Shown: piece by piece, positions 1-35,767 of the stretch | Layout: each line of letters opens with the position of its first letter | Position numbering within the stretch: position 1 is the stretch's first letter | Source of the DNA: Prochlorococcus sp. AG-402-A21 | GTDB taxonomy: Bacteria; Cyanobacteriota; Cyanobacteriia; PCC-6307; Cyanobiaceae | Reading direction: 5' to 3' | Assembly (NCBI GenBank): GCA_003279655.1 | Contig: QCHI01000014.1 | Coordinates: forward strand, 1 to 35,767 | DNA: 35,767 nucleotides | Made by a program: the position numbers and the translations under genes | Notes under the pieces: generated by a model | Database searches by the model: none | What the model was told of the DNA's origin: nothing | Seen by the model: the letters and a program-made list of their open reading frames with translations, nothing else

Positions 1-174
1 AAGCTGAGAAGCATCCTTAACAGAATCAGACTCAGAGTCCTTAAGTAAAAATTTCAGAACATATCCAAGAGAGACAAACAAAGCTATTGGGAGGACTAGT
101 CCTATAAGTAATTTATAGAGAATTATTCCTATTCCTAGGACACCAAAAGAAATAAGAATGTTTTTTCTGTTCAT
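1..174 (-). CDS. Small membrane protein, 3' part cut by window edge
   Basis: A minus-strand frame opens with ATG at 174 and stays open for 58 codons to the window edge. It begins MNRKNILISFGVLGIGII, continues as a hydrophobic segment to about residue 45, then turns polar and acidic (KDSESDSVKDAS). This pattern fits a small inner-membrane protein with one long or two short membrane helices. The C-terminus lies outside the window. I do not recognise a family. The gap at 175-289 would carry its promoter and that of the divergent gene at 290. Confidence 0.6.
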   Translation of the reverse strand, partial: MNRKNILISFGVLGIGIILYKLLIGLVLPIALFVSLGYVLKFLLKDSESDSVKDASQL

Positions 175-289
175 ATGCGCTAATTGAATAGATGCTAAAT
201 CTAATCTATTTCCAAGTTATCTACATCACATGGCTTTAACGCGATGTTTATTTAAATAATCTAAATTGTAACTTTTAACGTTAAATTCC

Positions 290-715
290 ATGCTCATTGA
301 AGAGAAAGGATTAAAAAAATTCTTCAATTTATCCTATGGAGAGAAAGCTCCATCAAGAGAAGAATGGGAATCTTTGTACAATCAACAAGTTAAATTCATC
401 GATCCTACCCAAGAAAAAAATGGAATTGATGCATATATCAAAGCCCAAGATGGATTAATCAAAAGATGTGATGATATTTATCTAAAATCACACTCAATTG
501 CCATCAATAAGAATATTGCTTTTGTTGAATGGACAATGGGATTAAAAATACAAGGTCTAGAATTCTTATACGAAGGGACAACACGATTAATATTTGATGA
601 AGAAGGGAAGGTTAAAGAACATAGAGATTATTTTGATTTTTGTTCTGGAACATTTAATAATATTCCAGTTATAGGAGCATTTTTTAGATGGTTATACTCA
701 AGATTTGTAGACTAA
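290..715 (+). CDS. NTF2/SnoaL-like small protein
   Basis: A 141-aa soluble protein with the look of the cystatin-like NTF2/SnoaL fold. It has an N-terminal helix (MLIEEKGLKKFFNLS), then EEWESLYNQQVKFIDPT, an aromatic-rich strand region around residues 75-100 (VEWTMGLKIQ), and near the end DEEGKVKEHRDYFD, the usual fingerprint of this superfamily. The last 20 residues (VIGAFFRWLYSRFVD) also match the tail of cyanobacterial members. These folds serve as enzymes or binding modules, so the substrate cannot be predicted. It has its own upstream region and no operon partner. The family call is by pattern memory. Confidence 0.75.
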   Translation: MLIEEKGLKKFFNLSYGEKAPSREEWESLYNQQVKFIDPTQEKNGIDAYIKAQDGLIKRCDDIYLKSHSIAINKNIAFVEWTMGLKIQGLEFLYEGTTRLIFDEEGKVKEHRDYFDFCSGTFNNIPVIGAFFRWLYSRFVD

Positions 716-990
716 AAAACTTATTATTTCTAAAAATAATTTAAGAAATCTCAAATCATTTATATAGCCTTGATTATCTTTAATAATAGTTTCTTTTTTT
801 CAATAACAAGAAACTAAGTATTTTCAATTTTGCACTTTCGTTTAAGAACTTATAAAATTATAAAAAAGCTAGTGAACTTAACTTTTTCGCAATCCAATGA
901 AAAATATTATTTAGCTAATTTCTAAACTTTGTTTGATTACGTAATTAAAACTTTTCTTAGCTATAACTCAAATGGTCATGAAAGAATCAA

Positions 991-1347
991 ATGGGAACAT
1001 TAGTTGAATTAATCAGGGAGACCTACGACCATAAAGCATGCCTAGAGATTGCCAGTAGTGGTTGTTCTGACGGGGCATGCACACGGCATAACTATCAAGC
1101 TGACACTCTTTTGCTTTATATGAGTTACTCAGATGAGATCATAAAATACACTTCAGAAAAACTCGGATACTCTTTTCTTTCTAATCTTGCAAGAGATTTT
1201 GGATCCCCACTAAAAGAGAATAACGATAAAGATGCTTCCTCATGGCAAGAAGTAGTATCGGCTTGTCCAAATAAGGACGACTATCAACATGCCCTTGTAT
1301 GGAAATTCATAGAATTAGTCGCCAAGGAGAAAAGCTTAGAACACTGA
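991..1347 (+). CDS. Conserved hypothetical protein, cysteine-containing
   Basis: A 118-aa soluble protein starting MGTLVELIRETYDHKACL. Four cysteines (residues about 17, 25, 30 and 91) are visible, three of them in one loop, ASSGCSDGACTRHNY, which could bind metal or form disulfides. No signal peptide or membrane helix is present. I do not recognise the family. It is flanked by non-coding gaps and appears monocistronic. Start choice: ATG at 991 is the first in-frame ATG and gives a plausible amphipathic first helix. Confidence 0.65.
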   Translation: MGTLVELIRETYDHKACLEIASSGCSDGACTRHNYQADTLLLYMSYSDEIIKYTSEKLGYSFLSNLARDFGSPLKENNDKDASSWQEVVSACPNKDDYQHALVWKFIELVAKEKSLEH

Positions 1348-1401
1348 TACTCCATCTTTGAAATTAATTGGCAATAAATTCTCTAGTACTTGAACATTTA
1401 T

Positions 1402-1590
1402 TTACCCTACAGGTAATTTAATTTTTGAAAAAAGATCAAATACAGTACTCATCCAATGAGGTTGAAAAATAAAATAAAATACACCAAAGAATAGTATTGC
1501 ACATATTATTCCATAAATTTGAACCTCTATTTCTTCACAAACTTCCTCCACCCAAATAAGGAAAGTTTCATTTTTACTTTCTCTTTTCAT
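1402..1590 (-). CDS. Small single-span membrane protein
   Basis: A 62-aa frame on the minus strand. A charged N-terminus (MKRESKNETF) is followed by an acidic amphipathic stretch (VEEVCEEIEVQ), one clear transmembrane helix at about residues 25-43 (IYGIICAILFFGVFYFIF), and a short tail. No known family is recognised. It converges with the 118-aa gene upstream and is separated by a gap from the gene at 1707. Short length keeps confidence moderate, but the membrane-helix composition is typical of real small picocyanobacterial genes. Confidence 0.5.
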   Translation of the reverse strand: MKRESKNETFLIWVEEVCEEIEVQIYGIICAILFFGVFYFIFQPHWMSTVFDLFSKIKLPVG

Positions 1591-1706
1591 TGAAAAATAG
1601 ATTTAGGAAAATATTATAAAACAATAATAAAAAGTTTGAAATAATTTTTAGAACAATACCCTATCTATCGGTAATTATATTCGATTGATAAATTGAATAT
1701 GAAATT

Positions 1707-1973
1707 ATGGTCCAAAAGACTTGTCAGAGAGGATTTTTAATTAAATTATCTAAATCATATCCAAAACAACAATTGAAGAATAACCCTTCTGTTGAAGAAA
1801 TAATTTCAGTCACACTTAGTTGTACCTTAATTAGGATGACTGAATTAAATAGAATAGATAGATCCGTTCTTTATCAAGAATTTAAAGAATGGATTGTAAA
1901 TTCTGGTAAAAATGAACAGAACCAAGAAATTTTATGCCTGAGGTACTTAAAAAATGATAGGAAAATGAATTAA
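1707..1973 (+). CDS. Hypothetical protein, 88 aa
   Basis: A basic, soluble 88-aa protein, MVQKTCQRGFLIKLSKSYP onward, with two likely helices (SVEEIISVTLSCTLIRM and SVLYQEFKEWIVNSG). No motif, signal peptide or membrane segment is seen and I do not recognise a family. The ATG at 1707 is preceded by an AT-rich stretch without a clear ribosome-binding site, which is common in this genome type. It could be a chance frame, though its length and codon use resemble its neighbours. Confidence 0.45.
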   Translation: MVQKTCQRGFLIKLSKSYPKQQLKNNPSVEEIISVTLSCTLIRMTELNRIDRSVLYQEFKEWIVNSGKNEQNQEILCLRYLKNDRKMN

Positions 1974-2069
1974 ATAATCTTAAAATTGTTATTAGACTAT
2001 CTTGCAGAAATGAGTTTTCAAATCCGCAATCAAGAGAAAAAATCGCTAATATAAAGTAAATCCGAAGGA

Positions 2070-2345
2070 ATGATCACTTCTTTATTTTCTCTGTTTTTCT
2101 CAACTTTACTTTGGGTTCAGGTGCCTCAGTGGAGTGATAATTGGTCAAAATGTGCAGTGGATGTACCCGACACTGCTTGTCATTGGTATATAGTTTCTCC
2201 GGATAACACTTTCGGTAAAGGATTTGATTGGGCTACAGCTCCTTGGTTTGATGCAAATGGCTTGAATGATATTGCAAAAATTTCATCTGAAACAGTTATA
2301 GAAAAACTACAAGTAAAAGAAGTTAGTAGAGAATTAATAACTTGA
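2070..2345 (+). CDS. Probable exported small hypothetical protein
   Basis: A 91-aa protein with a hydrophobic N-terminus (MITSLFSLFFSTLLWVQV) that could be a signal peptide or anchor. A Trp/Cys-rich segment follows (WSDNWSKCAVDVPDTACHWY), then WATAPWFDANGL. Two cysteines about 9 residues apart could form a disulfide outside the cytoplasm. The sequence CCGAAGGA a few bases before ATG 2070 looks like a ribosome-binding site and supports this start. It converges with the peroxiredoxin gene. Function unknown. Confidence 0.6.
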   Translation: MITSLFSLFFSTLLWVQVPQWSDNWSKCAVDVPDTACHWYIVSPDNTFGKGFDWATAPWFDANGLNDIAKISSETVIEKLQVKEVSRELIT

Positions 2346-2388
2346 GTTTTCTTAAAACCACTTTAAAAAATAAAATAATTAAGTTTTT

Positions 2389-2413
2389 AATAAGAAATTT
2401 TTAATTTCTTATT
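2389..2413. terminator. AT-only inverted repeat between convergent genes
   Basis: Two 9-base arms, AATAAGAAA and TTTCTTATT, are separated by 7 bases between the convergent 91-aa gene and the peroxiredoxin gene. The repeat overlaps the peroxiredoxin stop codon. A stem made almost entirely of A-T pairs is weak, so a bidirectional terminator is possible but not well supported. Confidence 0.3.
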
Positions 2414-2856
2414 TCACCTAAAACTCTTAGTGCCTCATTTACATGAGCGGGACCATTTAAAAGGTCATTAAAAATATGCCTAATAACACCTTTTGCATCA
2501 ACAATGTAAGTCACGCGACCATCAAGTAAGCCTAGAACTTTAGGAACACCAAAAGCTTTTCTCAAAGAATTATCCGTGTCACACAACAATGGGAATGGAA
2601 GTTTATTTTTATCTGCAAAAGATCTGTGACTTGCTTCATCATCTCCACTTACCCCCCAAACTTCTGCACCAAATAGTTTAAAAAGATCATATTTGTCTCT
2701 GAAGCCGCAATTTTCAGCTGTACAACCTGGGGTATCATCTTTTGGATAAAAAAATAAAACTAATGGTCGACCTTTAGCTTGCTTATTGGTCCTAGAAACT
2801 CCAAGCTGATCAGAGAGTGAGAAATCAGGTATAAGATCGCCCAACTTTAAAGGCAT
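2401..2856 (-). CDS. bcp: Peroxiredoxin, PrxQ/Bcp type
   Basis: A thiol peroxidase that reduces hydrogen peroxide and organic peroxides using thioredoxin. The peroxidatic motif DDTPGCTAENCGFRD is present, with the catalytic Cys and the resolving Cys five residues later, the classic PrxQ arrangement. FFYPKDDTPG before it and the Thr of TPGC are also canonical. The end matches the family (YIVDAKGVIRHIF). I place the start at ATG 2856 (MPLKLGDLIPDF) because family members begin there and AGGA lies just upstream. The longer frame from 2883 adds nine unlikely residues. Monocistronic, and probably part of defence against photosynthetic oxidants. Confidence 0.95.
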   Translation of the reverse strand: MPLKLGDLIPDFSLSDQLGVSRTNKQAKGRPLVLFFYPKDDTPGCTAENCGFRDKYDLFKLFGAEVWGVSGDDEASHRSFADKNKLPFPLLCDTDNSLRKAFGVPKVLGLLDGRVTYIVDAKGVIRHIFNDLLNGPAHVNEALRVLGEIRN

Positions 2857-3026
2857 TTGAATCCTAAAACTATATTTATACATTATATAAAAAATTAGGT
2901 CATATTGGAGGTAAAAAGAGTTAACAAAATAGTATTTAACCTATTATTTATAAATCAAACGCTAGTAACTAACTCTTGAAAACTATAGATTTATTAAGCT
3001 AAAATAATAAGATTTTTTAGTTTTAG

Positions 3027-3032
3027 TATAAT
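3027..3032 (+). promoter_or_regulatory. Candidate -10 box for the TPR-methyltransferase gene
   Basis: TATAAT sits 22 bases upstream of the TTG start at 3055, in the context TTTAGTATAATG. No good -35 hexamer is visible about 17 bases earlier, which is usual for cyanobacterial promoters of this AT content. If used, the 5' leader would be about 16 bases. Confidence 0.35.
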
Positions 3033-3054
3033 GAAACTAGTTCAATAAAAATCA

Positions 3055-5394
3055 TTGAGTGGTTTCGGGAAAAAGGGAAAAGAGAATAAAGGCTCTTCTA
3101 AAAAACTCCAAAAGCTTTCAGAAAAGGATCTGAAAGCAATATCAATCAGTAATCATATAAAAGGTAATTTAGATGAAGCAGAAAAAGGATATATAGCTTT
3201 TTTAAAGAATGGGTATTCTGATGCAGATATAATTTCGAATTATGCACTAATATGTGAAGAAAAAGAAGAAAATGATAAAGCGATAAAACTATATCAAAAA
3301 TGTTCTAAAAGTTTCCCAAATCATATTTACTCAAAATTAAATTTATCTTTTTTATATTATAAATTAAATAATTTCATAAAAGCAGAAACAATAATTGAAG
3401 AAGCAATTAAGTTAAAACCAAGTTTACCTAATGGATATTGTATTAGAGGATTAATTTTAAAAAGTCTAAACAAATATGATGAGTCAAAATTATCACTAGA
3501 AAAAGCAATCGAACTAGATAAAAATTACTTTGATGCGTATATCAATCTAGGGTTATTAAATAAAGATTTTAATAAATATAATGAAGCAGAGAAATATTAC
3601 TTAAAAGCTTTAGAAATAAATAATAAATCTGCTATTGCTCATTTAAATCTAGGTGCATGCTATAAAGAGAAACAAGAGATAGAAAAATCAATATTACATA
3701 CAGAAATAGCAATAGAGCTAGATAATAAATTAGAAAGCTGCTATTTAAATCTAGCTTCATTATACAACCAAATTGGTGATTACAAGAAATCACTAATGCT
3801 TACAAAAAAAGAACTTTTGTTTAATAGAAATAGCGAGTTAAGTTATCAACTTATAAGTGAATTAATTAAAAAAGGAGAATTATTAAACACATCAGAGAAA
3901 GATAATAGAGAATTACTTAAAAGTATATTAAATAGAAAAGATATTTCTCATAGAGAACTATTTTGGAATATAAATAGCCTGATCTCCAAAGAAATATTAG
4001 AAAAATTATCTATTATAAAATCAGAGTTGCATGAGAGTAATGAATTTAAGATTCTTATTAAGGATAAGGAATTAGTAAAAGCTCTTTCACTACTAATATT
4101 CTGCTCTCCTTTATGGGAAAAAGTTTTAGGAAATTTACGGAAAAATATTCTCATGAGCTTTTCGTATAATGAGAAGGTAAGTAATAGTATTTTTAATTTT
4201 ACAATAGGTCTTGGATCACAATGTTTCTTAAATGAGTATGTCTATTACATATCCAAAGAAGAAAAAATTAAACTACAAGAACTCTTGAAAACAATAAATG
4301 ATAATAAAAATAAGGACTATAAATTAGCTTTAATATCATGTTACCAATCTCTATCTTCAATAAACAACGAAATAATTAATTTAAATACTTATGTATCAAA
4401 TAACAAAGAATTAAATAATCTAATTAATCTACAACTCAAAGAGTTAAATGATGAAAAAAAGATTTCAAAAGAAATTAAAAAGATAGGAGATATAAAAGAT
4501 TCTATATCTAAGGAGGTAAAAAATCAATATGAATCAAACCCATACCCTAGATGGAGATATAATTCATATACTAAAGAAAACAAATTAAACTTTTTTTCAG
4601 TTATTAATTCAGAAATATATCCAAGTGAAATTACATCTAATTCAGCTCAATTAAAAAGCGGAAAAATAAATATACTTATAGCTGGTTGTGGAACAGGGAT
4701 TCAAATAATTGAAGCATCTCGATATAGTAATTGTGAAATAACAGCAATAGATTTAAGTAATTCAAGTATATCATATGCAAAGAGAAAGGCTGATGAGTAT
4801 GGATTGAAAAATATTAATTTTATAGAAATGGATTTACTTGAATTGAGCTCACTAAATCAAAGATTTGATTTAATAGAATGTTCTGGTGTTCTCCACCATA
4901 TGAATGATCCAACTAAAGGGTTATCAAATCTATTTGATGTATTAGAACCAAAAGGTTTTTTAAAGTTAGGTTTGTACAGTAAGTATGCACGAGAAAAAAT
5001 ACGAAAAGCTAGAGATCTAATCAAAGAAAAAGATTTTAAACCAGATGTTGATGGAATCAGAAGCTTCCGAAATAACGTTCTTAATGGAGAGATAAAACAG
5101 TTAAATGAAATAACTAATTGGTCAGATTTCTACTCAACATCAATGTGTAGAGATCTATGCTTTCATAGTCACGAAAAATGTTACTCGTTAATTGAAATTA
5201 AAGAGATGTTAAAAGTATTTAATCTGGAATTCCTAGGTTTTACTCTTTCAAAAGATATAAAAGATAAATATCAGATAGCTCACAAAGATATAGACTCTTT
5301 AAAAGATTTAGATTTATGGGATAAATTTGAGAAATCAAATCCTAATTCATTTAGAGAAATGTATCAATTCTGGTCTAGGAAATCAATTAAATAG
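3055..5394 (+). CDS. TPR array fused to a class I SAM-dependent methyltransferase
   Basis: A 779-aa two-part protein. Residues about 35-260 form about six to seven tetratricopeptide repeats (for example YINLGLLNKDFNKYNEAEKYY). A divergent helical linker follows. A Rossmann-type methyltransferase domain covers about residues 500-660, with motif I AGCGTG at about 541-547, an acidic motif II (ITAIDLS, about 563-569), and FDLIECSGVLHHM before the sheet end. NPYPRWRY just before the domain is a feature I associate with picocyanobacterial TPR methyltransferases. Translation starts at TTG 3055, because MSGFGKKGK resembles the usual start of such proteins. Substrate is unknown; TPRs probably recruit a protein partner. 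It is related in style to the TPR proteins near 28-36 kb. Confidence 0.85.
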   Translation: MSGFGKKGKENKGSSKKLQKLSEKDLKAISISNHIKGNLDEAEKGYIAFLKNGYSDADIISNYALICEEKEENDKAIKLYQKCSKSFPNHIYSKLNLSFLYYKLNNFIKAETIIEEAIKLKPSLPNGYCIRGLILKSLNKYDESKLSLEKAIELDKNYFDAYINLGLLNKDFNKYNEAEKYYLKALEINNKSAIAHLNLGACYKEKQEIEKSILHTEIAIELDNKLESCYLNLASLYNQIGDYKKSLMLTKKELLFNRNSELSYQLISELIKKGELLNTSEKDNRELLKSILNRKDISHRELFWNINSLISKEILEKLSIIKSELHESNEFKILIKDKELVKALSLLIFCSPLWEKVLGNLRKNILMSFSYNEKVSNSIFNFTIGLGSQCFLNEYVYYISKEEKIKLQELLKTINDNKNKDYKLALISCYQSLSSINNEIINLNTYVSNNKELNNLINLQLKELNDEKKISKEIKKIGDIKDSISKEVKNQYESNPYPRWRYNSYTKENKLNFFSVINSEIYPSEITSNSAQLKSGKINILIAGCGTGIQIIEASRYSNCEITAIDLSNSSISYAKRKADEYGLKNINFIEMDLLELSSLNQRFDLIECSGVLHHMNDPTKGLSNLFDVLEPKGFLKLGLYSKYAREKIRKARDLIKEKDFKPDVDGIRSFRNNVLNGEIKQLNEITNWSDFYSTSMCRDLCFHSHEKCYSLIEIKEMLKVFNLEFLGFTLSKDIKDKYQIAHKDIDSLKDLDLWDKFEKSNPNSFREMYQFWSRKSIK

Positions 5395-5550
5395 TTGTTC
5401 TTCCAATCCTGGAATAAACATTTTACATAAGGTGAAAATAAATAATATTGCTAGAACATTACCTAGCATTGCTATTGCAAAGCGAATTCTAAGATCCTTA
5501 GCAAATGGTAATAGGTTTTCCCAAAGTTGTAATAATGGACCGCCTGCCAT
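5383..5550 (-). CDS. 55-aa single-span membrane protein
   Basis: A short minus-strand gene, ATG at 5550, stop at 5383, whose 3' end overlaps the end of the convergent methyltransferase gene by 12 bases. The protein begins MAGGPLLQLWENLLPFAKDL, has one transmembrane helix at about residues 23-43 (FAIAMLGNVLAILFIFTLC) and ends FIPGLEEQLFN. A plus-strand frame in the same place (5327-5560) is its shadow. The amphipathic start, clean helix and acidic tail argue for a real gene. It resembles small membrane proteins common in marine picocyanobacteria; no function is known to me. Confidence 0.65.
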   Translation of the reverse strand: MAGGPLLQLWENLLPFAKDLRIRFAIAMLGNVLAILFIFTLCKMFIPGLEEQLFN

Positions 5551-5648
5551 TGGATATTAATGTTTAATTACTAATAGCTTACATTGGGACTTCCTTATTG
5601 GCTACATAAAAACCAAGATTTAAAGTAAAAAGATTCTATTAATATCTT

Positions 5649-5915
5649 CTACTTTAATTTGCTTCTCATAAAAAATAGAAGTATCAACCCTATCAATATT
5701 AGGGCTACAGGATAAAGTAATACAAATAATATATCTGTTAATTTTTCTGGTCTATTCACAATAAATAAACCTACTATAAAAATTATTATTGGCAAAAGGA
5801 TAAGTGATTTTATCAATAGGCCTTCATTCCATTTTTTAATCACATTATTTTCATCTAATAAAGTTTCCAATTTATCCTTTAAAACCTCATCATTAAAATT
5901 AGACTGATCATTCAT
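5649..5915 (-). CDS. Two-span small membrane protein
   Basis: An 88-aa protein with a polar, acidic N-terminal half (NDEVLKDKLETLLDENNVIKK) and two hydrophobic helices at about residues 34-52 and 62-82. The second ends in a basic RSKLK tail. The layout suggests a membrane hairpin with a cytoplasmic coiled N-terminus. No family is recognised. It lies between the 55-aa membrane protein on the same strand and a divergent SemiSWEET-like gene. Confidence 0.55.
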   Translation of the reverse strand: MNDQSNFNDEVLKDKLETLLDENNVIKKWNEGLLIKSLILLPIIIFIVGLFIVNRPEKLTDILFVLLYPVALILIGLILLFFMRSKLK

Positions 5916-6006
5916 AATTTTCTGGTTCTATACCTACTCATGTAAAATAAATATACATGATGATTTATTTGTTATCAAAAATATTTGATCCATTACTAAA
6001 GAAAAA

Positions 6007-6279
6007 ATGAATCATTTAAATTATATAGATTTTTTTGGATTTTTAGCTGCTTTACTTACTACCATTGCTTTTTTGCCTCAGTTATATAAAACATGGCAAA
6101 CGAAATCAGCAGATGATGTTTCGTTAGTTATGTTAATTCTTTTTATAATAGGTCTTCTTTGTTGGATTATTTACGGCTTAAAGATCAATTCCATTCCTAT
6201 TTTAGTTGCCAATATAATCACCTTTATTTTTAATTTTTCAATCTTAGTTTTAAAAATTTCATATAGAAAAAATAAATAA
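6007..6279 (+). CDS. SemiSWEET-type sugar transporter (PQ-loop family)
   Basis: A 90-aa protein with three predicted membrane helices, the size of one SWEET triple-helix bundle. Helix 1 carries the signature LAALLTTIAFLPQLYKTWQT with the central Pro-Gln, followed by KSADDVSL and then a second helix (LILFIIGLLCWIIYGLKI). The third helix is VANIITFIFNFSILVL. SemiSWEETs work as dimers moving mono- or disaccharides along their gradient. Compared with the family nothing is missing. It has no operon partner. The transported sugar cannot be read from the sequence. Confidence 0.88.
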   Translation: MNHLNYIDFFGFLAALLTTIAFLPQLYKTWQTKSADDVSLVMLILFIIGLLCWIIYGLKINSIPILVANIITFIFNFSILVLKISYRKNK

Positions 6280-6362
6280 GAAAGAGATTCTTTTATATAT
6301 ATTAAATTATTTTTCTTGTGCTCACATAGAAGCTATAGTTAGTAAAGAATTGAACAAATTAA

Positions 6363-6524
6363 ATGCCTGTAGAAGAACTTCAACTGATTGGAAATTCTTT
6401 AGCTTTGCACCCTCCTGTAATGATAATTACTCTTGGATTATTTATGTATATTAGAGGTAAAGCTATTGCGAGCAGCAACCCAACAAAAAAAGTTACTCCT
6501 TTTTTCCCTTTTAGAAACGTTTAA
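6363..6524 (+). CDS. 53-aa single-span membrane protein
   Basis: A short gene with ATG 6363 and TAA 6522-6524, directly followed by a strong terminator, which supports it being transcribed as a unit. The protein starts MPVEELQLIGNSLALHPPVM, has one helix (IITLGLFMYI) and a basic tail with NPTKKVTPFFPFRNV. It sits convergent with the membrane-protein gene at 6596-7117. I do not recognise a family; the size and shape recall small thylakoid subunits, but that is only an impression. Confidence 0.6.
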   Translation: MPVEELQLIGNSLALHPPVMIITLGLFMYIRGKAIASSNPTKKVTPFFPFRNV

Positions 6525-6537
6525 AAATAAAAGATAT

Positions 6538-6584
6538 AAAAAAACTAACTCTATTTAATAATATTAAATAGAGTTAGTTTTTTT
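6538..6584. terminator. Strong bidirectional intrinsic terminator
   Basis: An almost perfect inverted repeat: a 23-base left arm at 6538-6560 (A-rich, then CTAACTCTATTTAATA), one spacer base, and the matching right arm at 6562-6584 ending in a T run. The A run and T run allow it to stop transcripts from both the 53-aa gene on the plus strand and the 173-aa gene on the minus strand. Confidence 0.85.
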
Positions 6585-6595
6585 ATATTTAGAGC

Positions 6596-7117
6596 TCAAC
6601 CAAAAGGATTAGTTCCTTTAAGAGGACCTACAAATAAAAATTCCATAACAGCTCCTGTTATTGCAACAGGGAAAACCCAGATAGACATAAATCTAATTCC
6701 CATAAATTTCATTCCACCTTTCCCTGCAAATGCGTCTTTAGTCATTGTATAGACGGTTTCAGTATCACTTACTGTGTATGAATTTTCACCAGGGCTAGAG
6801 TAAGGCTGCGCAAAATCCAAATTATTAATTAAATTTCTGACTTTGTTATGGAGAACTATTGGCCAAACCCATAAGAAAAATATACGGCTAGCAAATGCAA
6901 AAGTATCTGATTGTGGAATTCCTAACTGCTTATTTGCTTTATCTTTTGGGAAAGCATCCTCAATAATCTCTGAAATTAGATTTTGATCTGTAGGGAATAT
7001 CTCTTTTTTATTAATGTCATTTGCTTGACTGACCGAAGAAACAATTTCTGTTTCAGTATTTTCTAAAACAGCCGTAGAGCTATTATTTTCAATCTGATTT
7101 GATTCTTGACTTTCCAT
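6596..7117 (-). CDS. Unassigned two-span membrane protein with acidic N-terminal tail
   Basis: A 173-aa protein. Residues 1-70 are polar and acidic, probably disordered (MESQESNQIENNSS). Two membrane segments follow: FASRIFFLWVWPIVLHNKV (about 75-93) and GIRFMSIWVFPVAITGAVM (about 141-160). The two share the core (R)xF/MxxWVW/FPxx, suggesting an internal duplication. Between them is a loop with YSSPGENSYTVSDTETVYTM. The C-terminus is GPLKGTNPFG. I do not recognise it. Its neighbours, a PsbF-like protein and a flavodoxin, make a role near photosynthetic membranes possible, but this is inference. A TATAAT lies 21 bases upstream. Confidence 0.7.
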   Translation of the reverse strand: MESQESNQIENNSSTAVLENTETEIVSSVSQANDINKKEIFPTDQNLISEIIEDAFPKDKANKQLGIPQSDTFAFASRIFFLWVWPIVLHNKVRNLINNLDFAQPYSSPGENSYTVSDTETVYTMTKDAFAGKGGMKFMGIRFMSIWVFPVAITGAVMEFLFVGPLKGTNPFG

Positions 7118-7138
7118 AACAAACTTTTTTCTAGCAAG

Positions 7139-7144
7139 ATTATA
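7139..7144 (-). promoter_or_regulatory. Candidate -10 box for the 173-aa membrane protein gene
   Basis: On the minus strand TATAAT (context GGCTTATAATCTTGC) lies about 21 bases before the ATG at 7117, giving a leader of roughly 15 bases. No convincing -35 element is seen. Confidence 0.4.
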
Positions 7145-7227
7145 AGCCTTCTTGCTTCTTTTTGATTAAAGAAATATATAATTTAAAAATATTCAATAGA
7201 AAATTTAATTATATATTTTTACTCAAT

Positions 7228-7264
7228 AAAAAAAGGCTTATCAGTAGATAAGCCTTTTTTTTTT
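7228..7264. terminator. Intrinsic terminator downstream of the PsbF-like gene
   Basis: Perfect 15-base arms with core AAGGCTTATC and GATAAGCCTT around a 4-base loop AGTA, flanked by an A run on the left and a T run on the right. It lies 18 bases beyond the stop of the minus-strand PsbF-like gene. The symmetrical A/T flanks make it usable in both directions. Confidence 0.85.
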
Positions 7265-7281
7265 ATTTTTATGTTTTTTAG

Positions 7282-7575
7282 TTATGCGTTTATTACACCG
7301 CGGCGAATAAATTGCATTGCAAATATTGCTCCAAGGAAAAACACTGTTGGTATTCCCAATGCATTTACCGCCAAGGTTCTAACAGTAAAAACTGGGTAGC
7401 CACCAGCAGGTCTTCCTTTATCAGCAACGATTGCAGTATCTTCCCAAACTTGCTCGTTCTTAATAGTCGGGCCATTATCCCAAACAAATACTCCCCACCT
7501 ACGTAACCAATAATCAGCAAAGGCAAGAGTAAAAATAACTGGTGATAGAACCAGTAATAATTTAAGTGTGTTCAT
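7282..7575 (-). CDS. PsbF-like (cytochrome b559 beta-like) two-span protein lacking the heme histidine
   Basis: A 97-aa protein. Residues about 4-20 form an added N-terminal membrane helix, residues 21-58 a polar Trp-rich loop ([10 protein letters not shown]). Residues 60-92 closely follow cytochrome b559 beta: [17 protein letters not shown] then [16 protein letters not shown]. In true PsbF the residue at position 71 is the His that ligates heme; here the codon is AAT, Asn. PsbF itself is normally 40-50 aa and sits in psbEFLJ, so this is a longer paralogue, not the standard subunit. Without the histidine it should not bind b559 heme the usual way. A role as an assembly or membrane-complex protein is a guess. 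The family likeness is strong by eye. Confidence 0.8.
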
Positions 7576-7609
7576 CCATCTAGGATATTTATGTCACAAA
7601 TCCTGGCAT

Positions 7610-7702
7610 ATGAGAGCCAAAAAGGCTGATCAAGAAGAAGACCCTAAGGATTCTGTAACAAATTGGGCCGATTTTAGAAGCTTTGATAACTCTCTAAGTT
7701 GA
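7610..7702 (+). CDS. Possible 30-aa ORF
   Basis: ATG 7610 to TGA 7700-7702 encodes MRAKKADQEEDPKDSVTNWA followed by DFRSFDNSLS. The peptide is highly polar with good codon use, and it fills the gap between the divergent PsbF-like gene and the membrane protein at 7768. No homologue is recalled. It may be chance, or a leader peptide. Confidence 0.25.
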   Translation: MRAKKADQEEDPKDSVTNWADFRSFDNSLS

Positions 7703-7767
7703 CTCGCTTTACTTCTGATAGGGTGGACTCATTGCCTTAAAAAGGCGTAAATTAATTGGTTTAATTT

Positions 7768-8214
7768 ATGGAATTCGGTTTTAAAGAAATTCTCTTCGGA
7801 TTAGCTGGAGTAAGCATGATTGCTTGGGCAGGAGTAATCGGCCTTTGGCATACCTATATGTTTCCAAGATTTTTCAGAGAAGATTCAAGTCGAATTAATA
7901 GTGCTTCCACAGCAACTTCTGGTATCTCTGAATCTCAGTCAGCCCCTGTGAGCAATAGTTCCAATAAACCTTGGTTCCTTGATGATGAAGGAGGCACTCT
8001 TACACCTCAGACAGCCTTGGGAGCAATAGGTCTTAGCGATAGAGGTAAATACAGCAAAAAATCTTTTGTAGTTGCAGATTTCAATCCTGTTGAAGCTGAT
8101 TATGGAGTTAATAGGCTTTACTCATCGGTTCTAATTGGTTTAGCAATAAGTACTTTTGTAATAATTTCCTATGGACTTCAAAGTGGATTTGGAATGATGG
8201 GACCAAGCTTGTAA
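7768..8214 (+). CDS. Unassigned two-span membrane protein
   Basis: A 148-aa protein with an N-terminal helix (about residues 8-28, ILFGLAGVSMIAWAGVIGLW) leading into HTYMFPRFFRED. A Ser/Thr-rich linker follows (residues about 40-65), then a conserved-looking segment (PWFLDDEGGTLTPQTALGAI) and a C-terminal helix (SSVLIGLAISTFVIISYGL) ending GFGMMGPSL. The linker and the Gly-rich end are typical of thylakoid or plasma-membrane small subunits, but I recognise no family. It precedes the flavodoxin gene by 420 bases, so it is probably not in one operon with it. Confidence 0.7.
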   Translation: MEFGFKEILFGLAGVSMIAWAGVIGLWHTYMFPRFFREDSSRINSASTATSGISESQSAPVSNSSNKPWFLDDEGGTLTPQTALGAIGLSDRGKYSKKSFVVADFNPVEADYGVNRLYSSVLIGLAISTFVIISYGLQSGFGMMGPSL

Positions 8215-8634
8215 AGCATTTAAATTCAAAAGATAAAAGACAGAATTAGAAAGTAATTTGAATTTTCTAAGTCCCCATATAGGCTTTAATACAACTAATA
8301 CAAATGTTTTCAGATAAAGATCTTTTATAAGAAACTTTTTCACTAAATTTTAATTTTTTTATCCCTAGTTAATTAAAAAACTATAGCAATTAATTTTTTG
8401 CTCTTATATTTTCGAATAGTTTTCCTTGAAAACCCTTTACTCAACTGGATTTAAGAATCGTGATGAACACGAACAACAAACATAGAAATAATTTCCCTTG
8501 AGATAAGAGCAACAAATATTGACTTATTTATGTATCAAAAATCAATATTGAATAGACAAGAAAATTTAAAAAAACCCAAATTCACTCTAAATGTGCAAAG
8601 CTGCTTTAAAATATTCTTGATTTTAAATTGCTCC
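8215..8634. other. 420-base gap upstream of flavodoxin
   Basis: No supported gene. A minus-strand frame at 8140-8343 overlaps the end of the previous gene and looks like a shadow. The frame upstream of the flavodoxin ATG (from 8530) has no family resemblance and is probably leader. I looked for a Fur-like inverted repeat, expected for an iron-regulated flavodoxin, and found no convincing 19-base match. Confidence 0.5.
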
Positions 8635-9150
8635 ATGACTGTAGGAATCTACTTCGCTACAACGACAGGTAAAACCGAAGATATAGCGGAAAGGCTGCAC
8701 GGCTTACTTGACTCTGCTGAAGGTCCAAAGGATATTTCAGACGTCGATGACCTTAGTGAATTAGCTGGACATGATGGGGTTATTTGTGGCATCCCTACAT
8801 GGAATACCGGAGCTGACTCTGAGAGATCAGGAACTGCTTGGGACTCAATCCTTGAAGACATTGGAGAGCTAAACCTTAGCGGTAAGAAAGTTGCAATCTT
8901 TGGTTTAGGTGATTCTTCTACTTACACCGAAAACTATTGCGACGCAATGGAAGAACTTCATAGATACTTCCAAAAAGCAGGTGCTTCAATGGTTGGATAC
9001 ACAGCAAAGACTGATTACACTTTTGACGAGTCAAAAAGTGTGGTAGGGGAAGAATTCTGTGGATTACCACTTGATGAAGATAGTGAATCAGACATGACTG
9101 ATGAAAGGCTTGCAGGATGGGCTGAGAAACTAAAAGGCGAAATGTTTTAA
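8635..9150 (+). CDS. isiB: Flavodoxin
   Basis: A 171-aa long-chain flavodoxin, an FMN electron carrier that replaces ferredoxin downstream of photosystem I under iron limitation. The N-terminal phosphate-binding loop is clear: IYFATTTGKTEDIAE. IPTWNTGADSERSGTAWD is the loop next to the isoalloxazine ring, with its Trp. IFGLGDSSTYTENYCDAMEEL is the second flavin-binding segment with the stacking Tyr. The long-chain insertion (FCGLPLDEDSES) is present. I chose ATG 8635 (MTVGIYF) because flavodoxins start there; the upstream extension from 8530 is not flavodoxin-like. It ends in a strong terminator. Confidence 0.96.
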   Translation: MTVGIYFATTTGKTEDIAERLHGLLDSAEGPKDISDVDDLSELAGHDGVICGIPTWNTGADSERSGTAWDSILEDIGELNLSGKKVAIFGLGDSSTYTENYCDAMEELHRYFQKAGASMVGYTAKTDYTFDESKSVVGEEFCGLPLDEDSESDMTDERLAGWAEKLKGEMF

Positions 9151-9170
9151 GCCTTAAACAAAAATTTCAG

Positions 9171-9205
9171 ATCTTCCTAAGTAGTCACTTAGGAAGATTT
9201 TTTTT
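9171..9205 (+). terminator. Intrinsic terminator of the flavodoxin gene
   Basis: Perfect 12-base arms ATCTTCCTAAGT and ACTTAGGAAGAT around the loop AGTC, followed by a run of seven T. It lies 20 bases beyond the flavodoxin stop. Confidence 0.9.
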
Positions 9206-9331
9206 GTTCATTTTTTATGAGATTACAAATTCCAAAAGAGAAATAAATTAAAACATCCATAATAAATACATTTTCTGAAGCTATTTAAGAAACAACCCCA
9301 AACAGACCGACAATATCTTAAGGTTTTCTTT

Positions 9332-9571
9332 ATGAACTCAAATAATTGCTCAAATCAAAACGTTTCCATAAACGTAAATCTCTCTTTAAAAGATGAGACT
9401 TTGCGAATTTTGATTGAGATGGCAAATGATATGGGCGCAAGCCTAGAGGATGTAATAACCTCAATAACTGAAGACTCAGTGATTGATTTAGAGAGGCTTC
9501 AGGATGATCTAGGAATTGTTATCATCCCAGAGAAATGTAGCAAACAAGATTTAATAAATTCGATTAAATAG
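9332..9571 (+). CDS. Small acidic hypothetical protein
   Basis: A 79-aa acidic soluble protein. After a polar Asn-rich start (MNSNNCSNQNVSINVNLSL) come two helices, DETLRILIEMANDMGASLED and VIDLERLQDDLGI, ending in IIPEKCSKQDLINSIK. The beta strand followed by two helices weakly recalls ribbon-helix-helix proteins, but no basic strand residues are evident, so I do not call it a DNA-binding protein. It stands alone between the flavodoxin terminator and a convergent glycosyltransferase gene. Confidence 0.6.
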   Translation: MNSNNCSNQNVSINVNLSLKDETLRILIEMANDMGASLEDVITSITEDSVIDLERLQDDLGIVIIPEKCSKQDLINSIK

Positions 9572-9584
9572 ATATAGGAATTTT

Positions 9585-11423
9585 TTAAAATCTTTCAGGT
9601 CTAGGATCTTTCCACGTAGAAATAACACCCTCTCTTTTCAAAAATCTGGCTCGTCTTTCAAGAGTTTCTCTATCAAGTCTCCAAACGCTATATACCCCAA
9701 AATCACCTAAGACTTGTGGATTAAGTCCTTGCCAATAAGATTTTTTAACTGAAATTTTATCAATAAGTAAAAGAGTAGTTTCTGAGCCATTGGATCCATA
9801 TATTGGCCTTCCTTTCCAGCCTCTTCGCTGCTCATTTTTAAGTCGATCTGAAACATTTACAAACGCATTTTTGGATCTGCCTTCAAAAACTATGACCTCA
9901 TTAGTATAAAAATGAATTGAGGGTTTCATAGCTCCTACCATTACTAAAGGCTCGTTTCTTTTTTGAGAATCTAAAAGTAATTCTGAGGCTAGTCTTAAGG
10001 GAAGCTGTCTTAACCTATCTGCCAAATCAAAAGTTGGTAACACAATCAGAAAATGGGATAAAAATATAGGGATTTGTAAAATCAATAGTTTTCCATATAT
10101 TTTTCTAGAGGAAAATATGATTCCTAGAACAGCAATTAAAAGAAAAATAAAGCCAGCTTTTTCAATTAAAAAGCTATTGGTTAATTCTTCTGAGAAATTA
10201 GGAATCTCAGGATCATTAAGAAACTGAATCCATAACTTCGAATAGAAGAGAAATAAAGCAAAGAGTATTGACAAAAATATTGTAAATTTCCAAGCTAAAG
10301 ATTTTAAAAATTCATCTTTAACATTACTGGTTAAAGAAAGTGCTATTAAAACTGATGCCGCAGGAGTAGCAGGAAGCCAATAGCTTGGAAGCTTTGTAGC
10401 TGAAATAGTAAAGAAGACAAATACAGCGATAAACCAGAAAAATGAAAACTCAAATAACGACTTTTCTGGTTTTTTAATAACCCTTCTAGACAATTTAGAA
10501 ATATTGCAAAGATTCGTCCAAATACTTATAAATAAAAATGGCGTAAAAGGTAAAGAAGCTATACATAATACTATTAAAAAAAACCACCAAGGCTCTCCAT
10601 GGGAATTTACGACTGAGGTGAACCTTTGAAGATTATGATATCCAAAAAAACTATCTAAGAATGGTTTTCCCTCTATTAATAGTTCAATTAAGTACCAAGG
10701 GAAACTAATAATAAAAACAATAAAAAGTCCTGGTATCACCCTAAATGTTTGTAAAATTCCAAGAAGATTATTTTGAAAAAAGGCAAAAAATAAAATTGTT
10801 AATGCTGATAAAACCAAGGCAACAGGACCTTTAGTTAAAACTGCTAATGACAAAAAAATCCAAGACAACCACCAAACTTCTCCTTCAGGATTAGCGAATC
10901 TTCTCCATTTAAGAAGTAAGCAAATTCCTAGAGTGCTGCATAGGAGTGCATCACTTACAGCAATTCTTCCCCAAATTATTACCAAAGGCGACAACGCAAA
11001 TACCAGTGCAGTAAGAACTGCTGTTCTTCTATTGAAATTATTTTCTTCTTGGGGATATTTCATCATTGTGTCCCCTAAAACAAGCATTAAAAAAATTATC
11101 GATAATGCAGAAGGAAGTCTGGCAGCCCAGGTTCCTAAAGGATCCCAAGAAATATTCCCTGGGATTGAAAATCCCAGTCCCATTAACCAATAAACCAAAG
11201 GGGGCTTATCAAAACGAGGTAATCCATTTACTTGTGGAGTCAACCAATTACCTGTTTCTGCCATTGCTCTACTGGCTGCCGCAAACAAAGGTGGTGTTTC
11301 ATCAACTAAACCTGTTGCCCCTAATTGCCAAACAAATAATATTAACCCAATAAATAAGATACAAAAAAGCCCACGTCTTCTTTGTTTAAAAGTTGGAGAA
11401 AAAGAGTTCGTTAAACTTTTCAA
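9585..11423 (-). CDS. GT-C family (GT39/ArnT-like) membrane glycosyltransferase
   Basis: A 612-aa protein with about 11-12 membrane helices and a C-terminal soluble tail. The first external loop carries DETPPLFAAASRAMAETGNW and GLPRFDKPPLVYWLMGL, the hallmark of protein mannosyltransferase/ArnT-like enzymes that use a polyprenyl-phosphate sugar. The Asp in DETPP is the expected catalytic position. Translation starts with TTG at 11423, directly after the TAA of the upstream GT4 gene, with no gap. Together the pair probably builds or decorates a cell-surface glycan or lipid; the sugar and acceptor are unknown. Confidence 0.88.
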   Translation of the reverse strand: MKSLTNSFSPTFKQRRRGLFCILFIGLILFVWQLGATGLVDETPPLFAAASRAMAETGNWLTPQVNGLPRFDKPPLVYWLMGLGFSIPGNISWDPLGTWAARLPSALSIIFLMLVLGDTMMKYPQEENNFNRRTAVLTALVFALSPLVIIWGRIAVSDALLCSTLGICLLLKWRRFANPEGEVWWLSWIFLSLAVLTKGPVALVLSALTILFFAFFQNNLLGILQTFRVIPGLFIVFIISFPWYLIELLIEGKPFLDSFFGYHNLQRFTSVVNSHGEPWWFFLIVLCIASLPFTPFLFISIWTNLCNISKLSRRVIKKPEKSLFEFSFFWFIAVFVFFTISATKLPSYWLPATPAASVLIALSLTSNVKDEFLKSLAWKFTIFLSILFALFLFYSKLWIQFLNDPEIPNFSEELTNSFLIEKAGFIFLLIAVLGIIFSSRKIYGKLLILQIPIFLSHFLIVLPTFDLADRLRQLPLRLASELLLDSQKRNEPLVMVGAMKPSIHFYTNEVIVFEGRSKNAFVNVSDRLKNEQRRGWKGRPIYGSNGSETTLLLIDKISVKKSYWQGLNPQVLGDFGVYSVWRLDRETLERRARFLKREGVISTWKDPRPERF

Positions 11424-12533
11424 TTAATCTTGAAAGTCTTCAGAGATTTTTTTATTTAAGCCTTTATTAAGCCAATTCTCCACTCTTTGAGCAAAGACTT
11501 TGTCAGTGGCTTTTTTTTCAAACCAATCCCTACAATTTTTCCTTTTAATTTCGGATATTGATTTTGTTGCTTTTATCAATCCTTCAATATCATTCGGCTT
11601 AACCAAAAATCCATTGAACCCATCTTCGATCAACTCTCCAGGTCCTCCAAGATCGTATGCAACCACAGGAACACCACAAGCCATTGCCTCAACGATAACG
11701 TTTCCGTAAGCTTCATTCCATTTAGGGGTGTTGATCAAAGCTCTACATCTTCCTAATTGTTCCTGAAATTTATTCGTTGGAAGAAATCCTCTCCACTCAA
11801 CAATTTTCTTTGTAAAAGCATTTTCAATTTTTGATGCATATTCTTTATCTTCTATAAGTCCCCAAACTAATAATTTTTCACCTAAATCATTCGCAACTTT
11901 TACTGCATCTTCTAAACCTTTCTCTGGCGCGATTCTTCCAGCCCAACCTAATGGTCCATTCTCATTTTCATTGAATAAATAATTTTCGATATCAAAACCA
12001 TTACCTACAATAATTGGATCATGTTTTAAGCAATAATCTTTAGATTGTCTTTTAGTATGAAAAGCCAACTGGTATGGAAATAATTGATTTATTTCACTAA
12101 TAGTTTCTTTCATTATTATTGATTCAACTCCCATACTAATTAAGTGAAATATTTTAATTTCTTGAGTTTTTGTTAACCATAATGGAAGCCAATCATATGC
12201 AAAATTAATAACTGCATCGGATTCATTTGCTATATCAATTACATCTTCCCATAATTTTGGTAAAACACTATTAGAGGGAATTAAAACTGGATCTGTTTTC
12301 TTCTGATGTTGCCAACTAGGTTGATCAATTCCATCTATTAATCTTATTTCAAGTAATTCACTTTCAAAAGGTAATTTTGACCCTTTTGGTGCAATTAAAA
12401 TAATTTTATGACCTAATGAAATCAAACCATTTATGAGAGAAACAATAGTAAGTTCAACTCCTCCTCCTTTGCCACTGCCTAGATAACCTATGGGTGTGCT
12501 TACAAGAATAAGTTTTAATTGCTTATTAATCAC
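11424..12533 (-). CDS. GT4 family glycosyltransferase
   Basis: A 369-aa GT-B fold enzyme that transfers a sugar from a nucleotide donor. The N-terminal domain has the glycine-rich acceptor loop (STPIGYLGSGKGGGVELTIV). The C-terminal domain has GWAGRIAPEKGLEDAVKVA and EAYGNVIVEAMACGVPVVAY, which contains the E-x7-E donor-binding pair, then GGPGELIEDGFNGFLV. All standard GT4 elements are present and length is typical. It sits 5 bases downstream of the transporter gene and abuts the GT-C gene, so the three probably form one transcript. Confidence 0.92.
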   Translation of the reverse strand: MINKQLKLILVSTPIGYLGSGKGGGVELTIVSLINGLISLGHKIILIAPKGSKLPFESELLEIRLIDGIDQPSWQHQKKTDPVLIPSNSVLPKLWEDVIDIANESDAVINFAYDWLPLWLTKTQEIKIFHLISMGVESIIMKETISEINQLFPYQLAFHTKRQSKDYCLKHDPIIVGNGFDIENYLFNENENGPLGWAGRIAPEKGLEDAVKVANDLGEKLLVWGLIEDKEYASKIENAFTKKIVEWRGFLPTNKFQEQLGRCRALINTPKWNEAYGNVIVEAMACGVPVVAYDLGGPGELIEDGFNGFLVKPNDIEGLIKATKSISEIKRKNCRDWFEKKATDKVFAQRVENWLNKGLNKKISEDFQD

Positions 12534-12538
12534 TTAAA

Positions 12539-13489
12539 TCAAGCCTCTTTTATTAATTCATTATTGCTTTTATCTCCCCAAAATCTTCTCCTCTGACTTA
12601 CAAATAGGACTGAAATTAAAACTAAAACCACTCCAATCCACTGTAGGAGGAAGAGTCTCTCGCCCAACCATATTCCGCCAGTTATCAAAGCGAAGACAGG
12701 TGTTAAGAATGCAAGTGTACTAAAGCTTGTTAATTCTTTGCGGCTTGCAAACCAAAAAAATAATCCATAGGCCAGTGCACTACCAAACAAACTTGAATAA
12801 GACATTAAAATCCATTCAAAAGCAGACCAATCTGGAACTAACGGCCAAGTTTTATTGAACACATGCCAGGCGAGAAGAGGAACACTTCCTAAAACCATGT
12901 GCCAACCTGTCACGGCAACAGGATCACTGTTTCTGCAAGCAAATCTAATAAGCACCGTTCCTAAAGCCATGGAGGTTGCTGCGCAAATCATCCATACTTC
13001 TCCATGGCTTAAAAAATTACTTCCTGATTCAAATTTGCCAAGCAAAAACCAATTTCCTAGCAGTTCAGTAGGGACTCCAAGACAAACTATGCCGACCAAG
13101 CCAAGCACCAATCCAAGCCATCCAATTGGATTTATTGCATCTCCAAACAAAATTCTTGCTAATAAAGCAACCATCAAAGGTTGGGAATCGATAAGAACAG
13201 AACCCAATCCTGCTCCAGTTTCCATTAACCCTTTAGCAAGAAAAATCTGAAAAAGAGTTGCATCAATCAAAGTAAATACGAAAAACCACACCAAATCATT
13301 TTTTGAAATATTCCAACTCCTTTTCAAGAAAGGTAATGAAGCTAAAACTATTAGACCTGCAGGCAAAAGCCTTAGAGAGGCAACAATCTCAGGGCCTGCT
13401 GCATTAACCAAAGGTGCCATAGCCGCCATTGAAGTTCCCCAAAGAGCGAACGGCAAAATCATCAAAAACCAATTCCAAATGACAAACAT
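12539..13489 (-). CDS. EamA/DMT superfamily transporter
   Basis: About 316 aa with ten hydrophobic helices arranged as two EamA halves. The first helix carries WGTSMAAMAPLVNAAGPE and the second half GSALAYGLFFWFASRKELT, both typical for drug/metabolite transporter proteins. Substrates of this family include amino acids, nucleotide sugars and other metabolites; none can be assigned here. I take ATG 13489 (MFVIWNWFLMILPFALWG) because helix 1 begins there. The longer frame to 13585 adds a basic segment and would overlap the divergent sppA gene. First gene of a likely three-gene minus-strand unit with the two glycosyltransferases. Confidence 0.85.
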   Translation of the reverse strand: MFVIWNWFLMILPFALWGTSMAAMAPLVNAAGPEIVASLRLLPAGLIVLASLPFLKRSWNISKNDLVWFFVFTLIDATLFQIFLAKGLMETGAGLGSVLIDSQPLMVALLARILFGDAINPIGWLGLVLGLVGIVCLGVPTELLGNWFLLGKFESGSNFLSHGEVWMICAATSMALGTVLIRFACRNSDPVAVTGWHMVLGSVPLLAWHVFNKTWPLVPDWSAFEWILMSYSSLFGSALAYGLFFWFASRKELTSFSTLAFLTPVFALITGGIWLGERLFLLQWIGVVLVLISVLFVSQRRRFWGDKSNNELIKEA

Positions 13490-13542
13490 AAGGTCAGAAA
13501 GCAATCTCCTTTTTAAGATCAATAAAGTTATGCATAATTTGA

Positions 13543-14352
13543 ATGATTTGGCCCTTGAGACGAAAATCAAAAAAAAGAATGGCACGAATCTGTATTGAAG
13601 GTCCTATCAATTCAGAAACTCGAAAAAATGTTCTAAAAGCATTAAAGCAAATTGAGGAAAGAGAGTTTCCAGCACTATTACTTCGCATTGATAGTCCTGG
13701 GGGAACAGTTGGTGACAGCCAAGAAATTCACAGCGCTCTCTTGAGGCTAAGAGAGAAAGGTTGTCATGTTGTAGCTAGTTTTGGCAACATCTCAGCATCA
13801 GGAGGGGTCTATATAGGAGTAGGTGCTGAAAAAATTGTTGCCAATCCAGGGACAATAACAGGATCTATTGGTGTGATTTTAAGAGGAAACAACTTATCTA
13901 AGTTATTAGAAAAGGTTGGTATTAAATTCGAGACTGTAAAAAGTGGAATTTATAAAGACATTCTTTCCCCAGATCGCGCTTTATCACCAGAGGAGAGAGC
14001 ACTCTTACAATCTTTGATTGATAGCAGTTACGAACAATTTGTTTTAGCAGTTTCAAAAGGAAGAAATTTAACTCCAGAAGTTGTGAAGAGTTTTGCCGAT
14101 GGAAGAGTTTTCACTGGAGAGCAAGCCAAAGAATTTGGACTGGTGGATGAAATTGGTGATGAAAATGATGCAAAATTACTTGCTATTAAAATTGCGAACC
14201 TAGATGAAAAAACAAAACCTATTACCTTTGGCAAAACCAAAAAGAAATTATTAGGTTTCATACCTGGAGGGAAATTAATTCACAATCTTTTAAATGCATT
14301 AAATCTAGAGTTGGAGGGAAATGGGCAGATCCTTTGGCTCTACAAGCCATGA
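13543..14352 (+). CDS. sppA: Signal peptide peptidase A-type serine protease (S49)
   Basis: A 269-aa short-form SppA, which degrades cleaved signal peptides in or near the membrane. The catalytic Ser is Ser86 in NISASGGVYIGVGAEKI. The general-base Lys is probably Lys138 in SGIYKDILSPDRALS, matching the Ser/Lys dyad of S49 peptidases. LLRIDSPGGTVGDSQEIH earlier is the usual oxyanion-loop region. There is no strong N-terminal membrane helix, only a basic start (MIWPLRRKSKKR). Its stop overlaps the next gene's ATG (ATGA at 14349-14352), suggesting coupled translation with the chorismate mutase. Confidence 0.93.
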   Translation: MIWPLRRKSKKRMARICIEGPINSETRKNVLKALKQIEEREFPALLLRIDSPGGTVGDSQEIHSALLRLREKGCHVVASFGNISASGGVYIGVGAEKIVANPGTITGSIGVILRGNNLSKLLEKVGIKFETVKSGIYKDILSPDRALSPEERALLQSLIDSSYEQFVLAVSKGRNLTPEVVKSFADGRVFTGEQAKEFGLVDEIGDENDAKLLAIKIANLDEKTKPITFGKTKKKLLGFIPGGKLIHNLLNALNLELEGNGQILWLYKP

Positions 14353-14726
14353 ATTTTCAAAATGAATTCCCTTTTTTGTGTGCGTTAAGGGGAGCAACGA
14401 CTTGTGAAAACAATTCTGTTGAGTCAATTACTTCGGCGGTAGAGGAATTGCTAATTGAACTAGTTTCTAGAAATAATTTGATCCCAGATCAAATTATTTC
14501 TGTTACTTTTTCAGTAACTGCAGACTTAGATGCTTGTTTCCCTGCTTCTATCGCTAGAAAAAAAACAGGCTGGGAAAACATCGCACTTTTAGACTGCCAA
14601 CAAATGTTTGTTAAAGACGACTTATCAAAATGTATTCGTCTACTTGCTTACGTTTATTTACCAAACGAGCAAAAACCCCAAAATCCATATCTAGGTAAAG
14701 CAAGAAATTTACGTCCTGACAGATAA
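14349..14726 (+). CDS. aroH: Chorismate mutase, AroH class
   Basis: A 125-aa monofunctional chorismate mutase converting chorismate to prephenate for Phe and Tyr synthesis. Family features: ALRGATTCENNSVESI at the start with the active-site Arg, a central VTFSVTADLDACFPASIAR, and near the end LLAYVYLPNEQK. These match the trimeric Bacillus-type AroH fold. I take ATG 14349, overlapping the sppA stop as ATGA, rather than the frame start at 14334, since the family motif begins soon after. Pairing with sppA is typical of marine picocyanobacteria as far as I remember. Confidence 0.93.
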   Translation: MNFQNEFPFLCALRGATTCENNSVESITSAVEELLIELVSRNNLIPDQIISVTFSVTADLDACFPASIARKKTGWENIALLDCQQMFVKDDLSKCIRLLAYVYLPNEQKPQNPYLGKARNLRPDR

Positions 14727-14778
14727 ATACAGATTTTTTTCCAACAACCACTTATATTCATTGATGATCATCCAAATG

Positions 14779-14798
14779 CACTTGAAAATATTCAAGTG
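14779..14798. terminator. Perfect 8-base hairpin after aroH
   Basis: Arms CACTTGAA and TTCAAGTG with loop AATA, between aroH and the DUF2808 gene. It is not followed by a T run, so it may be a processing or regulatory stem and not a terminator. Confidence 0.35.
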
Positions 14799-14826
14799 AT
14801 TAATTGTTTCTGAAAAACTCCAAGTT

Positions 14827-15402
14827 ATGTTCAAGAAGAAATTATTTTCAACCTTCAAGAAAAGTTTTTTTATTGGATTTTCAGCTTTTTTATTTGGAAC
14901 AGGGGCTTCTGTTTTAGCTCCACAATCTTTGGCATCCCCAGGATTCTTTGAATACCAATGGGATCCTGAACCTGGATACAAAAGACTAAAATATTATCAA
15001 TCCTCCTCTGAAAGGCTTGAAAGATCAACTTATTACTTATTCCTTAGAAGTAAGGAAAGAAAAGAGGATATTGAAAAACTGACGATTTCAGTGCCTGATT
15101 ACTTTGAAGCAAAAATCAAGACAAAGAAATTAAACCTCTGTAAAGTGAAAGTTGGTGGATATACAGAAAGGACTCGTTGCCTAGAGAACATCCCTTCTCT
15201 AATTACAATTAACGATAAACAGACTATTATTGAAATCCTTCCAGAGGAACCAATTCCATACAACAAGGATAATTACGCAGTAGTAATGAAAATCTTCAAT
15301 CCTAGGAAAAGAGGCATGTTTCAATTTCGAGCGCTATCCCAAAATACTGATGAAATTCCTATCTCAACATATTTAGGGACTTGGAACATAGACGTACAAT
15401 GA
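14827..15402 (+). CDS. DUF2808 exported protein
   Basis: A 191-aa protein with a basic start (MFKKKLFSTFKK), a hydrophobic stretch (FFIGFSAFLFGTGASVLA) and a probable signal cleavage near SLASPGFF. The mature part, with YQWDPEPGYKRLKYYQSS, STYYLFLRSKERKED, TISVPDYFEAKI and IPYNKDNYAVVMKIFNPRKRG, matches the cyanobacterial DUF2808 family, whose members are secreted or lumenal proteins of unknown function. It precedes rpmH by 48 bases and may share a transcript. Confidence 0.88.
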   Translation: MFKKKLFSTFKKSFFIGFSAFLFGTGASVLAPQSLASPGFFEYQWDPEPGYKRLKYYQSSSERLERSTYYLFLRSKERKEDIEKLTISVPDYFEAKIKTKKLNLCKVKVGGYTERTRCLENIPSLITINDKQTIIEILPEEPIPYNKDNYAVVMKIFNPRKRGMFQFRALSQNTDEIPISTYLGTWNIDVQ

Positions 15403-15450
15403 ACTGATAAATTAACCTTTATATCTAATCCAATACGAGAATAAATAGAA

Positions 15451-15588
15451 ATGACAAAAAGAACTTTTGGAGGAACTAGTAGAAAAAGGAAAAGAGTTTC
15501 TGGCTTCAGGGTGAGGATGAGATCTCATACTGGAAGAAGAGTTGTAAGAACTCGTAGGAAGCGCGGAAGAGCTCGTTTAACTGTCTAA
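15451..15588 (+). CDS. rpmH: 50S ribosomal protein L34
   Basis: A 45-aa, very basic protein: [19 protein letters not shown], then [20 protein letters not shown] and LTV. This is full-length L34 with its invariant TKRTFGGT start. It heads the classic rpmH-rnpA-yidC order and probably shares a transcript with rnpA, 44 bases downstream. Confidence 0.98.
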
Positions 15589-15632
15589 AAAAGGCTTTCA
15601 AATAAAGATACTTACAACAAAAGTTTCTACTG

Positions 15633-16019
15633 ATGGTTTTGCCAAAACATATGAGGCTTAAAGGTCATAGATGTTTTGACTTCATCTATAAGGAGGGCTC
15701 AAGGTTCTATGGACCTTCAATGGTTCTTAGGGTTACGGACGCAAATACAAAACTTCAAGTCAAAGCAATTAACTCAAAGATCAGGTCCCCGATAAAATGT
15801 GCCATATCAATAAGTAATAAAGTAAGCAAAAAATCAGTTACAAGAAATAAGCTTCGACGGTTATTCCACCATCATTTGTCCTACAGACTTTCTAAAATAT
15901 CTTTTGAAAAAGAAATCTGGGCTTTTATTTCCTTGAAACCCTCTTCTATTAAAAATTCCAACAGCGCTTTGCTTCAAGAATGTGACAAACTACTCATCAA
16001 GGCTGGAATAACAAAATGA
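15633..16019 (+). CDS. rnpA: Ribonuclease P protein component
   Basis: A 128-aa protein that helps the RNase P RNA remove tRNA 5' leaders. KHMRLKGHRCFDFIYKEGSR is the usual N-terminus and KKSVTRNKLRRLFHHHL is the RNR signature helix (basic RNKLRR) that contacts RNA. The end (SNSALLQECDKLLIKAGI) is normal. Its stop overlaps the next ATG as ATGA at 16016-16019, implying coupling to the PH-domain gene. Confidence 0.95.
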   Translation: MVLPKHMRLKGHRCFDFIYKEGSRFYGPSMVLRVTDANTKLQVKAINSKIRSPIKCAISISNKVSKKSVTRNKLRRLFHHHLSYRLSKISFEKEIWAFISLKPSSIKNSNSALLQECDKLLIKAGITK

Positions 16020-16426
16020 CAATTAGTCCCAAGGAAGACATTTTTTACGAAGGGGGGCCTGCCAGTGGAGATTTAATAATAAATTTGATTGCTGGCATAA
16101 CACTGATAGGCCTCCCTTTTACTTTCGGAGCAGTGGTTAGAGCATTGTGGGTAAGATACAAAATAACTACTCGTCGAATATCTGTTACTGGTGGCTGGCT
16201 AGGAAGAGATAAAACCCAAATTGTGTATAGTCAAATAGCTGAAATCAGGGCTATTCCAAGAGGCTTAGGTTCCTATGGCGATATGGTTGTAGTTTTAAAA
16301 GACGGAGCTCGCTTAGAGATGAGATCACTTCCCAATTTTAGAGAAACAGAATCATACATTCTTAAAAAAATAGAAAAATCGCCCTCCAATAAGCTCGATA
16401 AAGATGTTCAGGGTTTTTCAAACTAA
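16016..16426 (+). CDS. PH-domain (bPH2/DUF304-like) membrane protein
   Basis: A 136-aa protein with one or two membrane helices at residues about 20-45 (LIINLIAGITLIGLPFTFGA). A bacterial PH-like beta domain follows: YKITTRRISVTGGWLGRDKT, IVYSQIAEIRAIPRGLGSYG and VVVLKDGARLEMRSLPN, the repeated strand pattern of the bPH2 family. It overlaps rnpA by four bases and precedes yidC, placing it in the ribosome-membrane insertion cluster. In other bacteria this position often holds an unrelated small protein. Function is unknown; a scaffold at the insertase is possible. Confidence 0.85.
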   Translation: MTISPKEDIFYEGGPASGDLIINLIAGITLIGLPFTFGAVVRALWVRYKITTRRISVTGGWLGRDKTQIVYSQIAEIRAIPRGLGSYGDMVVVLKDGARLEMRSLPNFRETESYILKKIEKSPSNKLDKDVQGFSN

Positions 16427-16509
16427 TGAGCCCTTACAAATATGTGAGACAAGAACACATCTTCTAAGGCAAACTGGCCTAACAAACCCAAACTTTCTAC
16501 TTTAAAACC

Positions 16510-17658
16510 GTGATCGGGTACATCTCCGACAATCTACTTATCCCGATCCTAGATTTTTTCTACGGATTAGTTCCAAGCTATGGATTAGCGATTGTCGCAC
16601 TAACCATTGTTATCCGCTTAGCACTTTTTCCTCTTAGCGCTGGATCCATTAGAAGCGCAAGAAGAATGAAGATAGCTCAACCTGTTATGCAAAAAAGACA
16701 AGCTGAGATCAAAAGCCGCTACGCAAGCAATCCTCAAAAACAACAGGAAGAATTGGGGAAATTAATGGGTGAATTCGGCAGCCCTCTAGCTGGTTGCCTC
16801 CCTCTACTTGTCCAAATGCCAATATTATTTGCTCTATTCGCAACTTTGAGAGGCTCACCTTTTGCTGATGTACCTTATCTTGTCAATATCAAAGTACTGC
16901 CATCTGATCAAATAGCAGCTGTAGAGCCAAAACCCTTCAAAACAGCCAAGCATTCCATTTTTATAACTGAAAAAAATCACTTTCCTGTTATTGCAAGCCT
17001 TCCAGGCGGAACAAAAATCGGCTCAGGTGATTCTGTTAAAATCAATTTGCAAACTTTGAGTGGAGATTCATACGTCAACGAATTACAGAAATACGAAAAC
17101 GGGTCGAAATTTTCTCCTTCTTGGAAGGTCACGAAAGGAGAAGATATTTTAAAAGTTTCATCTGATGGCACTGTAAATGCACTTAATCCAGGAGATGCAA
17201 CTGTAGAAGCGAAGATCCCAGGTTTAGCAGCTAAAAGCGGTTTCTTGTTTATAAAAGCATTAGGCAATGTTGGCTTTTATGTAGACGGAGCAATTCATTG
17301 GGATATTGCAATTCTAGTGGCAAGTTTCGGATTGACACTTGTCATTTCGCAGGTGCTCTCTGGAAGAGGAATGCCAGTAAACAAACAACAATCAACTGCT
17401 AATAAAATCACACCTGTAATGATTACTGGAATGTTTTTATTTTTCCCTTTACCTGCTGGTGTTTTGCTTTATATGGTCATTGCAAATATTTTTCAAGGAT
17501 TACAAACATTTCTGCTTAGTAGAGAATCCTTACCAGATAATTTACAAAAAATTCTTGACGATCAACTTAAACAGCAAGATAAGCCCGCTATTAATGTTGC
17601 TTCAGAAGTAATATCTGATTCCGATAGATTACCCTTTGAACCAAAAAGTAATAAATAA
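16510..17658 (+). CDS. yidC: Membrane protein insertase YidC/Oxa1/Alb3
   Basis: A 382-aa insertase that helps fold and insert membrane and thylakoid proteins. The conserved core is present: [20 protein letters not shown] with the groove Arg, [20 protein letters not shown] (cytoplasmic hairpin), [20 protein letters not shown], and later [20 protein letters not shown]. It starts with GTG at 16510. Between the second and third core helices sits an inserted exported domain (residues about 150-250) ending [20 protein letters not shown], which looks like a bacterial Ig (BIG2) repeat. The usual long N-terminal periplasmic domain of E. coli YidC is absent. Essential gene in most bacteria. Confidence 0.95.
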
Positions 17659-17715
17659 TTCTAAGAACAACATATTATATAAATTCAGCCTCATCTAGAA
17701 TCAAATCTATAACTG

Positions 17716-19194
17716 ATGTCTAATTGGGAAGAACAACTTGATCTACTAATTCGATCTAGAACTCCTATTATTTGGATAAGGAGTAATGAAGAAGAAAGAG
17801 TTGAAACTCTTTTAAAAAATTCTACTAAAAGGCTTTCTCCAAGAAGACTTGCCACTTGGGATTACATCGATGGAATTAGCAATGTTCTTAATTCCAATAA
17901 TGTTGGTTCAAGGCAGCCAATGGCCGTACTTGAATGGCTTAAAAAACTAGATGAAAGTTCTCCGACTATCCTATTGTTAAAAGATTTTCACCATTTCTGT
18001 GAAGATCCAGGCATTCTAAGAATGCTAAAAAATTTAACTGTTAATCTTCGCTCAAAGCCTCATTCAATAATTATCAGTTCTGGATTATGGAGCCCCTCAA
18101 ATGATTTAGAGGAAGACCTAACGATTCTTGATCTTCCCTTACCCAAGGAAAAAGAAATCAAGACTCTTTTATCAAATATTGCTGAAGCTAGTAATTCTCA
18201 ACTTGACGAAAACGTTCTAAAGGAACTTACAAATGCATGTGGGGGACTAAGTGAATCAAGGATCCGTAAAGTAGCTGCTAGAGCTCTTGCTCAAAGAGGT
18301 CAAATTGGTAAAGAAGATTTAATAGAAGTGCTGGAAGAGAAACGCCAATCTATTGCTCGTAGCGAAGTACTGGAATATTGCAAAACAAATAAGTCGCCAA
18401 ATGATGTTGGTGGTTTACAAATACTGAAAGATTGGTTGAAGCAAAGGAAACAAGCCTTCTCCGAAGAAGCAAAAGATTTTGGATTGCCCTTACCTAAAGG
18501 GGTTTTGCTAGTTGGCCCTCAAGGGACAGGAAAAACTTTAGTAGCGAAAGCGATAGCAAATAGCTGGTCTATGCCTCTGTTAAGACTTGATGTAGGGAGA
18601 CTATTTGCTGGCTTAGTTGGAGCCAGTGAAGCACGAACAAGAGAAACCATTCAGCGTGCTGAAGCTATGGCACCTTGCATTTTATGGATTGACGAAATTG
18701 ACAAAGCTTTTGGCGGAGATGGAAGGAGTGATGGAGGCACGAGTCAAAGAGTGCTTGCAAATATTCTTACGTGGATGTCAGAGAAAACTTCCTCTGTTTT
18801 TCTTGTAGCCACTGCAAATGGAATAGATAAGCTTCCTGCTGAGCTACTGCGGAAGGGAAGATTTGATGAAATTTTCATGCTGGAATTACCCTCTAGAAAT
18901 GAAAGGCATAGCATTCTTGAACTTCATCTTCAGAAACGAAGACCCAATTTAAAAATTGATTTAAATGCTGCTGTAGATAGAACTGAGGGATTCTCTGGCG
19001 CAGAATTAGAACAATCCGTTATCGAGGCAATGTACTTTGCATTTGCAGAGAAAAGAGAGCTTCTTGAGGGTGATTTGATTCTCGCTACAAGTCAACTAGT
19101 TCCTCTTTCTAGAACTGCAAGAGAGCAACTTGAATCTCTAAGAGAATGGGCTTCTAGCGGAAGAGCAAGAGCTTCGTCTCCAAAACTTTTTTAG
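17716..19194 (+). CDS. Ycf46-like AAA+ ATPase
   Basis: A 492-aa AAA+ protein of the Ycf46 type. Residues 1-240 are the family-specific part (TPIIWIRSNEEERVETLLKN; LLKDFHHFCEDPGILRMLKN). The ATPase domain follows with Walker A GPQGTGKT (about residue 266), Walker B ILWIDEIDKAFGG, sensor 1 FLVATANG, the arginine-finger region ELLRKGRFDEIF and the small domain FSGAELEQSVIEAMYFAF. Ycf46 proteins are implicated in photosynthesis and inorganic carbon response in cyanobacteria; the substrate is not clear. It follows yidC by 57 bases and may be cotranscribed. Confidence 0.92.
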   Translation: MSNWEEQLDLLIRSRTPIIWIRSNEEERVETLLKNSTKRLSPRRLATWDYIDGISNVLNSNNVGSRQPMAVLEWLKKLDESSPTILLLKDFHHFCEDPGILRMLKNLTVNLRSKPHSIIISSGLWSPSNDLEEDLTILDLPLPKEKEIKTLLSNIAEASNSQLDENVLKELTNACGGLSESRIRKVAARALAQRGQIGKEDLIEVLEEKRQSIARSEVLEYCKTNKSPNDVGGLQILKDWLKQRKQAFSEEAKDFGLPLPKGVLLVGPQGTGKTLVAKAIANSWSMPLLRLDVGRLFAGLVGASEARTRETIQRAEAMAPCILWIDEIDKAFGGDGRSDGGTSQRVLANILTWMSEKTSSVFLVATANGIDKLPAELLRKGRFDEIFMLELPSRNERHSILELHLQKRRPNLKIDLNAAVDRTEGFSGAELEQSVIEAMYFAFAEKRELLEGDLILATSQLVPLSRTAREQLESLREWASSGRARASSPKLF

Positions 19195-19309
19195 AATTTT
19201 CCATTTATTTTTATTAATCAAAAAAGTCCTTGATTTAAAAGAAATTAACAAGCGTGATTATTTTAGGAACAATTAACGATTAGGCTGAAAGGAATTCCAT
19301 ATTTAGATA

Positions 19310-20590
19310 GTGATAGACCAGAGACTGCTAAGAGAAAATCCTAATTTAATTTCGGAAGGGCTTAAATCAAGAGGAATGGATGTTGATTTAGGACCTCTTC
19401 AAAAATTCTGCAAAGATCTTAAAGAGCTTGAAGAAAAAAGAAATTCTCTACAAGCTCAGGGGAATTCAATTGGCAAAGAGGTTGGGCAAAAGATAAAACA
19501 AGGACTTTCTCAAGACTCTGAGGAGATTTCAAATCTTCGCATTAAGGGCAATCAAATCAAAAAACAAGTAGGGATTATTGAAGAGGAAGAAAAATCGATT
19601 TCAAATAAATTAAATGATCAAATCCTTTGCTTACCTAACCTTCCAGAAAAGGATTGTATTAAAGGTAACAATGAAAAAGATAACAAGGAAATAAGAAGAT
19701 GGGGCGAACCTATTTCAAAAAATAGTTTAAAAGAGCATTGGGAAATTGCTAATCAATTAAACCTCTGGGATAGTGAGAGATCTTCTGTAATAGCAAAAAG
19801 TCGATTTGTAACCCTTTTCAAACAAGCTGCAAAACTTGAGAGATCACTTATTAATTTCATGCTTGATTTACATGTTAATAAAGGATATCTAGAAGTTCTT
19901 CCTCCAGCCCTTATAAACACAGCTAGTCTTACTGGTTCTGGACAGCTACCAAAATTTGCAGAAGAAAGTTTTCGATGTGCTGATGATGATTTATGGCTTA
20001 CTCCGACTGCTGAAGTTCCAATAACTTCGCTCCATCGTGGCGAGATCATACCCAAAGATTTACTGCCATTAAAATATGTAGCTTATAGCCCCTGTTTCAG
20101 AAGAGAAGCGGGTAGTTACGGTAGGGATACTAGAGGTCTAATCAGACTTCATCAATTCAATAAAGTTGAACTATATTGGTTCTCTACTCCAGAAAAGTCT
20201 AAAGAAGCACTAGAAGAAATCACATCTGATGCAGAATCAGTGTTGCAAGCACTTGAACTCCCTTATCGTGTAATTCAACTTTGCACTGGAGACTTAGGCT
20301 TCTCAGCGAAAAAAACTTATGATTTGGAGGTTTGGCTTCCAGGTGCAAATACTTTTAGAGAAATATCTAGTTGCAGTAATTGTGGAGACTTTCAAGCTAG
20401 ACGTTCTTCAATACGAACAAAAGATAACAATAGAAAAAATATACTTTTGCATACCTTAAATGGAAGTGGATTGGCTATAGGTCGCACTATGGCTGCGATT
20501 TTGGAAAATGGTCAACAATCTGATGGAAGTATCAATTTGCCAAAAGCCTTAATACCTTACTTCGGTTCGAACAAATTACAGCCAGAATAA
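19310..20590 (+). CDS. serS: Seryl-tRNA synthetase
   Basis: A 426-aa class II synthetase that charges tRNA-Ser. The N-terminal coiled-coil arm (residues about 30-105, KELEEKRNSLQAQGNSIGKE) grips the tRNA. Motif 2 is FRREAGSYGRDTRGLIRLHQ and motif 3 is NGSGLAIGRTMAAILEN. TAEVPITSLHRGEII carries the Ser-binding TxE. It starts with GTG 19310 (MIDQRLLRENP); AAGGA lies about 20 bases upstream. The next gene, rseP, begins 19 bases after the stop. Confidence 0.98.
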   Translation: MIDQRLLRENPNLISEGLKSRGMDVDLGPLQKFCKDLKELEEKRNSLQAQGNSIGKEVGQKIKQGLSQDSEEISNLRIKGNQIKKQVGIIEEEEKSISNKLNDQILCLPNLPEKDCIKGNNEKDNKEIRRWGEPISKNSLKEHWEIANQLNLWDSERSSVIAKSRFVTLFKQAAKLERSLINFMLDLHVNKGYLEVLPPALINTASLTGSGQLPKFAEESFRCADDDLWLTPTAEVPITSLHRGEIIPKDLLPLKYVAYSPCFRREAGSYGRDTRGLIRLHQFNKVELYWFSTPEKSKEALEEITSDAESVLQALELPYRVIQLCTGDLGFSAKKTYDLEVWLPGANTFREISSCSNCGDFQARRSSIRTKDNNRKNILLHTLNGSGLAIGRTMAAILENGQQSDGSINLPKALIPYFGSNKLQPE

Positions 20591-20609
20591 CTCAATCAAA
20601 ATCTAATTA

Positions 20610-21692
20610 ATGAACGTTCTTTTATCTATAGCTGTACTTGGCCTTCTGATTTTTTTTCATGAGTCTGGTCATTTTTTAGCAGCGGTGCTTCAAAAAATTA
20701 AAGTTAGTGGTTTTTCAATTGGTTTTGGACCAGCTCTTTTAAAAAAGGAAATAAATGGAATTACTTATTCACTTAGATCTCTTCCTTTAGGGGGCTTCGT
20801 TTCCTTCCCTGATGAAGAGACTGATTCACTAGTTCAACCCAATGACCCAGACCTTTTAAAGAATAGACCAATCCACCAAAGAGCAATAGTTATTTCAGCG
20901 GGCGTAATAGCAAATTTATTACTTGCTTGGATCGTACTTATTGGTCAAGCAAGCTTTGTTGGAATTCCTAATCAACCTGAGCCAGGAGTGATAATAATGG
21001 GAATCCAGCCAGATGAGCCTGCATTTAATTCGGGATTAGTTACTGGAGATCGAATAATGAGCGTAAACGGTCAAAAATTAGGCAGCGGTAAAGAAGGGAT
21101 TTTAAATTTAGTCAATATCATTCAAAAATCATCTGGCGAAGAATTACTTTTTGAGAGAATTAATGAAGAAGGAAGCGAGACGGTTTCTATAATCCCTGCT
21201 GAAAACGAGGGAAATGGAAGGATAGGAGCTCAATTGCAACCAAATCTTCCAAATGAAGTATCTAAAGCAAAGAACATTGCAGAAATAGTTAATAGTTCTA
21301 ATTCACAATTTTATGAATTACTAAGTCGTACAGTTATTGGTTATAAAAGTTTGATTACTAATTTTTCTTCAACCGCTCAGCAGTTAAGTGGACCAGTAAA
21401 AATTGTTGAAATTGGTGCTCAGCTTTCAGAGCAAGGCGGCTCAGGTCTTGTACTATTTTCTGCTTTGGTTTCTATTAATCTTGCAGTTCTTAACTCGTTA
21501 CCGTTGCCGCTCCTAGATGGAGGTCAACTTGTTCTTCTAATCCTAGAAAGTATTCGTGGGAAGCCAGTTCCTGAAAAAATTCAATTAGCTTTTATGCAAT
21601 CTGGATTTGTTTTACTTGTAGGGCTAAGTGTTGTTTTGATAATTCGTGATACAACTCAGCTTTCTTTAGTTCAACAGTTTGTTCACAGGTAA
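20610..21692 (+). CDS. rseP: Site-2 type membrane zinc protease RseP
   Basis: A 360-aa intramembrane metalloprotease. The zinc-binding HExxH is HESGH at residues 17-21 in the first helix (LLIFFHESGHFLAAVLQ). The third ligand lies in LPLPLLDGGQLVLL near residue 305. A single PDZ-like domain (GIQPDEPAFNSGLVTGDRIM) sits between. FSIGFGPALLKKEINGITYS and LRSLPLGGFVSFPDE are also family sequences. In cyanobacteria such proteases release membrane-bound regulators; the substrate here is unknown. Probably cotranscribed with serS. Confidence 0.95.
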   Translation: MNVLLSIAVLGLLIFFHESGHFLAAVLQKIKVSGFSIGFGPALLKKEINGITYSLRSLPLGGFVSFPDEETDSLVQPNDPDLLKNRPIHQRAIVISAGVIANLLLAWIVLIGQASFVGIPNQPEPGVIIMGIQPDEPAFNSGLVTGDRIMSVNGQKLGSGKEGILNLVNIIQKSSGEELLFERINEEGSETVSIIPAENEGNGRIGAQLQPNLPNEVSKAKNIAEIVNSSNSQFYELLSRTVIGYKSLITNFSSTAQQLSGPVKIVEIGAQLSEQGGSGLVLFSALVSINLAVLNSLPLPLLDGGQLVLLILESIRGKPVPEKIQLAFMQSGFVLLVGLSVVLIIRDTTQLSLVQQFVHR

Positions 21693-21817
21693 TAACCATT
21701 ATATTATGGATTATTTAAAGTTAAAAAAAATATTTTGAAAATAAATTTCCTGCAATTTCTTAAAACAATCAGATAAGGAGTTAATATGATACTCAAATGA
21801 GATGATTAAGCCCCTTA

Positions 21818-22120
21818 ATGGCCAAAAAGTCAATGATAGCGCGTGATGTAAAGCGCAAAAAACTTGTAGAAAGATACGCAGCGAAGCGTAAAACTCTTAT
21901 TGATGCTTTCAAGTCTGCAAAAGATCCTATGGAGAGGCTAGAAATCCATCGAAAGATTCAAGCTTTGCCTAGAAATTGTGCTCCAAATAGAATTAGAAAC
22001 CGTTGTTGGGCGACGGGTAAACCAAGAGGAGTGTACAGAGATTTTGGTCTATGCAGAAATCAACTTAGATCAAGAGCTCACAACGGAGAATTGCCTGGAG
22101 TAGTAAAATCAAGTTGGTAA
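21818..22120 (+). CDS. rpsN: 30S ribosomal protein S14
   Basis: A 100-aa protein of the long, zinc-free S14 type. [20 protein letters not shown] starts it, and [20 protein letters not shown] followed by [18 protein letters not shown] ends it. The CxxC pairs of zinc-binding S14 are not present. It has its own leader and a strong terminator at 22147-22180, so it is likely a single-gene unit between rseP and pnp. Confidence 0.98.
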
Positions 22121-22146
22121 AAACTAACAGTAAATTCATTTATACC

Positions 22147-22180
22147 AAAAAGTGGGAAAGTTTATCTCTCACTTTTTTTT
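22147..22180 (+). terminator. Intrinsic terminator of rpsN
   Basis: Arms AAAAAGTGGGA and TCTCACTTTTT (one G-T pair) around a 9-base loop, followed by T to 22180. It starts 26 bases beyond the rpsN stop. Confidence 0.85.
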
Positions 22181-22210
22181 AGTTTTATAGTTTCAGTAAT
22201 TGTGGTAAAT

Positions 22211-22226
22211 GTTTCCTCTAGGAAAC
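22211..22226. promoter_or_regulatory. Perfect stem in the pnp leader region
   Basis: GTTTCCT and AGGAAAC form a seven-base inverted repeat separated by CT, 75 bases before the pnp start. It may be an operator or an RNA stem. PNPase genes are often autocontrolled through leader stems in other bacteria, so the site is a candidate regulatory element, without direct support. Confidence 0.3.
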
Positions 22227-22301
22227 AAATCTATCGAGATTTTTACTCAATTAGTCCCATTAAGTGTAAGAATGTCTAAAGACAAAAAGCTATAAAGTCA
22301 C

Positions 22302-24470
22302 GTGCAAGGTCAGACAAAATCCGTTTCCTTCGATGGTAGAGAGATAAAGCTCACTACAGGGAGATTTGCTCCACAGGCTGGTGGTTCAGTAATGATTGAG
22401 TGTGGAGATACCTCCGTTCTCGTAACAGCAACAAGATCAACAGGACGAGAGGGGGTTGATTTCCTACCTTTAATGTGTGATTACGAAGAAAGGTTATATG
22501 CAGCAGGAAGAATTCCAGGAAGTTTTATGCGTCGGGAAGGTCGCCCTCCTGAAAGAGCGACTTTGATCTCAAGACTTATTGATCGTCCGATGAGACCTCT
22601 TTTCCCTGGTTGGATGAGAGACGATATACAGATAGTTGCAACATGTCTCTCTTTAGATGAAAGAGTTCCAGCAGACGTTTTAGCAGTAACTGGAGCCTCA
22701 ATGGCAACATTAATGGCAGGTATTCCTTTCCAAGGACCTATGGCTGCTGTTCGCGTTGGACTCTTAGGAGATGACTTTGTACTTAATCCAAGTTATCGAG
22801 AAATCGAAAGAGGTGATCTTGACCTTGTAGTTGCTGGGACTCCAGATGGAGTAGTAATGGTTGAAGCAGGAGCCAATCAACTTTCAGAACAAGACGTTAT
22901 TGAAGCTATTGATTTTGGTTACGAAGCCATAACTGAATTAATCAATGCTCAAAAAGAAGTTTTAAAAGAATCAGGCATCAAGCAAGAGATCCCTGAAGCC
23001 CCTCAAATTGATGACACAATATCAAATTATTTAGATAAAAATTGTACAAAATCAATTAGTGAAGTCCTTAAGAAATTTGATCAAACAAAAGAAGAGAGAG
23101 ACAATAAGATTGAAGAAATAAAAATAAATATTTCTTCAAAAATAGATGGTCTAAAAGATGATAATGCTGTAAAAAAATCTCTCACGTTAAATAATAAACT
23201 ATTGGAAAATAGTTATAAAGCTTTAACCAAAAAGTTAATGAGAGATCAAATAATTAAAGAAGGGAAAAGGGTCGACGGAAGAGAATTAAATGAAGTAAGA
23301 GCCATTGATGCAGATGCTGCAGTTTTACCTAATAGAGTCCATGGATCAGCTTTATTTCAAAGAGGTTTAACTCAAGTACTTTCTACTGCAACATTGGGAA
23401 CCCCAAGCGATGCACAAGAAATGGATGATTTAAATCCAAATACCGACAAGACCTATATTCATCATTACAACTTCCCACCTTATTCAGTAGGAGAAACTCG
23501 GCCAATGAGAACTCCTGGCAGAAGAGAAGTTGGGCATGGAGCTTTAGCAGAAAGGGCTTTAATTCCTGTGCTCCCAGCAAAAGATACTTTCCCTTATGTT
23601 TTAAGAGTAGTAAGTGAAGTCTTGAGTTCAAACGGCTCTACTTCGATGGCTTCAGTCTGTGGAAGTACCCTTGCACTAATGGACGCTGGAGTCCCGTTAA
23701 AAGCTCCTGTCGGTGGAGCAGCTATGGGACTAATTAAAGAAGGTAAAGAAGTAAGGATATTAACTGATATTCAAGGAATAGAAGATTTTCTTGGAGATAT
23801 GGATTTCAAAGTTGCAGGGACAGAGAAAGGAATTACAGCCTTGCAAATGGATATGAAGATAACTGGACTTCCTATTGAAACTATTGGAGAAGCTATCAAT
23901 CAAGCACTTCCTGCAAGAACCCACATATTAGGAAAAATGCTAGAGGCAATTGAAACACCAAAAGAAAATCTATCTCCGCATGCTCCAAGGCTATTAAGTT
24001 TTAGAATAGATCCAGAGCTAATAGGAACTGTAATTGGTCCTGGAGGAAGAACAATAAAAGGAATCACAGAAAGAACTAACACAAAAATCGATATAGAAGA
24101 TGGAGGGATCGTCACTATCGCATCCCATGATGGTGCAGCTGCAGAAGAAGCTCAGAGAATCATTGAAGGTTTAACAAGAAAAGTACATGAGGGAGAAATC
24201 TTCTCTGGTTCCATCACTAGAATCATTCCAATTGGTGCTTTTGTTGAAATCCTTCCTGGCAAAGAAGGTATGATACATATTTCACAATTATCTGAAGCAA
24301 GAGTTGAAAAAGTTGAAGATGTTGTAAAAGTTGGAGACCAAGTCACTGTGAGGGTAAGAGAAATAGATAATCGTGGACGTATTAATCTAACTTTGAGAGG
24401 AGTATCTCAAAATGGTGGAATGAATAACTACCCTGAACCAACTCCTACTCCTGTCGCCCCTCTTACTTAA
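22302..24470 (+). CDS. pnp: Polynucleotide phosphorylase
   Basis: A 722-aa 3'-to-5' exoribonuclease and polymerase. Domains in order: RNase PH-like 1 (residues 1-220; [20 protein letters not shown]), an alpha-helical linker (about 225-310, shorter and Lys-rich), catalytic RNase PH-like 2 (about 320-540; [20 protein letters not shown] and [18 protein letters not shown] with the catalytic Asp residues), KH ([19 protein letters not shown]) and S1 ([20 protein letters not shown]). The start is GTG 22302 ([12 protein letters not shown]). Full length for the family. In cyanobacteria it also adds heteropolymeric tails to RNA. Confidence 0.98.
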
Positions 24471-24473
24471 TGA

Positions 24474-25388
24474 TTAGACTAAATATTTAGGTTCCTCCAT
24501 AGAGAAAAACTCCATAGCTTTTAGGCAAATCTCGTGATGAGATATCCCATGGCTTGCTATTAAACAACCAGACTGAGCATAGTTCATTTGTTGATAAATC
24601 AAATTTGTTCCATCTGCATGAGTAAACATTCCACCAGCCGCCTCAATAAGTGCATGTGGAGCAGCCATATCCCAATCCTTTGGAGAAGTTTTTCCAGATA
24701 GAGAGATATAAACATCTGCTTCTCCTCTCAAAATTGAAGCAACTTTGCAACCGACACTGCCAATTTTTTTTGTCTCTGCAAAGGACAAAGTTGATAAAAG
24801 TTTTTGAAGTTTTGCTTGTTGATGATTTTTACTTGAAACTAGAACCAATTTCGAGATATCTTTTCTCTCGCTAAAAGAAAAGTGGTTTTTAGAACCATCA
24901 CGATTTTCAAACCATGCGCCAATTCCAATAATTCCAAACCATAATTCATTTTTTTCAGGAATCAAAACTATCCCAATTTTAGGCTTTTGTTTGTACGCCA
25001 ATGCAATATGAACTGCGTAGTTTTCAGATCCATTAAGAAAATCCTTTGTACCATCAAGTGGATCCAGAATCCAGCACCAATCTTTTTTATGGTTCTCTCT
25101 CTGAAAAGTTTTTTCCTTCGAAGTTTCTTCACTTAAGATATCCCATTCTTTAAAAGTGAGATTATTCTTCAATCCAGAGATCAATAATTCATTTACTGCT
25201 ATGTCAGCTGCTGAAACTGGACCATCTCCTCCTTCTTCTACAGTTAAAGATTTTGAGAAGCCATAAGGAGGCTCTTCACCTCTCGCATAAGCCATCAAAA
25301 CATCAGCGGAAGCCCAGCTAAGCTTTCTAAGCTCATCCAATAAAGTCGATAATTCGACTTTCTCTGGAACAACAAGATCAATTGACAT
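24474..25388 (-). CDS. cysQ: 3'(2'),5'-bisphosphate nucleotidase (inositol monophosphatase superfamily)
   Basis: A 304-aa Mg-dependent phosphatase that removes a phosphate from adenosine 3',5'-bisphosphate, a by-product of sulfate assimilation. The metal-binding motifs are present: ILSEETS (Glu of motif 1), WILDPLDGTKDFLNGSENYA (DPLDGT) and KDWDMAAPHALIEAAGGMFT (WDMAAP). It begins with ATG 25388 and its stop lies only 3 bases from the convergent pnp stop. Its start codon is one base from that of the divergent rsmI gene, so each promoter must lie inside the other's coding sequence. The exact substrate could also be another sugar phosphate. Confidence 0.9.
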   Translation of the reverse strand: MSIDLVVPEKVELSTLLDELRKLSWASADVLMAYARGEEPPYGFSKSLTVEEGGDGPVSAADIAVNELLISGLKNNLTFKEWDILSEETSKEKTFQRENHKKDWCWILDPLDGTKDFLNGSENYAVHIALAYKQKPKIGIVLIPEKNELWFGIIGIGAWFENRDGSKNHFSFSERKDISKLVLVSSKNHQQAKLQKLLSTLSFAETKKIGSVGCKVASILRGEADVYISLSGKTSPKDWDMAAPHALIEAAGGMFTHADGTNLIYQQMNYAQSGCLIASHGISHHEICLKAMEFFSMEEPKYLV

Positions 25389-25389
25389 A

Positions 25390-26277
25390 ATGGAATTAAT
25401 TGATGATCATCAGCCTCAACAAGAAAGATCAGAACCTTGTCCAGGAACTCTCTACATCGTGGGGACGCCAATAGGGAACTTAGGTGATTTATCTCCAAGA
25501 GCAATATCCATTCTCAAGAATGTATCACTTATTGCCTGTGAGGATACTCGTAGAAGTGGACAATTATTGAAAATAATAAAATCCAAAGTACCACTCCTTA
25601 GCTATCACAAACACAATTTCAAAAGCCGTCAATCTCAATTATTGGAAATTCTAGAAAGTAATGGAAGTCTTGCTTTAATAAGTGATGCTGGTTTACCAGG
25701 GATAAATGATCCAGGCCAAGAACTAGTTCATGCTGCTAGATCCAATACTTATGAAGTAATTTGCATACCTGGCCCTTGCGCTGCAACTACAGCATTAGTA
25801 ATCAGTGGCTTACCCTCAGAAAGATTTTGCTTTGAAGGATTTCTGCCAAAAAAACAAAGTATTAGGAAGAAACGTTTGGAAGATATTTCTCAAGAACAAA
25901 GAACGACAGTAATATATGAATCACCGCATCAATTAATAAAACTCTTAGAAGATCTATCTGTTTCTTGCGGAAAAGAACGCCCTATTCAAATAGCAAGAGA
26001 ACTTACAAAAAGATATGAAGAGTCGATAGGAAGAACGATTGGGGAGGTACTAAATTATTTTATTACTAACAAGCCAAAAGGCGAATTTACAATAGTTCTT
26101 GGAGGAAACAATAATAAGCAAAAGAAAAAAATAAGTGAATCAGAAGCATTAAATAAACTCAATAGATTAATCAATCAAGGAGAAAAATCTAATATTGCAG
26201 CTAAAAAAGTCTCTGAAGAAACAGGTTATGAAAAAAAATGGCTTTATTCCAAATTACATAAGAGGCTTGACAAATAA
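25390..26277 (+). CDS. rsmI: 16S rRNA (cytidine1402-2'-O)-methyltransferase
   Basis: A 295-aa SAM-dependent enzyme that methylates the ribose of C1402 in 16S rRNA. Signature sequences: GTLYIVGTPIGNLGDLSPRA, ACEDTRRSGQLL, YHKHNFKSR, SDAGLPGINDPGQELV and PGPCAATTALVISGLP, all typical of the tetrapyrrole methylase-fold RsmI family. Length is normal. The start at 25390 is one base from the divergent cysQ start. No alternative ATG lies before the core. Confidence 0.96.
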   Translation: MELIDDHQPQQERSEPCPGTLYIVGTPIGNLGDLSPRAISILKNVSLIACEDTRRSGQLLKIIKSKVPLLSYHKHNFKSRQSQLLEILESNGSLALISDAGLPGINDPGQELVHAARSNTYEVICIPGPCAATTALVISGLPSERFCFEGFLPKKQSIRKKRLEDISQEQRTTVIYESPHQLIKLLEDLSVSCGKERPIQIARELTKRYEESIGRTIGEVLNYFITNKPKGEFTIVLGGNNNKQKKKISESEALNKLNRLINQGEKSNIAAKKVSEETGYEKKWLYSKLHKRLDK

Positions 26278-26331
26278 ACTTTTTCAATCAAAGCTAATTA
26301 AAAGATTAATTTAAATTAGAAAAATTCTAAA

Positions 26332-26562
26332 ATGTTTCTTAGATTCCAGCTTTTAACTCTAAATATTACTAGCGCATTATTACTGATTATTTTTCTTTGC
26401 CTGGGATCTCAAAATCTAGGGGAGAAGTATAGTTTAGATTTTCAAATTAATAAAACTGTCGCTCTTCCAATTGGTTTCATAATTGGTACATCATTCACTT
26501 TAGGATTAATGTCTGGAGGTCTAACTTCAGTATTAATGATTAACAATAATGATAAAAATTAA
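26332..26562 (+). CDS. Two-span small membrane protein (LapA/DUF1049-like layout)
   Basis: A 76-aa protein with two helices (about residues 9-26, LNITSALLLIIFLCLG; and 43-68, TVALPIGFIIGTSFTLGLMS), separated by SQNLGEKYSLDFQINK. The layout of two helices with a short polar loop and a Gly-rich second helix resembles the LapA/DUF1049 family, but the match is not decisive. It follows rsmI by 54 bases and may be transcribed with it. Confidence 0.6.
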   Translation: MFLRFQLLTLNITSALLLIIFLCLGSQNLGEKYSLDFQINKTVALPIGFIIGTSFTLGLMSGGLTSVLMINNNDKN

Positions 26563-26574
26563 CTTTTAGAATAA

Positions 26575-27396
26575 CTAATCATCCAAGCCTATTATTGAAT
26601 CTTCAAGAATTAATCTAGTAATACCATTTGATATTAAATATGATTTTGAAAGTTGAAAAACTCCTGTATTTGGAATCTTGATAACTCTTTGATTTCTTGA
26701 ACAAATTCTTTTTGCAGAACGTTGATTAGAAAATAATAGAATTGCATTTCTTTTTAATTCGTTTTCGGGCAAAAAACTCCATTCAGGCAAATCAGAAATA
26801 GGTTGGAAATCTAGCTCAACTTTCTTATCAACAATCATATAAACGCTCTCAGGGAGGCTTTCATAATTAAGAATCTCAAAATCTGATTCTTGATTCTTTT
26901 GATCAAAATCAAAACTAGATATAAGGGGTGCTATTTCCTCAAAGTTATTATCAAAATTCTGACTGGTCTCATCCATATGATGATTTATATTTTTTTTATC
27001 ATCAGAGCTTAAATCCTCACCTAAATCTTCATTATCCAAAAGAGTTAAAGAAGCAACTTGATCAACATCAGAACTAAATGATTCTTCGTTTACCTCTACA
27101 GAAGAATTTTTTTCTTTAAATGGAATGAATGAATTTAATTGTTCTAGATCTTCCTTCTGTTCTTTTACAATTTTATTTTTAACAAATTTTTCTTTTTTAT
27201 TGCTAGTCTTTGCTCTATTTTTCTTTAAAAGTGTATATTCAGTCTCAGACAATAAAGTTTTAACTGTTCTATTTATAGTATTAGGAGTGCAATTATATTT
27301 TTCTGCTAGTAGATTACTATTTTCTCCAGCACTATATGCTTCTAAAATTTCATCTTTTTGCGTCTTGGTCAATCTTCTTGAGATCATCTCTATCAT
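26575..27396 (-). CDS. HTH-domain protein with acidic linker
   Basis: A 273-aa protein (or 270 aa from Met4). Residues 4-50 are a helix-turn-helix: RRLTKTQKDEILEAYSAGEN then LLAEKYNCTPNTINRTVKTL, similar to transposase- or resolvase-type HTH modules. Basic residues follow (NKKEKFVKNKIVKEQ). Residues about 90-175 are very acidic and Asp/Ser-rich, probably disordered. A folded C-terminal domain (about 185-270) has DLPEWSFLPENELKRNAILL and SAKRICSRNQRVIKIPNTGV. I recall similar proteins as conserved hypotheticals across marine picocyanobacteria. A regulatory DNA-binding role is inference. It converges with the 76-aa gene. Confidence 0.75.
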   Translation of the reverse strand: MIEMISRRLTKTQKDEILEAYSAGENSNLLAEKYNCTPNTINRTVKTLLSETEYTLLKKNRAKTSNKKEKFVKNKIVKEQKEDLEQLNSFIPFKEKNSSVEVNEESFSSDVDQVASLTLLDNEDLGEDLSSDDKKNINHHMDETSQNFDNNFEEIAPLISSFDFDQKNQESDFEILNYESLPESVYMIVDKKVELDFQPISDLPEWSFLPENELKRNAILLFSNQRSAKRICSRNQRVIKIPNTGVFQLSKSYLISNGITRLILEDSIIGLDD

Positions 27397-27706
27397 TTCT
27401 ATTTAACCAAGATAAGGCCTAATCATCTTAATTAGTAAAATTAATTGTCAACCTATAAAAAACTCTAATAAAATGAGAAAGCTAAAAAAATCGAAATATC
27501 ACTTTAAATCTATTAATGCTAATAGAACTCGTAAACAGTTTCCTTTTTCGTTCTGCTGAAAAGCTCGATCACTAGAGTGATCTATTCGCACTGTTGTTGG
27601 TCTCCTTAATTCTGCTTGTGGCGAGCTACGTAAGTATGTAGTCTTAAATATATGGTTTTTCAGATTGGGTCTTTGCTTCTCATCTTTATCTTAAAAAACC
27701 ACTCTA
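27397..27706. other. 310-base gap before tRNA-Arg
   Basis: No protein gene is seen. The left part carries the promoter of the HTH gene on the minus strand. The middle, 27561-27645, holds nested inverted repeats described as a candidate structured RNA. The last 60 bases lead into the tRNA. Confidence 0.5.
27561..27645 (+). ncRNA. Candidate structured RNA upstream of tRNA-Arg (strand uncertain)
   Basis: Three nested or adjacent stems: GATCACT with AGTGATC (27567-27582), an outer AGCTCG (27562-27567) pairing with CGAGCT (27622-27627), and CTACGTA with TATGTAG (27627-27642). An inner TCGCAC/GTGGCGA may extend the closing stem. The stretch is less AT-rich than its surroundings. It does not match what I remember of 6S RNA, SRP RNA, tmRNA or the Yfr RNAs. 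The helices have few G-T pairs, so either strand could be the RNA. Confidence 0.35.
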
Positions 27707-27803
<97 letters not shown>

Positions 27804-27874
27804 TAGACCTCAGAGATCGGTGAAATTCTCTGAGCCATCTTGATATGTCGTAATACTTGCTGATATAGCAATTC

Positions 27875-27892
27875 TGCACCAAAATATGCACC
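27875..27892. repeat. Paired TGCACC words, 12-base spacing
   Basis: TGCACC occurs at 27875 and 27887. It is the most diverged member of a set of paired words seen again at 30473, 30678, 34854 and 35073. Confidence 0.4.
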
Positions 27893-27917
27893 ATAAGCAT
27901 TTAGTCATACCAAGGAA

Positions 27918-28055
27918 ATGGCCGATAGGATTGAACTTAATCCTGATTTCGCTAATGCTCATTGCAATCTGGGAAACACATTGAGAGACTTTGGCAAATT
28001 AAAAGAAGCAGAAGTATCACTGAACCAGACAGTTCGTTTGGAAAGCAAGCTCTGA
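27918..28055 (+). pseudogene. TPR gene fragment (45 codons)
   Basis: ATG 27918 to TGA 28053-28055 encodes MADRIELNPDFANAHCNLGN followed by TLRDFGKLKEAEVSL and a short tail. That is one complete TPR motif, close in sequence to repeats of the gene that starts 50 bases later. AAGGAAATG offers a ribosome-binding site, so it may be translated, but a single TPR repeat is most simply a leftover of a rearranged TPR gene. Confidence 0.6.
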
Positions 28056-28104
28056 AAACTTAAATACAAATCTGATATATTAACCTCAGATTCGGATTTT
28101 AGAC

Positions 28105-30186
28105 TTGGAAGCCAAGTTAGAAATAGCTAAAACGCTCTTCAAGCAAAATAAATATCAAGAAACAATCGATACCTGTAATCAAATATTAGCTACTGATAGA
28201 AATTCAATAGAAGCTATAAAATTAATCGCCAAATCTTTTTTAGCAACAAGAAAGATAGAAGATGCTCATTTATATTTGAATAAAGCACTAACTCTTAAAC
28301 CTGATGATTTGGAATCAATTAAAGATCTAGGAAATACCTTTCAAGCTGAAGGGGATATTAATAATACAAAAAAATATTACCAAAAAGCTCTAGAAATCAA
28401 CAATTCTTATGCTCCCGCATTAACGAACCTTGGAAGCATTGAATTGGCAACAGGTAATAAACAAGAAGGATTATCATTGCTCATCAAAGCGACGGAATGT
28501 GCCCCTCGATACGCTCCTGCTTGGGGGAACCTTGCTAATTGTTATTTTCAACTAGGAAATATAAACGGTGCTGAAATTGCTTGCCGCAAAGCAATAGAAC
28601 TTAACCCCAATCTTTTTAACTTTCATTTCCTTCTTGGAAAAATCCTTCTTAGGCAAAAGAAACCACAAGAAGCAGAACTACCTTTTCTCAAAACCATTGA
28701 ACTTAATCCTGACTTCTTTCAGGCTCATCTCAATCTTGGGGCAGTTTTAAAAGATCTTGGACAACTAAAAGAAGCAGAAGTATCTGTTCGCAAATCAATA
28801 GCGCTCAATCCCAATTTCCTCAACTCTCATTTCCTTCTCGGAATAATCCTCCTTGAGCAAAAAAAACCTCAAGAGGCAGAACAATCTTTTCGCAAAGCGA
28901 TTGAAATTAATCCTGATTTAGCAGAGGCGCATTACAACCTGGGAATCATATTGAGCGGTTTTGGCAAATTAAAAGAAGCAGAATTATTCACTCGCAAAGC
29001 AATTGCAATTAAACCTAATTTCGCTGAAGCACATCTAAATCTGGGAAATATATTGATAGGTTTTGGTAAATCGCAAGACGCAGAATTATCCACTCGCAAA
29101 GCAATTGCAATTAAACCTAATTTCGCTGAAGCACATCTAAGTCTGGGAAATATATTGAAAGGTTTTGGCAAATTAAAAAAAGCAGAATTATCCACTCGCA
29201 AAGCAATTGAAATTAGACCTGATTACGCAGAGGCTCATTACAATCTGGGAATCATATTAAAAGATCTTAGTATTAGCAATGGTAAAGAAGCAATCATCCA
29301 TTGGACAAAGGCAGTTGAATTAAAACCTCATGAGGATAAATTTGTTATGGAGTTAACCCGATATTTATTTCATCTACAAAAATATGAGTTAGCATTAAAA
29401 TATCTAAGAAAAAATAACTCTAATACTAGTCAAAGCTTACTCCTAGGCTGTTTATTTTCTCTTAATAGAGAAAAAGATTTCAATGAGAAGTACAAAGAAC
29501 TTTCTGAGAACAAGCCATGTAATGCCGATATTGGAGGTATCGTGGAGCATGCCAATATTATTTACGAAAAGAAATACAAATCACCTTTCTGTGATGAAGC
29601 GATTAAGTATATATTAATAGAGAAAATTAATGAAAAATCGTTCTCAGAAAATCACTTAAATGAACTAATTTCTTACAATAGAACAAGTAAAAAAGAACCT
29701 AGAGAAGGTTTTGTCATGAATGGAATACAAACTTCAGGTAATTTATTTTCATTAGACTATCCATTTATTAAAGCAATGAAAAAGGCTTTAGAGGAGAAGA
29801 TCGAAATTTACAAAAATAAATTTAAAGATAGTGGGCAAGGTTTCATTGATAATTGGCCTGAAAAATATGAACTTAATTCATGGATCATTAGCATGAATAG
29901 TGGAGGTTTTGTCGCTCCACATAATCATGAATATGGATGGATTACTGGTAGTTTTTACCTCCAAATTCCAAAATATAATGATAATCATAATGATTCAGGT
30001 AACATAGCCTTTAGCTATCAAGGCCCTAGATATCCGTTTAAAAATAAGGATTTTAATTTAACTATTAAGAAAATAGAAACCAGAGATATTTGTATATTCC
30101 CTTCTTCTTTATTCCACCATACTATCCCGTTTGAAAGTACAGAAGAGCGGATATGCTTTGTTTTTGACTTAGTACAAAAAAATTAA
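28105..30186 (+). CDS. TPR array with C-terminal 2OG-Fe(II) oxygenase-like domain
   Basis: A 693-aa protein starting at TTG 28105. About 12 tetratricopeptide repeats of 34 residues fill residues 1-410, many with the consensus AEAHxNLGxIL...LKEAE. Residues about 440-530 are helical. Residues about 535-690 resemble the 2OG-Fe(II) oxygenase family (PF13759 as I recall): APHNHEYGWITGSFYLQIP with His606 and His608 as likely metal ligands, and ICIFPSSLFHHTIPF with His671 or His672 as the distal ligand, then Arg682 for oxoglutarate. It would hydroxylate a substrate held by the TPR arm. Substrate unknown. First complete gene of the island. Confidence 0.88.
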   Translation: MEAKLEIAKTLFKQNKYQETIDTCNQILATDRNSIEAIKLIAKSFLATRKIEDAHLYLNKALTLKPDDLESIKDLGNTFQAEGDINNTKKYYQKALEINNSYAPALTNLGSIELATGNKQEGLSLLIKATECAPRYAPAWGNLANCYFQLGNINGAEIACRKAIELNPNLFNFHFLLGKILLRQKKPQEAELPFLKTIELNPDFFQAHLNLGAVLKDLGQLKEAEVSVRKSIALNPNFLNSHFLLGIILLEQKKPQEAEQSFRKAIEINPDLAEAHYNLGIILSGFGKLKEAELFTRKAIAIKPNFAEAHLNLGNILIGFGKSQDAELSTRKAIAIKPNFAEAHLSLGNILKGFGKLKKAELSTRKAIEIRPDYAEAHYNLGIILKDLSISNGKEAIIHWTKAVELKPHEDKFVMELTRYLFHLQKYELALKYLRKNNSNTSQSLLLGCLFSLNREKDFNEKYKELSENKPCNADIGGIVEHANIIYEKKYKSPFCDEAIKYILIEKINEKSFSENHLNELISYNRTSKKEPREGFVMNGIQTSGNLFSLDYPFIKAMKKALEEKIEIYKNKFKDSGQGFIDNWPEKYELNSWIISMNSGGFVAPHNHEYGWITGSFYLQIPKYNDNHNDSGNIAFSYQGPRYPFKNKDFNLTIKKIETRDICIFPSSLFHHTIPFESTEERICFVFDLVQKN
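28965..29234 (+). repeat. 102-base tandem repeats inside the TPR array
   Basis: Successive TPR units are nearly identical in DNA, not only in protein. A 50-base block (starting CACTCGCAAAGCAATTGCAA) at 28989-29038 recurs without change at 29091-29140, exactly 102 bases (34 codons) apart, with a third, less exact copy at about 29193. This points to recent unequal crossover or slippage. Confidence 0.85.
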
Positions 30187-30430
30187 TATTCAATTTTCTT
30201 ATTATAATTATTCAATCTAATAAATCTCTCTATAAGAATTACATACCAAAAGACAATTAATAGTCAAAAAATGAAATCCATTTCTCCCAACAACACACGA
30301 GTTAATTAATATGAATCCAATTTAACCACTCTATTTATTCATATCAGTAGCTTTAAGCGAGTATGAACTCGTCTGAATCCGTCTTCATCTCAAGAAAAAC
30401 GGAGAGGAAGTAATTCCACTAAGAACTACT

Positions 30431-30540
30431 GCATGGCACGCCATGGCTCTATATGGCTAAATATTGCTATTATGCGAACAGTTCTGCGAACGCAAACTTA
30501 AGATGGCGACTTATTGGGAAGCAAATCTGCGAACACTTAT
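30431..30540 (+). repeat. Degenerate block shared with 35033-35150 (copy 1)
   Basis: Shared words in order include GCATGG, CATGGCT, GCTAAATATTGCTA, ATATGCG-type repeats, then TGGGAAGCAAATCTG and ACACTTATAAAAAT. The 3' part can be read as WEANLRTLIKI against WYENLSTILKN in the other copy, so it may descend from a coding segment. Confidence 0.5.
30473..30491. repeat. Paired TGCGAAC words, 12-base spacing
   Basis: TGCGAAC at 30473 and 30485, with a further single copy at 30528. Confidence 0.45.
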
Positions 30541-30677
30541 AAAAATTAGGTAGTAAGTCTTCAAAAAGTGGGGGGCCACCTAAGACACTTTCCTGTCCCA
30601 CTACTAAATATGCAGTGGTGCAATTCCTTTTAAGCGGTTGTGAGTATTGGATTCAGATATTAAAAAGTAGGAAAAAA

Positions 30678-30695
30678 GCGCATAAATGTGCGCAT
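30678..30695. repeat. Paired GCGCAT words, 12-base spacing
   Basis: GCGCAT at 30678 and 30690, in the context AAAAAAGCGCATAAATGTG. It lies about 100 bases upstream of the TPR gene at 30793. Confidence 0.5.
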
Positions 30696-30792
30696 ATTGC
30701 CGTAAAACGCTTAAGGCATAATGTATCTGAACTAATTACTTCTTTTTTCATGGAGATCGACTACTGATTACGTTGAATAGGATCAATTTATT

Positions 30793-32448
30793 TTGAGAGT
30801 CAAAACTATAGTGAAAGGTATAATTCTCATTAATAGATCCTTTGCGAAACAAATAAAAGTGACTAAGGGGAAAAGAAATCAGAAACAGACAGAAACTGAA
30901 GTAACAACATTCTCAGTGCCATTTACTTTAGGAGAAATCAAAGAAAATATTACTGTTAACACCAATGCTCCTTCTAAACTTTCTAAAGAACAAATAATTA
31001 ATCAAGCATTTAAATTTCATTCACAAGGAAACATTTCAGAAGCCACAAAATATTATCAACAGATAATAAATCAAGGTTTCAATGATTATAGGGTTTTTAG
31101 TAATTATGGAGCAATTTTAAAACAGATAGGCAAATTAGAAGAGGCAGAATTAACAACTCGCAAAGCAATTAAATTAAATCCTACTTTAGCAGAGTCTTAT
31201 AATAATCTTGGACTCATATTGAAAGACCTTGAAAACTTGCAAGAAGCAGAATCCTCCACTCGTAAGGCTATAGAGTTAAGACCTGATTTTGCAAATGCAT
31301 ATTCAAATTTAGGACTTATATTGAAAGACCTTGGAAACTTGCAAGAAGCAGAATCCTCCACTCGTAAAGCTTTAGAATTAAATCCTAATTTTGTAGAAGC
31401 TCATAATAATTTGGGAGCTATTCTAAAAGATCTAAATAACTTAAAAGAAGCAGAAAAACATCTTCTAAAAGCTATTGAAATTAGACCTGAATTCGCAGAA
31501 GCCTATAATAATTTGGGCAATTTAATGGAGGATCTTGATAATTTAGAAAAGGCTGAAATTTATTATAATAAGGCAATACATCTAAGATCAGACTTTAAAG
31601 ATGCATTAAAAAATAGATGGCAATTATTGTTTAATAAAAAAGAATTTAACAAAGCTTTAAAAACTGCAGATTTATGCAACACGAAAGAATCAAAAGTTCT
31701 TGCTTTGGAAACTCTATTTGCATTGGGAAGAATTGATGAAATTTATGATCGAATTGCTGAAATGTCTCAGATGGAAGACGAAAATATATACTTGGCGGCA
31801 TTTGCTTCATTTATTTCTTATAAGGAAAAAAGAGATAATTTACATAATTTTTGCCAAAGCCCACTTTCATTTTTAAAGGTTTCAAATTTAAAATCATATC
31901 GCAATGATTATGTCCAATTTATAAATGAAATAATTAAAGAACTTTATAATACAAAAACCGTTTGGCAACCTCTTAATAAAGCTACTCGGAATGGATTTCA
32001 AACACCAAGTTATATAAATCTGTTTTCTAAATCTCCAAAATATATCTCACAGCTAAAGTCAATTATTTTAGAGGAACTAGATGAATATTATTCAAAATAT
32101 AAAAAAGAATCTTGCTCTTATATTCAAAAATGGCCCTCAAAAAGGAATTTGACAGCGTGGCATGTAATTCTTAAAAAGCAAGGATATCAAAGTGCTCACA
32201 TACATCCTGCTGGTTGGTTAAGTGGAGTGATTTATTTAAAAGTTGTTCCCCCTCTGAATCAGAATGAAGGTGCAATTGAATTTAGTTTGAATGGAGAGCA
32301 TTATTCCAGTGTTGATTCTCCTCAATTAATTCATCAACCAGAAGTAGGAGATATCGTTTTCTTCCCTTCTTCTCTTTACCACAGAACCATCCCTTTTTCG
32401 ACAGATACAGATCGTATAGTCATCGCTTTTGACTTGAAGCCAGATTAA
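30793..32448 (+). CDS. Second TPR protein with C-terminal 2OG-Fe(II) oxygenase-like domain
   Basis: Up to 551 aa from TTG 30793. GTG codons at 30814 and 30859 are alternative starts; the latter gives MTKGKRNQKQTETEVTTFSV. After a leader ending FSVPFTLGEIKENI come about seven TPR repeats (residues about 68-300; AESYNNLGLILKDLENLQEA). The C-terminal domain (about 395-551) has AHIHPAGWLSGVIYLKVV with His469/His471, then DIVFFPSSLYHRTIPFSTDT with His530, and an Arg in TDRIVIAFDL. This is the same oxygenase-like domain as the gene at 28105, with a different TPR array. It probably modifies a partner bound by the repeats. Confidence 0.88.
   Translation: MRVKTIVKGIILINRSFAKQIKVTKGKRNQKQTETEVTTFSVPFTLGEIKENITVNTNAPSKLSKEQIINQAFKFHSQGNISEATKYYQQIINQGFNDYRVFSNYGAILKQIGKLEEAELTTRKAIKLNPTLAESYNNLGLILKDLENLQEAESSTRKAIELRPDFANAYSNLGLILKDLGNLQEAESSTRKALELNPNFVEAHNNLGAILKDLNNLKEAEKHLLKAIEIRPEFAEAYNNLGNLMEDLDNLEKAEIYYNKAIHLRSDFKDALKNRWQLLFNKKEFNKALKTADLCNTKESKVLALETLFALGRIDEIYDRIAEMSQMEDENIYLAAFASFISYKEKRDNLHNFCQSPLSFLKVSNLKSYRNDYVQFINEIIKELYNTKTVWQPLNKATRNGFQTPSYINLFSKSPKYISQLKSIILEELDEYYSKYKKESCSYIQKWPSKRNLTAWHVILKKQGYQSAHIHPAGWLSGVIYLKVVPPLNQNEGAIEFSLNGEHYSSVDSPQLIHQPEVGDIVFFPSSLYHRTIPFSTDTDRIVIAFDLKPD
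31219..31367 (+). repeat. 102-base tandem repeat inside the second TPR array
   Basis: A 47-base block beginning TTGAAAGACCTT at 31219-31265 recurs at 31321-31367 with one substitution. Spacing is again 102 bases, one TPR unit. Confidence 0.85.
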
Positions 32449-32467
32449 ATTACTAGATTTTTCTAAC

Positions 32468-32812
32468 TCAATGGTTATACGAGGAATCAGCAAATAATCT
32501 AGTCAGTGAAATTATTTGTCTTGCACATGCAGCAACACCACTTGTTTGATTATTAATAAGTCCTTGTTGCATACCTTGTTCGAGATTCACGAGTAGTTTT
32601 GCAACCATTTGCGGCCGCTAAATATTGATCTCTTCAAAATCTTGAACAATTAAGTCCATTGCATTGGCTTTCATTCTTCGAGCTTACCTTCTGCTTATTT
32701 CATATTCTTCGGTCACTCAGGTCGTTAATACCGTGCAACTATGACCTTGAGCAAGTAAGTCAGCAGCAAAACCTGCTCTTAGTTCCATCTCTTGTTTATT
32801 AGTTTTTTTCAT
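32468..32812 (-). pseudogene. HTH-like protein gene with three in-frame stop codons
   Basis: From ATG 32812 one minus-strand frame runs 115 codons to TGA 32468-32470 with no frameshift, but contains TGA (32717-32719), TAA (32684-32686) and TAG (32618-32620). It reads MKKTNKQEMELRAGFAADLL, stop after TVLTT, then VTEEYEISRR-stop-ARRMKANAMDLIVQDF, then EEINI-stop-RPQMVAKLLVNLEQGMQQGL and on through GVAACARQIISLTRLF. YEISRRxARR looks like the recognition region of a helix-turn-helix, as in small terminase-like proteins. Its ATG overlaps the 3' end of the 80-aa gene, so they were once an operon. Confidence 0.8.
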
Positions 32813-33041
32813 ATTCCAGCTCTAAGCAATGTAGATTTAATTCCCTCTGAAGCATGTGCAAACACAATGCCAACTCAGGAACCAAAGAAAGCATTAGATC
32901 CCAATCTTGATTATTTTCTATTGTTGAGAAGGCGGAAGTCATTGCTTCTGCGACAGTTAAAAAATCAGAGTGAATGACTTTAGTCATTTGAGATTTTCTA
33001 GGCGTTGCTATTTGGCGTGAACTTATAAATTTATCAATCAT
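32799..33041 (-). CDS. 80-aa hypothetical island protein
   Basis: A soluble protein starting MIDKFISSRQIATPRKSQMT, then HSDFLTVAEAMTSAFSTIEN and LSLVPELALCLHMLQREL. Mostly helical, acidic C-terminal half. No family is recognised. A second, damaged copy lies at 34532-34659 with several synonymous differences, evidence that this frame has been a real gene. Its last codons overlap the ATG of the downstream pseudogene. The overlapping plus-strand frame at 32792-32977 is a shadow. Confidence 0.7.
   Translation of the reverse strand: MIDKFISSRQIATPRKSQMTKVIHSDFLTVAEAMTSAFSTIENNQDWDLMLSLVPELALCLHMLQRELNLHCLELEYEKN
32915..33041 (-). repeat. Direct repeat copy 1 flanking the DUF2079 gene
   Basis: The 5' part of the 80-aa gene, about 126 bases, repeated at 34532-34659 with about ten substitutions and one indel. 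The pair brackets the DUF2079 gene. Confidence 0.8.
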
Positions 33042-33102
33042 ATAAGCAAATAAATATTTGTTTTATGCTACAAAGACTATATAGAATCAATAGAATAACT
33101 AG

Positions 33103-34512
33103 TTGGTTTTGAGAACGTTTTTTAGACAATCTGCAGATCGTGAAATCAAAGTTCAAATACCTTTCTTATTACTATTCATAAGCCTATCTATATCTATAAT
33201 TTTTTTCCTTTTTTCAACTACTAGACATAAACTTTTTCAAAGTAGTTATGATCTAACCCTTTTTGATCAGTGGTTGTGGTTGATAAGTAGAGATTTTGAT
33301 CCAATTTCATCGATAACTAATTGGCATGTACTTTCTGACCATGCTGCTTGGGCTTTATATCTTTTTGCTCCTCTTTATAAGATATACGCCAGTATAAATT
33401 GGTTGTTTTTTTCTCAGGCAATTTGTTTATCCTTCACTTCAATTCCTATTTGGATTTTATCAATTAATTCAGGTATTAATTATAGAAATACATGGATAAT
33501 CTGTTTAATATGGTGGATGCAACCGGTAGTCTTCAATGTAAATATAAATGACTTTCATCCTGAAGTTTGGGCCATGCCAGCTTTAATTGGATCATATTTA
33601 TTTAGTAGACATAATAAATTCCTTCTTTGGTTATTATGTTTAATATTTATGATTGGCTGCAGAGATGGAATGGTATTAATAGCCTTTGGTATTTTTATAG
33701 AAAACATGATAAGAAAAAAATGGAAATATGCTTTCTCTTCTCTTACAATTAGTCTAGGTTGGTTGTTCTTTATAAAGACTATATTATTTCCCTATTTAGC
33801 AAGCATAAATAATTATGATGTCCTTAAAACTCCTTCATCTGGAGTGATTTCAAAATATGTAGACTCATTATTTGATCCTCTTCAATTGTTTTCTAATGTT
33901 AATTACATTAGCGGATTTGAATATCTGATTTTAATAAGTATTGCCTTCCTTCCGTTTTGGAGGATAAATTCATTAGTAACTCTAACAGCAGGATTCCCCT
34001 TGGTTTTTCTTAACTTTATTGCTGAGAATCAATCCATGAGAATGCTTATACATCAATATAGTTTACCTCTAGCTGCTATTGGAGTTGTTGCTGTTATTGA
34101 TTCTTTTTCGATCAACTTTTCTTTGAAAATATCTTGGAAATATATAACTTGGATTTCAATTTGTTGGTTTAGTCTAGCTAAACCATATTTTTATACAGGT
34201 CCCTATTTATCAAGACTATCATTGATAAAGTCTATAAATCAAGCCTTATTATTGATACCTTCAGATGCGAAAGTGTTGACAACGAGTTATATTGCTCCAC
34301 ATTTAAGTCATCGAAAAAAAATTGATTTTCCTAAAACGCTTAATGTAAAAAATTATTTGAAAGAGAATGATTTCTTATTGTTAAATCCTAAGGATCCAGG
34401 ATGGGGCTCTACGAGTAATATTCAGCAATCAATTTTGGATCAGGCTAATAGAAATGACTGGACATGTAATTCATACCCAAATAATTTGGAATTATGCAAG
34501 AAGCAAAATTAA
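33103..34512 (+). CDS. DUF2079 multi-span membrane protein
   Basis: A 469-aa protein from TTG 33103 with about ten membrane helices. The first helix (FLLLFISLSISIIFFLF, about 22-38) is followed by the family's exported loop: YDLTLFDQWLWLISRDFDP and WHVLSDHAAWALYLFAPLYK. NDFHPEVWAMPALIGSYLFS is another strong DUF2079 sequence. The C-terminal soluble part (from about 395) contains LSHRKKIDFPKTL. These proteins look like GT-C fold membrane glycosyltransferases, but activity is not established. It sits between two direct repeats, suggesting arrival as a unit. Confidence 0.88.
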   Translation: MVLRTFFRQSADREIKVQIPFLLLFISLSISIIFFLFSTTRHKLFQSSYDLTLFDQWLWLISRDFDPISSITNWHVLSDHAAWALYLFAPLYKIYASINWLFFSQAICLSFTSIPIWILSINSGINYRNTWIICLIWWMQPVVFNVNINDFHPEVWAMPALIGSYLFSRHNKFLLWLLCLIFMIGCRDGMVLIAFGIFIENMIRKKWKYAFSSLTISLGWLFFIKTILFPYLASINNYDVLKTPSSGVISKYVDSLFDPLQLFSNVNYISGFEYLILISIAFLPFWRINSLVTLTAGFPLVFLNFIAENQSMRMLIHQYSLPLAAIGVVAVIDSFSINFSLKISWKYITWISICWFSLAKPYFYTGPYLSRLSLIKSINQALLLIPSDAKVLTTSYIAPHLSHRKKIDFPKTLNVKNYLKENDFLLLNPKDPGWGSTSNIQQSILDQANRNDWTCNSYPNNLELCKKQN

Positions 34513-34531
34513 GGAACTGATTTTAAATTAA

Positions 34532-34659
34532 TTTCTATTGTCGAAAAAGCGGAAGTCATTGCTTCTGCGACAGTTAAAAAATCAGAGTGAATGCCTTTAG
34601 TCATTTGAGATTTTCTAGGAGCTGCTAGTTGGCGTGAAGGTATAAATCTGATCAACCAT
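34532..34659 (-). pseudogene. Truncated, frameshifted copy of the 80-aa gene
   Basis: Minus-strand copy of the first about 43 codons of the gene at 33041. One extra base near codon 4 (GATCAGATT against GATAAATT) shifts the frame, and homology stops after STIE, where it runs into the end of the DUF2079 gene. Differences in the shared region include GCC/GCT, TTC/TTT and TCA/TCG, all synonymous. An internal ATG at 34604 could still give MTKGIHSDFLTVAEAMTSAF plus 11 residues. Confidence 0.8.
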
Positions 34660-34755
34660 ATTGGCATACAGAGGAATAACAAAAGTAGCTTAAAACGATA
34701 GTGATTTCAATTTATAATGACCTCTTACCTTTTTTGGTATTTATGATTTGGGCTG

Positions 34756-34777
34756 CCCTTGAGGGCTCTTTTTTTGT
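34756..34777 (+). terminator. Weak hairpin plus T run
   Basis: GCCC-TTGA-GGGC followed after CT by seven T. The stem is only four GC pairs long. It may terminate transcripts reading out of the DUF2079 gene. Confidence 0.4.
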
Positions 34778-34853
34778 ATAAAGAAATAAGAAATAAAATG
34801 GTAAAATATAGCTATAAAATGAATAGTCTTAATTAATCTTGCTATGGATAAAG

Positions 34854-34872
34854 TGCGCACATTGGTGCGCAT
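34854..34872. repeat. Paired TGCGCAC/TGCGCAT words, 12-base spacing
   Basis: TGCGCAC at 34854 and TGCGCAT at 34866; GTGCGCAC is itself a palindrome. It lies about 60 bases before the tRNA remnant. Confidence 0.5.
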
Positions 34873-34929
34873 GACTTTTTAATACTTAGCCTTAAACCCA
34901 GTTATACCAATGATTAGCAAGAGATTTTC

Positions 34930-35000
34930 AACTGTCTTCTAACCAGTGGGTCGCTAGTTCGAATCCAGCAGGGAGCGTACTCAAACTCAATTGATACCAA
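34930..35000 (+). repeat. Degenerate tRNA-Arg 3' half (attachment-site remnant, copy 2)
   Basis: AACTGTCTTCTAACCAGTGG and GTTCGAATCCAGCAGGGAGC correspond to the anticodon arm, T-arm and acceptor 3' strand of tRNA-Arg(TCT), and the match continues about 23 bases past the tRNA end (TACTCAAA...TGATACCAA). The 5' half is absent and stem positions are mutated, so it is not a functional tRNA. Confidence 0.8.
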
Positions 35001-35032
35001 GCGATTACAGTAAATACACGAAGAGTTAATGC

Positions 35033-35150
35033 ATAGCTGGCTATGGCTAGACATGACTAAATATTGCTAATATGCGCACACGTACGCACGCTGAAACCAT
35101 TGCTGGCACAAAATGAAAGCTAAGTGGTATGAAAATCTGAGCACAATTTT
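35033..35150 (+). repeat. Degenerate block shared with 30431-30540 (copy 2)
   Basis: It has CTAAATATTGCTAATATGCG and later TGGTATGAAAATCTGAGCAC, matching the earlier block in order. A frame from ATG 35114 reads MKAKWYENLSTILKNAEKEI then KRNRALK before a stop that overlaps the start region of the next TPR gene. TGCGCAC (35073) and TACGCAC (35083) are spaced 10 bases here. Confidence 0.5.
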
Positions 35151-35192
35151 AAAAAATGCAGAAAAAGAAATTAAACGCAATCGGGCTCTGAA

Positions 35193-35767
35193 GTGAAAAC
35201 ATTCTCAGTTCCATTTGCTTTCAATGAAATAGTAGAAAATATTACTATCAACACTTTAGATCCTTCTAAAACTTCCAAAGAGCAAATAATTAAGCAAGCA
35301 TTTAAATTCCATTCAGAAGGCAACATTGTAGAAGCAACAAAATATTATCAACTTTTTATTAATCAAGGATTTAATGATCATAGAGTTTTTACGAATTATG
35401 GAAACATATTGAGCGATCTTGGTAAATTAAAAGAAGCAGAATCATTCTATCGAAAAGCAATTAAAATCAATCCTGATTATATAATTGCTCATTATAATCT
35501 TGCAAATGTATTTATAAATCTTGGGGAATTAGAAGAAGCAGAATTATCCACAAGAAAAGCAATTAAAATCAATCCTAATTTCGCAGAGGCTCATTTAAAT
35601 CTGGGAACCATATTGAATGATCTTGGTAAATCAAAAGAAGCAGAAATATCCACGAGAAAAGCAATTAAAATAAAACCTGCTTACGCTGAGGCTCATTCAA
35701 ACCTGGGGAACATATTGAACGATCTTGAAAATTTAAAACAAGCAGAAATCTCATACAGACAAGCTAT
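35193..35767 (+). CDS. Third TPR protein, runs off the window
   Basis: The open frame has at least 191 codons from GTG 35193 with no stop before the window edge. MKTFSVPFAFNEIVENITIN matches the leader of the TPR gene at 30793 (TTFSVPFTLGEIKENI). About four TPR repeats follow (YNLANVFINLGELEEAELST; HLNLGTILNDLGKSKEAEIS). In this frame a TAA at 35172 blocks any longer N-terminus, whereas the homologue has more residues there, so the 5' end may be damaged. By analogy the missing C-terminus would be an oxygenase-like domain, but this is not visible. Confidence 0.8.
   Translation, partial: MKTFSVPFAFNEIVENITINTLDPSKTSKEQIIKQAFKFHSEGNIVEATKYYQLFINQGFNDHRVFTNYGNILSDLGKLKEAESFYRKAIKINPDYIIAHYNLANVFINLGELEEAELSTRKAIKINPNFAEAHLNLGTILNDLGKSKEAEISTRKAIKIKPAYAEAHSNLGNILNDLENLKQAEISYRQA

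Follow-up and report, generated by a model that had tools for sequence, protein, structure and literature searches.

Near the end of a 35,767-nucleotide stretch of Prochlorococcus sp. AG-402-A21 DNA (the window), two neighbouring genes each couple a TPR array to an oxygenase-like C-terminal domain, and the question they raise is whether the oxygenase defines the system or is one of several enzymes carried by a common chassis. An earlier note on the sequence proposed an undescribed modification system of TPR adaptors serving one type of oxygenase. All features given here with coordinates lie on the forward strand. Gene 28105 (28105–30186, 693 aa; ORF listing and Pfam) comprises a TPR array and a PF13759 oxygenase domain (29875–30168), and leader comparison found no leader in it, the leader having been either lost or never present. 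Gene 30793 is listed from a TTG at 30793; judged against its siblings, the GTG at 30859 is the more likely start, giving a 529-aa protein (30859–32448) with a 70-aa leader identified by profile match (30907–31116), a TPR superhelix predicted by AlphaFold2 (model residues 43–323, 30985–31827) and a PF13759 domain (32155–32433). Both genes are intact. A third gene, 35193 (35193–35765; ORF, Pfam and leader comparison), contains a leader (35199–35408, profile match) and TPRs and is cut off by the contig edge. As the earlier note had seen, it shares the leader of gene 30793, with 65% identity across 136 aa from the leader onwards. Of the other leader copies in the AG-402-A21 genome, the nearest matches the N-terminus of gene 30793 with an E value of 4.7e-57, so the sharing is not due to chance. 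A distant relative combining TPRs with a methyltransferase (Pfam) is located well away from these genes, at 3055–5394, and matches the leader-TPR query with 29% identity and an E value of 5.3e-10.

The proposed fusion of a TPR array to a 2OG-oxygenase-like C-terminus was borne out by the profile search, in which both C-terminal domains scored well above the curated PF13759 cut-off of 27 bits (84.6 bits, E 6.8e-24 for gene 28105; 76.6 bits, E 2.1e-21 for gene 30793). The two genes thus carry the same domain in the sense of family membership but not of close sequence, because the domains are just 31% identical to each other. The anticipated HxH...H site was located in gene 30793 as a putative metal site formed by H-x-H (residues 447–449 of 529, 32197–32205) and a distal His (residue 508, 32380–32382). 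These residues, together with an Arg, do not vary among 11 full-length relatives or across 24 alignment rows that include viral relatives; from other oxygenase structures, we take the His residues to be metal ligands and the Arg to bind 2OG. The domain is predicted to fold as a double-stranded beta helix (model pLDDT 90.9), the fold on which the note's reading depended, and comparison of the model with the solved structures 3bvc, 2rg4, P4H, OGFOD1 and PHD2 resulted in Z scores of 16.8–19.0. Searching by sequence alone, gene 30793 retrieved 3bvc (E 0.0051) and 2rg4 (E 0.0084), and gene 28105 retrieved no solved relative below E 0.18. Sequence and model together support the identification of both C-terminal domains as 2OG-Fe(II) oxygenases. 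The domain itself belongs to an already described family, PF13759, with matches also to PHROG 81 and, below its own cut-off, to TIGR02466, so the label undescribed does not apply to it. A viral scan with an alignment of the oxygenase domain matched 52 of 144, and one with a single window domain matched 0 of 8. Stand-alone PF13759 frames elsewhere in the taxonomic family are mostly 200–370 aa long among those listed, which leaves no room for a long array.

The window genes are members of a large family that joins interchangeable C-terminal enzymes to one leader and an OGT-like TPR superhelix; we place the probability of this architecture, and of the shuffling described below, at about 0.95. Profile search identified at least 25 leader copies in the AG-402-A21 genome among the matches listed and 40–45 in each of three closed relatives, and of 41 genomes in the genus at least 39 carry the leader. 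Prochlorococcus genomes are known to be small and streamlined, yet this single family takes up 3.2–4.3% of the three closed genomes, values that are lower bounds, a few copies having been left out. In one closed genome, 147 of 150 scored TPR_1 matches (359 candidates) fall inside the family. A description of the family was not found in the open-access literature searched.

Payloads were compared after reducing 363 leader hits to 289 with a 3' end and to 246 once identical 150-aa tails were removed; 34 of these extend less than 60 aa beyond the array and were not grouped. The remaining 212 payloads fall into 17 groups by our own BLAST single-linkage clustering, a number that for this reason depends on the threshold. 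Among them are glycosyltransferases, both GT9-like and OGT-type, sulfotransferases and three oxygenase-like groups, besides others; methyltransferases account for four of the groups, and four groups are singletons. Most large groups were named via Pfam/NCBIfam, and the named loci, 77 in number, come from the best 80 of 181 stretches. GT41 heads account for 27 payloads (group 2; representative E 5.8e-71) and PF13759 for 18. For the largest group, the assignment to GT9 is weak (E 0.012, below the cut-off; E 0.00078 in another scan). A convincing Pfam match was not found for groups 5, 7 and 8, and the labels of group 5 (SGNH-like) and group 7 (HxD...H, oxygenase-like) were assigned by eye. Two AG-402-A21 members stop after the array and carry no payload. 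Array length spreads widely inside each larger payload group.

The leader is conserved at particular positions, with T1, F2, P5, Y50 and N66 each occupied by one residue in 90–100% of copies. Its pN/pS, calculated from 4000 random pairs and uncorrected for saturation, is 0.62 in the disordered part and 0.38 in the helical part. Disorder is predicted for the first 38 residues of the AlphaFold2 model, where the conserved start of the leader lies. The TPR part finds its best structural match in human OGT, and the whole protein also matches AspH, although the whole-chain TM-scores against both are low (0.3–0.4). An Asn is conserved in 95% of 1348 repeats; such an Asn is common among TPRs in general and is therefore no proof of OGT-like peptide binding.

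Payload assorts independently of leader. For leaders longer than 60 aa, identity is 59.4% within payload groups versus 58.2% between them, and 181 of 1000 label shuffles reached the observed difference of 1.26 points, so that joint inheritance of the two parts is not seen. Sixteen recent within-genome exchange tracts, which follow near-identical DNA, were identified; in 12 of them one boundary falls within the TPR array. Five are leader-side tracts that terminate in the array; these all link genes of different payload groups, and each halts 60–80 nt short of the end of the array in one or both partners; seven run from array to payload within the same payload group, and four cover payload only. 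None spans a whole gene, and whole-gene duplication is rejected as their source. One pair, masked by the removal of identical tails and then examined, is payload-side as well. Genes in recent tracts make up only 23 of 122 closed-genome genes (before this extra pair). Compared as payloads alone, 0 of 40, 0 of 32 and 0 of 38 have a counterpart of at least 90% in another closed genome, and payloads are strain-specific in these three genomes. Of 223 non-leader ORFs in closed-genome islands, 11 show payload homology, a number of these being truncated copies or copies entered twice, and so they give no grounds for proposing a store of leaderless silent cassettes. The search for a shared promoter found the commonest upstream 12-mers in just 16 of 124 upstream regions, and 16 stretches of viral contigs that fit the leader pattern encode no relative. 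The flank table, whose neighbour-gene flanks overlap, was left out of the counts.

The window genes sit in a mobile island, as had been suspected. Its left border is a tRNA-Arg (TCT) gene (27707–27780; ARAGORN and Rfam tRNA), and a repeat search identified a 72-nt direct repeat with its left copy in the 3' part and flank of this tRNA (27732–27803) and its right copy, a partial tRNA-Arg 3' end 7.2 kb downstream, at 34929–35000 (85% identical). A search with a guessed 17-base tRNA end gave 0 matches. Between the tRNA-Arg and gene 28105 lies a stray TPR remnant (27929–28017), up to 84% identical to the repeats of that gene. No tyrosine recombinase was found among the three long genes, the part of the inter-repeat DNA that was scanned; two short ORFs on the minus strand are also present. 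The arrangement resembles tycheposons, which the cited account describes as cargo with a tRNA border (PMC10872708), in that partial tRNA copies flank the cargo, and differs from them in that a recombinase is not recognised in this window segment. Among island neighbours, 63 of 100 selected proteins from two genomes were scanned; they include dTDP-glucose dehydratase, GalE, LegB, RfbH, PseC/LegC-like, HldE, Kdo-8-P synthase and RmlA, and also psbA and DAHP synthase.

We consider it about an even chance that the family is a set of tailoring enzymes, reshuffled by recombination, in which the OGT-like TPR superhelix binds an acceptor and from which each strain obtains its own modifications. The more specific form of this reading, to which we give somewhat less than even odds, is a polymorphic modification system: the constant leader would dock dozens of enzymes on a common partner, the array would serve as both acceptor rod and recombination joint, and heads would be swapped like toxin tips, rebuilding protein or glycan modifications. 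The nucleotide-sugar, heptose and Kdo genes within the islands could also mean that leader and TPRs dock the enzymes on a shared complex that builds a surface polysaccharide, with heads whose target is the glycan, to the exclusion of proteins. Heads of the sulfotransferase, methyltransferase and glycosyltransferase types would suit such a complex, as would one small group faintly like XcbB/CpsF capsule proteins (E 2e-5, below the cut-off). This proposal is less likely, though it is the nearest competitor: known OGT-type (GT41) enzymes, to which group 2 belongs, act on proteins, and the best fold matches of the oxygenase heads are protein hydroxylases, although a shared fold does not establish function.

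The earlier picture of adaptors bringing different partners to one oxygenase drew on a pair of adjacent genes whose heads belong to one family and whose arrays differ, and the 18 PF13759 payloads do carry anywhere from 2 to 8 TPRs. Its premise of a constant catalytic end and a variable array captures half of the pattern; in other cases leader and array stay while the enzyme is exchanged among siblings, and different heads are found on identical leaders and arrays. An oxygenase-only system is rejected, because PF13759 is absent from 194 of the 212 payloads and the same leader and array carry all 17 groups; the adaptor model could hold for the oxygenase branch and is otherwise contradicted, which makes it improbable overall. 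Marginally less probable still is a neutral recombining repeat family, in which the shared leader would be a mere footprint of recombination and would serve no purpose: the course of the exchange tracts, truncated copies and the stray remnant would fit, whereas the conserved leader positions, the uncorrected pN/pS values and the share taken of small genomes argue against it. Variable islands also invite the idea of anti-phage defence, and PADLOC, run on ten proteins, returned TPR/PrimPol stretches, one generic 2OG model (E 2.5e-6) and one mad2 methyltransferase stretch (E 3.9e-16). None of these matches extends beyond TPR, 2OG or methyltransferase stretches and five of the ten proteins have no match, leaving defence the least probable explanation.

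As tailoring enzymes, the proteins would act in the cytoplasm, with an acceptor polypeptide or scaffold lying in the TPR groove, by analogy with the TPR domain of FlmG, while the head, in the window genes a prolyl-hydroxylase-like oxygenase, would modify the acceptor or its glycan. Homologous recombination at near-identical TPR DNA would join varied leaders and arrays to varied payloads, so that the repertoire of modifying enzymes would differ from strain to strain and would probably serve surface structures. Within the larger leader-TPR family, the oxygenase genes that prompted the analysis form one branch. A survey reports that TPR domains are over-represented in low-light Prochlorococcus and proposes a role in photosystem II assembly (PMC11357015); our data, which come from genomes other than the surveyed strains, suggest that modular tailoring enzymes could account for a large part of such an excess. 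If it reads proteins, the chassis would offer a natural toolkit for fixing unrelated modifying enzymes to one targeting unit, and would make surface variation between strains directly testable.

Several known systems share parts of this design. The stand-alone PF13759/TIGR02466 oxygenases, whose nearest solved structures are 3bvc and 2rg4, have the catalytic domain in common with the window genes, where it instead terminates a leader-TPR chain. AspH (aspartyl/asparaginyl beta-hydroxylase) likewise places TPRs before a 2OG oxygenase in one chain, with ~520 columns aligned, but its domain, PF05118, is absent from all 22 Pfam families of gene 30793, and from the best 25 of 27 for gene 28105, and the TM-score is low; AspH is not known to have a leader family or exchange. 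OGT/SPINDLY (GT41) provides the closest TPR superhelix, and the group 2 siblings bear the GT41 head itself, whereas most siblings have another enzyme as head and gene 30793 has PF13759 and no PF13844 (GT41). Polymorphic toxin systems combine a constant N-terminus with an exchangeable C-terminal domain, and the present family shares the constant front and swappable end, with tailoring enzymes as heads. In Caulobacter FlmG, as portrayed in the cited account, the TPR domain binds flagellin and so picks the protein substrate, and a C-terminal domain resembling GT-B enzymes modifies it (PMC7591256). FlmG appears there as a single enzyme with a single head; the window genes end in an oxygenase rather than a GT-B glycosyltransferase.

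The contig that forms the window is contained whole in the 1.67 Mb, 41-contig assembly of its strain, as C14. Both gene 28105 and gene 30793 are uninterrupted, and in each a TPR array is fused to a PF13759 domain, confirming the earlier observation of TPR arrays with an oxygenase-type C-terminus in two complete genes. The two oxygenase domains share 31% sequence identity, both match PHROG 81 ('2OG-Fe(II) oxygenase'), and NCBIfam TIGR02466 matches them with a score below its cut-off. The genome contains four PF13759 matches, two in the window and one each on contigs C16 and C1. Textbook 2OG oxygenases usually carry the motif HxD/E...H. The middle motif residue of the window oxygenases is His (HxH), as in their viral relatives, and H-x-H, the distal H and an R occur without exception in a 24-row alignment that includes viral relatives. 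A viral gene (IMGVR_UViG_3300028925_002687, 799–2727) also combines TPR with PF13759, 58% identical over 200 aa; its product has a second oxygenase-like end after PF13759, and the adjoining ORF resembles, by eye, peptide deformylase.

The structure of the gene 30793 protein (529 aa) was predicted from 11 alignment rows. The full-length model has a pLDDT of 81.6, with residues 1–38 below 50; residues 43–323 form successive TPR-like helices, followed by strands. The top Foldseek matches are to the TPR domain of human OGT, at 29% identity across 282 columns, followed by SPINDLY and AspH, the latter over ~520 columns with an E value of ~6e-12; the whole-chain TM-scores in these matches are low, 0.3–0.4. 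The C-terminal 200 residues modelled alone (24 rows) yielded a pLDDT of 90.9 and align with 3bvc with a Z score of 19.0 and rmsd of 3.2 over 179 residues, followed by 2rg4 (Z score of 18.3), bacterial P4H (17.1), OGFOD1 (17.1) and PHD2 (16.8). The C-terminal model thus matches solved β-helix oxygenases (Z scores of 16.8–19.0), and refutation of the oxygenase assignment by a missing β-helix therefore fails.

Gene 30793 has a 70-residue leader in its N-terminal part, of which the strain's genome carries 25 copies. Fifteen of these precede a C-terminal payload assigned to a group, two belong to genes that end after the array, and eight to genes cut by contig ends (on C1, C2, C14, C16, C31, C35 and C39), so that draft assemblies of the genus may under-count and fragment the family. 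The leader is present in 39 of 41 genomes of the genus, with 45, 40 and 43 matches in three closed genomes. Among 201 sampled genomes of the taxonomic family, 55 have a leader match (E value of 1e-5); ten of these are genus members and the remaining 45 have only 1–6 matches apiece, hence the expansion belongs to this genus. All 77 named loci found with the window leader (best 80 of 181 stretches) are labelled Prochlorococcus. Leader genes account for 147 of the 150 TPR_1 matches that were scored, out of 359 candidates, in the closed genome G004. Early leader residues are conserved (F2 90%, V4 85%, P5 94%, L8 87%, N14 87%), and the uncorrected pN/pS is 0.62 in the predicted disordered part and 0.38 in the helical part. 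The first part, predicted to be disordered yet conserved, would suit a docking motif. In the window ORF at 35193, whose start is provisional, the leader comes first, and the basic tail found at the N-terminus of its siblings is out of frame. A distant relative at 3055–5394 comprises TPR and a methyltransferase domain and lacks the TFxVPF leader start.

The interpretation in the earlier note is supported in part, for the oxygenase assignment, the β-helix fold and the mobile setting, but its view of the arrays as adaptors for one type of oxygenase is too narrow. For the comparison of payloads, 246 different leader proteins whose genes include a 3′ end were taken from the strain itself, the closed genomes and the named loci. 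At least 60 residues follow the array in 212, and these fall into 17 groups, a threshold-dependent number, named from Pfam and NCBIfam scans of representatives except for two named by eye. The groups are GT9-like (45 of 212; a weak label, E values of 0.012 in Pfam and 0.00078 in NCBIfam), sulfotransferase (38), GT41 (27), Methyltransf_31/25 methyltransferase (25), PF13759 (18), SGNH-like (12, by eye), TylF methyltransferase (12), oxygenase-like with an HxD...H motif (11, by eye), a group without a name (7), 2OG-FeII_Oxy_3-like (5, below cut-off), FkbM methyltransferase (4), XcbB/CpsF-like (2, weak), PrmA/PRMT-like (2) and singletons (4). TPR counts range from 0 to 16 per protein and spread broadly within every larger group.

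Leaders and payloads are shuffled relative to one another. Within closed genomes leader identity is 59.4% for the same payload group and 58.2% for different groups, a difference matched in 181 of 1000 label shuffles. Four pairs have 100% identical leaders and payloads of different groups, and one pair has 53% identical leaders and 99.7% identical payloads. A scan of 122 closed-genome genes for exchange tracts (DNA identity of at least 95% over at least 300 bp within one genome) initially found 15, involving 23 genes. Five run from the leader side into the array and stop there, the payload groups differing in all five; six run from the array into the payload, with the same payload group in all six; four are confined to the payload; and none of the 15 covers a whole gene. 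A 16th pair, masked by the removal of identical tails, is payload-side, 99.94% identical over 1597 bp with differing leaders. All five leader-side tracts end inside the last repeat, 60–80 nt short of the array end, in one partner or both. The clearest pair, G006 1377360 and 1379997, shares 1008 identical bp that begin ahead of the gene start and reach into the array, beyond which one gene encodes a sulfotransferase and the other a payload of group 8, which has no convincing Pfam match. These two genes are neighbours, so they may equally well stem from a tandem duplication after which one head was replaced; other exchange pairs lie far apart, for example G006 763549 and 948656. Comparisons between closed genomes found no payload counterparts at 90% identity or above (0/40, 0/32 and 0/38), and only 2–4 per comparison at 80% or above.

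The segment is opened by tRNA-Arg(TCT), a 72-nt copy from the 3′ end of which lies at 34929–35000, and its flanking DNA is present in all seven relatives searched. The 13 kb past tRNA-Arg hold no leader gene in G003, four in G001, and, before the next gene common to G002, G003 and G007 (by eye), one in G007 and two in G002; in G004, G005 and G006 tens of kb of leader clusters follow. G002, G005 and G006 also have partial tRNA-Arg copies here, as does the G004 island, and other leader-bearing loci hold partial copies of tRNA-Ala, tRNA-Ser and tRNA-Phe. Besides 3′ partial copies, G005 has tRNA-Ala 5′-half copies (positions 1–43) between leader genes, at 5594–5635, 10197–10239 and 15547–15589 of locus L192 and 4774–4732 of L193. 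In the window, a 121-nt direct repeat (32910–33030 and 34527–34647, 92% identical), with no further matches in the genome, lies either side of a DUF2079 membrane-protein gene (33103–34512), and the gap between tRNA-Arg and gene 28105 contains a stray TPR-coding remnant (27929–28017), at most 84% identical to the repeats of that gene. The 63 non-leader neighbour proteins scanned in G004 and G006 are led by nucleotide-sugar enzymes: dTDP-glucose 4,6-dehydratase, GalE, LegB, RfbH, PseC/LegC-like transaminases, heptose epimerase, HldE, Kdo-8-P synthase and RmlA. Carbamoyltransferases, psbA and DAHP synthase also occur; PF00535 and PF00534 fall outside the 25 most frequent of 67 neighbour Pfam families, which is suggestive only.

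The family members may act in the cytoplasm as tailoring enzymes for proteins or glycans, and these targets could be made with the help of genes of the same islands. We found no description of the leader-TPR family in the open-access literature, which is weak evidence as most subscription papers lie outside that search. In published work, TPR proteins are named among abundant rare gene clusters (PMC7779031), low-light strains are described as enriched in TPR (PMC11357015) and giant-virus PF13759 is treated (PMC10598087). The leader-TPR family deserves experiments. Its single modules belong to known types, and it forms a new variation on them through its common leader, its many heads and the exchange within its TPR arrays. 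AspH, like gene 30793, joins TPR to an oxygenase. Caulobacter FlmG shows that a TPR domain can select the protein on which a C-terminal glycosyltransferase acts (PMC7591256); the layout is alike, whereas in the leader family the head is exchanged.
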